Part shown: positions 1-64,000 of the stretch, piece after piece
Layout: each line of letters opens with the position of its first letter
How positions within the stretch are numbered: position 1 is the stretch's first letter
Assembly (NCBI RefSeq): GCF_000784355.1
Contig: NZ_KN360930.1
Span: 62,001 to 126,000, forward strand
From: Methanolacinia paynteri
GTDB lineage: Archaea > Halobacteriota > Methanomicrobia > Methanomicrobiales > Methanomicrobiaceae
Length of the DNA: 64,000 nt
Direction of reading: 5' to 3'
Translations under genes and position numbers: made by a program
The notes under the pieces: model-generated
Told to the model about the DNA's origin: nothing
The model's input: only the letters and a program-made list of their open reading frames with translations
Databases searched by the model: none

Positions 1-159
1 CCGACCAGGGTGCCTTCTTCAGCGATAACGTCACAACAAACTGCCGTCGCCACTCCTTCAGGCTCTCAAAAACAGTCATCAGGACCGGATTTCGCTTTGA
101 TTACGGTTTCAGGCATGTTGTGTTTCCTCGTAGTTGTTGCACTTATCAGGAGAAAATGA
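1..159 (+). CDS. 3' end of a surface protein with C-terminal membrane anchor (partial)
   Basis: The frame is open from the left edge to a TGA at 157-159, so only the last 52 residues are visible. They contain a Ser/Thr/Gln-rich linker, then a short GPDF-type motif, a hydrophobic stretch of about 20 residues and a terminal RRK. Linker, membrane span and basic tail is the usual layout of archaeal cell-surface proteins held by a C-terminal anchor, and resembles PGF-CTERM-like sorting signals. The stop is only 3 nt before the next start, so it is probably co-transcribed with the pilus-like genes downstream. The body of the protein and its function are outside the window. Confidence 0.6.
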   Translation, partial: PTRVPSSAITSQQTAVATPSGSQKQSSGPDFALITVSGMLCFLVVVALIRRK

Positions 160-162
160 AAG

Positions 163-1575
163 ATGGCACTCGAAATCGATCGAAATCTCTTCAAATGGGT
201 TGTCATAGCAATAATCCTGATGTGTGTTGTCAGTGGTGCGGGGATATTGTACAAATTCACCGGTGGTTTTGCTTTCCTCAATTTTGAGAATAATGGAGAG
301 CAGGAATATTATCCTTCGTCAGGGTATACTGAAAAATGCGACGGTTTCTGGGGTTATAAAGAATTCAACTGGACGTATTCCGATGAGGAATTTTCTATTG
401 CTGTAAACATCCCTGAAGAGGATTACCTGAATTACGCATACGGGATCGACGGAACGATCTATCCAGATAATATTACGGAATACATCATTTCATCCGGGGA
501 CGGCGGTGTTGTTTCGGATGCGGCTGAACAGCTTTCGGAAATAATCAAGTCGAAAGGCTACAACGATGAAGAAGACGTATCAGGCCTCGTGTTTTCTTTC
601 GTAAGTTCGATACCTTATGAAACCGATTACGAATCCGGGCACGATTCCGAATATCCGAGAGCCCCGGCAGTAACCCTGAACGACGGGACCGGCGATTCGG
701 GAGATCATTCAATCCTTGCCGCAGCACTTCTACGGGAATTGGGATACGGTGTGGCACTCGTATATTATCCGCCGGAATCCTTCGATGAACAGACAGTGAT
801 TCCCGAAGCTGTTGCTCTCGGCCTGATTTCAAACGACAGCAGACAAAGACCGGTATATCAGGTTGCAAATGAGAACGGTACAGAAATTTTTACGGTGTCT
901 CCTTTCTGGACTGTCGATACAACGGAAAAAGGTTACCCTTCATCGGCTTTTTATTCGATTTCACCGGAGATCTACCCGGACGAATCATTGTGGGTCGGCC
1001 TGTCATACAATCCGGGTGCCAAATTAAGGGCGGATTTCGGAAAAGACATGGATTGTCAGTCCGGGCTGCTTTATTCTGACATTATCAGGAGCCGTCCTAT
1101 AACATATCCCGACTGGCTTGAGCAGACATCTAACTACTACCAGACGGTCTGGTATCCCTCAGGAGTTTCCTGGGAACTGGAAGACAAATGGCGTCTTTAC
1201 GATAAATTGCTTGATATAACCGGACAATCGCGGGTGCTCTATACTCCCTGGGGTTTTGCCGAAGCCAATACTTCGACTCCCTGGAGGATAACCTTTCGGA
1301 TTACAGAAATGGACCCGTTGAGGTCCGATAAGGAGATGACGCCTTATAGCGATGTCCTTCTTGTTCTTTATAAAACAGATCAGGATACGGGGAAATTGAT
1401 CTTGGTAGATAAAACCGGGTGGCAGACGCTCTATGACTCGGATCTGTACAGGATCGCCGGCCCGTACCCGCCGGGAGAATATGTATTGGGGATATTTGTA
1501 AAAAATGCAGGAGTCGATATATCGATCGAATACAGCGGCAAAGTGACGACGACGAATTACCAGGGACCGATCTGA
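163..1575 (+). CDS. Membrane-anchored transglutaminase-like protein of the pilus locus
   Basis: This 470-aa protein has one N-terminal membrane segment (about residues 10-32) and a large outer domain. Around residues 174-195 it has the pattern GDSGDHSILAAALLRELGYG, which matches the active-site helix of transglutaminase-like (papain-fold) domains, normally GDCxDHA. The catalytic Cys position is Ser here (Ser179), so it may bind rather than catalyse. A W-x-V-D-T motif follows at about residue 250. It lies 22 nt upstream of a TadC/FlaJ-type membrane protein and four prepilins, so a role in assembly or display of a pilus-like surface structure is likely. The family call is moderate; the function is inferred from context. 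Confidence 0.6.
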   Translation: MALEIDRNLFKWVVIAIILMCVVSGAGILYKFTGGFAFLNFENNGEQEYYPSSGYTEKCDGFWGYKEFNWTYSDEEFSIAVNIPEEDYLNYAYGIDGTIYPDNITEYIISSGDGGVVSDAAEQLSEIIKSKGYNDEEDVSGLVFSFVSSIPYETDYESGHDSEYPRAPAVTLNDGTGDSGDHSILAAALLRELGYGVALVYYPPESFDEQTVIPEAVALGLISNDSRQRPVYQVANENGTEIFTVSPFWTVDTTEKGYPSSAFYSISPEIYPDESLWVGLSYNPGAKLRADFGKDMDCQSGLLYSDIIRSRPITYPDWLEQTSNYYQTVWYPSGVSWELEDKWRLYDKLLDITGQSRVLYTPWGFAEANTSTPWRITFRITEMDPLRSDKEMTPYSDVLLVLYKTDQDTGKLILVDKTGWQTLYDSDLYRIAGPYPPGEYVLGIFVKNAGVDISIEYSGKVTTTNYQGPI

Positions 1576-1597
1576 GCGGACCGGGGGTTTATGATCT

Positions 1598-3445
1598 ATG
1601 GCCACGATACGACTTAATCGAAGCAAAAACGGATCTGAAGCCGAAGGGAAACAGGATTTTTTGGATTCTTTCCTGAACAACAAACAGATGGAGCTTTTGC
1701 TCAGGTCGGCACATATCCAGACGCAGGTCAGCCAGTATATGATGGCCTCAGTCCTTTTCAGCATCCTGCCTTTTTTTGCAATGATGATGATAGGCGTGCT
1801 CTTCTACGTTTTCGATATAAGCATCGGGCTGATACCCGGAGTTCCCGACATTGCAGTTCTTATGGGCGGTGCAGTGCTTATCTCGCTTATAGTCTTCCTG
1901 GGAATGTATTTTTATCCGCAGCTCGAGGTATCCGGTCGTAAGAACAGGATTGACATGGACCTGCCTTATGCGATAACTTACATGCAGGCCCTCTCCTCGA
2001 CGATAGTCCTGTATGATATATTCAGGAGCGTCTACGAGGCCGAGGATCTCTATGGAGAGGTATCGAGGGAGTGTGGGATCATCGTCCGCGACGTGGAATT
2101 ATTCGGCGAAGATCTTCTCAGCGCAATGAACTATGTCGTTACCATAACACCCTCCGAGAGATTTAAGGAACTCATAGGCGACCTTATCCTCGTCTATCGC
2201 TCCGGCGGAAACCTTACGAATTTTTTCAATGCCAAATCCGAATCTTATCGTGAGATCGCAAGGCAGGAACTGGAGGCACTTCTGCAGTTCCTTGAGATGA
2301 TCGCCGAGATCTATGTCACCGCATTCGTTGCAGGCCCTATTGCCATCATCATAATGCTCGTCGCACAGAATCTCTCCGGCCAGAACCAGCTTGACGGAAT
2401 AATACCCCTTCTGTACCTGGGTCTTCCGCTCGGTGCAATTGCCCTGATTTTTGTGCTTTATATCCTTCTTCCCCCCGACAATCTTGCGATATCCAGGAAA
2501 GAGATCCATGACAGCGAATTTGGTCCCGACATGCTTGAGCCTGACGCGAACATGGAGCTTGACAAGGATTTTATCAGGAAATTCAATAACCGTAAACAGG
2601 TTCTTAAAATTCTCGATATAATCAGGCATCCCGTCAGGTATTATATTTCGAATTACAACATCGGTATCGTATTCGGGTTCATCGCCGCCGGTCTGGTCTT
2701 TTCCACTTATTATACCGGGTCTTTCTCGCAGCTTATGCCCGAGAACACGACAGAGGCGCTTATCTGCATAATGCTGATAACTGGGATGCTCCCTGTGATG
2801 CTTGCCTATGAAATACGCAGCCGTTACGTCAGGAATGTGGAAAAGCAGCTGCCTGAACTTCTCCGCGAGATCTCTGATATGCGTGATATTGGTATGACGC
2901 TCCAAAGTGCAATTACGATGATCTCGTCCAGTAAAAACAGCGTCCTTTCATCCGAAATCAAAATAGTCTCAGACGAAATGAAGTACGGGTCATCCCTTTC
3001 AGGTGCTCTTGTGAGGATGGAAGAGCGTGTAGGCCTTGTTTCCGTAAAGAGAGCGATATCCCTTCTGGTCAAGGCAAGCGAAGTAACCGATGCGATACGA
3101 GAGATACTTGCAATTGCAATATCCGATCTCGAACATTACCTGAGGATGAAATCAAAACGTCTGAATGTCTCGTTCGTCTATCTTGCGGTAATCTATCTTT
3201 CGTTCGGTATCTACCTCTACTCGGCATACCAGATGAATGTCGCATTCATATCGAGTTTCACCGATTTCAACATTACGCTCGATATCAGCTCCAGCAAGGC
3301 CAGCATGTTTCATATAGGGATCATCCTGGCTTTTTTTTCGGGTATTATGGCAGGGCAGCTTTCTTCAAACAGCATATATGCGGGACTTAAACATTCGGTT
3401 GTACTGCTGACGGCGACAATAATCATGTTCATTTACATTATCTGA
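1598..3445 (+). CDS. Type II/IV secretion (T2SSF, TadC/FlaJ-like) platform protein
   Basis: A 615-aa polytopic membrane protein that looks like a tandem T2SSF protein. It has two hydrophobic hairpins near residues 45-105, a cytoplasmic helical segment starting with a DLPYAITYMQAL-type motif (about 110-230), two more membrane segments near 235-290, and then a second copy of the same arrangement. The second copy has an LPELLREISDMRDIGMTL motif near 415-435 and ends in three hydrophobic segments. In archaeal pili and archaella this protein is the inner-membrane platform energised by a PilT/TadA-type ATPase. No ATPase gene is visible in the window. The four following genes encode prepilins, supporting an assembly role. 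Confidence 0.85.
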   Translation: MATIRLNRSKNGSEAEGKQDFLDSFLNNKQMELLLRSAHIQTQVSQYMMASVLFSILPFFAMMMIGVLFYVFDISIGLIPGVPDIAVLMGGAVLISLIVFLGMYFYPQLEVSGRKNRIDMDLPYAITYMQALSSTIVLYDIFRSVYEAEDLYGEVSRECGIIVRDVELFGEDLLSAMNYVVTITPSERFKELIGDLILVYRSGGNLTNFFNAKSESYREIARQELEALLQFLEMIAEIYVTAFVAGPIAIIIMLVAQNLSGQNQLDGIIPLLYLGLPLGAIALIFVLYILLPPDNLAISRKEIHDSEFGPDMLEPDANMELDKDFIRKFNNRKQVLKILDIIRHPVRYYISNYNIGIVFGFIAAGLVFSTYYTGSFSQLMPENTTEALICIMLITGMLPVMLAYEIRSRYVRNVEKQLPELLREISDMRDIGMTLQSAITMISSSKNSVLSSEIKIVSDEMKYGSSLSGALVRMEERVGLVSVKRAISLLVKASEVTDAIREILAIAISDLEHYLRMKSKRLNVSFVYLAVIYLSFGIYLYSAYQMNVAFISSFTDFNITLDISSSKASMFHIGIILAFFSGIMAGQLSSNSIYAGLKHSVVLLTATIIMFIYII

Positions 3446-3453
3446 GGCGATTC

Positions 3454-3951
3454 ATGAGATCAAATATTTCAAAAGTAAGAAAATGGTCTGTGGCCGGCGG
3501 AGGGTGGGATGATGCAATAACATCAGTTGTAGGCGAGATGCTCTTACTCGTTCTTGTCGTCATTCTCGTATCGATCATGTCGGCATCCGCTTTTAACCTG
3601 CTTCCGGGAGAGCGTGAAACGTCTATTGATATTTCAATGAACACAAGCACGGACCCGAACTGCATCTTTTTCTGGCATCACGGGGGAGACTGGATCGATA
3701 AAAGAGACCTTAGCGTTTACATAATGAAATCCGAGTGGGATGGAACGACTGTGACCATAAAGCATGACGATCTCATAATCCACGCGTACAATTCAACAAC
3801 AGGTGATTATAGCGACCTTTCAAATGTTTTCGATCTCGGATGCAGAATCGAGGCTGAACTGCCTCCGTCCATTGATCCGGGAGTATACGATATTCGCTTC
3901 AGGTGCTCTGAAAAAGTCATCGCAGCGTATGATGGAGTGACCTTATCATGA
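3454..3951 (+). CDS. Type IV prepilin-like protein
   Basis: This 165-aa protein has a basic N-terminus, a short DDAITSVVGEM motif near residues 24-34 and a hydrophobic helix of about 20 residues, followed by a beta-rich domain. This is the class III signal peptide layout of archaeal pilins: charged leader, cleavage just before the hydrophobic helix, and a pseudo-invariant Glu soon after. The ATG at 3454 lies 8 nt after the platform gene. Its end overlaps the next gene by ATGA. The leader is longer than in its three neighbours. It is probably a minor pilin. Confidence 0.7.
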   Translation: MRSNISKVRKWSVAGGGWDDAITSVVGEMLLLVLVVILVSIMSASAFNLLPGERETSIDISMNTSTDPNCIFFWHHGGDWIDKRDLSVYIMKSEWDGTTVTIKHDDLIIHAYNSTTGDYSDLSNVFDLGCRIEAELPPSIDPGVYDIRFRCSEKVIAAYDGVTLS

Positions 3952-4760
3952 AAGAAAACAATGAAAGGGCCGTATCCACCGTCGTTGCAATGATGCTTAT
4001 ACTGGCGATTCTTGCAACCTGCGTAGCGGTTTATACTTCGACATATGTTCCCGGCCTGAAGCAGCAGTCCGAGATTCTCCATAACAAGGACGTCAGGTAT
4101 TCCTTCCTCAGGTTCTCCGCCGATGTAGAAAACATATACAGCATCGGAAGGCCTGCGCAGTTCAGCGAGCCGTTGATTCTCGGGGGTGGGGATATTCTTC
4201 TGAGCGCTTCCGAGTCGGGAGGCAGAATAGATCTGGAAAGTCTGGCAGTAGGAACACTGTCCATATATGAAAATAATATTCTTGCCGGGGAAATTCCTAT
4301 CAAAACGGTATGTGTCAGTTATACTCCATATTTTTCTTCGTGGGAGCTGCAGGGATACCGCTATGAGAACGGTACGGTCTGGGTTACGAAAGACGGTACC
4401 GACAAGATTGCACCCGCTTCTTTGAGCCTGAACTCTGTTGGCGACGGAATGGATAATGAAAGGAAAAAGATCGAAGATCGTCTGTCATACATGGCAGGAA
4501 CATACGAAGAGAATGGCGGGAGAATTACTATGCAGATCATTACAATGACCCATTCGGGGGCCGTTTCCGTAAGTGGTTCAGGTTCTGCTGCATTGAGTCT
4601 CGATGCCCGGAACAGCGCGACTCCTCTTTACGAGCATACTTTTTCGGACGACGGCACGATCGTTCTGACCGGAGAGAACGGATATTCCATGAGTTTCCCT
4701 GTATCGAGCGGTGAACAACTGGAGATCGATTTTCTTGAAATTGAGGTGAGCGTCGTATGA
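3948..4760 (+). CDS. Type IV prepilin-like protein, large
   Basis: A 270-aa protein starting with a short charged leader (MKENNERA), then VSTVVAMMLILAILATCVAV, a class III signal peptide and pilin helix. The rest is a large hydrophilic domain that is probably beta-rich. It overlaps the preceding and following genes by four bases (ATGA), so the four pilins are probably translationally coupled. It is larger than a typical major pilin and may be a minor or tip component. Processing would need an EppA-type prepilin peptidase, which is not in this window. Confidence 0.75.
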   Translation: MKENNERAVSTVVAMMLILAILATCVAVYTSTYVPGLKQQSEILHNKDVRYSFLRFSADVENIYSIGRPAQFSEPLILGGGDILLSASESGGRIDLESLAVGTLSIYENNILAGEIPIKTVCVSYTPYFSSWELQGYRYENGTVWVTKDGTDKIAPASLSLNSVGDGMDNERKKIEDRLSYMAGTYEENGGRITMQIITMTHSGAVSVSGSGSAALSLDARNSATPLYEHTFSDDGTIVLTGENGYSMSFPVSSGEQLEIDFLEIEVSVV

Positions 4761-5230
4761 GATGTAATCCCTGCCATGCAGTATCGGCAGTCGTCGGCGT
4801 CATGGTTATGCTCTCTTTACTGATTGTAGTCGCCGCTCTTCTTTCTGCATATGCAGGAGGGCTTGTAAGAGCGCCCGCACATGCCCCGTCAGCAGAACTT
4901 TCGGTTTATACTGTGGGCAGCGGCCCGGATTTTTCAATAATCTTCGAACACAGGAGCGGCGAGGCCCTTAGTCCCAAAAACACCCAGATCGTCACTTTTG
5001 TGGACGATAAAGAAGGCATATTCATGTTGTCCGATATTCAGAGTGAGAAATTTTCTGCCGGATCAAAGATTACAACCCCGGATCTGGCCGAAACCGCAAA
5101 ACTTATGGGCCTGACCACGGGAGAGCTTGCAGGCTATATCGCAAATCGGACACCCGTGGAGATATCCGTTTATGATCTGCCGTCCGGTTCGGTAATATAC
5201 AGATCTAATATAATCCTGGAGGAAAAATGA
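4757..5230 (+). CDS. Type IV prepilin-like protein
   Basis: This 157-aa protein begins with a short leader containing two Cys, then HAVSAVVGVMVMLSLLIV, the pilin N-terminal helix, followed by a soluble domain of about 120 residues. ATGA overlaps link it to both neighbours. The motif AVSxVVGVxLML is shared with the next gene and is typical of the archaeal Type IV pilin N-terminal domain. Family-level assignment is good; the individual role is unknown. Confidence 0.75.
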   Translation: MRCNPCHAVSAVVGVMVMLSLLIVVAALLSAYAGGLVRAPAHAPSAELSVYTVGSGPDFSIIFEHRSGEALSPKNTQIVTFVDDKEGIFMLSDIQSEKFSAGSKITTPDLAETAKLMGLTTGELAGYIANRTPVEISVYDLPSGSVIYRSNIILEEK

Positions 5231-5697
5231 AGAAATCTGAAGATTCAGCAGTTTCGGAAGTGGTAGGCGTTCTCCTGATGCTTACGATTACCCTTCTTAT
5301 CGCAGGCCTTGTTGTGGTAGCAGCAAGCGGCCTGAATAGCAGTCAGACGAAGCCGATCAAGGCATCTATCGCCGTTTCGGACATATCGGACAACTATATC
5401 GTCTTCGATAATACCCAAGGGGATTCTGTTCCGCTTGAGAGAATTATGATAAGCCTCGGCGTCCAGGAAAGTCCGGGTGAAGGAATACAGGTCTATGGTT
5501 CGAACGACATACAATTTGAGAGTTATTCCGGTGACGGCACCGTAGTCGTCGGGGGCAGGTTCAAACTGATCTCGGATTATACGAACAGTTTGGGATGGGG
5601 TTCATTTGTAATCTCCTCCGGGGAGCACCTGGATTACGCGGTTTACGATCACAGGACGAATACTCTGATGTCAACAGGCTCTATTCTGGTTCCCTGA
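5227..5697 (+). CDS. Type IV pilin N-terminal domain protein
   Basis: This 156-aa protein is the clearest archaeal type IV pilin of the four. The leader MKKSEDSA is followed by VSEVVGVLLMLTITLLIAG, with the conserved Glu shortly after the predicted cleavage site. The rest is a compact domain with an IVFDNTQGDSVPL segment common in such pilins. It is the last gene of the cluster and could be the major pilin. No obvious terminator hairpin follows, only a T-rich run near 5718-5726. Confidence 0.8.
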   Translation: MKKSEDSAVSEVVGVLLMLTITLLIAGLVVVAASGLNSSQTKPIKASIAVSDISDNYIVFDNTQGDSVPLERIMISLGVQESPGEGIQVYGSNDIQFESYSGDGTVVVGGRFKLISDYTNSLGWGSFVISSGEHLDYAVYDHRTNTLMSTGSILVP

Positions 5698-6006
5698 TAT
5701 TTACCTAAGTAAGACTCATTTTTTTCCTGTCGATATTGTATATCATATACAGGCAGTGACTAAACGGATTTTGACCCTGATAAACTCTTCAACGTTTTAA
5801 TGGAAGGTTCATGCACAATATCTGAAGTATTGAATTGTCCGGCATGCTAACAGAAAATTTCATAATACCTTCTCTGTTTCACAGCATCCAAAAAGTGAGC
5901 CGGTGCATTTCAACGCCGACTGAAGATATACTGAGAAATAATACTCGATGCGAAGGAAGTGAGTAAAAAACAATCGGTAAAATCCGAGCTGTTGAAAATC
6001 GAGTGT
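5698..6006. other. Convergent intergenic region
   Basis: About 309 bases lie between the end of the pilin cluster (plus strand) and the end of cmk (minus strand). A T-run near 5718-5726 could end the pilin transcript. I see no gene, tRNA or strong hairpin here. Confidence 0.5.
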
Positions 6007-6534
6007 TTAAAGTTTAATGTTTTCAATCGCCGTATTTACGACGAAGGCAAGTTCTTCCCTGCCCCACTTCTCGGAATTGATAACCAGATCGTAGATCGAC
6101 AGGTCATTGATCTCGATCCCGTAGTATTTACGGTATCTTTCGGCCTCCGATTTCTCGCGGACTATAGTCTCGGCCTTTGATGCTTCGAAATCGATACTTT
6201 CCCGTTCTGAGATCCTCTGTGTACGGCATTCTACCGAGGCCGCGATCCAGATCCTGAGATCGGCATTATCGATCATGTGTCCTGCAAGTCTGCCTTCGAC
6301 GATGATGTCGTCTCCGGCCTCGCCTCTCTCCTTCTGTCTCTCGTCGATAAGACGGTCTACCGAAGGATCGCTTTCGCACAGGCTTCCGAATTCGATCAGG
6401 CCCATACCTCTCTCTGCCGCGAGAGATCGGAATACCTCTCCTGCCGAGATAAGTTCAAAAGAAAGTTTTTCAGAAAGTTGTTTTGATAATGATGTTGTTC
6501 CGCTTCCGGGCGGTCCGCTTACGGTTATCCGCAT
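6007..6534 (-). CDS. cmk: Cytidylate kinase, archaeal type
   Basis: Phosphorylates CMP/dCMP with ATP in pyrimidine nucleotide metabolism. The 175-aa protein starts MRITVSGPPGSGTTSLSKQL, where GPPGSGTT is the P-loop typical of archaeal Cmk (Thr in place of Lys). ISAGEVFRSLAAERG and IVEGRLAGHMI follow, the NMP-binding and core motifs. The chosen ATG at 6534 overlaps the stop of the upstream gene (TGATG); a GTG one codon earlier is possible. It is the last gene of the long r-protein/secY/adkA transcript, a usual position in Euryarchaeota. Confidence 0.93.
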   Translation of the reverse strand: MRITVSGPPGSGTTSLSKQLSEKLSFELISAGEVFRSLAAERGMGLIEFGSLCESDPSVDRLIDERQKERGEAGDDIIVEGRLAGHMIDNADLRIWIAASVECRTQRISERESIDFEASKAETIVREKSEAERYRKYYGIEINDLSIYDLVINSEKWGREELAFVVNTAIENIKL

Positions 6535-7133
6535 CACAGCCCCCCGATATCAAGAGTCTTCCTGATAATCTGGCTGAGCGCAAGAGAGCAGAGCATATAC
6601 CAAATGATCCATGCCGGCAGGAAGAAGAGCGGATCTGCGAGATTAATAGTCCCGCCGATAGCGAATGTAGCATCGCCCATCTCTGATGCCTTGCTGAGGA
6701 GCCACAGGAATATCGGGATGGTAATAATCATTATCCATGCCATAGGCTTGAACTGCTCCTGTGACATCTGCATCTGTTCTTCCATCATCTTTTGCTGCTT
6801 ATCCTTCATCTTGCGGATTCTCTTCTCATCACCGGCCAGCTGGGCTTCCCTGAAATCCTTCTGGAATTCTTTCATCTTCTTCTGTACACGCTGCATCTTC
6901 TCGTAATCGATAGTGTACTTCTGGAGAAGCGATGAGTAGCATCCTGTAATCGCTGCAAGAACAAGAATCGTGACGAGCCAGTTGAAACCGAGCAGGCTTG
7001 TAATAGGTTCGAGAATGAGGCCTGCTCCGGCAGCCACTCCATCTCTTAAGGTCTGGACGCTGTAGATTATCATTACAACGACCATTATTATCAGGAATGT
7101 AAACATTCCGCCGCCGGTTTTTGACTGTGCCAT
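6534..7133 (-). CDS. DUF106 / EMC3-TMCO1 family membrane insertase-like protein
   Basis: A 199-aa protein with an N-terminal membrane helix, a second near residues 45-65, a long charged coiled-coil hairpin rich in Lys, Gln and Met (about 75-125), and further membrane segments after 130. This is the layout of archaeal DUF106 proteins, the Oxa1/YidC/Get1-superfamily insertases that act with the Sec translocon on membrane proteins. Its position between adkA and cmk, behind secY, is conserved in Euryarchaeota and fits a role in co-translational membrane insertion. It overlaps cmk by TGATG. Confidence 0.88.
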   Translation of the reverse strand: MAQSKTGGGMFTFLIIMVVVMIIYSVQTLRDGVAAGAGLILEPITSLLGFNWLVTILVLAAITGCYSSLLQKYTIDYEKMQRVQKKMKEFQKDFREAQLAGDEKRIRKMKDKQQKMMEEQMQMSQEQFKPMAWIMIITIPIFLWLLSKASEMGDATFAIGGTINLADPLFFLPAWIIWYMLCSLALSQIIRKTLDIGGL

Positions 7134-7143
7134 GGAGTCTGAT

Positions 7144-7713
7144 TCACCTCAGAATACCCATCATTTCTTCGATGGATTTTTCCAGGAGGAAGTCCTGGTT
7201 CTTTATTATCTTGACAGTGCATCCGGTATACATGGAATATGCAGCTGCCATAAAGCGGTTATAGTCCTGGTGATCCTTGATGGAGATATATCCTTCCATG
7301 TCTCTCTCGCGTGTATCATCTTTCATTCTTCGCATAAGAATCTGATCCACATCGGTTTCAACAAGAATGACCATGTCGGGTTTCATCTCCTGGAGGACCC
7401 AAGAGGGGAGTCCGGGCAGGTATCCGCCCGGTGTGCTGACCGTGCAGTGTGTGTCGACAATTACGTTGTCCTGGATCTTGGCGATCAGCTGGGCCGCAGT
7501 CTTCTGCAGCTCTTTCTGTTCCGCCTGTTCCAGTTTACGCATTTCATCGCGGTTCTTGACCTTGCCCTGTTCGCATGCAACCTCGAACATACATGTGCCG
7601 AAGTTGATGGAGGTATAGTCTATATTCTCTTCTTTTAGTTTTTCTTTTGTACCGTCGATTACAGTCGTCTTTCCTACACCGGGTACACCGGTGATAACCA
7701 CTCTTTTCCCCAT
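7144..7713 (-). CDS. adkA: Adenylate kinase, archaeal type
   Basis: Interconverts ATP + AMP and 2 ADP. The 189-aa protein begins MGKRVVITGVPGVGKTTVID with the P-loop GVPGVGKT typical of archaeal AdkA. It lacks the bacterial LID signature, in line with the trimeric archaeal type. IVDTHCTVSTPGGYLPGLP (about residues 86-104) and RRMKDDTRERD (LID-region arginines, about 128-138) are characteristic. It lies 15 nt downstream of secY in the same transcript. Confidence 0.94.
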   Translation of the reverse strand: MGKRVVITGVPGVGKTTVIDGTKEKLKEENIDYTSINFGTCMFEVACEQGKVKNRDEMRKLEQAEQKELQKTAAQLIAKIQDNVIVDTHCTVSTPGGYLPGLPSWVLQEMKPDMVILVETDVDQILMRRMKDDTRERDMEGYISIKDHQDYNRFMAAAYSMYTGCTVKIIKNQDFLLEKSIEEMMGILR

Positions 7714-7728
7714 TTTAAGACCTTTCCT

Positions 7729-9162
7729 TTATTCTTTTCCGAAGAATCCGCGCATAAACGGATACATTTCCATGATCTGTTCGTTTGCAATCTCTTCATA
7801 CAGCCTGTATACTATACTTACGGTCAGAAGCAGTCCTGTTCCGCCGACAGAGCCTATGACACCGAGATAGTTGGCGAGAACACTGAGGAATCCCACTGCA
7901 ACTCCGCCTATGACGGTAACCCTTGGGATGTACCTGTCGAGGTATTTTACAAGAACCTGCTCGTTGCGCCTATATCCCGGAATGTGCATTCCGCTTCTCT
8001 GGATCTGCTTTGCGACATGCGATGAGTCGAGACCGGCGGTCTTGACCCAGAACAATGCGAATATTGCACCTCCGATGACCATTACGAAGAAATCGATTCC
8101 CATCCTGAGGATGACTTCCCATACGGGATGGCCAAGGTCGGACAGCCACCACATCCAGTTTTCAGGACTGTTGATCGGAGCGGTGACATACATTATACCG
8201 TTGACCGGGTTCTGACCGTCAAATTCTCCAAGTATGGTAATTCCTATGTTGTTAAGGAAAAGTCCGAACATCTGCCAGTTGGCCTGAAGAACCCTTACGA
8301 GAATCATAGGCAGAACACTGGCATAGATGAGCTTTACAGGGAATCTTCCGCGTGCGCCTCTTACTGCAGAATGTGCAAGCGGGATCTCGATCCTTGTGGA
8401 TTCTGCATATACGACGATTCCGAATATCAGTAATGTCGTAAATAATGCAAGAAGATCCAGACCGAAATAATCGATGAAGTTCGCCCCCTGTGTAAGAACT
8501 TCAAAGAGTCTGGGGAAGAAACCCTCTGAAAAGTTATCGGTTGCTTTGTCCCAGTTGAGGAAACCGTTCATCAGCCCCTGGGATATGCCGGCTACAATGA
8601 AAAGTCCGACTCCCGAGCCTACTCCCCATTTTGTGACGACTTCGTCCATAAGGAATATGAGGACGCCGCCTATGCACAACTGGAGGAATATAAGCAGAGT
8701 GACCATAGTCGTGCTGCCACCGAAGAAATCCATTGCAACCTGAGTGCTCGGCTGAAGGAATCCACCTATAACGTTCGGTGCCGCTTCGAGAACGATCATC
8801 ACGAAGATAAGCAGTTTCTGCAGGCCCATGTACATGACCTGCCCGCGTGTTTCAGAGGTATTGATGCCGAGAAGGTCGGCACCGTTTAAAAGCTGGAGGA
8901 CGATTGATGCTGTAACTATAGGTCCGATACCCAGGTGGAGTAAAGACCCGTATGCTCCTGCGAGCAGTGTTCGATACATACCAAGCAGATCCTGAGAGTC
9001 GGGACTCAGCCCGAAGATCTGTACATTGGTCAGAATAAAATACAGTATTAGTACTGCAGCGGTCCACAACATCTTGTTCTTGAAGTGGACGTGTCCTTCG
9101 GGTGCCTTTACAGCGGGCATGGCCGCAAGTAAAGGCTCCATTCGATCCAGCAATTGTCCCAT
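7729..9162 (-). CDS. secY: Protein translocase subunit SecY (Sec61 alpha)
   Basis: The channel subunit of the Sec translocon, 477 aa with about ten membrane segments. Features match archaeal SecY: the first helix around residues 30-50, the plug-region motif LGIGPIVTASIVLQLL (about 77-92), the cytosolic loop with RGQVMYMGLQKLL, and the conserved C-terminal region with GGTGLLLTVSIVYRLYEEI. The ATG at 9162 has GGTGA just upstream. It follows L15 by 15 nt, the standard end of the spc operon. Confidence 0.97.
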   Translation of the reverse strand: MGQLLDRMEPLLAAMPAVKAPEGHVHFKNKMLWTAAVLILYFILTNVQIFGLSPDSQDLLGMYRTLLAGAYGSLLHLGIGPIVTASIVLQLLNGADLLGINTSETRGQVMYMGLQKLLIFVMIVLEAAPNVIGGFLQPSTQVAMDFFGGSTTMVTLLIFLQLCIGGVLIFLMDEVVTKWGVGSGVGLFIVAGISQGLMNGFLNWDKATDNFSEGFFPRLFEVLTQGANFIDYFGLDLLALFTTLLIFGIVVYAESTRIEIPLAHSAVRGARGRFPVKLIYASVLPMILVRVLQANWQMFGLFLNNIGITILGEFDGQNPVNGIMYVTAPINSPENWMWWLSDLGHPVWEVILRMGIDFFVMVIGGAIFALFWVKTAGLDSSHVAKQIQRSGMHIPGYRRNEQVLVKYLDRYIPRVTVIGGVAVGFLSVLANYLGVIGSVGGTGLLLTVSIVYRLYEEIANEQIMEMYPFMRGFFGKE

Positions 9163-9177
9163 GGTTCACCAAAAATT

Positions 9178-9603
9178 TTAGGCGGTTAGAGCCTGACCGC
9201 CGCTCTCCTCGATCTTCGATCTAGCAGATTCGGAAAATTCCTTGGCGGTAATTATCAGTTTATGAGTAATTTTTCCCCCTCCAAGTATTTTATCAATTCC
9301 GATCTGTTCTGCATCGATGGTGATTGAATCACCTTCAAGGGTTGCTGCGCCGCAAGCCACAAGGTCATCTGCCATCTGGTCGAGTTTTCCAACATCGATT
9401 GCCTTTACTTTGGAGGCATTCTGCTGGAAGAACCCGTGCTTTCCGTTATGAACCTCATCAGCGAGCAGGAAGTGGGTAAACCTGTGGTCCCTGTGTCCTG
9501 CACGGCCTTTTCCGCCCCTGTTTCCTGCACCTCTGCGGTTTTTGTGTGTTCCGCCGCCGCATGTGCGTGATCCGCGGTATTTTGATCTCTTGTTAACAGG
9601 CAT
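9178..9603 (-). CDS. rpl15: Ribosomal protein L15
   Basis: A 141-aa large-subunit protein. The very basic, glycine-rich N-terminus (RGSRTCGGGTHKNRRGAG, then GGKGRAGHRDHR) is the rRNA-binding extension of archaeal/eukaryotic L15 (uL15, L27a). The C-terminal globular part contains the GGGKITHKLIITAKEFSESA segment typical of the family. An SD-like GAGGTG lies upstream of the ATG. It sits between L30 and secY. Confidence 0.96.
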   Translation of the reverse strand: MPVNKRSKYRGSRTCGGGTHKNRRGAGNRGGKGRAGHRDHRFTHFLLADEVHNGKHGFFQQNASKVKAIDVGKLDQMADDLVACGAATLEGDSITIDAEQIGIDKILGGGKITHKLIITAKEFSESARSKIEESGGQALTA

Positions 9604-9610
9604 CTCCGAT

Positions 9611-10072
9611 TCACCTCATCCTGTAGAGAAGATTCCCGATATCGCTACCGTAGTTACCAAGAGCGCCGCCCTGCTGGTACGTGCGCTTGATTGACTTGTA
9701 TCCTTTTCTCGGCGGGTGAAGCCTGAGAACCGGTTTTAATCGGGGGATGTCGTTGAACTGAGCTTCCCCGCTGCATACGGCGCCTGCGAAAGATTCGATG
9801 CCGTCGTATTTCGAGTTCTCTTTGATGTATTCATCGGTGAGCTTCTCATCGCCGGTAAGACGTCCGCGTGTCTCAAGGAGCGTCGAGAGGATCTCGGGTG
9901 TTGCCTCGCCGTATGCCACGTAATCCTTGACTTTCCTTATCATACCTGTGTATGCCGGTGTGTCGGGGATTATTACGCAGTGGTTGACGTGGTGAAGGCG
10001 GAGCATCTTGAGGGTGTCCTTGATCTCTTTACGGGTGTTGACAACACCCCTGACCTGAACTACAAAGTACAT
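9611..10072 (-). CDS. rpl30: Ribosomal protein L30
   Basis: A 153-aa archaeal uL30 (eukaryotic L7 type). It starts with [30 protein letters not shown], the first strand and helix of the L30 fold. The archaeal extension follows, ending in [25 protein letters not shown]. It is about two and a half times longer than bacterial L30, as expected for Archaea. The start overlaps the S5 stop by one base (TAATG). Confidence 0.96.
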
Positions 10073-10689
10073 TACTTCGACCCTCCGGTTCTCACAAGAT
10101 TAGATTCCTTGAGTGCGTTGAAGGTTGCCTTCGCATAGTTGATCGTGGTCCTTGTCTGGCCGTCTGCTGCTGACCAGATGTCCTTTACACCTGCAAGTTC
10201 GAGTACCTTCTTTCCGATGTCACCGGTAACAAGGCCAATTCCCTGGGGTGCAGGCATGAGAGTAACCTTGACACTGCCTGCCTTTCCTGTTACACGGAAC
10301 GGGAGCGAGTGTCCTTCTCCGCATGCACATTCCCAGCTGCCGCAGCCTCTCTTTACCTTGATGATATTGATCTTGGCGTTATCTATCGCCTTCTTGATGG
10401 CGTTTCCGACCTGGACGTCCTTGCCCTGGCCGAAACCGATGTAGCCGTTGCGGTTTCCTACAACTACGACACAGCGGAATTTTACACGCCTTCCGCTGTC
10501 TGTCATCCTCTGTACCATATTGATGTCAAGTACGTCGTCCTCGAGGTCGGGGAGGAAGTAATCGACGATCTGTGGTTCCTTGATAGGCCTTCCGCTCTCG
10601 AGAACTTCATCAAGTCCGGAGATCTCTCCCGCTGCCACCTGTTTTCCAAGACCGGTGAGAGGAATCCATTCTTCCTGTTCAAAGGCCAT
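10072..10689 (-). CDS. rps5: Ribosomal protein S5
   Basis: A 205-aa small-subunit protein involved in decoding accuracy and mRNA entry. It has the double-stranded-RNA-binding motif ([20 protein letters not shown], about residues 66-85) and the S5 C-terminal domain. The GKGKDVQ-type helicase-site region and a short zinc-knuckle-like [12 protein letters not shown] insertion near 116-127 are typical of archaeal/eukaryotic uS5. It is coupled to L18 upstream by one base and to L30 downstream by one base. Confidence 0.96.
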
Positions 10690-11216
10690 TATTTCAGCTC
10701 CTTCATTATTGCATCCTGAACGGCTTCGACATTCTCCACGAGATCTCCTGCTCTCTCGGGAGCGTACTCTGCAATGTGAGAGCCCTTTACTCTCTCATCG
10801 GCAGGGAGGATATCCGGATTGTGCGGAATATCTAATCCTGCGTCAACCGCTCCCCTGAGTGCTGCAAAGACCTTTGCCCCGTATGTTGCACGGTGCAGTC
10901 CGATATCGAGAATCGCCGTTTCGTATCCCGCGTTGAATGCCTTTACGGCAAAGAGCATTCCGGTGAGGTATGCTGCGGGGGTGTTTGCAAGCGAACCCTT
11001 GTAACCGTATTTTACAAGTTCACTCGAGTTTGCGGCAACAAGTGTCCTGTCGCCTTCCATCTTTGCTTCGACAAGCTGGCATATGATGTGCCTGTTTGTC
11101 TTCCTGACAACCATTCTGGGTTTTCCAGAGAGGAGAAGCTTTAAACGGCTGTAGTAGTTGGTCTTCCCTTCTCTTCTCCTGCGGAACGAGACGAAGTACC
11201 TTGGTCCGGTTGCCAT
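10689..11216 (-). CDS. rpl18: Ribosomal protein L18
   Basis: A 175-aa uL18 that binds 5S rRNA. It begins [21 protein letters not shown] and has the [21 protein letters not shown] segment (split here as [12 protein letters not shown]) characteristic of archaeal L18/eukaryotic L5. The length is typical for Archaea. A GGAGG lies upstream in the L19e end region, and the ATG directly abuts the L19e stop. Confidence 0.96.
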
Positions 11217-11669
11217 TTATTCCATCCTCCCTGAGATCTGCTCGAGCTGAGCCTTCATGTGGGCTACGCTCCTGAACTGACCGCCTGCTGCCTTCCTGTA
11301 CATGATCCTGTATAAGTGTGCGTCGATCTCGCCGGAGTCACGCAGTGCACGGAGCTCTCTCCTGATTGCACGGATCTTTTTGATCCATGTCCTCTTGGAC
11401 GGTGTGCGTGCTCCCTTTGCACCTTTCCTGCTTCCCTGTCCCTTACGGTGTCCGTATCCGCGTTTTTTAGCGAGTTCTCTTGCTCTTCCGCGGCTTACAC
11501 CCTGGACAGGTTTTGCGCTGATTGCACCATCTTCGATGAGGCCCCTGATATCTTCGCGTGAGATTGCATTTGCTATGTCCTCGCCGCGGTCTTCACTGAG
11601 TTTGACCCTGTGTACACCGCATTTAAGAACTGCTGCTGCTATCCTCTTCTGGTTCTTGAGGTCACTCAT
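11217..11669 (-). CDS. rpl19e: Ribosomal protein L19e
   Basis: A 150-aa archaeal/eukaryotic-specific large-subunit protein (eL19). The N-terminal [18 protein letters not shown] motif, the [20 protein letters not shown] basic segment and [19 protein letters not shown] long helix identify it. It has no bacterial counterpart. It overlaps the L32e end by eight bases. Confidence 0.96.
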
Positions 11670-12195
11670 CGCTCTTCACCTCTTCTTCCTCTGCGGTTTC
11701 GGCCTCTTCGACGACCTCTTCCTCTTCAGGTTCGGTCTCTTCGGCGGCTTCCTCCTCTTCGGAAACTTCCTCTTCAGATTTCTCTTCGGCCTTTGCCGCT
11801 TTCTTTTCTGAAGGTTTGATTACTTCTTTCTGGTTCAGGACCCTGAATCCGAGCTCTTCAGCTTTTTTCTGGATCTCCTCTCTCTTCTTGTTTCCTACTG
11901 TCGAGGCGATCCGAATTGCCTGTATTTCAGGGTTCAGGTTTTCCAGGTCGGCAAGGTTGTATACGAGTACATCCTCAAAGCCGCTCGGGTGCATTCCACG
12001 GACAGCCTTCGGGCTTCCGTAGCCCGGCTGCGGGTGTGCTCCCTTTGCACGGTACCCTTTCCTCTGTTTGCTCTGGAGACCACGTGGCCTTCTCCATGTG
12101 TCCTCCAGTTTCTTCTTCCTGGAAAGACCCTGGCGCTTAAAGGACCCACGCTGGGCGTTTCTGGCCCTGATTAATCTTATTTTATCTTCAGCCAT
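11662..12195 (-). CDS. rpl32e: Ribosomal protein L32e with acidic C-terminal tail
   Basis: A 177-aa archaeal/eukaryotic large-subunit protein (eL32). The conserved core runs from about residue 20 to 125, with [19 protein letters not shown] and [19 protein letters not shown] motifs. From about residue 128 there is a tail of roughly 50 residues that is almost entirely Glu, Ala and Lys. It has no match in the usual eL32 core and makes the protein longer than most archaeal homologues. The reading frame is clean and the tail ends in a normal TGA that overlaps the L19e start. Confidence 0.94.
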
Positions 12196-12201
12196 CTCAA
12201 A

Positions 12202-12726
12202 TCACGCCTTGCTCACAATATATATGCCATCCTGGAATACACGGGTGTCACGACCCCTGACTTTGGTGGCTTTCTCAATTCTTGAAGCTGTGGTTCCTAC
12301 AAGTTCCTTATCGATGCCTGTGAGTGTGATCTCGTCTCCGGCGATCTTCATCTTGACACTTTCAGGAATTTCTGCATATCTCGGTTCCTTCTCCCCGAGG
12401 AAGTTTACGATCTCGAGTTTTCCGCCGATTTCCTTTAACTGAATAGGGAAGTGGCTGTATACGACCTTCATGCCGTATACGTATTCCTCGTTGACGCCGC
12501 GGAACATGTTCTTCGCATGTGACGCATATGTTCCGAGCATTGCATAGATCTTCTTTCTCTGTGATTCGGTTGAGATTATCAGCTCTCCGTCTTCGATTCT
12601 GACTGTGATGCCGGGGTAACGCATTAAACGCTCCAGAGTCCCTTTCTTTCCTGAGACAACCAGTTTTCCGCCGGCTATCTCTGCATTAACTCCTTCAGGG
12701 ATTTCAATTCTGTTCTCTGTAATCAT
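12202..12726 (-). CDS. rpl6: Ribosomal protein L6
   Basis: A 174-aa uL6 from the base of the L7/L12 stalk region. It has the duplicated L6 fold, with VNAEIAGGKLVVSGKKGTLER in the first half (residues about 14-34, shown in part) and a second half ending in a VRGRDTRVFQDGIYIV motif typical of archaeal/eukaryotic L6. It lies 16 nt downstream of S8 and 6 nt upstream of L32e. Confidence 0.96.
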   Translation of the reverse strand: MITENRIEIPEGVNAEIAGGKLVVSGKKGTLERLMRYPGITVRIEDGELIISTESQRKKIYAMLGTYASHAKNMFRGVNEEYVYGMKVVYSHFPIQLKEIGGKLEIVNFLGEKEPRYAEIPESVKMKIAGDEITLTGIDKELVGTTASRIEKATKVRGRDTRVFQDGIYIVSKA

Positions 12727-12742
12727 TCTTCTGTGTCACTCC

Positions 12743-13135
12743 TCAGTATACATACGCGAGAAGTTCGCCGCCGATACCTTTCTGGCGTGCGTTCTCGTGC
12801 GAAATGACCCCGTGAGAGGTGGTCATTATCAGCAGTCCGAAGTTCTTTGCAGGAAGGTACTGGTTTTCCCATTTCTCGATCTCGTCGGTCTTCACTGCAA
12901 ATCTTGGCGAAATAACACCACATTTGTTGATGTTTCCGTTGAGGCTGACCTTAAACTGTCCGCCCCTTCCGTCGTCAATCAGTTCGAAGCCTTCGATGTA
13001 GCCTTCCTCTTTCATGATTCCGAGCATCGAGCCGAGAAGTTTTCCTGCGGGCTCTACGATGCAGGAGATCTTGCCTGTATCAGAGGCGTTCTTGATGGCG
13101 CTCATTGCATCTGCAATAGGATTTAATCTTGTCAT
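12743..13135 (-). CDS. rps8: Ribosomal protein S8
   Basis: A 130-aa uS8 that binds the central domain of 16S rRNA. The N-terminal [13 protein letters not shown] motif and the C-terminal [19 protein letters not shown] region (the S8 signature ending in GGELLAYVY) are clear. It lies 13 nt downstream of S14 and 16 nt upstream of L6. Confidence 0.96.
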
Positions 13136-13148
13136 CTTGCATACACCT

Positions 13149-13325
13149 CTAATTCATCTTCTTAAACCCGATCTTCTGGGCAGATTCACGGAAACACTGG
13201 CGGCAAAGCATTATCTTGTATCTTCTTACAAGGCCCTGCTTTCTTCCGCACATCTGGCACTCGTTCGCACCGCGGCCGTAGATCTTCTCAGGTGTCTTCT
13301 GGTTCTTCGATTTTTTCTGTGCCAT
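13149..13325 (-). CDS. rps14: Ribosomal protein S14, zinc-binding form
   Basis: A 58-aa uS14 read on the minus strand from the ATG at 13323-13325 to a TAG at 13149-13151. It begins [10 protein letters not shown] and has two Cys pairs, C23-x2-C26 and C41-x2-C44, forming the zinc knuckle of archaeal S14. The C-terminal [14 protein letters not shown] is the conserved family end. It lies one base after the L5 stop and 13 nt before S8, its expected place in the spc operon. Confidence 0.95.
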
Positions 13326-13326
13326 T

Positions 13327-13833
13327 TCAGAGCACCTCCACCTGGTATTTTTCTGTCATGAATTTGACGGCATCTTCACGTGTTACTATCTGCTTTGACG
13401 GGAGCTTCTTTCTCTCAATGTTCCGCCGTGCGATCCGTATTCCTTTCTTTTCAAGGATTACGTTTACGTCCATGCCGTAGATACCGATCATCGGATCATA
13501 TGACTGTCCCGGGAAGTCAGTGTGCTCCTCTACTCCGTATGAGAGGTTTCCCGAGCGGTCGAACTGGGATTCAAAGATCTTGTTCTCAAGAATGCTTAAG
13601 GAAGTCTCGACGAAATCCTCTGCGGTCTTTCCCCTGAGATATACCTTGCAGCCAATGGGCTGACCCTTCCTGATTCCGAAGGCAGGCTGTGTTCTCTTTG
13701 CAATCGTGCGGACAGGTTTCTGGCCTGTAATCTCGCTGATGATATTTTCAGCCTTTACAAGCTTGTCACCTGACTCACCGACGCTCATGTGGACGACAAC
13801 CTTGTCGATATGAACGTCCTGCATTGGGTTCAT
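13327..13833 (-). CDS. rpl5: Ribosomal protein L5
   Basis: A 168-aa uL5 that binds 5S rRNA and touches the P-site tRNA. The N-terminal [19 protein letters not shown] and central [17 protein letters not shown] segments and the [19 protein letters not shown] motif match archaeal L5. It overlaps S4e by four bases (ATGA) and is followed by S14 after one base. Confidence 0.96.
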
Positions 13834-14558
13834 GCCTCAATCCCCCATTCCTTTACTGCAGGCTCTGTCGTACCGATAACGAAGATGTATTCTTCAATGG
13901 TGTCGAAGTCCTCGCCCGACTTTTCGTCTTTGAGGTAGACCCTGTTCGAGATGCTTCCGGGGATTGTATCGATCTTTGAGATTCTGCCGATCTTTCCTGA
14001 GTGGCTTCCTCCGATGATCATTGCAACGCTTCCCTCTGCGAACGGGTAGTGATCGGTCACTTTAAAGCGATTGTCGCCTTCAAGTCCGATGACTATCGAG
14101 TCTTTGGGTTTGTAATCCTGTGAATCCACTATCAGGTTCGCACCGTAGCGAAGATTGAGCTGGATCTTCCCACCCGAAACAATCGTCTTGTTCTCGATCT
14201 TGCAGAGGCGTGTCTTTGCATCCTCTGCCGAGATGGGTACTGATACGTAGTCTCCCTTCTTGTCACGGAGAATCCTGTAATACTTGTCGACTTTCGGGAT
14301 CGAGATGATGTCGAAGACGCCTATTCCAAGCTTCGGGTCCGTGCACGGGATTCCGTTGAGGATTACCGAACGGTCCTTGAGGATCTTCTTTACTTCCTTC
14401 ATGTTGAGAGCTAAGCCCATGTGGTCCCTTAACCAGACTGCCATCGGCATCGAGTTCCTGTTGTGGGGGCCCGGTGCGGTCTTGATGACGAACTTATTCT
14501 CTTTCTTCGCGATACGCCATCCCGTAGGCGAAGTGAGTCTCTTCATATGATTTGACAT
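13830..14558 (-). CDS. rps4e: Ribosomal protein S4e
   Basis: A 242-aa archaeal/eukaryotic-specific small-subunit protein (eS4). It has an N-terminal KRLTSPTGWRIAKKENKFV region, an S4-type RNA-binding segment (VKKILKDRSVILNGIPCTDP, about residues 55-75) and a KOW-like C-terminal part (EGSVAMIIGGSHSGKIGRI). It is coupled to L24 upstream (TAATG) and L5 downstream (ATGA). Confidence 0.96.
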   Translation of the reverse strand: MSNHMKRLTSPTGWRIAKKENKFVIKTAPGPHNRNSMPMAVWLRDHMGLALNMKEVKKILKDRSVILNGIPCTDPKLGIGVFDIISIPKVDKYYRILRDKKGDYVSVPISAEDAKTRLCKIENKTIVSGGKIQLNLRYGANLIVDSQDYKPKDSIVIGLEGDNRFKVTDHYPFAEGSVAMIIGGSHSGKIGRISKIDTIPGSISNRVYLKDEKSGEDFDTIEEYIFVIGTTEPAVKEWGIEA

Positions 14559-14923
14559 TAGTTTCCGGCCTCCAGTCTCTCTTCACGCTTTTTATCATCG
14601 AGTTTGAGCTTTGTAATCGTCACGTTCGATGCGTATACGGGTCTCGGGACCTCGGTTCCGTCGACTTTTGTAACGGATACGCCGTGAACGATGACTGTTC
14701 CCTTCTCGGTGTCGACACCGTCGACGACTCCTTCTTCGCCCCTGAAGTCTCCTCTCTGGACCTTTACAGTGTCACCGACTACAATACGGCAGCTCTTTTT
14801 GCCGTATTTTTCCTGTAAATCCGATGTGAGAGCAGCGTTCAGGAACTTGCCGCGTGCATGCAGAGGTGCGTTGTAGCGCGCTTTGCGCTGTTTTCTTGGC
14901 TGTGTACTTGCAATTCTAACCAT
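14558..14923 (-). CDS. rpl24: Ribosomal protein L24
   Basis: A 121-aa uL24, an early assembly initiator of the large subunit. It has the archaeal/eukaryotic N-terminal part (QPRKQRKARYNAPLHARGKF) and the KOW motif VGDTVKVQRGDFRGEEGVVD near residues 50-69. The stop overlaps the S4e start by one base, and 11 nt separate it from L14. Confidence 0.96.
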   Translation of the reverse strand: MVRIASTQPRKQRKARYNAPLHARGKFLNAALTSDLQEKYGKKSCRIVVGDTVKVQRGDFRGEEGVVDGVDTEKGTVIVHGVSVTKVDGTEVPRPVYASNVTITKLKLDDKKREERLEAGN

Positions 14924-14934
14924 TTCAGCTCACC

Positions 14935-15333
14935 TCATACAATGATCGTCGCCATGGAGCCGATCTTCGGGAAACGCTCGGCAACCTCTCTTGCAACCGG
15001 TCCTTTGATCTCGGTGCCCTTCGGTTCGCCACGCTCGTTTGTGATGACCATTGCGTTGTCCTCAAAGGAAAGGCGCAGGCCGTTGATCCTTCTGATCTCT
15101 TTTTTCTGCCTGATAACTACCGCTTTTTCAAGTTTGCGGCGCATATCGGGAGTTCCTTTCTTTACTGATACTGTTGCCATATCTCCAAGGCCGAGCTTCG
15201 GCTGGCGCTTTCTTACACCGTGATACTGATTGACAGATACGATCTGGACCTGCCTTGCACCGGTGTTGTCTGCACAGGTAAGTTTCGAACCTGTTGCAAG
15301 CGCTCTCGGAGTCCTGGACTGTTTTGCTTTCAT
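14935..15333 (-). CDS. rpl14: Ribosomal protein L14
   Basis: A 132-aa uL14 of the subunit interface. The motifs [20 protein letters not shown] and [20 protein letters not shown] and the conserved C-terminal [20 protein letters not shown] are diagnostic. The start overlaps the S17 end by four bases. Confidence 0.96.
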
Positions 15334-15656
15334 TCCTCAGTCACCTCCACTACTACGAAGGTCTTTGTCTTGGAGAGCGGTCTGCACTCTGCAATCTTTA
15401 CAGTGTCGCCGACCTTGGCTCCAAGACACGGAGGGTTGTGTGCGTGAAGCTTCGACGAGCGTTTTTCATAACGCTTGTACTTCTTCACGTAGTGCAGGTA
15501 ATCTCTTGCAACAACAACAGATCCCTGCATTCGGTCACTCACGACTTTGCCGGTAATCACCTGGCCGCGTACCGGCAAATTGCCATGAAATGGACAGTTT
15601 ACGTCGTCGCATTCCTTTTCGGGAATGTTAACGTTTAACCCTATATTTTTAGCCAT
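15330..15656 (-). CDS. rps17: Ribosomal protein S17
   Basis: A 108-aa uS17 with OB fold. The archaeal N-terminal extension contains a short Cys segment ([10 protein letters not shown]), followed by [20 protein letters not shown] and a C-terminal [20 protein letters not shown], the S17 signature. It is longer than bacterial S17, as expected for Archaea. It lies 3 nt downstream of the RNase P protein gene. Confidence 0.95.
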
Positions 15657-15659
15657 TAT

Positions 15660-15941
15660 TTACCTCGGTTTTCTAATTCGCATGCTGATTCTTTTTTCAG
15701 GCTGCGCAACAAGCACCGATCCATCAACTCTTATAAGAGTATCATCTGGGAGATGCATCCTGAATACAGCCCCTTTCTTCTGCACTGCTTTGAGGCGGTC
15801 ACCTGAGAATATTACAAGCATGTTCTTAGTCTCGTCTGCAACGATTCCCGAGATCCCAACCTGTGTAGGATTTGTGGATCTCTCTACCGCTGCCTTAAGA
15901 CCTATGAGTTCATGCCTGCAGATATTCCCCGGTGTTATCAC
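15660..15941 (-). CDS. rnp1: RNase P protein component 1 (Pop4/Rpp29)
   Basis: A 93-aa protein subunit of archaeal RNase P, which matures tRNA 5' ends. The fold is Sm-like; the recognisable segment is RHELIGLKAAVERSTNPTQV followed by GIVADETKNMLVIFSGDRLK. Its place between L29 and S17 in the r-protein operon is conserved in Euryarchaeota. The ATG overlaps the L29 stop by four bases. Confidence 0.93.
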   Translation of the reverse strand: MITPGNICRHELIGLKAAVERSTNPTQVGISGIVADETKNMLVIFSGDRLKAVQKKGAVFRMHLPDDTLIRVDGSVLVAQPEKRISMRIRKPR

Positions 15942-16144
15942 GCCTCGCGACTCCTCTTTGTCTGCTCCGTTTTGATCCTGGCGATTGTGCGCTTTACTTC
16001 GTGGATGCGGCCGGGATTTTCCGGTGCTCCTCCTGCGCTTACCTTGCCAAGATCCTGAACGAGCTCAAGCTCCAGTTTCGAGAGCTGTTCTGTCAGTTCG
16101 GAATCACTGAACTGGCTGACTTCGGATGCACGGAATATAGCCAT
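15938..16144 (-). CDS. rpl29: Ribosomal protein L29
   Basis: A 68-aa two-helix uL29 near the exit tunnel. LTEQLSKLELELVQDLGKVS and the C-terminal VKRTIARIKTEQ motif identify the family. The ATG directly follows the S3 stop; the stop overlaps the rnp1 start. Confidence 0.94.
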   Translation of the reverse strand: MAIFRASEVSQFSDSELTEQLSKLELELVQDLGKVSAGGAPENPGRIHEVKRTIARIKTEQTKRSREA

Positions 16145-16870
16145 TCAGAAGTCCTCCTCTTCAGGAACATCTTCAACAGCTTCCATCTCGGCGTCGATCT
16201 CCTGTCCGATGATATCTTCTTCGGGGATATCTTCTTCGGGTTCTGCCCTGGCAGGTTCCGATTTGACTACCGCTTCAGGTTCTAAAACTTCGAAATGGTC
16301 CGGAAGCTGTGCTCCCGGCGGAACGATCTTTACCTGGCATCCGATAGTGCCCAGCTTCTTAATTGCGATTGCAAAGCCGTGCTCGACAATTGTCTCGCTT
16401 GGCTCGCCGGCATGCTTGATGTAGCCTTCGGTAAATTTCTGGACACGCGATCTTGCTCCGGTGAGTTTTCCGGATATGACGACCTCACACCCAAGAGCTC
16501 CGGATTCCATTATGCGCCTGATAATGCTGCTTCCTGCCTTACGGAAGTACCAGCCTCTCTCAAGTGAGTTTGCAAGGCGCTCTGCCATGATCTGTGCATT
16601 GAATGCAGGGTTTTCCACCTGCTGAACCTCAATCTGGGGTGTTTCAATGTTGTAATCATTCTGGAGTGTTGACGTGATTTCGCGGACTACCTTTCCGCCT
16701 TTACCGATAACGATACCGGGCTTTTCAGCGTAGATCGTTATCTGTGTTCCGAGAGGTGTGCGGACGATTTCGGTTCCGCCGTATCCGGCTCTCTTGAGCT
16801 CTTTACGGAGATATTTTTCCACACGTGCAGCACGTACGCCGTCTTCTACGAATCTTCTTTCAACTGCCAT
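16145..16870 (-). CDS. rps3: Ribosomal protein S3 with acidic tail
   Basis: A 241-aa uS3 at the mRNA entry site. It has an N-terminal KH domain with the GxxG loop ([13 protein letters not shown], about residues 54-66) and the S3 C-terminal domain with [20 protein letters not shown]. The last 35 or so residues form a very acidic tail rich in Glu, Asp and Pro. A similar acidic tail is on L32e in the same operon. It overlaps L22 by one base. Confidence 0.95.
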
Positions 16871-17337
16871 TACTGGGCCTCCTTTACTAGAATTTCAATG
16901 TTGACCGATTCTGCAAATTTCGGTGTAGCTCTTCCCATTGCACGGGGGAAGATACCTCTCTGCCTGCGGCCTCTGTTTGCCGATACATGGAATATCTCGA
17001 GGTTCTCTGTGTCGAGACCTATGTATTCGGCGTTCTTTTCGACCGATCTTAAGAGCCTGAGGTACTCCTCTGAAGCCTTTACCGGGTATCTTCCGGCGTC
17101 CCACTTGTCAAGGCCTTTCTTGTGTGCAACATTGCAGTTGAACTTCTTGAACGGGATTGCCTTTTTGAGTGCAACTACGTTTTCAAGATAATCTATGGCC
17201 TCTGATGTGGTCTTGCCTTTGATGAATGCGGCAATCTCGATGGCGTGCTTGGGCGAGATCGGAAGTTCGTTTGCTTTCGCACGGGCAACTTCATCGCCTT
17301 TGATGTTTAGTGAATAATCTGTCCTTGCCATTGCCAT
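16870..17337 (-). CDS. rpl22: Ribosomal protein L22
   Basis: A 155-aa uL22 lining the exit tunnel. [20 protein letters not shown] is the family's N-terminal region, and the beta-hairpin loop region includes [21 protein letters not shown] took the ATG at 17337, which overlaps the S19 stop as TGATG; the ATG two codons later (17331, MARTDYS) is at least as likely, since archaeal L22 proteins often start that way. Confidence 0.94.
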
Positions 17338-17750
17338 CACTTCAGCGGTACGTATTTACTGGATCTTGTTGCACCGATACCTGCACTTCCGTGGGTAACG
17401 CGTCTTCTTGTAAGGGCGAACTCTCCAAGGTAGTGGAACACCGCTTCGGGCTGGAGCTCTACTTTTACAAACTCCTTTCCGTTGTGCACTTCGATCGTCT
17501 TTCCTATCATCTCGGGCATGATTACCATGTCACGGAGGTGTGTCCTTACACGCTCCTTGCCCTCTCTCATGTCAGAAATCAGCTTTTCCTGCCCCGGTGA
17601 AAGTCCGCGGTTGTATTTGCGGCGTGCCCTTGAAGGCATGATGGGGAGAAGCTCTGTAAGGCTCATCTGCTGAAGTTCTTCGATTTTGTAGCCGTGGTAC
17701 GTAAATTCTTCTTTTCGCCTCGGCAAGCGCTTCTGAGTTTTCTTTGCCAT
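17337..17750 (-). CDS. rps19: Ribosomal protein S19
   Basis: A 137-aa uS19 of the 30S head. The C-terminal core has the signature [20 protein letters not shown] and [20 protein letters not shown]. The N-terminal extension of about 50 residues is typical of archaeal/eukaryotic S19 (S15). It lies 17 nt after L2. Confidence 0.96.
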
Positions 17751-17767
17751 ATTTTTTCACCCCTTGA

Positions 17768-18481
17768 TTATTTCCTTCCTGTGCGTTTGGCCGCAATATG
17801 ACCGACCTTTCTTCCGGGTGAAGTGCCTCTTGAAACAGTCTTCGGCCTTCCGCAGTGCTGGTGTCCACCGCCACCGAACGGGTGGTCGATGACGTTCATG
17901 CAGACACCCTTGACTCTCGGCCACTTCTGTGCCTGTGACTTGACCTTGTGGTACTTCTTTCCTGCCTTGACGAACGGTTTCTCGCTGCGTCCTCCGCCTG
18001 CGACGATTCCGATTGTTGCACGGCAGTCTTCGTTGAACCACTTGTTCTTTCCGCTCGGCATTTTGATACCGACACGTCCGTCATCGGATTTTCCGATAAC
18101 CTGTGCCTGAACACCGCTTGCGCGAATAAACTTCCCGCCGTCGTTGGGCCTTGCCTCGACGTTGCAGACGTATGCTCCTACGGGGATGTCCTTAAGGCTG
18201 AGGGTGTTTCCGTTGCTGATTCCTGCTTCAGGTCCCCATGCGACCTTCTCGGAGACGCCCATTCCTTCAGTGACGAGCATGAACATCTTCTTTCCGTCTT
18301 CGAGTTCGACCTTTGCAATAGGTGCGTGTCGTGCGGGATCATGCTCGATGTCAATGATCTGTCCCTTTATTGTCTCTTTGACATTGCCGGGGTGCTTGAG
18401 CGACGCCTTATACTTGTGCGAGGGTGCACGGTATGTCGGTCCTCCGCGTCCGCGGTTCTGTGAGATAATTCGTTTTCCCAT
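17768..18481 (-). CDS. rpl2: Ribosomal protein L2
   Basis: A 237-aa uL2 required for peptidyl transferase activity. The fold has an OB domain (KGQIIDIEHDPARHAPIAKV) and an SH3-like domain. The near-universal C-terminal motif GVCMNVIDHPFGGGGHQHCG includes the functionally important His. A 10-nt gap separates it from L23. Confidence 0.97.
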   Translation of the reverse strand: MGKRIISQNRGRGGPTYRAPSHKYKASLKHPGNVKETIKGQIIDIEHDPARHAPIAKVELEDGKKMFMLVTEGMGVSEKVAWGPEAGISNGNTLSLKDIPVGAYVCNVEARPNDGGKFIRASGVQAQVIGKSDDGRVGIKMPSGKNKWFNEDCRATIGIVAGGGRSEKPFVKAGKKYHKVKSQAQKWPRVKGVCMNVIDHPFGGGGHQHCGRPKTVSRGTSPGRKVGHIAAKRTGRK

Positions 18482-18491
18482 TTAGACCACC

Positions 18492-18740
18492 TTACATGAT
18501 TCCGAGCCTGCTGAGGATCTCCTCGCCGGCCTTCTCGTTCTCGAAGCATACGATCGCTTTCTTCTGGCCTTTCATCGTCATCAGGGTTCTGACTGATTTG
18601 ACGTTCTGGCCGAACATTTTCTCAAGCTCTGCAGCGATCTGTTTTTTCGAAGCCTTGTTGTCGACGATGAACTGAAGTTTGCCTTCATATTCCATGTCCA
18701 TTGAAGCCTTTTCCGAAACATACGGGTGCTTGATTATCAT
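18492..18740 (-). CDS. rpl23: Ribosomal protein L23
   Basis: An 82-aa uL23 at the exit tunnel, a docking site for SRP and the translocon. It is short and without the N-terminal extension of eukaryotic L23a. IKHPYVSEKASMDMEYEGKL and the Lys-rich C-terminal VRTLMTMKGQKKAIV segment are typical. Its ATG is one base from the L4 stop. Confidence 0.95.
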   Translation of the reverse strand: MIIKHPYVSEKASMDMEYEGKLQFIVDNKASKKQIAAELEKMFGQNVKSVRTLMTMKGQKKAIVCFENEKAGEEILSRLGIM

Positions 18741-18741
18741 T

Positions 18742-19488
18742 TCACATCTCCCCCAGTCTGTTTATGGCAGGCACTGTCCATACAGTAAGTCTTCCTGCCT
18801 GTGTTCCGGGTGCAAGGAGTTCTACATTCAGCTGTTCGACTGTTGTAATGTCTACACCTGCAAGGTTCTTGCCGGCGCGAAGCTGCTTGTCGCCTGTAAC
18901 GATAAGGAGACTTTTTCTCTGTTTGTAGCGTCTTCCACGGAGTTTTCCGCGTCCTGCACGAACCTTCCTTGAGTTCCTTGCACGGACTACGTCCTCGTAG
19001 AGTCCTGCTGCCCTGAGTGCGTCTGCTACTTCTTTCGTTGATTTCAGGTCTTCAAAGGCTTCCTCGAATACTACCGGTACGGCCCCTTCAAAGATATGAC
19101 CCCTTGCAAGAACAAGTTCCTCGTTTGTGGTTGCAGCGATTGCCGATCTCATCGCTTTTCTCTTTTCCTGCTTGTTGATCTTCTTTACAAGGATCTTTTC
19201 AACCTTCGGTGGGTGTGCCGCACGTCCGCCTACAGCCTGCGGGATTCTTGCTACACGTGAACCGTTCTTAATCCTCGGGACCTGTGCAACACCGCGTCCA
19301 CTTCCCCATGACGCTGCGGAAGTTTTTATTCCTGCATATGGGTTTGTTCCGTGAGGCTGGTAGCGCATGCTCTGGATCGAGATTACAGCCTTTTTAATGA
19401 GGTCGGGACGATATTCCTCTTCGAAAAGAACCGGAAGCTCGATCTCGCCTGCATCCTTTCCGTCAATTGTTTTTATCTGTGTTTTCAT
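18742..19488 (-). CDS. rpl4: Ribosomal protein L4
   Basis: A 248-aa uL4 with a long loop reaching the exit tunnel. The loop region includes [20 protein letters not shown] and [20 protein letters not shown], typical of archaeal/eukaryotic L4. The C-terminal [20 protein letters not shown] motif supports this. In bacteria L4 also represses its own operon; nothing here shows that for Archaea. Confidence 0.96.
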
Positions 19489-19496
19489 CGCCTATT

Positions 19497-20510
19497 TCAC
19501 CCCTGCTTACTCATTGTGCTGACAAAGTTAATCGACGGTTCGCGGAAGACATGCTCTCCCTGGCGTATTGCCGGGCGAATCCTTATGAGACGCTTTGTGG
19601 GTCCGGGGATCGAGCCTTTGATCAGGACGTATTTTCCTCTGACAAGTCCGTAGTGGAGGAATCCTCCGTCCGGGTTGATCTCTTCGGGGTTGTTGCCGAT
19701 CCTGAGGATGCGCTTGTTGAATTCGGTCCTCTGCTGGTATCCCATCTGGCCCATCTGCGGTACCTGCCACCTTACGTGGTGAGGTGTCCACGGTCCGAGG
19801 TTTCCGATATGGCGCTTCTTCTTTCCGCGTGAGTGCTTGCGCTTTCTTACCTGAATGCCCCAGCGTTTTACTGCACCCTGGGTTCCCTTTCCGGTTGTAA
19901 CGGCAGTTACATCGATGTACTGTCCGGCGTTTGCGACATTTTCAATCTCGACTTCCTCTCCCAGCTTGGAGATTCCGAAGTCGAGGCGTGTGCTGAGGTC
20001 TCCGCCTGCGATGCGGATCTCCATCAGTTCCGGAACTTTCTTCGGGACACCTGTGAGCTGTTCGGGCTGCGTGTACATTATTGCAAAAATGTCGGTTACG
20101 AAGCCGTCTTCGATGCCCTTAAGAATTTTCTCTTTCTGTTCTTCGGCATTGTGCTTCTTTGGGATCTGTGTAGCACGGGAGATGCTCTCGTCGATGTTTT
20201 CTGACCAAACTTCGGCGAATGCTTTCCTGCCGTATGTGTCGTTTGTATAGGCACGAATCGCGATGACTTTCATCGGCGGAATCTCAATTACCGTAACCGG
20301 TACCGAGATCTCTTTTCCTTCCGATGGACTGTTCTTGTGGTCATCGATCATAATGACATGAGTCATACCCACTTTATAACCTGCATATCCCTGGAAGGCT
20401 GGCTCTCCGTTGTACGAAGGCCATGAGTGGTACTTCGGTACCTGACTCTTCGCCCTTTTGCGCGGGCTGTATGCAAGTGATCCTCTGCGTGGTCTGGTTG
20501 TTCCAGGCAT
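19497..20510 (-). CDS. rpl3: Ribosomal protein L3
   Basis: A 337-aa uL3, close to the peptidyl transferase centre. It begins with [20 protein letters not shown], the conserved archaeal/eukaryotic N-terminus, and has [17 protein letters not shown] and [20 protein letters not shown] motifs. It is the first gene of the operon. Only a weak SD (AGGA) precedes the ATG, and a long hairpin-rich leader lies upstream. Confidence 0.97.
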
Positions 20511-20975
20511 TTATCAATCAGTCCTGTTTATTCTTTGAACTTTTTTCCGAGAAATCCGTGTTTACGGATTTCGGCCGGACCAAAAAGGATTTTCGGTCTG
20601 TTGAATCTGAGAATAACCATAACTGCGGCAGACTGTAATGCTGTCTGCATTCGGCCGGGAACCTGCCTGTTGTTACAGGACGTTTTTCCTCTGCCTTGTC
20701 TTTCCTGTTATCGGAAATCTCTCTCTAAAGATTCTGACCTATTTGTGCGCTATCCCGTCGGATAAAGGGCCGAAAATTTCGTCCACCCTCAAAAGCGCAT
20801 TTATCAGATCCTACTTTGTCAGCCGAACAGAAAGCCTTCATAGGCTTTTTGTCCTTTCTCGGCAATCTCCGGACAGCGATTACGTTGTCCGGGCAACCAC
20901 CGGGATTTAGGTTTCGCTGTTTTGAGGGCCGGTCCGGCTCTCGTTTTTCAGGCGATCCATAAAATCCCATAATGG
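20511..20975 (-). promoter_or_regulatory. Long hairpin-rich leader upstream of L3
   Basis: About 460 bases between the likely promoter and the L3 start contain no convincing gene but several perfect stems (coordinates on the plus strand). They are 20551-20572 (9 bp), 20628-20648 (6 bp), 20666-20679 (5 bp), 20822-20863 (nested: 5-bp outer and 7-bp inner stem) and 20869-20892 (7 bp). The pattern suits a structured 5' leader or an independent non-coding RNA. A minus-strand ORF of 81 codons (20725-20970) lies here but lacks family features. Confidence 0.5.
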
Positions 20976-20998
20976 GTTCCTAAATATTTTTTCTGAGA

Positions 20999-21007
20999 TA
21001 ATATAAA
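20999..21007 (-). promoter_or_regulatory. Candidate TATA box of the r-protein operon
   Basis: On the minus strand this reads TTTATATTA, which fits an archaeal TATA box. Transcription would start about 25 bases downstream, near 20978, at the beginning of the structured leader. A second AT-rich site at 20981-20989 is an alternative. Confidence 0.4.
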
Positions 21008-21011
21008 TCTA

Positions 21012-21035
21012 TTTAAAACATTCCGTGAGGAATGT
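21012..21035 (-). terminator. Candidate terminator of tfx
   Basis: A perfect 7-bp stem (ACATTCC / GGAATGT, loop of four) at 21018-21035 is followed on the minus strand by TTTTAAA. It lies about 90 nt past the tfx stop and just upstream of the r-protein promoter. Confidence 0.45.
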
Positions 21036-21124
21036 AAAAGTGGTTCACCATAACTGGTCTGAAGGCGGATCTATATATTATGCGATTGCGTTTGTAGATT
21101 GGCAAAAAACAATATGATATTCGT

Positions 21125-21529
21125 TTAACTGATGAAGATGTCCCCGTCTTCGTTGATATAGATCTCCAGGTCCTCTTTTATGTATCTTCCTCTGAATTTT
21201 TCAGGATTCGATTCGCGCATCTTGTTTATCAGTGAAATCGTATCGTACTGGATCTTGATGCCGGGCTTTTCGGCTTCCGCAAATATCTTCTTTACGGCAT
21301 CGAGCGAATCCATCCCTTTCTCTATTGTACAGAGATGGGTCGTATCGAGTGTGTAGAGAAAATCGAGAGTTTCGCGGGCTTTTTTAATATTCTCCATCGC
21401 AGCCTTTTCAATAGTGCAGATATTCGCCTTGGACGTGTGTATGATATCAGCTATCTGCTGCTGCGTCAGGCCCTGCTTCCTGTACCTCAACACTTCTTTT
21501 TGCCTGTCAGTCAGTAGAGTGTCTTTCAT
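21125..21529 (-). CDS. tfx: Tfx family DNA-binding regulator
   Basis: A 134-aa protein with an N-terminal helix-turn-helix, LTDRQKEVLRYRKQGLTQQQ followed by IADIIHTSKANICTIEKAA, and a C-terminal domain ending in a strand pair (DLEIYINEDGDIFIS). This is the methanogen-specific Tfx layout; Tfx of Methanothermobacter binds downstream of the molybdenum formylmethanofuran dehydrogenase (fmdECB) promoter. Here it is divergent from mtd, another methanogenesis gene, so control of mtd is a reasonable guess. ATG 21529 was preferred to the GTG just before it. TTTAAATTA at about 21551-21560 is a likely TATA box. Confidence 0.85.
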   Translation of the reverse strand: MKDTLLTDRQKEVLRYRKQGLTQQQIADIIHTSKANICTIEKAAMENIKKARETLDFLYTLDTTHLCTIEKGMDSLDAVKKIFAEAEKPGIKIQYDTISLINKMRESNPEKFRGRYIKEDLEIYINEDGDIFIS

Positions 21530-21613
21530 CACTATGGTTATATGTTTTGATTAATTTAAACACTTTTCGTTAACCGATCAAATATTGCTGATATTTGCAA
21601 ATATTTCAAAATC

Positions 21614-21660
21614 TTTATTATCAGACCAGATGAATCTTAGAATGTTCTCAAATTTGAGAG
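21614..21660 (+). promoter_or_regulatory. mtd promoter with 14-bp palindrome in the leader
   Basis: CTTTATTAT at 21614-21622 is a plausible TATA box, giving a start near 21643. The perfect palindrome TCTCAAATTTGAGA at 21647-21660 follows at once, and its right arm runs into the SD-like GAGAGGT before the ATG at 21670. It could be an operator (for Tfx or another factor) or influence translation. Confidence 0.5.
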
Positions 21661-21669
21661 GTATAGAAT

Positions 21670-22512
21670 ATGGTAGTAAAAGTAGGAATTGCAAAACTCG
21701 GTAACATCGCAAGCGGTGTAATGGCCGAACTTCTCCTTGATGAGCGTGCAGACCGCGAGGACATGGAAACATTCATGGCCACAAGCGGAACGAAGCTCCA
21801 GGAAAAAGATATTGACCGCGTCGTCGAGAACATGAAGGCATACGGCCCTGACTTCTGTGTCGTAGTCTCGCCGAACGGTGTTCTCCCCGGACCTAAAGGT
21901 GCACGTGAGGCACTTGCAGCGGCAGGCATTCCCTGTGTCGTAATTACCGACGACATCACAACCAAAAAGGACGAATTTGCAGCACTGAAGGAAACAAGCT
22001 TCGGTTACATCATCATGAAGGCCGACGCAATGATCGGTGCACGCCGTGAATTCCTCGACCCGATCGAGATGGCGGACTACAACGGAAACCTTGTAAAGGT
22101 TCTCGCAATAACCGGTGCATTCCGCAAACTCCAGATTGCACTCGATGAAGTCATCGACCAGGTAAAGGAAGGAAAGAAGGGCGCAGACCTTGCTCTCCCG
22201 AAGATAGTAATGAGCTCGGACAAGGCTGTCGAGGGCGAGTTCACAAACCCCTACGCATATGCAAAGGCACGCGCAGCATACGAGATGGCACAGTCTGTTG
22301 CAGGAATCAATGTAAAGGGCTGCTTCATGACAAAGGGACACGAGAACTACACCCCGATCGTTGCATCCGCACACGAAGTCATGCGCCAGGCAATGCTCCT
22401 CTGCGACGAGGCACGCGAACTCGAGAAGTCCTGCGACGGTGTAATCCGCAAGCCACACAAGGGCGACGGAACACGTGTCGAAAAGGTCAAATTAATCGAC
22501 AAACCCTGGTAA
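21670..22512 (+). CDS. mtd: F420-dependent methylene-H4MPT dehydrogenase
   Basis: Catalyses the reversible F420-dependent oxidation of methylene- to methenyl-tetrahydromethanopterin in CO2-reducing methanogenesis. The 280-aa protein begins [20 protein letters not shown] and contains [18 protein letters not shown]-like text ([18 protein letters not shown]) and [20 protein letters not shown], all diagnostic of Mtd. The length matches the family. Codon use is strongly biased, as in highly expressed methanogenesis genes. A clear SD precedes the ATG. A T-run follows the stop at about 22528-22536. Confidence 0.98.
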
Positions 22513-22610
22513 ATTAAAATACCATCTTTTTTTTTAGTTCACAAATTATTATCTTGTAACAGTGTTCACATCCGTTAACCTGATAATGAAATATTGAGAA
22601 AACTTAACCG

Positions 22611-23567
22611 ATGAAAATATTATACATACCGGTATTTTTGGTATTAATATTGATCTGCATATCCTGCGGATGCACAGACTCAGATTCTGATTCTCCTCAG
22701 GTCAATGATACGCCGCAAGTGCCGGTGTTACATGTTGAGACTCGGAACTATACTTTATCCGGGCTCGAGGAATTTGTCATGAACGCATCCGAATATGCAA
22801 AAGAAGTAGGTATGGAAGAGGCTGCCGCAGAGTTCAATGATCCTTCCGGCAAATTTGTTGACGGGACCATGTATATATATGCACTTTATTATAACGGAAC
22901 TTATATCGCCCAGCCTTTCAACCAGAGCCTTGTCGGAACGAACGGATTGTCCGCGACAGACACCAATGGTATGAGGTTTGTCGAGGCGTGCCGTGATGTG
23001 GCAGAATCGGGAGGAGGAGAGGTTCTTTATACCTATCCGAACCCGTCGGATAATATGACATACGAGGAAAAGCTCGGGTATGTGTATCCAGTCGATGATG
23101 AATGGTGGATAGGCTCAGGAATATATCTTGACGATCTTGTGGATAAAACCAATAGCACACCCCTTTATCTTGGATACGTGAAGGATTTTATGACCGGTGC
23201 GGCCTTATTTGCCGAGAACGTATCCATGGATGAAGCAATCTCGGTGTTCAACAACCAAAGCGGAGATTATTTTGATCTTGACAACGGGATGTATGTCCTT
23301 GCGCTGGATTATGATGGAAATATCCTTGCCCATCCTGCATACCCGGAGATCATAGGTGAGAATATCTATGATCGTGAGATGAAATTCGGTGTCAAAAGTA
23401 TCCAAAGAGCAGCAGAAATCGCTCGTAATGGCGGAGGATTCATAATTTACAGTTATGATGGAACCGACGGCACAATTAAGCAGAACCTGAATTATGTCAT
23501 GCCTGTCGAAAAGGACGACTACTGGATAATCAGTTCGGGTATTTCCAGGGATCTGCTCCAGTATTGA
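22611..23567 (+). CDS. Secreted lipoprotein with two Cache domains
   Basis: A 318-aa protein with a signal peptide ending in a lipobox (ISCGC, Cys near residue 22) and an acidic linker. Two similar halves follow (about 45-180 and 185-318). Each has a helix, an aromatic strand segment (YIYALYYNGTYIA; MYVLALDYDGNILAHP) and an ending like YVYPVDDEWWIGSGIY or YVMPVEKDDYWIISSGI. These are single-Cache-type small-molecule binding domains. There is no kinase, chemoreceptor or cyclase domain, so it is a free binding lipoprotein on the outer membrane face. The ligand is unknown. Confidence 0.8.
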   Translation: MKILYIPVFLVLILICISCGCTDSDSDSPQVNDTPQVPVLHVETRNYTLSGLEEFVMNASEYAKEVGMEEAAAEFNDPSGKFVDGTMYIYALYYNGTYIAQPFNQSLVGTNGLSATDTNGMRFVEACRDVAESGGGEVLYTYPNPSDNMTYEEKLGYVYPVDDEWWIGSGIYLDDLVDKTNSTPLYLGYVKDFMTGAALFAENVSMDEAISVFNNQSGDYFDLDNGMYVLALDYDGNILAHPAYPEIIGENIYDREMKFGVKSIQRAAEIARNGGGFIIYSYDGTDGTIKQNLNYVMPVEKDDYWIISSGISRDLLQY

Positions 23568-23609
23568 TTATCCCAACCCTTTTTTTACATAGAGTTCATT
23601 CTTATCATT

Positions 23610-24158
23610 ATGCGGCGCGATGAAGCCTTGGCCCTTTTGAAGTCTCGCGTGAGCGGTAAAGGTCTGATAAATCACTGTATTGCAACTGCGGCAGTAATGA
23701 AGGCTGTTGCTGCAAGACTTGGAGAAGATCAGGATAAATGGGAGATTATCGGGATTCTTCATGACATAGATTTCGAATACACAGGCGGTGACATGACTCT
23801 TCACGGTGCAGAAGGCTACAGGATACTCGCCGAAACCGGGGTTCCGGAAGAGATTGCAGGGCCTGTGAAGAGACACAATTATGAGATGTACGGGGATTCG
23901 AAAACTCCTGTGGATACTGCACTCACTGCAGCCGACAATATATCGGGGCTGATAATCGCCTGTGCCATGGTCAAAGGCGGAGATTTATCTGCTGTTTCAG
24001 TGAAAACCGTTATGAAAAAGATGAAGGATTGTTCGTTTGCGGCGGGATGCAGCAGGGAGAGAGTAAGGATGATCGAAGATTGCATTGAGCTTCCTGAATT
24101 TTATGAGATCTCTATTGAGGGATTAAAGACCGTTAAAGATGAGATTGGTCTTGTATAA
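23610..24158 (+). CDS. HD-domain phosphohydrolase-like protein
   Basis: A 182-aa protein with the HD signature: NHCIATAAVMKAVAARLG with the first His (about residue 22), ILHDIDFEYTGG with the HD pair (about 51-52), HGAEGYRILAETGVPEEI, and a late TALTAADNISG Asp. It belongs to the HDIG-type hydrolases. The substrate, probably a nucleotide or phosphoester, cannot be told. It lies 42 nt after the Cache lipoprotein gene, possibly in one transcript. Confidence 0.8.
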   Translation: MRRDEALALLKSRVSGKGLINHCIATAAVMKAVAARLGEDQDKWEIIGILHDIDFEYTGGDMTLHGAEGYRILAETGVPEEIAGPVKRHNYEMYGDSKTPVDTALTAADNISGLIIACAMVKGGDLSAVSVKTVMKKMKDCSFAAGCSRERVRMIEDCIELPEFYEISIEGLKTVKDEIGLV

Positions 24159-24353
24159 TCCGCGAATTTTGTTATATCTGAAAACTTTCACTCCCTGTAG
24201 CCGGAAAGAAGAGAAAGGGTTTGGATTTTATTTGGCTCTTCGCTGTTTCATATAGGTAAGTAATTGTTCGAAAATACTTCGCATTTCCTCATCCTCATAT
24301 ACGTTCGGATATTACATACATGGCACTTCCGTATTGCTTACAGATCTTACTCA
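24159..24353. other. Intergenic stretch before a hairpin cluster
   Basis: Part of the roughly 535-base gap between two convergent genes. No gene is visible here. The remainder of the gap is taken up by the hairpin cluster described separately and about 56 bases of the MFS gene's 3' flank. Confidence 0.4.
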
Positions 24354-24637
24354 GGCAACCCCGGCACCGGCGGTCAAAGACCGCCGGACGGCCCCTGCCC
24401 AGGGACCTTGCCTTTAAGATAGCTTTTCCATGGCACGCCCAGGGGACCGGCGAGGGTCCCCTGAGCTGTTGAATTTAGCCTTCTTTGGCATATTCCGTTC
24501 CGTACACGCCATGAGTTTTTCACATCCTGCTGCTCAGGGGATACTCGTCTATCCCCTGAGTGGCCTATCATGATAAGAGGCCCCGAGGTCGGGGCCGATC
24601 CGCGGGCCTGCTTTGCGGCTCGCGGCGAGGGGTTGCC
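24354..24637. repeat. GC-rich hairpin cluster bounded by GGCAACCCC inverted repeats
   Basis: The borders GGCAACCCC (24354-24362) and GGGGTTGCC (24629-24637) are exact inverted copies. Between them lie separate perfect stems: 24367-24387 (9 bp, loop aaa), 24440-24463 (9 bp), 24533-24560 (11 bp) and 24579-24596 (8 bp), plus an imperfect one at about 24600-24625. There is no ORF consistent with function. A related cluster lies near 31.3 kb; both are in convergent intergenic regions. It may be a repeat family, a structured RNA or a bidirectional termination zone. Confidence 0.6.
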
Positions 24638-24693
24638 AAAAGTAGTGAAACCTGTATTTTGTACCCACGCAGATTAGCGAAGAGCCTTTTATT

Positions 24694-26154
24694 TTATCTT
24701 TCCGTGCTGTTCCCTGCTTCTGCCGCCCTTTTTTTATCGGGTACCAGCAGTGCGAACAACAGTGCCGCTGCCATGAGTACAATCGAGAATATATAGATAT
24801 AAGGCATCGCGGACGAGAAGACATATGCCGAGACGTCGTTTATGGAGATTCCTCCGCTGTTAACTGTTGTACTCGCCATTCCCGACTGGAGTATCAGCGT
24901 ATAAATTGCTGTTCCAAGGCTCATCCCTATGTAAAAAACGAGGTTGCTTATGGCTGAGCCCGTGATCTCAAGTCCTTTCGGGCTGTGTTCGATAATTCTG
25001 CTTGCACCGGAACTTGCAACCGCTCCTATCGCCATTCCGAAGAGGATTAGGGCGATGACCATGTAAATTATCATGCCCGGGCTAGTCAGGGATATTAAGA
25101 AGATTACAAATGCTATGGTTCCGATCAGGGCAGATATCGAACAGACCATTCTGTTGCCCTCGTAGTCGGAGAGGAATCCTCCGGCAGGCCCTGCGATGAT
25201 CATTATCATAGGCGGGATGAGCATGTAGAGTCCTGATATGTCGGGAGTGAATTCGAGAACCTTCTCCAGGTAGAAAGGAAGAATAAGTTCTATTCCACCT
25301 AGTACTATCTCGAATACGAGCAGGAAGGCTGTAGAGAGCAGAAAGGCCCAGGACAGGAATATGGACATATCCAGTATAGGGTCTTTGGATCTCTTCTCCT
25401 GGATAATGAATATTACAAGGGCCAGTATGGAGACTGCTGCCGTTATTATGGTCTCCGGTGAACTCCACCCGTATTCGCTTCCTTTCGTGAGCAGAAACAG
25501 AAACGATACCATGAAGAGCGACATGAATACGAGCCCGCTGTAATCGAAGCCATTTGATCTTTCTGCCGGGCTATATGGTTTCAGGCAGAAGTACGTCAGG
25601 GCCATCCCGATGATGCCGATAGGTATGTTGATGTAAAATATCCAGTGCCAGGAGATGAAATGGGTTATGTATCCTCCGATTGCCGGTCCTGCTGCAAGGC
25701 CGAATCCCCCGGCGCCCATAATAATTCCAAGTGCACGCCCTCTTGTCTCCGGGGTAAATCCTATTGCGACCTGTGCAGGAACGGCTGCGGCCATCATCGC
25801 TCCGCCCGTGGCCTGCAGGAACCGGAAGAATATGAGCAGTTCTATTCTTCCTGATATTGCGCAAAAATATGAGCTTACGGTAAACAGGAGTAGTCCTGCA
25901 AAAAGGATCTTTCTGGTCCCCGTTTTCTCAATAACTTTTGCGAATGGAAGGAGCAGGCAGCTTATCGTCAAAAAATAGACCATCGGGATCCATGACGCGG
26001 TCCCCAGGTTGATATTGAAGTCGGATGCGATTGTAGGGAGAGAGATATTGAGGGCGGTTCCGTCAATAAGTTCTATTGCAGTTGCAAGGGAGAGGAGAAA
26101 GAGCACTGGCCAGTGGCCATACTGTCCATCCTTTTCTCCCTGTTCCGCATTCAT
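24694..26154 (-). CDS. MFS drug/export transporter, DHA2 (EmrB/QacA) type
   Basis: A 486-aa protein with about 14 predicted membrane segments. Early motifs AIELIDGTALNISLPTIA and WIPMVYFLTISCLLLPFAKV match the D1 and A-region of the DHA2 family. GRALGIIMGAGGFGLAAGPA is the motif C (antiporter) segment. Such proteins export drugs, dyes or metabolites using the proton gradient. No regulator or partner is adjacent. Confidence 0.9.
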   Translation of the reverse strand: MNAEQGEKDGQYGHWPVLFLLSLATAIELIDGTALNISLPTIASDFNINLGTASWIPMVYFLTISCLLLPFAKVIEKTGTRKILFAGLLLFTVSSYFCAISGRIELLIFFRFLQATGGAMMAAAVPAQVAIGFTPETRGRALGIIMGAGGFGLAAGPAIGGYITHFISWHWIFYINIPIGIIGMALTYFCLKPYSPAERSNGFDYSGLVFMSLFMVSFLFLLTKGSEYGWSSPETIITAAVSILALVIFIIQEKRSKDPILDMSIFLSWAFLLSTAFLLVFEIVLGGIELILPFYLEKVLEFTPDISGLYMLIPPMIMIIAGPAGGFLSDYEGNRMVCSISALIGTIAFVIFLISLTSPGMIIYMVIALILFGMAIGAVASSGASRIIEHSPKGLEITGSAISNLVFYIGMSLGTAIYTLILQSGMASTTVNSGGISINDVSAYVFSSAMPYIYIFSIVLMAAALLFALLVPDKKRAAEAGNSTER

Positions 26155-26244
26155 AAATTTCTCTGCCTGTGCTATATTGTTTGAAATGATTCTTTATCAG
26201 TCTGGCGGGTCTATCCTGCATCTGTATGCCGAAGTTCTGCCGGA

Positions 26245-27183
26245 TTAATACTTCTGGAATCTACTGTCTATCCTTTTTAGATCTTCGGGAACGGTCATGA
26301 CGACAGGTTCAAAGTGCAGTCTCTCCATGAATGCCGAATCGGAGATCGACTCCGGGTTTGGGTTTATCCTTGCAATGATCGATACGAACGCCCTGAAATA
26401 CCTTTCATGCTCGTCTTTTCCGAACCTGATCGCCATATTGAGGGCATGATTGCCGGCATTTTTATAGATCTCCATTACTCTCCTGATCCCTCCGGCGATC
26501 TCAGGAATGAACTCTTCAAAATCGTTGAACGAGCAAAAAGGAAGATATCCCCTGATCTCCTTTTCTCCTGTCGGTACCGGGTTTGCACACCACGTTATCT
26601 CGTCGCCAAACAGATACCTCTCGGATTCTTTTTCCGATTCGGCTACTGAAAGCCAGTAATTCGATCCTGTTCTATCAAAATATTCCTTTGACCTGTTTAT
26701 GTAAAGAGATGTCAGGTATGTAGGAATCCCTTCCGAGAATCCCTGCAGATGGGGATGGATCATGCTTGCGCCTGCAGAGGAAAGATAATTCCAGTTTATC
26801 GTGGCAAATCCTTCTTTTTCCTTAAGGCCCAGAAACTGGCCTTTAAGTGAATCGAGGATCTGGTTTTCGGTAATCTCATGTGGGCAATGCTCCCTTGTGA
26901 TTACCGTCACTATATGGTTCTCACCGAAGGGGTAGATGTTTGGAAAAGTAGTGCTTTCTCCAACATGTATTCTTTCGCCGGTTTCAAAACAGGGTGTGTC
27001 TTTTTCGATATTTTCAGGGCAGAACGGGCAGGACTCATTCATTTCTAATGCCTCAGGTATCCTGAGATCATTTAAACCCCTTTCTTCTCTTGACGGGCAT
27101 ATCCTGCACCTGATTCCCGTCAGTGTTTCTTCCCTGTACTCGATCTTTCGTCCGTTTATATCAAGAAGAGCCTTTGAAAACAT
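26245..27183 (-). CDS. Galactose-1-phosphate uridylyltransferase-like protein (HIT superfamily)
   Basis: A 312-aa protein with the GalT/HIT nucleotidyltransferase active-site motif MIHPHLQGF (about residues 161-169), the HPH-x-Q form of uridylyl/adenylyltransferases. Four Cys in CRICPSREERG and CPFCPENI suggest a bound zinc, as in GalT. It would transfer a nucleotidyl group between a sugar phosphate and a nucleotide sugar or ATP. The exact substrates are open; archaeal members are often annotated GalT. GGAG lies 5 nt before the ATG. Confidence 0.82.
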   Translation of the reverse strand: MFSKALLDINGRKIEYREETLTGIRCRICPSREERGLNDLRIPEALEMNESCPFCPENIEKDTPCFETGERIHVGESTTFPNIYPFGENHIVTVITREHCPHEITENQILDSLKGQFLGLKEKEGFATINWNYLSSAGASMIHPHLQGFSEGIPTYLTSLYINRSKEYFDRTGSNYWLSVAESEKESERYLFGDEITWCANPVPTGEKEIRGYLPFCSFNDFEEFIPEIAGGIRRVMEIYKNAGNHALNMAIRFGKDEHERYFRAFVSIIARINPNPESISDSAFMERLHFEPVVMTVPEDLKRIDSRFQKY

Positions 27184-27279
27184 GAGAACTCCGGAATCTG
27201 TACATTGTCCTGCCTGAACAGTACTAATTTAAAAAAGGTGCTGAAAACAAAAAAATTTTGGTATATTGTCCTGTTTTAC

Positions 27280-28278
27280 TTAGACAATGTACTTTCCGAG
27301 AAGGCGGATGGAGTTTGTCATGTCGGGTCCGAGTGGTGAACCGAAGATGATCTGTGTAACTCCTGATGCGGTAAGGTTCTCGCACTTCTCTTTTACCATC
27401 TCAGGTGTTCCTGCGATTGTGAATGCATCGATCTCGCCGTCTCCGACAAGTCCTCCGACTGCACCAAAGTCGAAACGTGAAAGTGCATCTTTGATCTTCG
27501 CTACGTTTGAAAGGTCAAGGCCGTGGCGTTCGAGAAGTGCCGGTGGTGAACCTGCTGCAATGAATGCTGCAACGATCTTTGCTGCATTGCGTGCCTTCTT
27601 CTCGCTCTGGTCGATCGACATTGCGGTGTATGCACCGACATCGAACTTCTTGAACTTCTTGTCGTCAACCTTGTCGCATGCCGCTTTGATCAGCGGGATT
27701 GCGATGTCGAAGTCCTTGGAGTTTGATGCGTTGATGAGTGCTCCCTCTCCGATCTCACCTGCAAGTTCGAGCATCTTGGGACCCTGGGCACCAATGTATA
27801 CGGGGATTCCCTTCTTGCCCGGAAGCTGGACACCGGTAAGCTTTGCACCGTCGTAGTCGAAGAATTCCATGTTTCCGCTCTTTTTGACTTCGTTACCTGA
27901 GCAGAGTGCCTTGATCTGCTGGACACCTTCCTTCAGGCGTGCAACGGGCTTTACGGGGTCGATTGCGAGCTTCGGGAGTGTCGATAGGTCGCCCGGTCCG
28001 ATACCGAGAACTGCGCGCCCTTCGGAGATCTCGTTCAGTGTGCACATAAAGGATGCAATTGCTGCCGGAGTGTCCGTGAATGTGTTCATGATACCCGGTC
28101 CCATCTTGAGGCTGTCTGTTGCCTGTGCAATTGCTGCAAGGGTGGGGTAGCAGTGGCGGTTGTTATAGTGGTTTGTAATCCACGCAAAGTCAATATCTTT
28201 GTTCTCTGCGAGTTTACAGTACTTTACAACCTGCTTAACGCTGATGTTTCCTGGTACAAATTCTATTCCATAACTCAA
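27280..28278 (-). CDS. mer: F420-dependent methylene-H4MPT reductase
   Basis: Reduces methylene- to methyl-tetrahydromethanopterin with F420H2, the step after Mtd in methanogenesis. The 332-aa luciferase-like TIM-barrel protein has YGIEFVPGNISVKQVVKYCK, FAWITNHYNNRHCYP and the AVLGIGPGDLSTL motif, all characteristic of Mer. The start is a TTG (28276-28278) placed 7 nt after a strong GGTGA; no ATG fits better. Codon use is highly biased. GATTTAAAAAC near 28315-28325 is the likely TATA box on the minus strand. Confidence 0.98.
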   Translation of the reverse strand: MSYGIEFVPGNISVKQVVKYCKLAENKDIDFAWITNHYNNRHCYPTLAAIAQATDSLKMGPGIMNTFTDTPAAIASFMCTLNEISEGRAVLGIGPGDLSTLPKLAIDPVKPVARLKEGVQQIKALCSGNEVKKSGNMEFFDYDGAKLTGVQLPGKKGIPVYIGAQGPKMLELAGEIGEGALINASNSKDFDIAIPLIKAACDKVDDKKFKKFDVGAYTAMSIDQSEKKARNAAKIVAAFIAAGSPPALLERHGLDLSNVAKIKDALSRFDFGAVGGLVGDGEIDAFTIAGTPEMVKEKCENLTASGVTQIIFGSPLGPDMTNSIRLLGKYIV

Positions 28279-28606
28279 GGTCTATTCACCTCAAATAGAG
28301 TATTAATTCCGGGAGATTTAAAAACATTGCCATTTTGTTGCATTATCTTTTGGATTTTGTAAAAAAATAAGAAAAATATGGATTCCGGCTGTTGTAATAA
28401 CTGTATTTTCAGCCTGTTTTATCACGAGAATTTATTGATATGTACTTACATATTATTCTTATTACATATGTCGCTCGTACGGCAGATTGGGTTCACCGGA
28501 AAGTATATCATGAGTTTCCGAGTGTACATGTTTTATAAAGCGAATATGGGATAAAAGCGGAATAATCCCTGTCAGGGATTTCTGACTTCGGAAGCCTTTC
28601 ACTGAT
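28279..28606. promoter_or_regulatory. Divergent promoter region of mer and the FtsZ-like gene
   Basis: This 328-base gap holds the mer SD and TATA-like box at its left end. On the plus strand TTTTATAAAG (about 28530-28539) could serve the FtsZ-like gene. A 28-codon ORF at 28469-28555 is too short to call. No RNA gene seen. Confidence 0.4.
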
Positions 28607-31243
28607 ATGAGGATCCTTACAATAGGCGTAGGAGGAGCGGGGTCGAGGATCGTCGACCAGCTATATTATCAGGACCAGCGCAGCAGTATAAGCTGTATAT
28701 CTGCTGTAGTAGTGGATACTGACGGAAATTTCCTGTCGCAGCTCCGTTACCTTCCCGATGAGGCCAAGATATTCTTTCCTGCAATTGATCCCGAGGTCCA
28801 TTTCGATGTACGCTCCACTGTCGATCTGAACGAAGTGATGACACAGATCAAAAGGATGGACAATATCGATATCGATGCGATAATGATATTCACCGGTCTG
28901 GGCGGGAATCTCAGTGATATCATCCCTGATCTGACCAAAGAGATCCGCAAGTCGTATTTCGAGCCTGTTTTTGTAGTCTGTACACTCCCTTATCTGAGGG
29001 AAGGCAGGCGACAGGCGGCAAAGGCGGCCGACGATCTTGAAAAGATCGAAGAATCTGTCGACGGGATATTTCTTTTCGACAACGAAACCTGGTACAGGAA
29101 GATAAAAGCCTCCTTTGAAGTCACGATCGATGAAGCGGGAAATCCGGTAAGTACCCCGTCACCCTACGGTAAATCGTTCCCCGAAAACCCGAGGGACATG
29201 TACAGGATGCTGAATGAGAAAATATCCCGCCAGATCGGACTTTTGCTGAGAGCGGGAGAGTTCAACGAAGACGGTTTCGATTCAGCCGAGGTGGTCCTTG
29301 ATGCCGGCGAGATCCTGAATACGCTGAAAGGCAACGGAATTACTGCTGTCGGCTATGCGGTGGAGCCTCTTCCGACAAACTGGACCGATATATTTGATAA
29401 GTGGCTTCCTGAAAAACAGCTGAATAATTTCAGTGAGGAGTCACAGAAGAGGGCGACGAGAATTGTTGCTCTTGCAAAGAAAGCCGTCTATGAGGATATC
29501 TCAGTTCCATGCGACCTGACAAGCGCAGAAAAGGCCCTTATTCTTATTGCAGGTCCTTCTAGGGAACTGTCGATGAAGGGTTTTCAAACCGTCAGGAAAT
29601 GGATAGATTCGAGTATCGCCGGCCTGGAAATGAGGGCGGGAGATTATCCTGTTACCAATACGAAGTTTGTCGGGATTATTATAATGCTCTCGGGAATCCA
29701 TAACATCCCGCGGCTGGAAGAGATAAAAAGGCTCAGGGATGATTTTCTCCGTGAACAGGATGAGAAGAAAGCAATTGAGGAGGACCAGAGCCTGCTCGAG
29801 GAGGAGATGCTTCTTTTATCAGGAATGGGTCATTCTCAGATAGATTCCGGGTTTACACCTGCAGATGAACCGGCTGAGGCGGTCAGGCGAGTGCAGAGTT
29901 ATGAGCCAGAGATAGCACAGCCTCTGCAGAATTACTATGCCCCGGATTACGATCAGTACAGCCGGAACGATGAGGCCCTTGAACAGGAAGCGCTGGAGTT
30001 TATAGGTGGTTATTCTTCAAAACCGCCGAGGGCAGAGGCGAAGAGAAACTTAAATGTTGCACCAATTATTGAGGTAGGAGATGACAGATATATGGATTCG
30101 GAATATACGGAGGATTCGGAAGGGTCTCTCGATCTGAAGGATTTCCTTGAGGATGAGCCTGAAGAAGAACCCCAAACCCATGAGTTGACAAATGACCCGC
30201 GATTTATAGAATATAAGAAACAGTATTCATTCTCCGCACTCCTGGAGGATGACAGCGAACCTGAGCCTTCAACAGATCCGTTTGACAGCGGCTGGATGGA
30301 TGAGGAAAGGACACCGGTCATACGGCATCGGCACCCCGAACCGGAGGAGATTCCGCTTACATCGAGAGAGTATGTTATGGAGCAGGAATTTCAGGAGTAT
30401 TCTGCTGAAAAACGCGAGAATGATTCCTTAATACCTGCCAAACCTGCCGTGAAGGACGACCAGATCTCGATATCGGGAAAGAAAGAGAAGAAGGTAGACA
30501 ATAACGGAATCATCCTTCCCGGCAGGTCGGAACGCAATGTTTCCGATATGACGAGGATGACGTCTGTCAATATGGGAAACGCACCTAAAGATACAATCTT
30601 CGGGGCAGGCGCGAGGATAAAGGGCCCGATGATGCCAAAAGAGAAGAGCGATGTTGCGATGGTCGGTGAGAAGATCAGTATCGGGAGAAATTCATTCCAT
30701 GCGACCGACAAGACTCTTTCGGCAGGCAACTTCTCTGCAGGCTCGAAGATGAGGCCGAAGGACAATGTATTCGGGGGAGGATCGGTCTCTGCCGGAAAGG
30801 CGATCCATCCGAATGACAGTACGTTTACCGGTTCGGGAGTTTCGGTTGGAAAGAATATGTCGGTCAACGACAGCACCTTCTCCGGTGGGAAAGTGAATAT
30901 GAAACCGAATATCCTTCCCAAAGATAGTGACAGGATATCGGTGAAGGGCAAGGTGAAGAAGCCCAAAGAACTCCTTTCTGACAATATCGGTATGAGGCAG
31001 GGCGGCGGCAAAGGGCCGAAGGAACTTCTTTCCGATAATATTAAAATGAGAGGGGGGGCTTCGAAACCGAAAGATGATATATTTGCCAAGTCGGTGACAA
31101 GCAAAAAACCCGCCGGACCCTCAAAAGGAAATCCCGGAAAATCTTCATTTTCAGGAACGGGGGATCTCATATCTGCATCCGGTCAGAAGAAAAATGCCAA
31201 GAAAGGATCGGATTCGAAGGACGAAGATCTCTTCTGGGCATGA
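28607..31243 (+). CDS. Divergent FtsZ/tubulin-superfamily protein with long repetitive tail
   Basis: An 878-aa protein. The N-terminal part (about 1-390) has a tubulin/FtsZ-like nucleotide-binding start (ILTIGVGGAGSRIVDQL) and an IFTGLGGNLSD segment near residues 94-104 where FtsZ has GGGTGTG. It lacks a normal FtsZ signature and matches no canonical FtsZ1/FtsZ2 or CetZ that I recognise. Residues about 395-650 are acidic and low-complexity. From about 659 to 770 there are five or six units of about 18 residues built on a P-x-D-x-x-F-x-G-x-x-x-S-x-G-K pattern. Two copies of a KELLSDNIxMR unit and a Lys/Ser/Gly-rich end follow. Probably a filament or scaffold protein; role unknown. Confidence 0.65.
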   Translation: MRILTIGVGGAGSRIVDQLYYQDQRSSISCISAVVVDTDGNFLSQLRYLPDEAKIFFPAIDPEVHFDVRSTVDLNEVMTQIKRMDNIDIDAIMIFTGLGGNLSDIIPDLTKEIRKSYFEPVFVVCTLPYLREGRRQAAKAADDLEKIEESVDGIFLFDNETWYRKIKASFEVTIDEAGNPVSTPSPYGKSFPENPRDMYRMLNEKISRQIGLLLRAGEFNEDGFDSAEVVLDAGEILNTLKGNGITAVGYAVEPLPTNWTDIFDKWLPEKQLNNFSEESQKRATRIVALAKKAVYEDISVPCDLTSAEKALILIAGPSRELSMKGFQTVRKWIDSSIAGLEMRAGDYPVTNTKFVGIIIMLSGIHNIPRLEEIKRLRDDFLREQDEKKAIEEDQSLLEEEMLLLSGMGHSQIDSGFTPADEPAEAVRRVQSYEPEIAQPLQNYYAPDYDQYSRNDEALEQEALEFIGGYSSKPPRAEAKRNLNVAPIIEVGDDRYMDSEYTEDSEGSLDLKDFLEDEPEEEPQTHELTNDPRFIEYKKQYSFSALLEDDSEPEPSTDPFDSGWMDEERTPVIRHRHPEPEEIPLTSREYVMEQEFQEYSAEKRENDSLIPAKPAVKDDQISISGKKEKKVDNNGIILPGRSERNVSDMTRMTSVNMGNAPKDTIFGAGARIKGPMMPKEKSDVAMVGEKISIGRNSFHATDKTLSAGNFSAGSKMRPKDNVFGGGSVSAGKAIHPNDSTFTGSGVSVGKNMSVNDSTFSGGKVNMKPNILPKDSDRISVKGKVKKPKELLSDNIGMRQGGGKGPKELLSDNIKMRGGASKPKDDIFAKSVTSKKPAGPSKGNPGKSSFSGTGDLISASGQKKNAKKGSDSKDEDLFWA

Positions 31244-31307
31244 ATAGAATTAAATTCTAAACCTTTTTTTTGATTTTTGTGAAAAAGGGATCTCTTTGTC
31301 TTCCCGG

Positions 31308-31367
31308 CCGAGGCAACCGAAGGGCTGTCGCCCTTTCGATACCGAGGGTGACCTTCGGTCACCGGTT
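31308..31367. repeat. Two-hairpin repeat unit, copy 1
   Basis: This unit starts CCGAGGCAACCGAAG. It carries a short stem-loop at about 31318-31337 and a perfect 7-bp stem GGTGACC-ttc-GGTCACC at 31347-31363. A closely related unit lies at 31668-31731, next to the left end of the tRNA-Ala island; the second stem is conserved exactly for six pairs and the first differs in sequence but still folds. Confidence 0.55.
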
Positions 31368-31596
31368 CATTTCATGAAATTATTTTGAGAGATACCCTCT
31401 GGGTAGTGTCTAGGCCGGGTTATCATGATTAAGCAGGTTTCGCAGAAACCTGCGTCCGGGTTGCCCCGGAGGGGCTTATGCCCTTTTCAAAACTAGGGCT
31501 TTTTTTTATTGTTATAGAGGGAGGGGTAAGTTCCCCCTCCCTATGACCCTCCCCCTAATCGCGATAGGTCGCATTCGGGGATGGGCGGGCATCCCC
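31312..31596. repeat. Hairpin cluster bounded in part by GGCAACC inverted repeats
   Basis: GGCAACC at 31312-31318 has its inverted copy GGTTGCC at 31459-31465. Between and just beyond them lie perfect stems: 31347-31363 (7 bp), 31433-31453 (9 bp, GCAGGTTTC arm), 31518-31542 (9 bp) and 31577-31596 (7 bp). An AGGGC stem followed by a run of eight T near 31500 looks like a terminator for the FtsZ-like gene. The cluster resembles the one at 24.35-24.64 kb in border sequence and setting. Confidence 0.5.
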
Positions 31597-31667
31597 TCAT
31601 GCTCCATAAATTATGTACACCTGAATGAATGAGATCACATCTGATCTACTAAAATTATTCTTCCTTA

Positions 31668-31731
31668 CCGAGGCAATCGAAGTGGTCCTCGACACTTTTC
31701 GAAACCCCGAGGGTGACCTTCGGTCACCTGT
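31668..31731. repeat. Two-hairpin repeat unit, copy 2
   Basis: CCGAGGCAATCGAAG begins this second copy of the unit seen at 31308-31367. It ends 24 bases before the left attachment repeat of the tRNA-Ala island. The second stem is GGTGAC/GTCACC around ttc-like loops; the first stem has different paired bases (GTG/CAC in place of GGGC/GCCC). Confidence 0.55.
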
Positions 31732-31754
31732 TAACCCAAAAGAAAAGATGAAAC

Positions 31755-31825
31755 CCAAAAATGGACTTGGCGGGATTTGACCCCGCGGCCTCTACGTTGC
31801 GAACGTAGCGATCTCCCCCTGATCT
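31755..31825 (-). pseudogene. 3' fragment of tRNA-Ala(CGC): left attachment repeat of the island
   Basis: This 71-bp sequence is identical, except for one base (C at 31781 against A at 40968), to 40942-41012, which covers the 3' flank and most of the intact tRNA-Ala gene. It has the T arm, anticodon arm with CGC and D arm but lacks the 5' acceptor strand, so it cannot make a tRNA. Being the same strand as the intact gene and carrying its 3' end, it is what integration into the tRNA leaves at the distal end of an element. Confidence 0.9.
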
Positions 31826-32059
31826 GCGAGGAAAACAAAATTGAGGAGAAATGTTTAATGATTGTAGGCAAAGTGGTGCGATTGAGACAGACCGGTATCC
31901 GTGCTCAGAGCACACTCATCCATTCGTAACCACCCCGACCAGACTCTGTTACAGGTTCGGGGACCTAAGTCGAAATTGGTCTAACCTGTCTATAACCGCG
32001 TAACAATTCTCCCAGAAGCAAAAAAGATATGGGTCAGCTATCCTCCTTGGTTTTCATGC
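31826..32059. other. Left edge of island, no gene
   Basis: Between the attachment repeat and the transposase remnant. It contains an inverted pair around CCCCGACC / GGTTCGGGG (about 31935-31962) but no ORF of note. Confidence 0.4.
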
Positions 32060-32485
32060 TCATCTATGAGCCGAAGGCTCAGCGCGCTCTGTTGAATTCC
32101 TCCCCGACGAAACAATGATGACTGCTTGACCTGCTTTCGTCAGGTCGTGGAGGATCGCCGTACTCTTGATCTCCTTGACTTGGAAACTGTATTTTCTCGT
32201 CTTCAATTCCTCTCGGAATCTCCCTTTGAGCACTGAAAAGGCTGTTTCGACTTTGTTTCGTTCCCAGCACTGCAACGGATTGAAGTCTGTGTACATCTTC
32301 TGTAAATGGGTCCTGGATCGGATCCCCCCTTGCCAAGTTCTGACTGGAATCACCGAATCTGCATCGAGGAGGACCTCAGCCCTGCGTGACTCTTCTTTAC
32401 GGTTATTACGTTTATCAATCCGTCTCTTGTTTCTCTTATCGGTTTCCTTTTTGGTCATTTTATCGAATCTCCGTACGGAAACCAC
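32060..32485 (-). pseudogene. Transposase remnant (IS5/IS4-like DDE, C-terminal part)
   Basis: The 141-codon frame (starting at a GTG) contains WERNKVETAFSVLKGRFREE followed by LKTRKYSFQVKEIKSTAILH. This is the usual end of IS5/IS4-type DDE transposases: the catalytic Glu with the E-x-x-F-x-x-LK helix, then an R-x-x-x-x-x-x-Q-x-x-E-x-x helix. The N-terminal catalytic part is missing, and upstream frames have stop codons. It is therefore a truncated copy. It may have helped build the island; no terminal inverted repeats could be identified. Confidence 0.7.
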
Positions 32486-32610
32486 TCTTCATTACAATTT
32501 TCTGTCACGAACCATTCCGAAGCCAAGTTGAAGACGAAGACTGAAGAACGGTTCGTCAATGCTGTCAGAAGAACTGCTTAATGCAACACATCAGTCGAAT
32601 GCTCGATATG

Positions 32611-32620
32611 ATTAAATATT
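32611..32620 (+). promoter_or_regulatory. Candidate TATA box of the peptide/NIF3-like unit
   Basis: ATTAAATATT is centred about 26 bases before the ATG at 32641, so transcription would start at or next to that codon and give a leaderless mRNA. The core GATTAAATA also occurs before the radical-SAM operon. Confidence 0.5.
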
Positions 32621-32640
32621 GCTATGCAGTATATTACACT

Positions 32641-32787
32641 ATGTGCAATGAGAAATATGATGAAAAATGCGGCACATCTGAAGAGAAAGAGGATGGCGCC
32701 TTTGATCCGATTTTAGGAGAGATAGTCGCTGATGATGTTTTCTCCTTTACGTTGCTTTCATGTCATTGTTCGAAGTGTGGCGACTAA
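32641..32787 (+). CDS. Small Cys-containing peptide, candidate RiPP precursor
   Basis: A 48-aa ORF with a Glu/Asp/Lys-rich N-terminal half and the C-terminal end LLSCHCSKCGD. Cys lie at 2, 10, 41, 43 and 46. Acidic leader followed by a short Cys-rich end is a common layout for substrates of radical-SAM peptide maturases, several of which are encoded in the facing operon. The in-frame ORF can be extended to ATG 32581 (68 aa), but the TATA box at 32611-32620 favours 32641 as a leaderless start. It ends 12 nt before the NIF3-like gene. No homologue is recognised; the assignment is an inference. Confidence 0.45.
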   Translation: MCNEKYDEKCGTSEEKEDGAFDPILGEIVADDVFSFTLLSCHCSKCGD

Positions 32788-32799
32788 TGAGCTACACTG

Positions 32800-33660
32800 A
32801 TGAATTTAGCTGAGATAAGCACGCTGTTGCTTCACGGTGAGTCTGGGCATAGGAACAGTTTTACTGATGGTTATTTTTTTGATTCTGGAATATTGTATGG
32901 AAACTTGGATGCTGAAATTAGCAGAATAATTTGTGGAATAGATGTTGGAGCTGAAGAGATTATAACCACAGATAGATTCAAGACAAACGCATGTTCTGAC
33001 TTATTACTTTCACACCATCCAGAGGGTAGATTTGCACGAGGCATTCTAAACGTGATTGATTGTCAACGGACTTTGCTGTTGTCTATGGGCCTGCAACAAA
33101 AAAAAATAGACGCGGTAATTGACAAATTAAAAACGGAACTGATAGCGCATTACAATAGTTGTAATCTTTTGAGAATAGAGTCTTTTTGTGAAATGCTAGA
33201 AACGCAAATGATGTGTCTGCATACTCCTGCTGATACTCTTGCAAAGGAATACCTTGATTCGTTGTTCGAAAATCATGATTTGACACTTGGAAGCATCATC
33301 AGCAGGATAAACTTGATTCCTGAGTGTAAAATCTCAGAAAAGTTCTGTGGTACAAAATCAGAAATATTATTCGGAAGTGGAGATGACAAGGCTGGAAAAA
33401 TATTTTTCATGGTCACTGGCGGAACATCACTACCAAACGAACTATATGAAAATCTATCGGATTCTGGGGTAGAGACTATTGCGGCCCAATATTTCTCAAA
33501 TAGTGATATAGAAACCGCAAAGAAATGTGGTATTAATGTTATATCTCTGGATCATATTGCAATTGACTCCCTGGGTATGAATCTAGCCTTGGATGCCGTT
33601 AGAAGAAAGGGAATCCCAATAATTCCAATTTCTGGTTTTATTTCAGTAGATAGAACCTAA
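32800..33660 (+). CDS. NIF3/DUF34-family protein
   Basis: A 286-aa protein with features of the NIF3 (DUF34) metal-binding family. It has an N-terminal acidic region, the motif DLLLSHHPEGR (His pair, about residues 67-77), an MCLHTPADTLAKEYLDSLF segment, and a C-terminal SGVETIAAQYFSNSDIETAKK then GINVISLDHIAIDSLGMNLA. In NIF3 proteins the His residues and a late Asp/Glu bind two metals; the last HxxxE-type motif appears as DHIAIDS here. Biochemical function of the family is poorly known. Its stop overlaps that of the convergent radical-SAM gene by three bases, so the two units share the same insertion. Confidence 0.7.
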   Translation: MNLAEISTLLLHGESGHRNSFTDGYFFDSGILYGNLDAEISRIICGIDVGAEEIITTDRFKTNACSDLLLSHHPEGRFARGILNVIDCQRTLLLSMGLQQKKIDAVIDKLKTELIAHYNSCNLLRIESFCEMLETQMMCLHTPADTLAKEYLDSLFENHDLTLGSIISRINLIPECKISEKFCGTKSEILFGSGDDKAGKIFFMVTGGTSLPNELYENLSDSGVETIAAQYFSNSDIETAKKCGINVISLDHIAIDSLGMNLALDAVRRKGIPIIPISGFISVDRT

Positions 33661-34910
33661 ACCACATCAAGTATCTTACAAGATAATGTGTCTGGCTCTG
33701 AGATAGCTCCAGTTTTTAGATAGGCACGACTCCTACACCCTCCTCCACAGATTTTTATAAATTTGCAACTTTTTTCTTTACATAAGATATTTTGTCGTAT
33801 ATCGTTCAACTCATCGCTGTCCCATATGTCAGATATACTTTCATTGCATATATTTCCCAACGAAAACAAATTCGACTGGGCTGAAGATAAGGTCGGACAC
33901 AGACATATCTCTCCATCCGACTTAATAAAAATCATACTGGTCGCCACGCCACATAGTGGATACTTAGAATTATTGGGTTTTAAACCATATCTGATGATGT
34001 TATCTTTATATATCTTTGCAATTTTTTCATCTGAAATATGAAAAACATTTTTCATTGCCCTCCCCTGATTGAGTACAGGTGCGACCCTTACGCCTACGTC
34101 CAGCTCCTTCCCGATTTTGTAAATATCTTCAATCTTTTCGACATTTTGGGGAGTTAGTGTGGTATTTATCACGACGGGGATCCTACTTTGACGCAACAAT
34201 TTTATTCCATTCATGGTTTTGTCAAATGACCCCTCTACTCCCCTAAAACAATCATGACTGTGTGGTTCAGAATCATCTAGACTGACATATACTCTTTCCA
34301 CATTGCCGAGTTTTTTTATTCGCTCGACAATTGGCTTTGTAATCAGAGTTCCATTTGTAAAGATAGAAGTTAAAAACAACTTATCTCTTAAAATCGCCAT
34401 TATCTCCAAAAAATTTGGATGTAACATCGGTTCTCCACCAGTCACATCTAATCTATATGATCCCATAGCAAGTGCTTCGGCCACAATATCTTTTATTCCA
34501 TCCAAAGAGATGTGACGGACTTTTGCCGATCCATTATAGCAATGCTTACACAAGAGATTGCACGAACTTGTTATCTCAACGAAAACACGCCTCAAATATA
34601 AACCACTCTTTTGATTTCGGACAGAGATTTTTCCGGTTTGGGATACATCATGTGTAAAAAAATTAGATTCAATTAGTTGTCGCTCTGCCTGTTTAATTTT
34701 CGACAGTTCAAACACCTTGCTCTCATAATCCAGCTTGATTCCCTTAGAACATGATTGCGATTGGATGAAAGTGTACATGTCTTGGTTGATATGTCTTCTC
34801 AGTGACATACTAAATGAATATATGAATGGATTTTTCCCACCAACAACCAAAACGTCCCCATTCGGGTACAGATTATCCTCCGAATCATTTAGCGAGTTCA
34901 CCGATTGCAT
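33657..34910 (-). CDS. Radical SAM/SPASM protein (peptide-maturase type)
   Basis: A 417-aa protein. After an N-terminal domain of about 110 residues comes EITSSCNLLCKHCYNGSAKV with the 4Fe-4S motif C117-x3-C121-x2-C124, then a TGGEPMLHP SAM-binding motif and a TNGTL strand. The C-terminal SPASM domain has CGVATSMIFIKSDGEICLCP, SLGNI and a closing CKFIKICGGGCRSRAYL then C set, which holds auxiliary Fe-S clusters. SPASM enzymes of this form modify ribosomal peptides or enzyme side chains. ATG 34910 was chosen because GGAGG lies 9 nt before it; the ATG at 34934 is upstream of that site. It overlaps the gene upstream by 26 bases. Confidence 0.88.
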   Translation of the reverse strand: MQSVNSLNDSEDNLYPNGDVLVVGGKNPFIYSFSMSLRRHINQDMYTFIQSQSCSKGIKLDYESKVFELSKIKQAERQLIESNFFTHDVSQTGKISVRNQKSGLYLRRVFVEITSSCNLLCKHCYNGSAKVRHISLDGIKDIVAEALAMGSYRLDVTGGEPMLHPNFLEIMAILRDKLFLTSIFTNGTLITKPIVERIKKLGNVERVYVSLDDSEPHSHDCFRGVEGSFDKTMNGIKLLRQSRIPVVINTTLTPQNVEKIEDIYKIGKELDVGVRVAPVLNQGRAMKNVFHISDEKIAKIYKDNIIRYGLKPNNSKYPLCGVATSMIFIKSDGEICLCPTLSSAQSNLFSLGNICNESISDIWDSDELNDIRQNILCKEKSCKFIKICGGGCRSRAYLKTGAISEPDTLSCKILDVV

Positions 34911-35808
34911 CGGAAACAACCTCCATATAGTCAAAATACTCCTTGTGGCGGATATTCCTTCTCATTATACTGTGCAACTTCTCTACTAATTCATCAACAT
35001 TAACAGATAGTTTCGGATACGTACTAATTGACGAGATTTTAGTTCTGCTTGAGTCATCTCTGTATGGTACCAAATCCCCATTACACATAATCCATGGCAT
35101 TATCTTAGGGAAAATCTGACTTTCTGATATGGAATATTTTTTATTGTTTACAAAATCGGGCACTGACATAATCCTATAATTAGATTCTTTAGAGAGACGC
35201 CTCACTATATCAATTTGACTCAAAACTTCTTCGTCACTCAACCATAAATTTCTACACGTTTTGCCCATTCCAACTTTGGAAATGTGAGAGAATTTGACTG
35301 ATTGTGGGGAAAGATCCAAAAAGTTTTGTATGATTTCATCTTCGAATTGAAAACTTTGTGGAACGATGGTGCATTGAACATTTACGTTACAGTTGGCAGA
35401 GATCAACTTTTTAAGGGAAATCTGTGTTTTTTTGAACATATCTTTGCCTCTCAAAGCATTGTGTATCTTTTCAGATCCATCATGTGTTATAAACACTTTG
35501 TCCACCTTTTCCGAGACGAACGATATATGCTTGTCTGTTAGTAGAGTTCCGTTTGTGAATATGTCAACAAGCAAGCCTAGGTCGTGTGCATTTTCGATAA
35601 TCTTGAGTACATCTCCCCTCATGAAGATTTCCCCTCCAGTAAGCATTAATCGCCTACCATCTTTTGAAAAATTACTGAAAAATTTGTTCAACTTTTTGAA
35701 TGGTACATCTATACCCTCTTTCATAGGACAGCATGCGTAACAAAACGCACACCGTAGATTGCATTTCGATGTTATTTCTACATTGACATTTTCGATCGAA
35801 ATGGTCAG
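34885..35808 (-). CDS. Radical SAM protein starting at a non-AUG codon (CTG)
   Basis: Read from the first ATG (35724) the protein would lack its iron-sulfur motif. The open frame continues upstream through SKCNLRCAFCYACC (C16-x3-C20-x2-C23) to a TAG at 35812-35814, with no ATG, GTG or TTG in between. A CTG at 35806-35808 lies 7-8 nt after GGAGGG, so translation most likely starts there, giving 307 aa. TGGEIFMRGD and FTNGTLL are the SAM-binding and strand motifs. The C-terminus has no complete SPASM Cys set. The preceding gene is in the same frame, separated by only that TAG and one codon, so read-through or a mutated fusion cannot be excluded. Confidence 0.75.
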   Translation of the reverse strand: MTISIENVNVEITSKCNLRCAFCYACCPMKEGIDVPFKKLNKFFSNFSKDGRRLMLTGGEIFMRGDVLKIIENAHDLGLLVDIFTNGTLLTDKHISFVSEKVDKVFITHDGSEKIHNALRGKDMFKKTQISLKKLISANCNVNVQCTIVPQSFQFEDEIIQNFLDLSPQSVKFSHISKVGMGKTCRNLWLSDEEVLSQIDIVRRLSKESNYRIMSVPDFVNNKKYSISESQIFPKIMPWIMCNGDLVPYRDDSSRTKISSISTYPKLSVNVDELVEKLHSIMRRNIRHKEYFDYMEVVSDAIGELAK

Positions 35809-35811
35809 GAT

Positions 35812-36675
35812 CTATCCCTCCGCATGATTAATAAAATAATCAATCCATGGAAATATGGGATATGGATATGGAATCAGATCCTCCAAAAATATATTTTCAC
35901 AAGTTTTTAAAAAATAATTGTGGCTTTCACTTCCAATATAGCGCACGATTTCATTCAAAATACCATCATCCGAAAATGACCCCATTTTGTATTTTCCGTC
36001 GATTTTTGAACAGAATGGAAAAATATCACCAGAATCAGAAAAAACCATACATCTGGGCACATTGCTTTTCTTTGAGTGACATGTGCAAGGGTCTGTTACA
36101 TAGGCATTACATGGATGTTTTCTGATAAAATCAGACGGTAGAATCCCATAATCGACGCCTATTTTTGTATGATTGCTTTTGACAGATATTAAATCACCAT
36201 ACAATTCAGTCAACTGAGACAAAGACATGCCAGTTTTACAATTTATTGAAATGTTTGGTGATATTATAATTTGAGAATTAGTTACATTGTCACCAATAAA
36301 TTTCAGCAAAATGTCTTTCTCTTCATAGTCAACAGACACTTTAAGTGCGGAAACGTGGGAATTAATTTTTTCAAGATCTCCAAGCGCTGATGCGTTTATT
36401 CTTAACAAAGATACCACATTTTTTGGGATTTTAGCTATTTTTTCAATCAAATTGTAGTCGTCCACCGAGCAAACAAAAACAGTACTTGGCATCGAATCGG
36501 CAACTTTGAAAAAAATCTTGATGTTGTCAATATCTGACGATGCGAAATGTAGGGATTTAACACCCATCTGACTAATGCCATCTCTAATAAATTTCGTATT
36601 GAAAACATCAACCATGTTATCTGGTACGATGATTCGTGCATTTTCTTGTTCTGTGAAAATAGACCTATTAATCAT
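35812..36675 (-). CDS. Cluster-less radical-SAM-like protein with SPASM-like Cys region
   Basis: A 287-aa protein in the middle of the operon. It has no N-terminal CxxxCxxC. The C-terminal third has DPCTCHSKKSNVPRC and MVFSDSGDIFPFC followed by a YKMGSF motif, much like the Cys pattern of SPASM or twitch domains that hold auxiliary clusters. The preceding part has regularly spaced hydrophobic strands like a degenerate TIM barrel. It may be a partner or substrate-recruiting subunit for the next protein, which lacks a SPASM domain. It ends in TAG and overlaps the gene upstream by eight bases. Confidence 0.6.
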   Translation of the reverse strand: MINRSIFTEQENARIIVPDNMVDVFNTKFIRDGISQMGVKSLHFASSDIDNIKIFFKVADSMPSTVFVCSVDDYNLIEKIAKIPKNVVSLLRINASALGDLEKINSHVSALKVSVDYEEKDILLKFIGDNVTNSQIIISPNISINCKTGMSLSQLTELYGDLISVKSNHTKIGVDYGILPSDFIRKHPCNAYVTDPCTCHSKKSNVPRCMVFSDSGDIFPFCSKIDGKYKMGSFSDDGILNEIVRYIGSESHNYFLKTCENIFLEDLIPYPYPIFPWIDYFINHAEG

Positions 36676-38107
36676 AGACGCCAGCCCATCTTTTATAGTG
36701 TTCTTCTACCATTTCAGATAAACATATGGCTCCACCACTATCAAGGTATGCATCAAATACATCTAGCAAGAATATTTTAAACGATTCCGTGTAAGACCTT
36801 CTGTTGGAAGCATCTTTCATCTCCAAAATCTTAGCACAGAAAAGTTTCCATAATTCCTGCCTAACTTTTTTGAATTCGAGAAGAATCCTGTTTACATCTT
36901 CGCAAACATACTCCACTTTCTCTTCACTGAGGCTGGCTTTTGAATGTTTATATATTTTTGTTCCCCTATGGGCGTGCATTTCATAAAAAATAGTACCGGC
37001 TCCAGAATGATTTCCTAGTCCCGCAATCCCGAGAAAATCATACAACCTGAGGTTTCGAATGTTCTGTATTCCCTCTTTCAAGTCAGAAATTGTTGACTCA
37101 GGATCTGCGATCAACCACCCGATTTTTACAGAGATTCCATGTTTTTCAAGAAGTTTTAAAGATTTCTCAACATCATTGAAAGTTATGCCTTTTTTTGTTC
37201 TACGAAGAGCTGAATTCGATGGTGAGTCCACTCCTACAAACACTGTTTTGATGCCAATTTTCTTTAACAAGATAACAGTCTCTTCGCATGTCAACGAATC
37301 TGCCCTCGTTTCACCATATAGCTCCAAATCTACCCCCTGTGCATCGAATTGGGCATATATATTTTTGAGTCTGTCGATTCTGCCTTTTGGCGGTCCAATA
37401 AAATCTGAATCCAGAAGCTGGACTCTTTTCACACCGATCAACATAAGTGATTTCATAACGGATGCGAAAACCGCTGGATCTATTGGATTCCAGGCGATTT
37501 TGCATTTTTTTGATGCAGCGCCAATCATACAAAATGAACATTCCATATACCAACAACCTCTGCTGGAGTGCAAAAATGCTAGGTCATTATCTACTTTGGA
37601 TATCATCTTTTTCGGATCCACCAAACTGATTATTTCATCGAGTGCGATTGGATTATGGACGTCCAGATGTCTTTCGCGGTTCGTATCATTTACTGGCTTG
37701 TACTTCAAATCAGATAGGATATCTAATATCATTTTTTCAGAATTTAATGGAATGATATAGTTTAATTCTTCGAACTCTTTCAGACCTTCAATCCCTGCCA
37801 GTAGCCCTCCGATGCCGATTTTCACCATGTCACTAATATCTACTTCATCAAAGAACAAATTCATGTCTTCAAGTCTATGAATTGGATTTATGATGACAAT
37901 GGCTGGATTAAATTTTTCAAATTCGGAATTCAAAAGATCTTTATCTACAGACTCATTGGAAAGATAATCAAAAACTCTAACATCATATCCTTTGAATCTG
38001 ATATATTCAGATAGATATATCAAATCAGAAAGATGGATAGAGTCCTTCACATTTTTGTTACGATAAATAGATTGACTATATGGCAAAACACATGCAACAC
38101 GTGTCAT
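36668..38107 (-). CDS. B12-binding-like radical SAM protein
   Basis: A 479-aa protein. Residues about 1-150 look like a cobalamin-binding Rossmann domain with poorly conserved motif (LSEYIRFKGYDVRVFDY; FNPAIVIINP; a GIGG loop), without a clear DxHxxG. The radical-SAM motif is SRGCWYMECSFCMIG, spaced C185-x4-C190-x2-C193, one residue longer than usual; RGCWW-type motifs of this kind are known from RiPP-cluster B12-radical SAM proteins. VQLLDSDFIGPPKGRIDRL and GETRADSLTCEE follow. B12-radical SAM enzymes typically methylate or rearrange unactivated carbons. The start overlaps the SPL-like gene stop (ATGA) with GGTGGAGG upstream. Confidence 0.82.
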   Translation of the reverse strand: MTRVACVLPYSQSIYRNKNVKDSIHLSDLIYLSEYIRFKGYDVRVFDYLSNESVDKDLLNSEFEKFNPAIVIINPIHRLEDMNLFFDEVDISDMVKIGIGGLLAGIEGLKEFEELNYIIPLNSEKMILDILSDLKYKPVNDTNRERHLDVHNPIALDEIISLVDPKKMISKVDNDLAFLHSSRGCWYMECSFCMIGAASKKCKIAWNPIDPAVFASVMKSLMLIGVKRVQLLDSDFIGPPKGRIDRLKNIYAQFDAQGVDLELYGETRADSLTCEETVILLKKIGIKTVFVGVDSPSNSALRRTKKGITFNDVEKSLKLLEKHGISVKIGWLIADPESTISDLKEGIQNIRNLRLYDFLGIAGLGNHSGAGTIFYEMHAHRGTKIYKHSKASLSEEKVEYVCEDVNRILLEFKKVRQELWKLFCAKILEMKDASNRRSYTESFKIFLLDVFDAYLDSGGAICLSEMVEEHYKRWAGVYD

Positions 38108-38982
38108 GCCTCCACCTCAAAATTTTTTAGATCTGATTCTCCACTGACTTCTAACATTATGCCATGCGCTCTACAAATCTTCAACATTTTGCCGAGTATT
38201 CCTAATCGGTATTCTCTCGAGGCATGAAACATTCTTCCATTCTTATATACATACAATTCCTTATATTTTTCATACAACCCAGGTGAAAAAGAATCGAGAT
38301 ATTCTTTTTCTTTCTCTAGTGCCCCCTCTACGATATCTGCTACACTCGTAACAATAAACTCCGCACCACATCCTTTAACATTTTTAATGAGCTCTTCTAT
38401 TTTTTCAGGATTATCATTTATCAGCGGGAAAATAGGATCTATCCTGACAACAATTCTGAAACCCATGGACGAGAGTCTTCTTACTTGTTCTAACATCTCA
38501 TACACTGGCGCGCCTCCTCCTCGGACTATATATTTTCTTATATTCTCATCGATGGAGACTATCGTTAATTCGATTATTGGATCTACATTTTTTTTTAGTA
38601 ATAGTATGGCCGATTTTGGCAATATCGCCTTCGTTGAAATTGTCACTGGACAATTGTGCTTGTTACATACATTTATTATTCTTTGAGTTATTTTCAAACA
38701 GTCGTTAATGGGTTGAAATGGATCTGCCACGGGGGAGAGATGAACCCTGACTTTTTTATTGAACTTCAACAGGGATTCATCCAAAATTTCCACAATATTT
38801 TCTACAACTGTCAATTCATTTGATTCATTGAATAACAGGAACGCCTTTTTTTCCAAAAAATTATCATTGGCAGGACAAAAAAGACAGCGATGTGTACAAC
38901 CCTGGTAAGGACTTAATAAAACTCTATCGGACATTGGATCTATTGAGGAATGGTCGGTAATTTTTATCCTATTTACCTTCAT
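38104..38982 (-). CDS. Radical SAM protein, SPL/DNA-photolyase-like (COG1533 type)
   Basis: A 292-aa protein with SPYQGCTHRCLFCPANDNF (C29-x3-C33-x2-C36) near the N-terminus and VRHLSP-like VRVHLSPVADPFQPIND, the layout of spore photoproduct lyase-like radical SAM proteins. Later motifs are TISTKAILPKS and SIDENIRKYIVRGGGAPVYE. Such proteins accompany various biosynthetic clusters and need not repair DNA. ATG 38982 was chosen over an upstream ATG at 39012 because it fits the conserved N-terminus; either overlaps the gene upstream. Confidence 0.82.
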   Translation of the reverse strand: MKVNRIKITDHSSIDPMSDRVLLSPYQGCTHRCLFCPANDNFLEKKAFLLFNESNELTVVENIVEILDESLLKFNKKVRVHLSPVADPFQPINDCLKITQRIINVCNKHNCPVTISTKAILPKSAILLLKKNVDPIIELTIVSIDENIRKYIVRGGGAPVYEMLEQVRRLSSMGFRIVVRIDPIFPLINDNPEKIEELIKNVKGCGAEFIVTSVADIVEGALEKEKEYLDSFSPGLYEKYKELYVYKNGRMFHASREYRLGILGKMLKICRAHGIMLEVSGESDLKNFEVEA

Positions 38983-40342
38983 GGTACAACATCTTTTTCC
39001 AATACTCTTCATATGGCAAGTTATCTGGGAAGACTTTTAATATTAATTTTATTGCTTCGACGATTCTTCTTTTCTGATAGATACAGTATGTTTCGGTTCT
39101 GCCCCCACAACTTTTTATATGCAAAAATTTATATTCACAGGGTTTGTCACAGATCCATCTCGCCCAACAACCATCACAACTATCGATGTTTGGATCGGTT
39201 TTTTCCTCCCAAGGATTGAGAACTTGATGGGAGGAATCGCCGTTGAAAAAATGACATGTATAACAATCGCCTTTAACATCAAATGACATGTAACTTTTAC
39301 CAGCCGGGCAGTTGAATGGAACTCCGTCAAAAAAATTATCACCCGCCAGAATCTTTGTCACTGGCTCTGTGATGAGATTTATGTTCATTTTCTTTCCAAG
39401 ATTATCGGAAATGAACTGCGAAACATCGGAGATTTCAGTTTCAATCCTGGCATATAGATCATCAATACATATACCATCTTTGATGGCAACGTCGAAAACA
39501 ATATTTTTTAAGCCTAGTGCCTTGAAATATTCAAGTCTGCCCTTTAAATCAATTGGTAATCCGTATATTGTAGATCGTACAAGAATTCTATGCAGACCTA
39601 TTTTTTTCAGGCGCTCAATACCACGGACAATTTCCTTTGAAGTTGGCCCTCCATCTTTGAAAACTCTGGCAGAATCATTTATGCATGGTTGGCCGTCTAA
39701 GCTTACCATGAAACGTATGTTTCCATATTGACGAACAAACTCTACGAAATCGTCTGTTATAAGTGTTCCATTTGTGAATATATCCACACATATTTTTGAA
39801 AAATTATCAGCGGATTTCTGTCGAAGATAAGATATTGCATACTTTAGTAGATCTATATTCAACATGGGTTCCCCTCCAAAAAACACAACATTGGATTTTT
39901 GATCATCCTTAAGTTGCCCTACGAAGGTATCTATGATATCACAGAGTACGTGGGCACTCATCTCTCGGCTCGTCTTTTTATTATGGGTGTCGCCATCGTC
40001 GGCAAAACAATATTTGCACCTTAAGTTGCAAGAGTTCTGTATGTTGATATTAATTCTAGTTACATTGTCAGAAGTTTTCAATTCTGATTTAGAAAAAAAT
40101 CCGAATTTAATGAGAGACTCTATCTCTTTTTCGATATCTTCGTACATAATGTGTTTTGTTAAACACTCATACGCATAATCTGATATTTTGCATATATTTC
40201 CGTTCTCTTTAACTATAAAAATCTGATTTTCATCGACAGATAGAACTTCCCATAGTGTTTGATCACCATTCATAACATCATTTGGAGTCAGAGAATCAGA
40301 GTAACGTCTTCTGGGATAATTTATTGGGTTAAAATGAACCAT
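38969..40342 (-). CDS. Radical SAM/SPASM maturase, first gene of the island operon
   Basis: A 457-aa protein. Residues 1-95 form an N-terminal domain that could be a peptide-binding (RRE-like) region. NIQNSCNLRCKYCFADDGDT follows with C105-x3-C109-x2-C112, then FFGGEPMLN and TNGTLITDD motifs. The C-terminal SPASM part has FNCPAGKSYMSFDVKGDCYT (C, C), then CDGCWARWICDKPCEY and later C-C, enough Cys for two auxiliary clusters. The pattern is closest to peptide maturases such as the SCIFF/PqqE-like group. It is the promoter-proximal gene; a TATA-like box lies 29-38 nt upstream. Confidence 0.87.
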   Translation of the reverse strand: MVHFNPINYPRRRYSDSLTPNDVMNGDQTLWEVLSVDENQIFIVKENGNICKISDYAYECLTKHIMYEDIEKEIESLIKFGFFSKSELKTSDNVTRININIQNSCNLRCKYCFADDGDTHNKKTSREMSAHVLCDIIDTFVGQLKDDQKSNVVFFGGEPMLNIDLLKYAISYLRQKSADNFSKICVDIFTNGTLITDDFVEFVRQYGNIRFMVSLDGQPCINDSARVFKDGGPTSKEIVRGIERLKKIGLHRILVRSTIYGLPIDLKGRLEYFKALGLKNIVFDVAIKDGICIDDLYARIETEISDVSQFISDNLGKKMNINLITEPVTKILAGDNFFDGVPFNCPAGKSYMSFDVKGDCYTCHFFNGDSSHQVLNPWEEKTDPNIDSCDGCWARWICDKPCEYKFLHIKSCGGRTETYCIYQKRRIVEAIKLILKVFPDNLPYEEYWKKMLYHEGK

Positions 40343-40751
40343 GTGATGTCACTCGAAATTGGAAATTGTACTATTTAATCCTGTGGTTATAGAAAGTGTG
40401 TTGTCTTATCAAGGAATCTCGTGAATGGCGAGACTTGTGAAAACGTCCGGTAATTTAAGGAACCAAACAGAACTCACGTCAGCGAAACGAACTTTTTCGC
40501 GTGTATTTCGTCTATATTTTACTCTCTCTGTCCTTTTGGTGATGTAACGAAGAGTTCGTCCCAAAAAGATAAAAGATCTTTGAACCTTCGATACACCCTG
40601 ATCAGAGCATTTACGCCAGAGATTTCTCCTTTCCAAGCCAGATCATGGGCAAGAATGGAAAAAATGGCGAAACGGCTTTCCATTGGATATCGTCATGTGG
40701 GGAGGGAGTGGGAAGGGGGTGCGCCCCCCCCGGTCACAGGAGATAATAAAC
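40343..40751. other. Promoter-side gap of the radical-SAM operon
   Basis: It contains the operon promoter at its left end. A minus-strand ORF of 54 codons (40519-40683, beginning MESRFAIFSI) has no recognisable family or SD and may be chance or a remnant. Another minus-strand frame (40409-40636) is Arg/Lys-rich and also unsupported. No integrase is seen. Confidence 0.4.
40371..40380 (-). promoter_or_regulatory. Candidate TATA box of the radical-SAM operon
   Basis: On the minus strand this reads GATTAAATAG. Initiation about 25 nt downstream would fall only a few bases before the ATG at 40342, so the mRNA leader is very short. The GATTAAATA core is shared with the promoter at 32611. Confidence 0.5.
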
Positions 40752-40967
40752 GTGGAAAAAGAGAGAAAACCGAAAACAATCGTTATGCATAGGATCCGGA
40801 AGCCGCTCGAAATTTCTATCGACCTTGAAAACTACGAGGATTTGAAAGAAAACTCCCTAAACACGTCCAAATTAGTCGATATGTTGATAATTTGGTTTAG
40901 AGAGTTAACGCCGCACAATTCGGTCTTAATTTTGCAAAAAACCAAAAATGGACTTGGCGGGATTTGA
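40752..40967 (+). CDS. Small ribbon-helix-helix-like protein ending in the tRNA gene
   Basis: A 71-aa ORF from a GTG with AGGAG 9 nt upstream. The segment RKPLEISIDLENYEDLKENS then LNTSKLVDMLIIWF looks like a ribbon-helix-helix DNA-binding fold: a strand of alternating residues, then two helices with an N-x-S turn, as in CcdA-like antitoxins and plasmid regulators. Its last nine codons and stop lie in the 71-bp attachment repeat, overlapping the tRNA-Ala 3' end on the other strand. That overlap fits an element-encoded gene placed at the att site. Function unproven. Confidence 0.5.
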   Translation: MEKERKPKTIVMHRIRKPLEISIDLENYEDLKENSLNTSKLVDMLIIWFRELTPHNSVLILQKTKNGLGGI

Positions 40968-41020
40968 ACCCGCGGCCTCTACGTTGCGAACGTAGCGATC
41001 TCCCCCTGATCTACAAGCCC
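40949..41020 (-). tRNA. tRNA-Ala (anticodon CGC)
   Basis: A 72-nt gene on the minus strand. The acceptor pairs GGGCTTG with CAAGTCC, including a G3-U70 pair, the identity element of tRNA-Ala. The anticodon stem CTACG/CGTAG encloses TTCGCAA, anticodon CGC. The T loop is TTCAAAT, discriminator A, and CCA is not encoded. It is the integration target of the island to its left and lies 27 nt downstream of the tfb stop. Confidence 0.95.
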
Positions 41021-41046
41021 GAATTAATGTATTAAAAATTGTTTAA

Positions 41047-42054
41047 TCAGAGAATAATTTCTATATCTAATTTCTCTGCCAGCTCTTTATACCTGTTCCT
41101 AATCGTAACCTCGGTTACGCCTGCAACCTCGGCAACTTCACGCTGTGTACGGCGTTCGCCACCGAGGATCGAGGATATGTAAATTGCGGCCGCTGCGACC
41201 CCTGTTGGTCCTCTGCCGCTTGTAAGCTCCCTTTCTCCCGCTTGGCGGAGGATCTCGACCGCCCTTGACTGAACCTCTCCTTTGAGGTTAAGTCCGGAGC
41301 AGAAGCGCGGAACGTAATCGATCGGGGACGTGGGCAGGAGTTTCAATCCGAGCTCTCTTGAGATGAACCTGTATGTCCTTCCGATCTCTTTCCTCGATAC
41401 ACGGGATACCTCGGCAATCTCGTCGAGTGTTCTCGGGACGCTGCACTGGCGGCAGGCTGCGTAGAGTGCGGCTGCAGCTACTCCTTCGATACTTCTTCCG
41501 CGGATGAGGTTCTTGTCTACCGCATCACGGTATACGACCGCAGCAGTCTCACGGACATTTCTCGGAAGACCGAGAGCCGATGCCATACGGTCGAGTTCGG
41601 AGAGTGCAAATGCAAGGTTTCTCTCGGTAGCGTTCGAGACACGAATCCTTCTCTGCCACTTGCGGAGCCTGTAGAGCTGTGCACGGTTCTTCGAAGAGAT
41701 CGCTCTTCCGTATGAGTCACGGTTTCTCCAGTCGATCATAGTCGAGAGACCCTTGTCGTGGATCGTGAAGGTCATCGGTGCACCGACACGGGAACGCTTC
41801 ATGCGCTGGTCGTGGTCGAATGCACGCCACTCTGGACCCCTGTCTATGAACTCCTCTTCAAGTACGAGACCGCAGTTCTGGCAGGTAAGTTCCGCACGCT
41901 CGTAGTCGTGGATGAGCTGCCTGCTTCCACACTCGGGACAGACCGTCTTTGAGGATTCCTCCTTTTTCTTCTGCTCTTTCTCTACCTGCGATGTACGCTT
42001 TTTAAGAGCCTCTCTCTGGCTCTGAAGTTGTTTAAGTTTCTCTATTTCCTGCAT
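41047..42054 (-). CDS. tfb: Transcription initiation factor TFB
   Basis: Bridges TBP at the promoter and RNA polymerase. The 335-aa protein has a Lys/Glu-rich N-terminal extension of about 35 residues and a zinc ribbon ([24 protein letters not shown], Cys pairs near 39/42 and 58/61). The B-finger/linker with [18 protein letters not shown] follows, then two cyclin-like repeats (about 140-335). [20 protein letters not shown] is the C-terminal HTH for BRE recognition. It is transcribed just behind gar1. Confidence 0.96.
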
Positions 42055-42069
42055 AGTTTCACCAGTGAA

Positions 42070-42303
42070 TTATTTCGTGTAAAGTTTCTCTCCGGTTGTT
42101 CGGTTATCCGACCTTTCGCACCATATTACAGCATACGGTGATTTGATATTTCCAAAAATTTCAACCAGTTTTCCAGCTTTTCTGTTCCGCCTGTCTATGA
42201 TGTTTGCATGCAGGGGGGGCAGTTGCGCCGCATCGCATTTTGCAACGATCATATGCTCATTTATTATAAACTGGACAATTCCGGCTAATTTCAATAGGCT
42301 CAT
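42070..42303 (-). CDS. gar1: H/ACA RNP protein Gar1
   Basis: A 77-aa subunit of H/ACA ribonucleoproteins that guide pseudouridylation. The compact beta-barrel pattern is visible: IVAKCDAAQLPPLHANIID, then KAGKLVEIFGNIKSPYAVI, where GxVxDIFGPVxxPY is the Gar1 hallmark. The gar1-tfb pair is conserved in many Euryarchaeota; 15 nt separate the genes. Confidence 0.88.
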   Translation of the reverse strand: MSLLKLAGIVQFIINEHMIVAKCDAAQLPPLHANIIDRRNRKAGKLVEIFGNIKSPYAVIWCERSDNRTTGEKLYTK

Positions 42304-42389
42304 TCCTGAAAAACTGGTCGATTTTTTTCGTAACCTATATATGTTAGATTAAATTTTATATAAATTTTCCGGCAACTTTTAAATAATTG

Positions 42390-43037
42390 TTATCTTTTCA
42401 AGAGATCTCTGATTTCATGATCTGATAAAATCTTATCTGCAGTGTCCCTGTTCATTCCTGCGCCAAGCGCTACGGCTTTGCGCGCTTCTTCAGTCATAAG
42501 ATCTCCCGGATCGTGAGTGTCCGAATCTACTACCATTCTGCATCCTGTTCTTTCGGCGATCCTGCAGACATGACCGTTCGTCCTGTTGTGCCCTCCCCTG
42601 GAAGTGATCTCCAGAAAGACCCCGCTGACCTTTGCGAGTTCTGCATCCTGCTCAGATATCAGGCCGGGGTGGGCAAGAATATCGACATATTCACAGCTGC
42701 ATGCAGCTGAATTCGTACCTTTCATCACAGGTTCGACTACTGTCTCGCCGTGGACTATCACTATCTCCGCACCTTCTTCCTTTGCAAGTTTTGCAAGTTC
42801 AGGGATCTCTCTGGGGGGGACGTGGGTAATCTCCACACCCGTGACCAGCCTTATTCCGTACTCGTCAGCTGACCTCCTGACGGATTCCGTCATTTTTATG
42901 ATCTGGGAAATGTTCGACCTGTCGGCATGATCGGTAATCCCTATGATATCATATCCCAAAACAGAAGCCCTCCGGATAAGTTCGGTCGGAAGGAGCTCCC
43001 CGTCTGAATGAATGGTATGCGTGTGAAGATCGTACAT
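42390..43037 (-). CDS. PHP-domain phosphoesterase (histidinol-phosphatase-like)
   Basis: A 215-aa protein with PHP metal-binding motifs: YDLHTHTIHSDGELLPTEL (HxH), GITDHADRSN, GVEITHVPP, ILAHPGLIS and a final DSDTHDPGD. This is a complete set for a two- or three-metal centre. Archaeal members are annotated as histidinol phosphate phosphatase domain proteins. A specific substrate cannot be assigned. It lies 7 nt after srp19. Confidence 0.85.
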   Translation of the reverse strand: MYDLHTHTIHSDGELLPTELIRRASVLGYDIIGITDHADRSNISQIIKMTESVRRSADEYGIRLVTGVEITHVPPREIPELAKLAKEEGAEIVIVHGETVVEPVMKGTNSAACSCEYVDILAHPGLISEQDAELAKVSGVFLEITSRGGHNRTNGHVCRIAERTGCRMVVDSDTHDPGDLMTEEARKAVALGAGMNRDTADKILSDHEIRDLLKR

Positions 43038-43043
43038 GTCCGC

Positions 43044-43316
43044 TCAGTTACCTTCCGACAATTTCTCTGCTATTTTTTTTATCAGTATTTCTTTTGAACC
43101 TTTCCAAGATACAATGATCCGTCCGCCTTTTTCTGTCCAGTGGGCCGGATGTTTGCTCTCCTCGGTTCTTGCCGAAAGACCCGCCTTTTTTGCTGCTTTA
43201 TAGATGTTCTGGGTATCCGGTTTGGTGATTCCGGCGGATACCGGCACCCTCCTCCCTTCGCTTCTCTTCAGTTCCTTATTGAAATAGCAGGGATAAAGGA
43301 TTCGTTCATCTTCCAT
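43044..43316 (-). CDS. srp19: Signal recognition particle protein SRP19
   Basis: A 90-aa protein that binds helices 6 and 8 of 7S RNA and promotes SRP54 binding. ILYPCYFNKELKRSEGRRVP is the conserved start (WPxYxD...R.EGRRv in the family). Start ATG 43316 was preferred over an upstream in-frame ATG at 43370, because the extension has no family match and would run into the hypB start on the other strand. Confidence 0.88.
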   Translation of the reverse strand: MEDERILYPCYFNKELKRSEGRRVPVSAGITKPDTQNIYKAAKKAGLSARTEESKHPAHWTEKGGRIIVSWKGSKEILIKKIAEKLSEGN

Positions 43317-43368
43317 GATTACTGTTTGATCAGTGAACCTAATAACAGGTATGATCATACCTCTATCC

Positions 43369-44016
43369 ATGCATCACGTTGACGTGAGTATTGAAAAGGA
43401 TATTTTTGAGGCAAACAACAGACTCGCACATAAAAACCACCATCTTTTAAAGGATCACGGAATTCGCGGGTTTGACCTTTTGGGGGCGATCGGTTCGGGG
43501 AAAACCTCCCTTATAGAAAGAATTGTGCCCGAACTCGTAAAGCGTGGGCTTAAAACAGGTGCGATTGCAGGAGACGTCTGGGGTGACGACGACTTCCAGC
43601 GGATTGTGGCGACCGGTGCAAAGGCTGTTAATGCTAATACGGGTAAGGAGTGCCATCTTGATGCCCATATCGTAGAGCATGCACTCGAGCATCTCCCCCT
43701 CGATGAGATTGACATCCTTTTTATTGAAAATGTCGGAAACATGGTGTGCCCAACCGATTTCGCCCTCGGTGCAGAGAAACGTATAGTGGTTGTGAGCACG
43801 ACAGAGGGCGACGATGTCGTCAACAAACATCCCATGATGTTTCGCGGGTGCGATATCGCTGTAATCAACAAGGTGGATCTGGCGGAATACGTCGGATGCA
43901 ATGTCGAGAGAATGGTTGATGACATCGCGAAATATAATCCTGTAATGCCTGTATTTAAGACAAATCTTAAGACAGGGGACGGGATTTCGGAACTCACCGA
44001 AGAGATCCTGAAATGA
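43369..44016 (+). CDS. hypB: Hydrogenase nickel insertion GTPase HypB
   Basis: A GTPase that delivers Ni to [NiFe]-hydrogenases. The 215-aa protein has the Walker A loop GAIGSGKTSLIER (about residues 39-51), NANTGKECHLDAHIVEHALE with the metal-binding Cys-His pair, IENVGNMVCPTDFALGAEKR and the NKVDL guanine motif. The N-terminal His-rich tail of some bacterial HypB is absent apart from a short HH start. Start ATG 43369 is preferred to 43333. hypA is not adjacent. Confidence 0.95.
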   Translation: MHHVDVSIEKDIFEANNRLAHKNHHLLKDHGIRGFDLLGAIGSGKTSLIERIVPELVKRGLKTGAIAGDVWGDDDFQRIVATGAKAVNANTGKECHLDAHIVEHALEHLPLDEIDILFIENVGNMVCPTDFALGAEKRIVVVSTTEGDDVVNKHPMMFRGCDIAVINKVDLAEYVGCNVERMVDDIAKYNPVMPVFKTNLKTGDGISELTEEILK

Positions 44017-44056
44017 TCTCCATCCGGTGTTTTGCGGTGGAGTTAAATAACTAAAA

Positions 44057-44114
44057 ATTGAATATATATAGCACTTCAGTTGACTGCGGGAAAAGCGTTA
44101 TCAGCTTTTTCCTG
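44057..44114 (+). promoter_or_regulatory. Promoter and leader hairpin of rps8e
   Basis: GAATATATATAG near 44057-44068 is a strong archaeal TATA box, giving a start near 44085. A stem (GGAAAAGC / GCTTTTTCC, loop about 7) at about 44090-44113 lies at the beginning of the resulting leader, 33 nt before the S8e ATG. Confidence 0.5.
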
Positions 44115-44146
44115 TTGACGAGATAGTAATAGATATAGGTGTATCA

Positions 44147-44524
44147 ATGCTTTGGCAAGGAAGATCCGTAAGGAAAGTAACGGGCGGTCGTGTCCGTCTC
44201 GTTCGTGGTAAGAGAAGAATTGAAGTAGGCAGGGCTCCGGCAGACACTCACATCGGCGAGGTTCGCTACAAGGTGATCAGGACCCATGGCGGAAACTACA
44301 AGATGAGGGCTCTTCGTGCACAGTTTGCAAGTGTTTCAAACCCGAAGACCGGCGAGACAAAGAAGGTTATGATTGAGACCGTGGTCGAAAACCCGGCAAA
44401 CCCGAACTACGTCCGTCGTAACCTTTTGACGAAGGGCGCAATCATCAAGACAGAGCTTGGAAATGCAAGGATCCTGTCAAGGCCCGGCCAGGACGGCACA
44501 ATCAATGCCGTTCTGACTGAATAA
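44147..44524 (+). CDS. rps8e: Ribosomal protein S8e
   Basis: A 125-aa archaeal/eukaryotic small-subunit protein (eS8). MLWQGRSVRKVTGGRVRLVR and the RTHGGNYKMRALRAQFASVS motif, with the C-terminal VVENPANPNYVRRNLLTKGA segment, are diagnostic. It is monocistronic, with its own promoter and T-rich downstream sequence. Confidence 0.96.
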   Translation: MLWQGRSVRKVTGGRVRLVRGKRRIEVGRAPADTHIGEVRYKVIRTHGGNYKMRALRAQFASVSNPKTGETKKVMIETVVENPANPNYVRRNLLTKGAIIKTELGNARILSRPGQDGTINAVLTE

Positions 44525-44604
44525 TTTTTTTGTGTCGTTTTTCTTTTATCAATTTTAAATTCTGTACGTGCTCGAAACATACGTTTCATGAACGTTTCAT
44601 CGTA

Positions 44605-44656
44605 AAATCACTTCGTGATTTATCCTCAAAACAGTACAGGAATCATTCGATTCCTG
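44605..44656. repeat. Two adjacent perfect hairpins
   Basis: AAATCAC-ttc-GTGATTT (44605-44621) and CAGGAATC-attc-GATTCCTG (44637-44656) stand in the gap between rps8e and the next gene. They could end the S8e transcript or precede the next promoter (TTTTTATA, 44661-44668). Confidence 0.4.
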
Positions 44657-44690
44657 CACATTTTTATAGGAACCAAACAATTCTGTACTT

Positions 44691-45107
44691 ATGCGTAGAG
44701 TATACTTCCGCTTTCCTCTCAGGTGTGATCTTGATTTTGTGGCAGAAGAGCCTTTTATGACTGTCATCAGCAGAATCGGATCTTTCGACGGAGAACACAT
44801 AACGAAAAAAGTCGGGGACGAACTGGTAAAACTCGATCTGCAGGTTTTTGTTGCAAAGGATAAGACGGGTTTCGATAAGATTGAAAATATTCCCGGATTC
44901 TATGACACGACAACTGATACTGTGGATTTCAGGATTATGTTCAACGAGACGATCCTCACCGGTGAGAGGAGAATCCCACGCTCAACAACTTCATTTCTGG
45001 TAAAGGTTGAAGAGAAGGGGATGGCCTGCGACTGCTATATCGCAAAGGAAGGGGTTGCCGGCAATGTCGATGCACTCGACCTGAAGAACCTGATTCTCGG
45101 GAGGTAG
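44691..45107 (+). CDS. Unrecognised conserved-looking protein upstream of a DUF2240 gene
   Basis: I do not recognise the family. The 138-aa protein is soluble, with alternating strands and no signal peptide or membrane segment. It contains ISRIGSFDGEHITKKVGDEL in the first third and a DCYIAKEGVAGNVDALDLKN end. TTTTTATA at 44661-44668 would place the transcription start at the ATG itself (leaderless). It ends 3 nt before the DUF2240 gene, so the two are co-transcribed. Confidence 0.65.
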   Translation: MRRVYFRFPLRCDLDFVAEEPFMTVISRIGSFDGEHITKKVGDELVKLDLQVFVAKDKTGFDKIENIPGFYDTTTDTVDFRIMFNETILTGERRIPRSTTSFLVKVEEKGMACDCYIAKEGVAGNVDALDLKNLILGR

Positions 45108-45110
45108 ACT

Positions 45111-45575
45111 TTGACTCTTCAAATGACGATTGCCGCACCGTTCAGGAACATGGGCCGTAACCGTCTGAAGAAGTCCGAAATCGTTTTTTATCTCGCTATC
45201 GATCGCCACTGGATGAATCGCGAGCAGGCGGAGAAGGTGATCTCTATGGCGGATGCAGAGGGCCTGATCAGGAAAGAGGGAGACTATTATTCGATACCTG
45301 AGGAGTTTTCAAAAATAGACATACCTCTCGGCTATAAACCGTCGTCCGAGATATTTGAAAAAAAGGACCCTGTCGAATCCCTTGCCGCCGCCATTGCGGA
45401 AAAGAACGGGATCGAGATAAATGCAGTAATCTCGGAGATGAATGTACTCATGGAGGATGAGTTCGACGGCAACCTCCTTCCCGAGGCTGCGATAGTCATA
45501 CTTGCAAGAGAATACGGGGTCGGCTTTGAAGAATATCTTGATGAATTGAAGAAAAGTATTGGGAAAATAGATTAA
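45111..45575 (+). CDS. DUF2240 family protein
   Basis: A 154-aa archaeal protein of unknown function. It has a helical N-terminal half resembling a winged helix (RNRLKKSEIVFYLAIDRHWM, then MADAEGLIRKEGDYYSIP) and a C-terminal helix bundle with MNVLMEDEFDGNLLPEAAIV. The start is TTG 45111, with GGGAGG 6-7 nt before it; the ATG at 45123 is too far from that SD. It follows an unrecognised gene in the same unit. Confidence 0.75.
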   Translation: MTLQMTIAAPFRNMGRNRLKKSEIVFYLAIDRHWMNREQAEKVISMADAEGLIRKEGDYYSIPEEFSKIDIPLGYKPSSEIFEKKDPVESLAAAIAEKNGIEINAVISEMNVLMEDEFDGNLLPEAAIVILAREYGVGFEEYLDELKKSIGKID

Positions 45576-45581
45576 TCTTTT

Positions 45582-45989
45582 TTACTCCGCAGCTTCTGCG
45601 GGCTGTTCTTCGGGCTCGAAGTAGGACTTGAGATCCTTTGAACCGTATTCAACGACCTTTGCATTGATCTGGACGAAGTCTCCGGTGATCTCGGATGCCC
45701 TGATGGTCTTTCTCATGCGCTGACCGTCGTATGTGGGGTGGAACCCTGTACTCTCGGAGAGAAGGAGTCTTCTTTTGCCTGCACCGGGAAGATCCTTTCT
45801 TGCCGGAATTCCTGTTCTGTCTGTTGCGCCGGTGATCTCGATCGAGTAGCCCTCGAAACCGAGAAGGTCTCCCTTTATTACGTCGCCAACGCTCTTACCC
45901 ATTAATGATCCTGCCATCCCGCCGGTAGCCTCGATATTGTAAGCCATGCCGTTTTTGGGGTCGGACAATACTACTTTGAAATCTGCCAT
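45582..45989 (-). CDS. rps6e: Ribosomal protein S6e
   Basis: A 135-aa archaeal/eukaryotic small-subunit protein (eS6). It shows FKVVLSDPKNGMAYNIEATG, LMGKSVGDVIKGDLLGFEGY and the GSDRTGIPARKD-like ATDRTGIPARKDLPGAGKRR motif; the C-terminus has a short Glu/Ala tail. The archaeal form lacks the eukaryotic phosphorylated extension. It is 54 nt upstream of infB on the minus strand order (infB first), probably co-transcribed. Confidence 0.95.
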   Translation of the reverse strand: MADFKVVLSDPKNGMAYNIEATGGMAGSLMGKSVGDVIKGDLLGFEGYSIEITGATDRTGIPARKDLPGAGKRRLLLSESTGFHPTYDGQRMRKTIRASEITGDFVQINAKVVEYGSKDLKSYFEPEEQPAEAAE

Positions 45990-46043
45990 TGTGAATCTCC
46001 AATATTTAGGTCTTTATAATTTTGAGCTGTAACCTTAAAAAAA

Positions 46044-47858
46044 CTACTTACCCCAGAAGGGTTCGTCCTTTCTTTTCATGGAGGTGAATTCCTCCAAAAC
46101 TTCTTTCATTCCGGGGTCCAGCCGTCCAAGCATCTCTTTTTCGATTACCTTTACGTGGTTTTCCGGAATGTCGACAAAGAGCTGGTCGCCGACATCGATC
46201 TGCCTTCCAACTGTTGGCCCTTCAATCGATATCGCCACCTCCTTACCTTCTCCTGCTTCGGCTATGTTGTCCTGCCCGGACTTTATCTGTTTGATCCTGC
46301 CGACCTTTCTTCCGTCGAGGTGAACAAGGTTGATTCCGCTCTGGAGTTTGCCGCCGAGTACGCGAACGCCGACAACTGCCGGGTTGCTCTGCCTGAATAT
46401 GCAATCGGGGAGAAGGATGATCTTTGCAGGCATTATCAGCTTTTCAAATGTCTGTTTCTCGATCTCGCGACGGGTGTTCTCCTCCCACTCGAGATAGTCG
46501 TCGATGAGGTGGTATATAACTCCGCCCTGGAAGACCTTCACGTGCTTCATTGAGTTGTCGAGCAGCGTATCTATGGCGTCGGGAAGAAGCTGGGTGTTGA
46601 AGGCGAGGAGGATCGAGAGCAGGGGATTTCTGACCGTACCGACCTCTATGATGTCATGCCTGCTGACAGGTCCTACCTCCGCACGCATAATCGGGATGTT
46701 ATGCTCTTCAAGCTCCTTGGAAAGGGCTTCGAGGGCACCGATGGTGTCTGCCTTGATGTAGATTCCTTCGTCGGAGAGTTTGACCTCTATATCCTCCATC
46801 TCGTGGATGATGCTGTCGACGATCTCGTCCCTGTCGCCTTTGATCACTTTTATGGGCGAGCCTGCGACTGCATCGTCGAGATTTGGTGCGGCGACCTTGA
46901 TTCCCCTTGCTGCGGTTACGGATTTGACCCTCTCGAACTTGTCTTCCGTGAGGATCTCCTGCATCGGGCGGGGCTGGAGAAGGGACCTGACCTTGGTCTC
47001 GATTACGCCGTTTGTTCCGCCGACCGCGATCTCGTCGCCGACATTGAGCGTTCCGTCATAGAGGATGACGTCGAGTGTCGTTCCGAGGCCCTTCTCCTCC
47101 TTTACTTCGAGGACGGTTCCGATACCGGGGCCTTCGACCGATAAAGAGAGGCCTTCGGTCATGTAACGTTGTGCAAGCCCGATCATGACCATGAGGAGAT
47201 CGGGGACGCCTTCGCCGGTGACTCCGCTTACGGGAACGATTGCTACATTCTTGGAAAAATCCTTTATCCTGTCGTATCTCTCGCTGTTGATGCCTTCTTC
47301 GGAGAGTTTCCCGACTATCTCGTAGGTCTTGTTCTCTATATCGGTCTGGACCCTTTCGTTCTGCGCCTTGTAGCACTTGAGGAAGGGGGCATTTTCGTTT
47401 ACTCTCCACCCGTGAATCCTGTCGATCTTTGTTGCGGCTACGACGAACGGGGTCTTGAAGTTTTTGAGTATGTGCAGCGCTTCGATAGTCTGCGGCTGGA
47501 ACCCTTCGTTTATGTCGACGACGAGGATTGCCATGTCGGCCAGCGCTCCGCCTCTTGCCCTGAGGGTGGTGAACGCGTGGTGGCCGGGAGTGTCGATAAA
47601 AAGGAGGCCGGGGATATCGAAGTGCATTTTGCCTTCCGTTCCGCTCATCTTTTCAATGGCTTCGAGGGGTATTATTGTCGCACCGATATGCTGTGTGATT
47701 GCACCCTCCTCCTTTGCCACGACCGACGATCCCCTGATCTTGTCGAGCAGGGAGGTCTTGCCGTGGTCTACGTGCCCAAGTACGCATGCGATTGGCGTTC
47801 TGAGCGAGGAAGATGCGGAACCTGTGTTGGATTTCTTCTGACTCTTTTTCTTTGCCAT
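46044..47858 (-). CDS. infB: Translation initiation factor aIF5B (IF-2 family)
   Basis: A GTPase for subunit joining. The 604-aa protein has a short Lys/Ser-rich N-terminus, then the G domain: GHVDHGKTSLLDKIRG (P-loop), GAITQHIGAT, FIDTPGHHAFTTLRARGG (G3) and TKIDR (G4). Domains II to IV follow. No intein is present, although many archaeal infB genes carry one. Length and order match aIF5B/eIF5B cores. Confidence 0.96.
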   Translation of the reverse strand: MAKKKSQKKSNTGSASSSLRTPIACVLGHVDHGKTSLLDKIRGSSVVAKEEGAITQHIGATIIPLEAIEKMSGTEGKMHFDIPGLLFIDTPGHHAFTTLRARGGALADMAILVVDINEGFQPQTIEALHILKNFKTPFVVAATKIDRIHGWRVNENAPFLKCYKAQNERVQTDIENKTYEIVGKLSEEGINSERYDRIKDFSKNVAIVPVSGVTGEGVPDLLMVMIGLAQRYMTEGLSLSVEGPGIGTVLEVKEEKGLGTTLDVILYDGTLNVGDEIAVGGTNGVIETKVRSLLQPRPMQEILTEDKFERVKSVTAARGIKVAAPNLDDAVAGSPIKVIKGDRDEIVDSIIHEMEDIEVKLSDEGIYIKADTIGALEALSKELEEHNIPIMRAEVGPVSRHDIIEVGTVRNPLLSILLAFNTQLLPDAIDTLLDNSMKHVKVFQGGVIYHLIDDYLEWEENTRREIEKQTFEKLIMPAKIILLPDCIFRQSNPAVVGVRVLGGKLQSGINLVHLDGRKVGRIKQIKSGQDNIAEAGEGKEVAISIEGPTVGRQIDVGDQLFVDIPENHVKVIEKEMLGRLDPGMKEVLEEFTSMKRKDEPFWGK

Positions 47859-48035
47859 TGTTCTCTCTCCAAAAAAGCCGCGGGAAGGGATAATTCAGAA
47901 TCTTATTACCAGACTGTCCTATACTATTAGATACAGATGATTATTATCCTATCTTATAAAGCCCTGCATTTAACCAAATCCAGGACTAAAAGATAATCTT
48001 AATCTATAATGTCCATCAAAATAAATAAGCCATTT

Positions 48036-48107
48036 GCCGGGGTAGGGTAGTGGTTATCCTCAGGGATTGTGGCTCCCTGGACTCGGGTTCAAATCTCGGC
48101 CCCGGCC
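48036..48107 (+). tRNA. tRNA-His (anticodon GTG)
   Basis: A 72-nt gene. The acceptor GCCGGGG pairs with CCCCGGC, the anticodon stem AGGGA/TCCCT encloses TTGTGGC (anticodon GTG), and the T arm is TCGGG-TTCAAAT-CTCGG with two wobble pairs. The discriminator base is C, as expected of tRNA-His. CCA is not encoded; a T-run follows. An AT-rich accessory block begins about 110 nt downstream. Confidence 0.95.
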
Positions 48108-48216
48108 TTTTTGATTATTTTATTTTGCAAGAAGAACTGCTTTTTTTGGATTTTTCATTAAAATTTGTAATTTTAATAGATCACATTATCAACTAGATCA
48201 GTTTAAAAAATAATTT

Positions 48217-49200
48217 ATGAAAGTCAATTATAGACGTTTTGATGATAAAGGGCAGGATATTAGTGAAGTAGATCATCTTGACATCAAATATTCTGATTTA
48301 ATTCATGCGTGTATTACCATTGGCGAACCATCATATGAAGCAGCTAGAAATAAATTCCTCGAAATACCCGAATTTGGATATCACAAAATTTTTGCGATTT
48401 TAACATCATTAGATTGCCAAAATGATGAAATAATTCAAAACCCGGCCTGTAATAATTTAGAACAAAGTGAAAAAGTCGTACTATCCTTTTGGACAGGTAT
48501 GATCTTTGCAAAAATTGTGGCAGAAAGAATTCTTGACGTATCTTGGCCCACACATGTGCGAATGATGCAAAAAGAATGTCCTGAAGACATTGTATTCAAT
48601 TCTTCCGATTCTAACTTATTACCAGATTTTATTGGAAAGGATAATAATACTGATAATTGGCATATTATTGAAGCCAAAGGTCTTCGAAATAATCCCTTAA
48701 AAGAAAAAAGAAAAAAATATAAAGAACAGACTGAGTCCATAGCAACAATAAAAGGTAAAAAGCCAAAAACACGAAACTACTGTATAACCCATCTTCAATC
48801 CGCTATTGAAATTGAACTGGTAGATCCTAAAAAAGATCCTGAAGTCATATTAAAGCTAGATTTTGAGCTTAAAAATTTACAGAATTATTACTATAAAAAT
48901 ATAATAACCTTCCTTAAAAAAAATGAAAAAAATAATAGCTCCGATCAAAAATACCCGTTCATATACAAGAAGATTCCATGTCTTTGTTATATTAAAAAAG
49001 AGTGCTTCATCGGAATTGTAAAAGGAATATATGAGCAGGTTCTAAGTGAAAAAGTCGTAAAAAATTTACAGATAGAAGATATTCAAATTTTAAAAAATGA
49101 ACTTGCCGATCATTTTCAACTAAATTCAAAAGAACAAGAAAAAGATTATGAACCAGATATTTCCCTAGGATCTGATGGAATTTTCGTTGTAATTAAATAA
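48217..49200 (+). CDS. Unrecognised AT-rich protein with PD-(D/E)XK nuclease-like motif
   Basis: A 327-aa protein, Lys/Asn/Ile-rich and much more AT-rich than core genes. Near residues 133-155 it reads LLPDFIGKDNNTDNWHIIEAKG: PD, then after about 11 residues E-A-K, the core of a PD-(D/E)XK nuclease fold. No methylase or specificity protein is recognised nearby. It is the first gene of an accessory module behind tRNA-His and could be a defence or mobile-element nuclease. The motif is visible; the function is inference. Confidence 0.5.
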   Translation: MKVNYRRFDDKGQDISEVDHLDIKYSDLIHACITIGEPSYEAARNKFLEIPEFGYHKIFAILTSLDCQNDEIIQNPACNNLEQSEKVVLSFWTGMIFAKIVAERILDVSWPTHVRMMQKECPEDIVFNSSDSNLLPDFIGKDNNTDNWHIIEAKGLRNNPLKEKRKKYKEQTESIATIKGKKPKTRNYCITHLQSAIEIELVDPKKDPEVILKLDFELKNLQNYYYKNIITFLKKNEKNNSSDQKYPFIYKKIPCLCYIKKECFIGIVKGIYEQVLSEKVVKNLQIEDIQILKNELADHFQLNSKEQEKDYEPDISLGSDGIFVVIK

Positions 49201-49231
49201 TTAATAGATGCTAAAAAAATACGAAATTCCA

Positions 49232-49588
49232 TTATTTTTTCTTTAATTCTATCCGATTGTGCTGATTTTTGTTTCTTCTATATTCAACCATTTTTAAATG
49301 AAACATAATTGAGGCTATCATAGATGCATACTTTGGACTATGTAGAGAAGATATCGTTTGATACTTCTGGATATATTCTCCAAGGCCACCCTCAATAGGA
49401 TCATCCCATTTTGCACCTAAGGGGTACCAATCAGATGTTTTAAAGAAATTATCACGAATATCATCAATTAGGATTTTTGGAAATGCTAGCGGAGTCGATC
49501 CCCAATCGACGTAATAATGCTGTTCAGTCAGTCTTACATAAATCTGAGATCCGTTTCCACTTAGTGGATGACAGATGAAGGATTCCAT
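49232..49588 (-). CDS. Unrecognised small protein of the AT-rich module
   Basis: A 118-aa protein on the strand opposite its neighbours. Aromatic-rich segments include QHYYVDWGSTPLAFPKILID and DWYPLGAKWDDPIEGGLGEY. There is no signal peptide or membrane segment. The family is unknown to me. It lies between the nuclease-like gene and a two-gene unit, in sequence of about 33% GC by eye. Confidence 0.55.
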   Translation of the reverse strand: MESFICHPLSGNGSQIYVRLTEQHYYVDWGSTPLAFPKILIDDIRDNFFKTSDWYPLGAKWDDPIEGGLGEYIQKYQTISSLHSPKYASMIASIMFHLKMVEYRRNKNQHNRIELKKK

Positions 49589-49689
49589 AATAAAATGGAA
49601 GAGCCTTTTGAATAGATAATAATTTGTGATAATTCATATTGTAGAATTCTCAAAAGATATATTAGATTATAAAATAAGTCAATTAAATA

Positions 49690-50697
49690 ATGCAAAGTGA
49701 TGATTTTGAATTATACTTATCAAAAGACATCGTCCAAGGAGAAAAAGTTCCTTTTTATATTTTATGGGATTGTAATGATGTTTCAAAAATTGAATTAGAT
49801 ATTGATGGTTTTACTGAAATTAGTGAATTTCATAATGTACGTGATGGTTTTAATTCTGAAAGTAATAAATTAGATATTACTGATTTAAAGACAAAAAATT
49901 ATTTAGGAGGAATATTGAATACAGTATCTTCTGAAGATCCCTTTCAACCTGCAAATTTAAGAGTTCATTTAGTAAAATCTGACGGTTCTTCTATTATAAA
50001 TGAAGAAAAACGCATATTATATTCAACTATTTTAGAGATATCAAAAATTCCGGAAATAATACATATACCATTTAATGAAAAACCGATAAATATCCAATTA
50101 AAAGGTTCAACAACTGTATTTATAGATATTAATACTGAAGAAGGAAGTGAAGTTAAATTTGAATTACCAAAAGATATTCAAAATGCAATTGAAAAATTTA
50201 TTTTTTCTTTTATGGAAGGGTTAGAAAAATTAAAAGAATCATATAGTGAATATAGTAAATTTATTGATGTTTTATTAGATGTAATGAAAAAATCAGACAG
50301 AGTGTCTGAAAGACAATTTATAGATTATGCTGAGAACGAATTTGAATCCTTTTCTCCAACAGAAGAATTTATAGAAGCATTTTCTTTAGTTATAGATAAT
50401 GCATTAAGTAATAGTGCAAGCTTGAAGGATTTGTATTTTAGACCTTTGATAGAATATTTTGAAGCATCCGCTACAGATAAAGGATTTTTAAAATCTCCGT
50501 TTTTAGGTATAAATTTGCATAAGGGTCGTTTCAAGCTTAAAGGTAGAATTACTTATGAAAATATTCTTGAAAAAGAAGGAATCATAAAAAAGAATCATAA
50601 TTATGCAGTCCCTTTTGAGACTATTATTGAATGTTCAAATGAAGGGATGGTTAGCTTAAAGGATTTAATTGATATTCAGAGGATTGAAGATGGTTAA
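49690..50697 (+). CDS. Unrecognised protein, first of a coupled pair
   Basis: A 335-aa protein that I do not recognise. The first 110 residues appear beta-rich (FELYLSKDIVQGEKVPFYIL), the middle forms amphipathic helices (about 160-250), and the end has short strands. No membrane segment or catalytic motif stands out. It overlaps the next gene by eight bases, so the two are translationally coupled and may act together. Confidence 0.6.
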   Translation: MQSDDFELYLSKDIVQGEKVPFYILWDCNDVSKIELDIDGFTEISEFHNVRDGFNSESNKLDITDLKTKNYLGGILNTVSSEDPFQPANLRVHLVKSDGSSIINEEKRILYSTILEISKIPEIIHIPFNEKPINIQLKGSTTVFIDINTEEGSEVKFELPKDIQNAIEKFIFSFMEGLEKLKESYSEYSKFIDVLLDVMKKSDRVSERQFIDYAENEFESFSPTEEFIEAFSLVIDNALSNSASLKDLYFRPLIEYFEASATDKGFLKSPFLGINLHKGRFKLKGRITYENILEKEGIIKKNHNYAVPFETIIECSNEGMVSLKDLIDIQRIEDG

Positions 50698-51625
50698 TTT
50701 AAAGGATACAAAAGAACTTCTTGAAATTGCAAAGGAGATTTCAGATTGGCTAAAAGGAGAGAAATATGATTCACTAGAGATCAATTGTATGAGCAATATC
50801 GGAACTTATTCTACGACAGTCAATGTTAACAGTGTCTTTTCAAAATGGGCTAATAAGAGTTATCCTGGAGAAAAAAAATTTAGTTCTAACGAAATATATG
50901 ATATAAAAGCATTCAGTTTAAAACCTATTCCTGGTAAAATTGATGATGCAGTTTCACGGGAAAATGGAATAATCACTTTACATTTAAATAAGTTATTAAA
51001 TTATGATTTATTTCGTATAGAAGTCCATGTAAAAATGGACCAAGATTTTTTAGATAGTTTAGTAAGAAAGAGATCTTCGCCAGAACCATTGCAGGATGCT
51101 ACAAAATATCATTTGTCCGCTCAGTTAAAAGATCCTGAAAGTTTAATCAGTGGGTTTTCAGATTTAGAAATTGATGAATATCCTGTAACTGCGGATGTTC
51201 AAATCCAGAATTGCATTAATACAAATATTGCCCCATATTTGAATGATTTAGCTAAAGTTGAAGCACAAATGTTGGCAGAGGAAGATCCTCATAGTGTTCA
51301 AAAAGTTATGAAACTGCATAAAGAAAAGATTCGGTTAAGGAAAAAAGGGGAGAAAACCGATGTATTAGATAAATTAAATGATGTCTCAATGTTTTTACAA
51401 CCTTCTAAATTTCTCAATTATGTGAAGATGGACAATTCTACAGAATTCCGTCTCCACCAGTGTGAATGGGGAAATTTATTCCGAGCTTTAGGAATGATAC
51501 ATTTACCTGAAAAAATGGGAGTAATTACAAGAACGGATTTAACTATCAATAAACCTGCTACATCTGGAGTATTACTCTATGAGAAAAATAAATTTTCAGA
51601 AGAATTAAATGGACTATTTAAGTAA
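50690..51625 (+). CDS. Unrecognised protein, second of a coupled pair
   Basis: A 311-aa protein of unknown family. It has an N-terminal helix (LKDTKELLEIAKEISDWLKG), a strand-rich middle and a charged helix around 200-230. ATG 50690 has AGAGG upstream and overlaps the previous gene; a TTG seven codons earlier is less likely. It is the last intact gene of the AT-rich module, ending just before a transposase remnant. Confidence 0.6.
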   Translation: MVNLKDTKELLEIAKEISDWLKGEKYDSLEINCMSNIGTYSTTVNVNSVFSKWANKSYPGEKKFSSNEIYDIKAFSLKPIPGKIDDAVSRENGIITLHLNKLLNYDLFRIEVHVKMDQDFLDSLVRKRSSPEPLQDATKYHLSAQLKDPESLISGFSDLEIDEYPVTADVQIQNCINTNIAPYLNDLAKVEAQMLAEEDPHSVQKVMKLHKEKIRLRKKGEKTDVLDKLNDVSMFLQPSKFLNYVKMDNSTEFRLHQCEWGNLFRALGMIHLPEKMGVITRTDLTINKPATSGVLLYEKNKFSEELNGLFK

Positions 51626-51639
51626 TCTTTTTCAATACA

Positions 51640-51811
51640 TGATTTCAATCAGAAAAATGGATCCAGAGAGATATGGAAGAAACCATATTTTCAGTGTTAA
51701 AAAAATATGGGAAGAATGCCAGATTGAGAAATATACAATCAAATTGAAGAGATTAAATTTGGAATGCTGGTTCATAATATGGCATTTAAGAACAGAAAGT
51801 TTTCTCCATAG
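51640..51811 (+). pseudogene. Frameshifted C-terminal remnant of an IS5-like transposase
   Basis: One frame reads MEETIFSVLKKYGKNARLRN from 51673. The next frame continues from 51740 as QIEEIKFGMLVHNMAFKNRK to a TAG at 51809-51811. Joined, they match the end of archaeal IS5/IS4-like transposases (E-x-x-F-SVLK, then Q-x-x-E-I-K and VHN). A +1 shift separates the halves and the rest of the gene is gone. A 76-codon frame over the same bases (51609-51839) is therefore not a gene. Confidence 0.7.
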
Positions 51812-51862
51812 CCTCAAATTCAAAAAAAGAGATTTTTGATAAGGTTTAATCTTTAGTCTTGC

Positions 51863-52036
51863 TTAATTATTCTCGTCCATTCCGCCGTCGACTTTAGACA
51901 CTGCACACTTATGTGAATTGTCATGACAGCGCCTGCACATCTCGATTGTGCATGTCTCGCCCGTGCACGGGCCTTTTTCTTCCTTGCTCTTGTTTCCGTT
52001 TTCGATATTTGTATTCGCTGAATTTTCTTCCGGCAT
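51863..52036 (-). CDS. Small Cys-rich hydrophilic protein
   Basis: A 57-aa ORF from the ATG at 52034-52036 to a TAA at 51863-51865, with GAGGA 7-8 nt before the start. The first 20 residues are Asn/Glu/Lys-rich. The rest has five Cys and a His: C24-x4-C29-x4-C34-x2-C37-H38-x6-C44, including CRRCHDNSHKC, which could bind a zinc ion or an Fe-S cluster. Codon use resembles the core genome, not the AT-rich module to its left. Family not recognised. Confidence 0.6.
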   Translation of the reverse strand: MPEENSANTNIENGNKSKEEKGPCTGETCTIEMCRRCHDNSHKCAVSKVDGGMDENN

Positions 52037-52689
52037 GTTGTAGTCCTCTTCGTCTGGTTATGTCCTATGAATTTTGATATGTGAATTGAACCTGGATCGC
52101 TCCTGTTCAATGATATATGATTTTGGCCGCCGGGATTTAACGGTTCCTTTTTTGATGTGGATCTGGGTTCACAGTGTGGTCATTTGGTTAATTTAACTTA
52201 TTAAATTGATTTTTTATATGATCACTCTGTTCTTATGGTTGGTACATTGGGGATGATGATTAATTGTCAGTACAAATGTTCCGATCTTCAAAGGTCCTCG
52301 GATATCTGGATAAGATCACTACCTGAAAAACCCTCAAAATGAGCTTATTTTCGTCATTTGAATTAGGTTTTGAAGGGTGATCTAAAATAACTGCAATGTG
52401 CCGGTTTTAGCCCGATCAATGCCCGGATCGCATCGATATAACGGCACGTCAGAGTCCTCTTTTTTTCAGACGATGTTCTGGTCGGATGAGGTGGAGATCG
52501 TGGAATACAGGGCTCCTGTGTGGATGTGAAAAACGGTGTTTACGGCGTTTTTTGACATTATTTAAGCTTTACTTTACAATTCCGGACTTCTTGTAGAGTG
52601 ATCTGTGAAGAAAAAGGATCAACAGATCGGATCTAACCTGTCGAAAGGTTCGACATATAGAGACATACGGCTGTGGTATTTTTAAGAAC
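52037..52689. other. Intergenic region without recognised gene
   Basis: About 650 bases. A perfect 7-bp stem TGTCGAA-agg-TTCGACA lies near 52645-52664. No open frame with a start signal, RNA gene or repeat copy could be supported. Confidence 0.4.
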
Positions 52690-52736
52690 AAAAAAAAAAT
52701 AAGAAAAAAAGGAATTCCCGACCCGGCGAACGGGTC
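52690..52736 (-). terminator. Terminator of the first secreted paralogue
   Basis: GACCCG-gcgaa-CGGGTC (52720-52736) forms a stem and is followed on the minus strand by an almost uninterrupted T-tract (52690-52710). It lies 30 nt beyond the stop of the gene at 52766. Confidence 0.65.
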
Positions 52737-52765
52737 ATTAGTCCCTCTCCGGAAAAAACCAGAGA

Positions 52766-54175
52766 TCAGTTCGATCCGAACATCCCTGCAAAGAATTCCC
52801 CGATCGATGAAAATATTGAATTTTCAGTATTGCTTCTTGACTTTTGTTCTTCTGCATTCCCGGACCTTGTGGTTTCAGGAGTTCCATCTGCCTGTCCTTT
52901 TACCTCAAACGTGCACCTGGCATAAGCGTCGTCGGTATCAGCCGAAGCGATCTCACTGATAAGTTCCTCGACGGCATCGGTACCTCTAAGCCTGCTGTCA
53001 GTGCCCCAGATATAAAATCCCTGGCCGGCTTCGGGGGATACTAATACCTTTCCCCCGTCACCCAGATTTGTGATTACGCCGAACTCATCATCGTACATCG
53101 GGTGCTGGACAATCACGTAATATTCCCCGTCATCCATCTTCGCGGTCTCGTCTCCGTCGAGTACATATTTATATGAGGCATCGTCTTCAGGCACAATCTT
53201 AACCATAGAACCATTTTCTGCTCCGTTCCAGTAACTAAAGCCAAGGACCCATATGGCGATCGCTTTCGGCATTCCTTCTGCAGTGCCTGTGATCGTCAGT
53301 TCCTCGCCTCTTTTGATAACCGGTTCGGAGACCTGTGCCGAAATATACGGCTTCTTAAGCACAATCGGTACAGTATCAAATGAACCGCCCGACAGATCTT
53401 CCTTGTTTGCCGGTTCGGTAACTGCATATACGGTGTAAGTACCGGGGTCGAGATCCAATTCGGTGGTATCGAGTTCGTATTCCCATGTGTCGTGTGAATC
53501 TGCAGCCACTTTTACGAATGTGTTTTCTTTACCGGTTACTGCCGCTGTACCGGGATCATCAAATTTGTCGCCGTTTGCATCAAGTGCATCTCCGCAGACA
53601 AACAGGTACACGTAATCGGATTCGGAATTAGTTCCGGTGAACGTGATCAGTTCTCCTTCATAGAATTTACCGTCGCCTGATGCCGCGATTGTAATATTTC
53701 CGTTTTTAGCAGTTTTTGTTTCAACGTTCACCTTTGTTGCGGTCTCTTTTTTCTTCAGGACAATAGTTACCGTGTCAAACATACCGCCCGACAGGTCTCC
53801 CTTGTTATCCGGTTCGGTGACGGCATATATGGTGTAAGTACCATAAGAAAGACTAAGCCCGCCGGCATCAAGTGTATATTCCCATGTGCCGTCGACATCT
53901 GTCGGAGTTTTGATAAAAGTGTTCTCATCGCCGGTTATCGCCGCCATGCCAAACTCATCAGGTTTTTCTCCGTTCTGGTTGAGGTTTGGTCCGGTGATGA
54001 AAAGGTACACATTATCGGATGCCGTGTTCGTTCCCGAGAGTTTGATCACTTCATCGAAAAAGTAAGAACCGTCCCCCAGTGCCGTGACTGTAATCTGTCC
54101 TTCGGCCTGTGCCGGGCACATTATACAAAAAATCGCTGTCACTATAATTAATGTGGAGATCAATTTAGAATTCAT
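52766..54175 (-). CDS. Secreted S-layer-like repeat protein, paralogue 1
   Basis: A 469-aa exported protein. The signal peptide runs from MNSKLIS to the CPAQA cleavage region. Two copies of a beta-sandwich-like unit follow (about 25-140 and 150-265), each with a GDGxxxxGExIxxSGTNxxSDxVYLF pattern, TWEY and GTYTxYAVTEP. A different domain (about 270-390) has ITGTAEG and IVQHPMYDDEFGV. A variable Ser/Glu linker leads to a terminal SSIGEFFAGMFG motif. The unit and the VVQHPMYN motif are typical of Methanomicrobiales surface proteins. ATG 54175, with GGAG 7 nt upstream, fits its paralogues. It has one more repeat than the other two. Confidence 0.75.
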   Translation of the reverse strand: MNSKLISTLIIVTAIFCIMCPAQAEGQITVTALGDGSYFFDEVIKLSGTNTASDNVYLFITGPNLNQNGEKPDEFGMAAITGDENTFIKTPTDVDGTWEYTLDAGGLSLSYGTYTIYAVTEPDNKGDLSGGMFDTVTIVLKKKETATKVNVETKTAKNGNITIAASGDGKFYEGELITFTGTNSESDYVYLFVCGDALDANGDKFDDPGTAAVTGKENTFVKVAADSHDTWEYELDTTELDLDPGTYTVYAVTEPANKEDLSGGSFDTVPIVLKKPYISAQVSEPVIKRGEELTITGTAEGMPKAIAIWVLGFSYWNGAENGSMVKIVPEDDASYKYVLDGDETAKMDDGEYYVIVQHPMYDDEFGVITNLGDGGKVLVSPEAGQGFYIWGTDSRLRGTDAVEELISEIASADTDDAYARCTFEVKGQADGTPETTRSGNAEEQKSRSNTENSIFSSIGEFFAGMFGSN

Positions 54176-54242
54176 AAAAATACTCCATTTTAATTTTTTA
54201 TAGATCATCAGCACTGTTAAGATTACTGTGAGAAGACTCGAC
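54176..54242 (-). promoter_or_regulatory. Shared upstream region, copy 1
   Basis: It contains the motifs ATGATCTATAAAAAA and TCTCACAGTA (minus strand) found upstream of all three paralogues, here more diverged than in the other two copies. Confidence 0.45.
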
Positions 54243-54434
54243 GTATCCACAGTAATAACGCCGGAAAAAGCAGAACACTTCTTTAATCCTGCATTGTGCC
54301 CCGATGATCGAACTTTGCAGTTCTACAGATAATAAAATTTCATGCTCTAAATGCATGAACAAAAATCCTAATAAAAAAAAGGGTGTTTGGCCCCCCCAAC
54401 CTCCCGCCTTTTGGGGATCAATTATGGATCAGTT

Positions 54435-55424
54435 TTATCCGAATATCCCGGCAAAGAAATTTCCGATCGCAGATAATATGGAATTGTCGGTGTTGCTGCC
54501 GGACTGTCCTTCCACCTTAAACGTGCTCAGGGTATATGTGTCGTCTATGTCGGCCGAGTTTATCTCATCGATAAGCGCCTCTGCAGCATCTGCACCTCTT
54601 AGTGCATATTTACCGCTGATATAGAAACTATCGCCTGAGCTTTTCTGGTCTACTGTCGCGATTCCGGTAACTATTACTCCGTCTCCTGAGGAAGCCGGCT
54701 CTGTAACGACGTTGAACTCGTCGTTGTACATCGAATGCTGAACGACAACATAATACTCGCCGTCTTCCATCTTTGCGGTCTCATCTCCGCTAAGTACATA
54801 TTCATACGAGGAGTCGTCTTCGGGGACGACCGTAACCATCGAACCCGTTTCTGCACCGTTCCAGTAATCATAACCTAAAACCCAGACTGCGACGAAATGT
54901 GGGTTTCCTTCAGCAGTTCCTGAGATTGTCAGTTCTTCGCCTCTTTTGATAACAGGTTCGGACAGCTTCGCCGTAATAAACGGCTTCTTAATCACGATCG
55001 ATACAGTGTCATATTCGCCCGACGACAGGTCTTCCTTATTCTTCGGTTCTGTAACGGCATATATGGTGTAGCTTCCTGCATCAAAATTTCTGGAACCGAC
55101 AAGCTCATATTCCCAGGTGTCGTCTGAATCTACCGCCGCCCTGGCAAAAGTACCCTCTTTTCCGCTTATAGCTGCAGTACCGGGATCATCAAGTTTGTCG
55201 CCGTCTGCGTTAAGATTCGGTCCTGCGATAAACAGGTATACGTAATCAGATTCGGTATCTGTTCCCGAGAACGTGATCACTTCTCCATTATAATACGAAC
55301 CGTCTCCCAATGCCGTGATCGTAATCTTTTCCGACTGTCCCGCATCCGCTTCCGCCTGTGCCGGGCAGATCACACAAAATATCGCTGCCGATATTATCAG
55401 CAGAGAAATAATTTTGGAATTCAT
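54435..55424 (-). CDS. Secreted S-layer-like repeat protein, paralogue 2
   Basis: A 329-aa exported protein: signal peptide to about residue 25, one beta-sandwich-like unit (GSYYNGEVITFSGTDTESDY, then TWEYELVGSRNFDAGSYTIY), and the second domain with SGTAEGNPHFVAVWVLGYDY and VVVQHSMYNDEFNV. The C-terminus is SILSAIGNFFAGIFG. It has no membrane anchor, so it is released or held in the surface layer. GAGGTG precedes the ATG. The upstream 70 bases are nearly identical to those of paralogue 3. Confidence 0.78.
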   Translation of the reverse strand: MNSKIISLLIISAAIFCVICPAQAEADAGQSEKITITALGDGSYYNGEVITFSGTDTESDYVYLFIAGPNLNADGDKLDDPGTAAISGKEGTFARAAVDSDDTWEYELVGSRNFDAGSYTIYAVTEPKNKEDLSSGEYDTVSIVIKKPFITAKLSEPVIKRGEELTISGTAEGNPHFVAVWVLGYDYWNGAETGSMVTVVPEDDSSYEYVLSGDETAKMEDGEYYVVVQHSMYNDEFNVVTEPASSGDGVIVTGIATVDQKSSGDSFYISGKYALRGADAAEALIDEINSADIDDTYTLSTFKVEGQSGSNTDNSILSAIGNFFAGIFG

Positions 55425-55492
55425 TCTAGCACCTCATTTTCCTTTTTTTATAGATCATCCGTTATTTTAAGAGTACTGTGAGAGGATTCGAT
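55425..55492 (-). promoter_or_regulatory. Shared upstream region, copy 2
   Basis: Almost base-for-base the same as 56728-56794. It contains a TATA-like CTTAAAATAA and TATAAAAAA (minus strand), an SD (GAGGTG) and the conserved block TCGAATCCTCTCACAGTA. Confidence 0.55.
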
Positions 55493-55719
55493 TTAACCGG
55501 AAATACCTGCAATCCTTATTCTCTGTAAGATCTTCACACTATTACTCATGACCAAAAACGTTATGAAACAAAGGTTTCATGGACTGTTTCATGTAAATTA
55601 CAAAATGATCTTCATGTAAAACAGAAGATCCAAAAGAAAAACAGGGGCATTCGGCATCCCAAACCGGTCATGAACGGTAAAGATTTGTCATAAATGAATA
55701 TGGCAGGGATCAGTTTTAT

Positions 55720-55797
55720 CCTGATATCCCTGCAAAAAATTCCCGATTAATGCAAGTATTGAATTGTCTGTATTTTATCGGGCTGATTGCTCCCTGA
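55720..55797 (-). pseudogene. Decayed C-terminal end of paralogue 3
   Basis: Beyond the TAG of paralogue 3 the minus strand still encodes NTDNSILALIGNF in a shifted frame, matching the end of paralogue 2. One T too few in a run of six then breaks the frame before the FFAGI ending. So the original C-terminus has been lost through a stop and frameshifts. The rest of the gap (55493-55719) shows no gene. Confidence 0.65.
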
Positions 55798-56727
55798 CTA
55801 ACTATTTTCAACCTGGCCTTTAATTTCAAACTCGCATTTGTCATATGTATCGTCAATGTCGGCCGAATCTATCTCTTCGATAAGTGCCTCCGCGGCATCA
55901 GCACCTCTCAGTGCATAATTACCGCCGATATAGAAACCCGGTCCGTCTTCTTCCGTGGACTCTGTCCTGATTCCCGTGACAAGCACACCGTTTCCGGAAG
56001 AATCGTCCTCTGTAATGACGTTAAACTCATCGTTGTACATCGGGTGCTGGACAATTGCATAGTATTTCCCGTCTTCCATCTTCGCAGTCTCGTTTCCGTC
56101 GAGTACGTAGCTGTATGAGCCGTCATCTTCCGGTATTACTGTAACCATCGAACCGTTTTCGGCACCGTTCCAGTAATTGAAACCCAGGACCCATATGGCA
56201 ACCGAATGCGGCATCCAACTGGCATTGCCGGTAATCACAAGCTCTTCGCCTCTTTGTACAACTGGTTCGGAAACCTGTACCGTAATAAACGGCCTCTGAA
56301 TTGCGATCGATACGGAATCATATGTGCCTTTTGACAAATCTTCAATGTTATTCGGTTCGGTTACTGCAAATACAGTGTAGGTTCCCGGCTCAAAGTCTGT
56401 GACATTGAAAAGTACATATTTCCATGTGTCGTTATCAGCAACCGCAGCCCTGCTAAAGGTATCAACGTTTCCTGTTTCAGCCGCTGTACCGGGATCGTCA
56501 GGTTTGACACCGTTCGGGTCGATTAATGGTCCACAGATAAACAGGTACACGTAATCTGACACTGTATCCTCTCCAGAGAAAGTGATCACCTCTCCTTTAT
56601 AGTATGAACCGTCTCCCGATGCCGTAATCGTAATCTGTTCCGACTGCCCCGCATCCGCCTGTACCGGGCAGATTACACAAAATATCGCTGCCGAGATTAT
56701 CAGCAGAGAAATAATTTTGGAATTCAT
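55798..56727 (-). CDS. Secreted S-layer-like repeat protein, paralogue 3, C-terminally truncated
   Basis: A 309-aa protein collinear with paralogue 2: signal peptide, GSYYKGEVITFSGEDTVSDY unit, TWKYVLFNVTDFEPGTYTVF, then the second domain with ITGNASWMPHSVAIWVLGF and IVQHPMYNDEFNV. It stops at a TAG after EIKGQVENS and lacks the conserved hydrophobic C-terminal motif of the other two, whose remnant is visible downstream. It may still be secreted, but attachment that depends on that motif would be lost. Confidence 0.75.
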   Translation of the reverse strand: MNSKIISLLIISAAIFCVICPVQADAGQSEQITITASGDGSYYKGEVITFSGEDTVSDYVYLFICGPLIDPNGVKPDDPGTAAETGNVDTFSRAAVADNDTWKYVLFNVTDFEPGTYTVFAVTEPNNIEDLSKGTYDSVSIAIQRPFITVQVSEPVVQRGEELVITGNASWMPHSVAIWVLGFNYWNGAENGSMVTVIPEDDGSYSYVLDGNETAKMEDGKYYAIVQHPMYNDEFNVITEDDSSGNGVLVTGIRTESTEEDGPGFYIGGNYALRGADAAEALIEEIDSADIDDTYDKCEFEIKGQVENS

Positions 56728-56794
56728 TCTAGCACCTCATTTTCATTTTTTTATAGATCATCCGTTATTTTAAGAGTACTGTGAGAGGATTCGA
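56728..56794 (-). promoter_or_regulatory. Shared upstream region, copy 3
   Basis: Same sequence as copy 2 apart from a few bases in the T-run. The duplication therefore included the promoter and SD. Confidence 0.55.
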
Positions 56795-56831
56795 CATATT
56801 CAAAACAACCTCAAAAACAAACTTATTTTAA

Positions 56832-57908
56832 ATGTCGGGCCCAAAACGCGATTGTAAAAGTAACGGAGTGATGAATATCATATCAGGCGACGAACCCGGT
56901 CTTGAAGATCTCAGGGGGCAGGAGCTCGGCATACCGCAGAAGCTTCCTCCCTTCGACCCGGGCAAAGATGTACCAAAAGCCCCGGATTACTCTAATCCCG
57001 ACTGCTGGCTTACGATGCCGGAGCACTTCACCAAAGAAAAGCAGCCGGTCGATGTCTTCTGGGTCTACCCGACGATCCTCTCCGACGATTCGACATACTT
57101 AATGGACCTCTCAGATCCCTGGCTTAGGGAGAAGGCCGAATGGACGCTTGTCGAGCAGGCCAGCATATTCGACGGGCAGGCGAATATATACGCTCCATTC
57201 TATAGGCAGAACAACGTGAAGATCAATCCCCTGATGCTCACCGCTGCAAAGCCGATATTCAGCCTCGGCCAGCAGGATCTTATAGCCGCATTCGACTACT
57301 TCATGAAGAATTTCAACCGCGGCGAGAGGCCCGTAATCATTGCCGCCCACAGCCAGGGGTCGGTCAGAACAGTAGAACTTGCAAAGGCCGGTGAACTCAT
57401 GTTCGGTGACGAAGAATCATTAGAGAAGCTTGTTGCCGCCTATACAATCGGCTATTCGATAACACAGGAGGATCTCGACATAAATCCGCTGATGAGGATC
57501 AGCGAAGACGCGACAGATACCGGGTGCTTCATCCTCTACAATACGATATCGGATGAGAAGGACAAGGAAAAAGAGGGTCCGACGATCATCCGCGGAACCT
57601 TTGTAGTAAATCCCCTCAACTGGAGATGCGACGAAGAGTTTGCCCCTGCCGGGATGAACGCCGGGGCGGCATTCTTCAGGCACGAAAATCCCGCAAACCC
57701 GGCAAGGTACCCCAACTTCGCCGCCGCACAAAAAGTCGGAAACGCACTGGTGATAACCGATATATCAAATCCTGAAGAGCTCCCTGCAACGAGCGTCACC
57801 TTCCCTAAAGGAGTATACCACATGTACGATTACGCGATATTCTACGAAAACCTGAGAAAAAATGTAGCGGATCGGATCGATGCATACATGGAGAAAAACC
57901 GCGCCTGA
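56832..57908 (+). CDS. DUF3089 family alpha/beta-hydrolase-like protein
   Basis: A 358-aa soluble protein. The segment PVIIAAHSQGSVRTVELAKA (about residues 171-190) has the nucleophile elbow G/A-H-S-Q-G of alpha/beta hydrolases. VDVFWVYPTILSD and VVNPLNWRCDEEFAPAG are typical of DUF3089. It is probably an esterase or lipase-like hydrolase; the substrate is unknown. The start is uncertain: ATG 56832 or the in-frame ATG at 56871. Confidence 0.8.
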   Translation: MSGPKRDCKSNGVMNIISGDEPGLEDLRGQELGIPQKLPPFDPGKDVPKAPDYSNPDCWLTMPEHFTKEKQPVDVFWVYPTILSDDSTYLMDLSDPWLREKAEWTLVEQASIFDGQANIYAPFYRQNNVKINPLMLTAAKPIFSLGQQDLIAAFDYFMKNFNRGERPVIIAAHSQGSVRTVELAKAGELMFGDEESLEKLVAAYTIGYSITQEDLDINPLMRISEDATDTGCFILYNTISDEKDKEKEGPTIIRGTFVVNPLNWRCDEEFAPAGMNAGAAFFRHENPANPARYPNFAAAQKVGNALVITDISNPEELPATSVTFPKGVYHMYDYAIFYENLRKNVADRIDAYMEKNRA

Positions 57909-57990
57909 ATATCAATCAGGAATCGGTTTTTCATCATATTTTGAATCATTTTCCGCGGATGGCAGAAATCCGAAAAAACCACCAGCAACA

Positions 57991-57998
57991 CTTATATC
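57991..57998 (+). promoter_or_regulatory. Candidate TATA box of the metal ABC importer operon
   Basis: CTTATATC about 50 bases before the GTG start at 58045 would give transcription from near 58020. Confidence 0.35.
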
Positions 57999-58044
57999 AA
58001 TCAGCTCTCATCTTATTCTGTAAAATAAAACCGGAAGCGATTAT

Positions 58045-58932
58045 GTGCATTGCTCTGTAAAAGGTCTGATTTTAACAGCGATAATTCTCATTCCATTTGC
58101 ACTCTCATGCGGGTGCACCGGAGGAGAGGACAGCTCCGCATCAGCCGGCGGGGAGAAAGTAAAAGTGACGGTAACCATCCTTCCGCAGGAGCAGTTCGTC
58201 GAAAGTGTCGGCGGGGACAACGTCGACGTATTCGTCCTCGTCCCGCCCGGTGCCGATCCGCACTCATACGAACCGACACCATCTGATCTCGCCGAGGTTT
58301 CGGATTCGGATCTCTATGTTATTGTCGGTTCGGGAATCGAGTTCGAGTTAACATGGCTCGACAAGCTAAAGGAGCTGAACCCCGGAATAACAATAATCAA
58401 TTCGTCTGAAGGCGTAGACCTGGTATACAGCGACACCGAAGGCGGTGCCGACCCGCATATCTGGCTCTCTCCCGGGAATGCAGTGAAGATGGCTGAAAAC
58501 ATCCGTGACGGCCTTTCGTCATTCGATCCGTCCGGGACAGATTATTATACCGCAAACGCAGCAGCATATATCGGCGAACTCGAAGATCTCGATAGCGAAA
58601 TTTCGGATGAGATCAACGCATCAGGTGTTAAGGTCGTCATGGTCTCCCATCCTGCATGGACATACTTCGCCCGCGATTACGACCTCAAGCAGATCGCAAT
58701 CTCAGAGGAGGGAAAAGAGCCGACCCCCGCCGGAATAAAAGAGCTCGTCGACGAGGCAATAGAAAACAACGTGAGCACGATATTCGTATCCCCGGAGTTC
58801 AGCTCCACGGATGCGGATGCGATAGCAGCAGAGATCGACGGCAAAGTTGCCATTGTCGATCCGCTCGCCGAAGATTATCTCGGGAATATGAGGACGGTCT
58901 CCAAAGCATTTTCAGGAGGAGATGACTCATAA
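58045..58932 (+). CDS. Zn/Mn-type ABC transporter, metal-binding lipoprotein
   Basis: A 295-aa cluster-9 (ZnuA/TroA/MntC-like) binding protein. The signal peptide ends in a lipobox (LSCGC). Metal ligands are found in GADPHSYEPTPSDL, GGADPHIWLSP and MVSHPAWTYFARDYDL (one His each) and a late IVDPLAEDY (Asp). No His-rich loop is present, so zinc and manganese cannot be told apart. The start is GTG 58045; the ATG two bases earlier is in a frame that closes at once. First gene of a three-gene importer. Confidence 0.92.
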   Translation: MHCSVKGLILTAIILIPFALSCGCTGGEDSSASAGGEKVKVTVTILPQEQFVESVGGDNVDVFVLVPPGADPHSYEPTPSDLAEVSDSDLYVIVGSGIEFELTWLDKLKELNPGITIINSSEGVDLVYSDTEGGADPHIWLSPGNAVKMAENIRDGLSSFDPSGTDYYTANAAAYIGELEDLDSEISDEINASGVKVVMVSHPAWTYFARDYDLKQIAISEEGKEPTPAGIKELVDEAIENNVSTIFVSPEFSSTDADAIAAEIDGKVAIVDPLAEDYLGNMRTVSKAFSGGDDS

Positions 58933-59690
58933 CAGAGCCAATTGTAGAAGTAAAGAACATCTCGCTGAAGATGAACGGCCACGTCATTATCGATGACGTG
59001 TCAATCGACATTTATCCCGGTGAGTTCCACGCGATAATCGGGCCGAACGGCGGGGGCAAGACAACTCTCCTGAAGGTAATCCTTGGGCTCATAACCCCCG
59101 ATTCGGGCACTGTCAGGATCAACGGCGGAGACCTGAAGGACAATCGTTCGGTCCTCGGCTACGTCCCCCAGTTTCGGACATACGATTTCTCATATCCGAT
59201 AACCGTTGGAGAGATGGTCCTGACCGGGAGACTCGGCCATATCAGGGGTGTCAGAAAGAGCTATAGGCAGGAAGACCGGGATGCGGCCGAGAAGGCGATG
59301 GAGATAATGGACATCTCCCGTTATTCCGGGAACAGCATCGACGAGCTCTCCGGCGGTGAGCAGCAGAGGGTGATGATCTCCCGTGCGCTCGCGGGCGAGC
59401 CGAAGGTGCTCCTTCTCGACGAGCCGACTGTCTATATAGACTCCCCGACCGCGGAAAAATTCTTCGAGCTCCTGCTCTCGCTCAGGGATCGGATGGCGAT
59501 CGTAATGGTGACGCACGATATCGGTTCGCTCACCCCCGAGGTAGACAAGGTCGCATGCCTCAACAAAAAGATCTACACCCATCACGATAACGAGATCACC
59601 GATGATATGCTCCTTTCGGCATACGGGTGTCCGGTCGACGTGATCGCACACGGCGTCCCGCACAGGGTGTTCAGGGGGCATGACAAATGA
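58929..59690 (+). CDS. Zn/Mn-type ABC transporter ATPase with apparent AUA start
   Basis: A 253-aa ABC ATPase: Walker A GPNGGGKTTLLK, Q-loop VPQFRTY, signature LSGGEQQRVMISRAL, Walker B VLLLDEPTVYI and H-loop VTHDIG. The first ATG (58971) would remove the first strand. Upstream the frame reads TEPIVEVKNISLK, the usual N-terminus of this family, back to ATA at 58929-58931, which overlaps the previous stop (ATAA) with GGAGGAG 7-8 nt before it. No ATG, GTG or TTG is available there. It couples to the lipoprotein gene upstream and the permease downstream. Confidence 0.9.
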   Translation: MTEPIVEVKNISLKMNGHVIIDDVSIDIYPGEFHAIIGPNGGGKTTLLKVILGLITPDSGTVRINGGDLKDNRSVLGYVPQFRTYDFSYPITVGEMVLTGRLGHIRGVRKSYRQEDRDAAEKAMEIMDISRYSGNSIDELSGGEQQRVMISRALAGEPKVLLLDEPTVYIDSPTAEKFFELLLSLRDRMAIVMVTHDIGSLTPEVDKVACLNKKIYTHHDNEITDDMLLSAYGCPVDVIAHGVPHRVFRGHDK

Positions 59691-60517
59691 GCGTCATCAC
59701 GATTCTCGGGTATGAGTTCTTCAGGAACGCCCTTCTCGCCGGGGTCATTGCAAGCATAGTATGCGGGGTGATCGGCTCGTTCGTAGTGATCAAGAGAATG
59801 GTCTCCCTTGCGGGAGGAATCTCTCATTCGGCGTTCGGCGGAATAGGTCTCGGCTACTATCTCGGCATAGACCCGATCGTTGGTGCGGCAGGATTTGCCG
59901 TTGCCTCTGCTGCCGCAATCGGTCATGTAAGGAATACCGCCCACCAGAACACCGATACGATGATAGGCGCGATATGGTCCGGCGGAATGGCTCTCGGTAT
60001 ACTGTTCGTGTACCTCACGCCGGGATTTGCACCCGACCTGATGAGCTATCTCTTCGGAAACATCCTTCTCGTTCCCTTCAGCGAGATCGTAATGATGGCC
60101 TGCCTTGTTGCGGTCATACTGCTCTCGGTGTTTCTCTTCTACAACCAGCTCGTTGCCGTAACGTTCGACGAGGAGTACGCCTCCCTGATGAATATCAACT
60201 CGAAGGCGGTCATGATCTTCCTGCTGGTCTTAACGGCTCTTACAGTCGTGGTCCTGATACAGGTCGTGGGCGTAATCCTTGTAATCGCCCTTCTTGCACT
60301 TCCCGTTGCAATCAGCAGGGAGTTTACCGGAAAATTGGGCCACATGATGGTGCTCTCGGCCATCCTGGGCATGATCTTTACGACCGGGGGGATATTCGCT
60401 TCGTACTTCTTCGACATACCTTCAGGGGCGACGATAATTATCCTTGTTTCACTTGTCTATCTGATACTGGTGATCTCGAAGAGGATTAAAGAAAAGAGAA
60501 AGGTATTCGGAACCTGA
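59687..60517 (+). CDS. Zn/Mn-type ABC transporter permease
   Basis: A 276-aa membrane protein of the ZnuB/MntB (ABC-3) family with about eight segments. FFRNALLAGVIASIVCGVIG opens the protein, then KRMVSLAGGISHSAFGGIGL and the coupling-helix region VTFDEEYASLMNIN. VGVILVIALLALPVA is near the end. It overlaps the ATPase by ATGA and completes the importer. Confidence 0.93.
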   Translation: MSVITILGYEFFRNALLAGVIASIVCGVIGSFVVIKRMVSLAGGISHSAFGGIGLGYYLGIDPIVGAAGFAVASAAAIGHVRNTAHQNTDTMIGAIWSGGMALGILFVYLTPGFAPDLMSYLFGNILLVPFSEIVMMACLVAVILLSVFLFYNQLVAVTFDEEYASLMNINSKAVMIFLLVLTALTVVVLIQVVGVILVIALLALPVAISREFTGKLGHMMVLSAILGMIFTTGGIFASYFFDIPSGATIIILVSLVYLILVISKRIKEKRKVFGT

Positions 60518-61714
60518 TCAGTGGCTTTTCTGATTATTCTCCGATCCGTAGAGGATCTCGTTCCACCGTATCTGGAACCATTCCCCGTCCTGCACCTGGA
60601 GGACATCGTAGGACGGGTAAATATCCCCGTTTTCATCGAATGATTTCGCACCGCAGACGCCTACGTACCTGATCTCCTTTAATCCTTCGCTGATGGCATC
60701 GGGTTCATAGCCCTTCGCCTCTATTACCTGTGATATTATCATCATCGTGTCGTAGCCGTAGGGAACGGGCCAGTCTACGTAGGATTTGTTGTATTCCTCC
60801 ATATAGCGCCCGGCAAATGACTCGGAGATGATATGGTTTGCCTGCATCGTCGCGATCATTCCTTCGGAATAGTCCCCTGTGCTTTTTATCAGTTTGTCAT
60901 CGATCAGGGCCTCCGATCCGATCCATATAGTATCTTCCATTCCCTGGAGCTTCGCCGCGTTCATTATCATCGCAGCCTCTTCCTGGTAGCTGATAAGAAC
61001 CACTGCGTCGGGGTTGCCCTCCTTCAGTGCAAGGGCGATATCCGGGTAATTTTCCATGTCTTCCGAAAATTCTATCTCCTGGGTTAGATTGCCGCCCTTC
61101 TCCCTGAAAGCTTCCATGAAAGCCTCTGCGAGAGCAGTACCGTAATCGTTGTCCATGAATACGACGGATACGTTCTCCGCCTCAGGGTAGAGCGACATCA
61201 GGACCTTTGCAATACCCCTTCCCTGGTAGGTGTCCGAGGATATCGTCCGGAATACGTAGTTTTTGTACTGCGAAAGATCCGGAGATGTAGCTCCCGGGGA
61301 TACCAGCACTATTCCGGCCTCCTCCGCAAGAGGGGCTATCTTCAGCGTATTCGTACTCGAAGCATCCCCTATTATGACGCTTAGTCCCATATCTGCGAAC
61401 CTTTTGAAACCGAATATCGCGATGTTGGGTGTTCCGAAGGTGTCCTGGTATTCGGCACGGACGGGAACTCCGCGTATTCCCCCTTCGTCATTGATATCGG
61501 CGATGGCCATATCGATACCTTCCTTAAAGCCGACCCCGTACTCCTCCATGTTCCCGGAAAACGGGAGAAGGACACCTATGACGATCTCGTCCTCCGGTAC
61601 CTCCCCTGTTTTGAGGATCGTACATCCCGAAGAAAGGATCGCAGCAGTTACAATGAAAACGATCAATGCCGATCTCAGGAGCATTTCCTGCCTGAATTCA
61701 GTTCTCATCTTCAT
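60518..61714 (-). CDS. Branched-chain amino-acid-type substrate-binding lipoprotein
   Basis: A 398-aa protein of the Peripla_BP_6 (LivK-like) family. The signal peptide ends in LSSGC (lipid-modified Cys31). IVIGVLLPFSGNMEEYGVGF and GASSTNTLKIAPLAEEAGIV-like text (DASSTNTLKIAPLAEEAGIV) and GIVLVSPGATSPDLSQYKNY are typical of the first lobe. No LivHMGF genes are adjacent. Instead it overlaps by 17 bases the gene of an Nramp-like/5TM-LYT membrane protein, which suggests the two work together. The ligand is unknown. Confidence 0.85.
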   Translation of the reverse strand: MKMRTEFRQEMLLRSALIVFIVTAAILSSGCTILKTGEVPEDEIVIGVLLPFSGNMEEYGVGFKEGIDMAIADINDEGGIRGVPVRAEYQDTFGTPNIAIFGFKRFADMGLSVIIGDASSTNTLKIAPLAEEAGIVLVSPGATSPDLSQYKNYVFRTISSDTYQGRGIAKVLMSLYPEAENVSVVFMDNDYGTALAEAFMEAFREKGGNLTQEIEFSEDMENYPDIALALKEGNPDAVVLISYQEEAAMIMNAAKLQGMEDTIWIGSEALIDDKLIKSTGDYSEGMIATMQANHIISESFAGRYMEEYNKSYVDWPVPYGYDTMMIISQVIEAKGYEPDAISEGLKEIRYVGVCGAKSFDENGDIYPSYDVLQVQDGEWFQIRWNEILYGSENNQKSH

Positions 61715-63614
61715 CGCCCTCCTTCTGCTTTTCTTCGATCACTTTCTTCTTCAGCGGCCAGTAGTCATGCAGGCGGCTGCCTGAGATTTTTAAGAGATAT
61801 ACGAATATCAGAAGACCAGCTATATTCGCGGTGATCATCGGCAGCAGCGACGTATCGATGACCATAAGATATTGTTCGAGGGTGATGTCTGCTACGAATA
61901 GCGGAACAAACAGCAGAATATGAACACACTCTACGATTATTGCAAGCAGTGCGGCCCTGTAATATGTGATCTGCCCCCTGTAGATATGGCAGTATATGCC
62001 CGCGAACAACCCTGCAAATATAGTTCCTGCCATACAGGGGACCGTTGTCCAGCCGCCGATAGAATAGCGGTATACGGCACCGATAATCCCAGACAATAAC
62101 CCTACAACAGGCCCGCCGAGAAGGCCGGCAATCATCGGCCCGAGATCCCTGAAGTTGACGATAAGGCCCCCGTATTCGATGCCGCGATAGGTTCCGTAGA
62201 TCGAGATCGCACCGAAGATCGCAATGGTCCAGATTTTGTCGAGCAGATCCGCCCTGCCTTCGATTAATTTCGTGAAAAGTTCTGTCTTCGAGAGTATATA
62301 GAGGACAAATGCAATGAAGAGAATTCTTTCAACGAGAGGAAGGCCGAATTCGAGGATAGCATTCTCAAGGGTCAGTGCAATATACAGGAACACGAAACAG
62401 CCGATTCCCATCACGGTCAGCCAGAGCCTGCTGCCCCTCGAGTACTTCGGCAGTTTCCTGTCCAGGTAGATTATCACAAAACCGAATGCGGCAAATATTA
62501 TCGATGCGATTGCAGCGGAATGCCTGAGGAGAAGCATCGGGTCAGTAAAGTAGTAGAACGAGATTATGATGATCGCCGCAAATAATACCAGGCATCCCCT
62601 GTAGAGGATCTTTTCATCCGTTTTCAGTCTCAAAGCACCCTTGATCATCCTAGAAACGGCTCTCGCCCTACCATCCATCCCCGATATCGCTGCACCGAAC
62701 ATTATGATGTACCCGAAGACCAGGAAGACGGTAATCCCGTAGGGGATCGTGCCGACTATGTAGAGGACCTGCGAGATTATCGCCTCCGTCGTTACCTCCT
62801 CGCCGTGGCCCAGGTAGGATACGACGAATCCGCTTACTCCCAGCCCGATAAAGACCAGTGTTATAAAACCGACAAGCGAGAAGGCCAGGACGAGATCCAG
62901 GTTGATGCTTTTGATATATCGCCGGAAGAATTTCTCCCCACATTCTCCGCCTGTCTTCTCGTGGAGCCACACGGAGTACAGAAGTATATTAAGGCCCGAC
63001 CCGATCGATCCCATCAGTGCCATGATCGTAACCGCAGATCCCGGAGGGATCGTCGGAATGCACCCGTCGAGGATCGCCGGCCCGTGAAGATAGAACTGAG
63101 AGAGGACGACAATTATGCCGGCAAAGAGTAGGACTGCGATTATTATGACTATCTTTTCGATCCTTTCATAGGAGTCCTTCCACAGCAGGAACATGATAAC
63201 GGCAAGAGAGATTATTGCAAGAAGCCACGGGGGATTCAGGCCGGGGATGAGATAATCGAGAAAGATCCCGCCCATGAGGAGCATCCCGGCAAATGCGAAC
63301 ATCTCGAGCAGGTAGATTATAAGAACAAAATATGCAGTCCAGTTCTTCGGCCCCGGTATCTTCCGGAGGCCGTCGAATATTGTCTCACCTGTCGCGAGGG
63401 TATATCGTGCGATTCCGGTAGTAAATGCGAATTTGAATATCAGGGTAATTATAACGACCCAGATCAGTTCGAATCCGTAATGGGCGCCCGATGCAATAAC
63501 CTCAGTAAGGCCGCTCTCTCCTGCGGCAGCAATCGCAAGAAGAAGGCCTGGTCCGAGAAAAAGTAAATAATCAGAATATCTTGATTTTAGCTTACCGATG
63601 ATACCCTGAATCAT
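61698..63614 (-). CDS. Nramp-like transporter fused to a 5TM-LYT domain
   Basis: A 638-aa polytopic protein. The N-terminal part (about 15-390) resembles the Nramp/LeuT fold: FLGPGLLLAIAAAGESGLTE matches helix 1, where metal transporters have DPGN (here GESG), and MALMGSIGSGLNILLYSVWL matches helix 6, where they have MPH (here SGL). The metal-site residues are thus replaced. The C-terminal part (about 455-620) has NFRDLGPMIAGLLGGPVVGL and GAVYRYSIGG, the signature of the 5TM-5TMR_LYT domain of LytS-type sensors. A short charged tail ends the protein. It is upstream of and overlapping a binding lipoprotein gene. Confidence 0.8.
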   Translation of the reverse strand: MIQGIIGKLKSRYSDYLLFLGPGLLLAIAAAGESGLTEVIASGAHYGFELIWVVIITLIFKFAFTTGIARYTLATGETIFDGLRKIPGPKNWTAYFVLIIYLLEMFAFAGMLLMGGIFLDYLIPGLNPPWLLAIISLAVIMFLLWKDSYERIEKIVIIIAVLLFAGIIVVLSQFYLHGPAILDGCIPTIPPGSAVTIMALMGSIGSGLNILLYSVWLHEKTGGECGEKFFRRYIKSINLDLVLAFSLVGFITLVFIGLGVSGFVVSYLGHGEEVTTEAIISQVLYIVGTIPYGITVFLVFGYIIMFGAAISGMDGRARAVSRMIKGALRLKTDEKILYRGCLVLFAAIIIISFYYFTDPMLLLRHSAAIASIIFAAFGFVIIYLDRKLPKYSRGSRLWLTVMGIGCFVFLYIALTLENAILEFGLPLVERILFIAFVLYILSKTELFTKLIEGRADLLDKIWTIAIFGAISIYGTYRGIEYGGLIVNFRDLGPMIAGLLGGPVVGLLSGIIGAVYRYSIGGWTTVPCMAGTIFAGLFAGIYCHIYRGQITYYRAALLAIIVECVHILLFVPLFVADITLEQYLMVIDTSLLPMITANIAGLLIFVYLLKISGSRLHDYWPLKKKVIEEKQKEGDEDEN

Positions 63615-63660
63615 ATCCTGTCAATAGTTATGATAACACGGCGCTGATAAGAATTTTGAT

Positions 63661-64000
63661 CTATCCACCGTAATACTTCCTCAAAACCGCAGTTGCCCGC
63701 CTGATATCGTCCCCGTCCTTCCTGACATTTTTAAGATAGATATCGAAGATATCGTTTGTAACGGGCCTCATGTTCGTCCTGAAGAGATCGGCATGCATCA
63801 TCAGGTCGAACGATCTCGCCTCGGCCTCCGTGATCTTTAAGGCCTTGTATTCGCCGGTGTGAGGGACAAAGACAGGGTTCTCTTCATCAGGAGTCCGTAG
63901 AACGAGATCTGCAAGAGGAGTCTTTGGGATCGGTTCTGCGATCGAGATGAAAACATCGTCCAGCTGGTTCATGGTGATGAAGTCCTTCGTCATCTCATAG
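63661..64000 (-). CDS. Unidentified protein, 3' part (may run off the right edge)
   Basis: The frame stays open from the window edge through ATG 63993 to a stop at 63661, so the start may lie outside. The visible 110 or so residues include VFISIAEPIPKTPLADLVLR, FVPHTGEYKALKITEAEARS and a helical end. No membrane segment or known motif is seen. It is 46 nt upstream of the Nramp-like gene on the same strand. Confidence 0.55.
   Translation of the reverse strand, partial: YEMTKDFITMNQLDDVFISIAEPIPKTPLADLVLRTPDEENPVFVPHTGEYKALKITEAEARSFDLMMHADLFRTNMRPVTNDIFDIYLKNVRKDGDDIRRATAVLRKYYGG

Follow-up and report, generated by a model that had tools for sequence, protein, structure and literature searches.

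An operon of five radical-SAM enzymes on a foreign tRNA-Ala island of Methanolacinia paynteri: a candidate peptide-modifying pathway

To our knowledge, little is known of natural-product pathways in methanogens. The closest described enzymes to those considered here fall into several groups. The ranthipeptide and SCIFF maturases PapB and CteB combine a radical-SAM core with a SPASM part, as do SkfB, the heme b synthase AhbD and NirJ. Cobalamin-dependent radical-SAM enzymes of the OxsB and GenD1 type form a further group, OxsB being a nucleotide ring-contraction enzyme; radical-SAM enzymes also modify methyl-coenzyme M reductase. Outside this superfamily, DUF34 proteins have been proposed to be metal chaperones, and metal delivery by one of them, HcgD, has been proposed in FeGP cofactor synthesis (PMC8469502).

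The window analysed here (64,000 nucleotides of contig NZ_KN360930.1; positions count from its first letter) contains a compact six-gene operon, g6-g5-g4-g3-g2-g1, on the minus strand (33657-40342). Five of its proteins (g1, g2, g4, g5 and g6) are members of the radical SAM superfamily, with PF04055 scores of 44-92 bits against a cut-off of 29.5; these five matches lie inside 6.7 kb, compared with 42 in the whole 2.79-Mb genome (Pfam). Cluster motifs are intact in five of the six genes, four as CX3CX2C and one as CX4CX2C. These data bear out the sequence-only reading of a dense six-gene operon with five radical-SAM proteins. Its further claim that all genes are coupled by overlaps holds for four junctions (44, 4, 8 and 26 nt) but fails at g3/g2, where there is a 3-nt gap. 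A TATA-like box, TTAAATA (40372-40378, minus strand), recognised by sequence 36 nt upstream of the g6 ATG, is consistent with one promoter for the operon. All NCBIfam scores obtained for the operon fall far short of the equivalog cut-offs, and all catalytic roles given below are assigned by homology.

The first gene of the operon, g6 (38969-40342, minus strand), encodes a PapB/CteB-like radical SAM, probably SPASM-type, protein with the motifs CNLRCKYC and GGE. It matches the NCBIfam models for PapB (E 6.6e-44, 150.5 bits against 340) and the SCIFF maturase (E 1.3e-31, 110 bits against 425) over its full length, both below the equivalog cut-offs, and the CteB structure 5wgg (E 1.5e-23). The PF13186 model finds no match in g6, but the protein has a CX2CX5CX3C motif and its SPASM-maturase matches span the full length. 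The domain ahead of the core, about 87 residues, has the length seen in SCIFF maturases (residue 87 of g6 is aligned with position 89 of the SCIFF profile). Unlike the ranthipeptide/SCIFF systems, this locus has no detectable SCIFF-type peptide or recognition domain, and the operon adds four other radical-SAM enzymes. The last gene, g1 (33657-34910, minus strand; 417 aa), encodes a second radical SAM/SPASM protein (CNLLCKHC, GGE; Pfam 5e-26), whose SPASM domain does match PF13186 (3e-9, 37.3 bits against 21.5). Its closest solved structure is SkfB (1e-20). The top NCBIfam match is AhbD (1e-43), where 150 bits against 500 places it far under the equivalog cut-off; cytosylglucuronate decarboxylase is a further match (1.5e-14). 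The core and SPASM domain are shared with SkfB, AhbD and NirJ, but the context of g1 is unrelated to heme or SKF. ATG 34910, with GGAGG 9 nt upstream, is a more likely start than TTG 34934.

Between these lie two further types. The B12-type radical SAM protein g4 (36668-38107, minus strand; CWYMECSFC; Pfam 2.4e-11) has the core and the CX4CX2C spacing of OxsB/GenD1-type enzymes. It differs from them in its low identity and in its first 141 residues, which have no Pfam B12-binding match; a match to an NCBIfam lipid-biosynthesis B12 family covers residues 36-354. Its matches to NCBIfam B12 radical-SAM families are weak (best 7e-13), and OxsB is the best structural match (2.8e-6). The spore-photolyase-like radical SAM protein g5 (38104-39012, minus strand; CTHRCLFC; Pfam 5.8e-12) resembles the Rv2578c/PA0069 proteins, its nearest NCBIfam families, over nearly the whole length (E 5e-25, far under their cut-offs) and matches PHROG 13321 (E 1.4e-32). 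Its closest archaeal relatives are 31-38% identical and, in contrast to g5, stand alone.

The remaining two genes are adjacent. The radical SAM protein g2 (34885-35808, minus strand; CNLRCAFC, GGE; Pfam 1.4e-13) lacks SPASM cysteines. It has no ATG ahead of its cluster motif, which the listed start (ATG 35724) would remove; its frame is open upstream as far as the TAG stop of g3, in the same frame, and the start is probably CTG 35808, from which a GGAGG 8 nt upstream is properly spaced as a Shine-Dalgarno sequence. A role as the antiviral enzyme viperin was rejected (NCBIfam 67 bits against 180), the PADLOC matches being due to the common core. The 287-aa g3 (35812-36675, minus strand) had been read as a cluster-less SPASM-like protein. 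It does lack the three-cysteine cluster motif, and it matches no Pfam or NCBIfam family. Its C-terminal half shows homology to a domain (HPC-AYV...CH...DG...P...PW) that forms the C-terminus of a bacterial family of radical-SAM proteins. Relatives of this domain were found by tblastn (2e-5, Mycolicibacterium plasmid) and BLASTP (2e-12), and hhalign aligns g3 residues 149-283 to it with a probability of 95.6. Structure prediction gave unusable fold models for g3 (mean pLDDT 34 alone, 37 with two relatives). In the bacterial proteins (Mycolicibacterium plasmid, Duganella and a contig titled Oceanobacillus sp. HTM 045) a C-terminal domain like g3 and an N-terminal core like g2 form a single protein, whereas here there are two proteins, and the one corresponding to the C-terminal domain has no cluster motif. 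By this comparison g2 looks like one part, and g3 like the complementary part, of a single bacterial radical-SAM family.

A small Cys peptide and a NIF3-like protein had been noted as facing the operon, and both prove to be real reading frames. The peptide MCNEKYDEKCGTSEEKEDGAFDPILGEIVADDVFSFTLLSCHCSKCGD (32641-32787, plus strand; 48 aa), a candidate substrate, has a C-terminal SCHCSKCGD stretch. Its codon score is 0.291 per codon, against 0.108-0.186 for seven neighbours, and a TATA-like box, ATTAAATAT (32611-32619, plus strand), placed by consensus, is centred 26 nt before its ATG. The 20 extra codons of a 68-aa form starting at 32581 reduce the codon score, making the start at 32641 more likely. 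The peptide matches no family, and a search of 247 genomes gave a single weak match (E 0.005), probably by chance. The neighbouring gene (32800-33660, plus strand), tail-to-tail with g1, encodes a predicted NIF3/DUF34-type metal-binding protein. Its match to Pfam DUF34 lies under the cut-off (0.0005; 20.2 against 23.4), but residues 38-279 match the solved structure 3rxy (E 1.4e-13), and it has in common with a relative the HH-PEG, CLHT-AD and H-DSLG motifs that hold the metal ligands. The structure match and the conserved HH and H-D motifs place it in the same family as HcgD. The closest archaeal relatives (30-33%) are not found beside such an operon.

The operon is carried by an island of 9.2 kb and 37% GC bounded on each side by an 80-nt direct repeat of tRNA-Ala gene sequence, the two copies being 95% identical and 9187 nt apart. 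The left, attL-like copy (31751-31830) is a partial tRNA-Ala duplicate (Rfam tRNA 36.7 bits, model positions 9-63); the right copy (40938-41017) lies inside the intact tRNA-Ala (CGC) gene at 40949-41020 (ARAGORN; Rfam 67.7 bits). Island genes have 34-38% GC and the neighbours 48-54%. A sister genome is collinear to the left and right of the site and lacks the island. The island is inserted at tRNA-Ala(CGC) and foreign in composition, and it shows this gene to be a recurrent landing site in the genus. Its content besides the operon comprises the Cys peptide gene, the NIF3/DUF34 gene and the C-terminal remnant of an IS5-family transposase (32060-32485, minus strand; NF033579, E 2.9e-7, profile 204-287 of 289; GC 48%). 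No integrase was identified within it, nor any peptidase or exporter gene. The island, the tRNA duplication, the frame relation between g3 and g2 and the shorter peptide start are new beyond the sequence-only reading.

A second copy of the set was sought in other genomes. No orthologous set turned up in any of the 232 genomes of the order searched with g4 and g6, in about 250-300 genomes of the phylum searched with g3 and g4, or in GTDB contigs and viruses by motif scans of low sensitivity. One such scan, with six g4 copies altered artificially to loosen the pattern, gave no match; another, built from g3, a real bacterial homologue and two invented rows, recovered two relatives of the g3 domain, each a single gene in a bacterium. 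Both alignments served as search aids only. Apparent matches of g3 in one genome (interrupted by an in-frame stop and lying antisense to an ORF of another kind) and of g4 in two others (ordinary BchE-type proteins) were discarded, the first as chance. About 20 relatives of g5 occur in two families of the phylum, and none of the 12 neighbourhoods inspected contains the gene set; the 17-20 kb or so around each of three archaeal NIF3 relatives holds no such cluster. The gene contexts in which g5, NIF3 and the C-terminal domain of g3 have relatives are unrelated to this one. As the searches gave no orthologous set, co-occurrence in other archaea, which would have supported a single pathway, lends it no support; the case for one pathway comes from the operon structure and the shared mobility. 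Nothing like the gene set was found in the literature searched, nor any characterised pathway in which all of the genes have close homologues, in keeping with the earlier statement that no such system is described. The proposal of a candidate new pathway stands to the extent that the family libraries used and the papers searched gave no counterpart, and falls short in that conserved co-occurrence was not found in the genomes searched. With no similar gene set found elsewhere, the operon looks like an undescribed biosynthetic pathway.

We propose, at a little short of even confidence, that the six genes are cargo of a foreign island encoding one anaerobic pathway, most likely modifying the 48-aa Cys peptide in the manner of a RiPP. 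The island would have been acquired horizontally from an AT-rich donor. Being most like the thioether- and cyclophane-forming SPASM maturases (PapB/CteB and SkfB), g6 and g1 may introduce thioether or C-C cross-links on Cys or other residues of SCHCSKCGD; g4 may carry out a cobalamin-dependent methylation or rearrangement of a carbon; g2 would supply the catalytic core, and g3, as its partner, a SPASM-like domain that holds the substrate; g5 would perform a further, undefined step; and the NIF3 protein may supply metal to an enzyme or the product. That g6 and g1 have peptide maturases as their nearest characterised relatives counts for this RiPP-type reading, and a candidate precursor lies in the island, its support consisting of codon and promoter signals. 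Also in its favour are the tightly joined operon with five intact cluster motifs, the repeat-bounded island of foreign composition that the sister genome lacks, the SCIFF-like length of the g6 pre-core domain, the complementary fit of g2 and g3, and the metal-chaperone role proposed for DUF34 proteins. Counting against it, (i) no RiPP recognition domain was found in the N-termini of g6 and g1 by sequence profiles (for g6 also against the PDB); (ii) the peptide is encoded on the strand opposite to the operon and has no clear relative; (iii) the island has no peptidase or exporter, and no second copy of the set was found in the genomes searched; (iv) the NCBIfam scores fall far under the equivalog cut-offs and the g3 fold models are not confident. 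More tentatively still, this may be a mobile RiPP-like pathway of archaea, not described before, whose five distinct radical-SAM enzymes all act on one short Cys-rich peptide; among them would be a two-protein pair (one catalytic, one cluster-less) and a cobalamin type with CX4CX2C. With five radical-SAM chemistries in one self-contained cassette, it would offer new enzymology in compact form, and the prediction is directly testable because the six genes and the peptide are small enough for a heterologous anaerobic host.

The matches of g4 and g1 also fit a rather unlikely alternative, in which the product of the operon is a new or remodelled small molecule, resembling a nucleoside or tetrapyrrole or being some other cofactor, while the peptide has a regulatory role or is there incidentally. 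Here g4 would act like OxsB, its best structural match, with a CX4CX2C spacing also known from GenD1, a B12 radical-SAM enzyme (PMC4340712); g1 would resemble AhbD/NirJ or cytosylglucuronate decarboxylase, as its profile matches allow; and NIF3 would deliver metal in the way proposed for HcgD (PMC8469502). Yet the operon is not accompanied by the usual enzymes of small-molecule pathways (transferases, kinases, ligases or oxidoreductases), and g6 plainly belongs with the peptide maturases. That the enzymes modify a host protein, in the way that radical-SAM enzymes act on methyl-coenzyme M reductase, and not the island peptide, is improbable: g4 weakly matches the MCR glutamine C-methyltransferase family (1.3e-8) and B12 radical-SAM enzymes do act on proteins in methanogens, but modification of a core protein would hardly need a strain-specific foreign island, and the sister species lives without it.

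Decay of the island into a remnant with a non-working pathway is less probable again. In its favour are the fragmentary transposase, the lack of an identified integrase, the lack of conservation elsewhere, and the non-standard start of g2 with its frame shared with g3 across a TAG. Against decay, none of the six reading frames is interrupted, every cluster motif is intact, codon use is even from gene to gene, and the CTG of g2 has a properly spaced Shine-Dalgarno sequence; no inactivating mutation was seen, the one irregularity being that g2 does not start with ATG. Readthrough of the one TAG between g3 and g2, for instance with pyrrolysine, to give a single 596-aa protein is highly improbable, as the genome has no PylS above cut-off (best two 29 and 27 bits against 178, as in ordinary genomes) and the GGAGG beside the CTG suggests that g2 has a separate start.

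Six minus-strand genes, g6 to g1 in order of transcription (40342 to 33657), form one operon in an archaeal genome of 2.79 Mb (46 contigs). The sequence-only reading had described an overlapping operon with five radical-SAM proteins. The single operon and the protein count stand; five of the six genes carry radical-SAM motifs and match PF04055 above cut-off (Pfam search, motif reading). The overlap is not continuous: with starts refined, the junctions are overlaps of 44, 4, 8 and 26 nt plus one 3-nt gap, between g3 (35812-36675) and g2 (34885-35808). These two genes share a frame and are separated by a TAG, which is a stop because profile search finds no PylS above cut-off in the genome. No ATG precedes the CNLRCAFC motif in the g2 frame; the likeliest start would be a CTG, since GGAGG lies eight bases upstream of it.

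The operon lies in an island bounded by two direct repeats of 80 nt, 95% identical (31751-31830 and 40938-41017, spacing 9187). The right repeat covers most of an intact tRNA-Ala(CGC) and the left a broken copy; between them GC drops to 34-38% in the island genes, against 48-54% in the neighbours. Sister genome G001 has collinear flanks (95-96% identity), and there the window's 31.05 and 40.94 kb points are separated by about 660 bp. The operon therefore came in as the cargo of an insertion at tRNA-Ala, a context that strengthens the earlier observation, right overall. The G001 site (L038 1540-1781) holds one full tRNA-Ala copy and, about 130 bp away, a 35-bp partial copy, the scar of another insertion; the site has thus received insertions at least twice. 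Within the island no integrase was identified; its only mobile-element gene is an IS5 transposase fragment (32060-32485, NCBIfam match). A small plus-strand ORF (40683-40967), containing MHRIRKPLEISIDLENYEDLKENSLNTSKLVDML... and with no Pfam match, runs into the right repeat and may be what is left of a DNA-binding protein or of mobility genes. The gene at 41047, beside the island, reads as transcription factor B.

A NIF3-like protein and a small Cys peptide were also said to face the operon, and both are borne out. The NIF3/DUF34 protein (32800-33660) matches PDB 3rxy (1.4e-13) and keeps the family's metal-ligand motifs (paired-His and His/Asp); its gene end overlaps that of g1 by 4 nt. Upstream, an ORF from ATG 32641 encodes 48 aa with five Cys, three of them in a terminal SCHCSKCGD. 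This ATG was picked after inspection, and two features are support for it, not proof: a codon score of 0.291 per codon, the island maximum (seven large genes, 0.108-0.186; unassigned ORFs of at least 45 codons, at most 0.120), which the 20 preceding codons reduce, and ATTAAATAT, centred 26 nt before the ATG, where the TATA box of a leaderless archaeal transcript would sit.

Among the operon proteins, g6 (38969-40342) resembles PapB/SCIFF-type SPASM proteins, and g1 (33657-34910) is a SPASM protein whose nearest solved structure is SkfB and nearest NCBIfam model AhbD. The cobalamin-type radical-SAM protein g4 (36668-38107) has OxsB as best solved match (2.8e-6), and in their alignment OxsB, like g4, spaces its first two Cys by four residues; its CX4CX2C spacing has been described for GenD1 (PMC4340712). 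The g5 protein (38104-39012) is PA0069/Rv2578c-like and also matches PHROG 13321. Stand-alone g5 relatives of about 400 aa, 31-38% identical, form a subfamily widespread in two families of the phylum, f10 and f24 (e.g. L040-L053).

For g3 no family was matched, but a search of 7.3 Gb aligned its residues 148-277 with the C-terminal domain of a radical-SAM protein from bacteria (2e-5), and hhalign gave 95.6%. What g2 shares with that protein's family is the N-terminal core; g3 and g2 thus resemble complementary pieces of a single architecture. Members of this family from three unrelated bacteria (L067 9371-10510, L068 9320-10420, L069 9326-10387) are 53-62% identical, conserve a C-terminal HPC-AYVCN...GCHR...DG...LPE...PWDQ domain and apparently have no family model of their own.

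Conserved co-occurrence in other archaea had been named as a sign that would support one pathway; the genomes and contigs searched gave no second example. No g4 orthologue was found in 247 genomes of the phylum, 232 of the order or 58 of another class, where weak matches were generic cores, and no g3 in 295 genomes; the best other g6 match in the order was 28% identical. Motif scans found no g4 (single query) in GTDB contigs and no g1, g3, g4 or NIF3 in viral contigs, where three g6 matches were generic core. Because the contig scans rely on near-exact matches of 8 residues, relatives of less than roughly 60-70% identity would escape them; the case for absence of the gene set is accordingly strong for the order, moderate for the phylum and weak beyond it.

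The proposed new pathway is plausible; the operon, its intact motifs, the island and the peptide ORF are established. Its best single account, held tentatively, is a RiPP-type pathway in which the 48-aa peptide would be the substrate, modified in ordered steps, with g2 and g3 as a predicted pair and NIF3 as a putative metal donor. Against it count the absence of a recognition domain by sequence search of the maturases, the absence of a protease or exporter from the island, and the single known example of the gene set within the searches made. A pathway to a small molecule is a doubtful but serious alternative to the RiPP-type account; modification of a host protein is improbable, and decay of the island genes, set beside their intact motifs, slightly more so.

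Elsewhere in the window, another AT-rich stretch (48036-51700, GC about 30%) starts beside tRNA-His (48036-48107), of which no direct repeat was found there. It contains ORFs at 48217-49200, 49690-50697 and 50669-51625, whose putative products have no function assigned.
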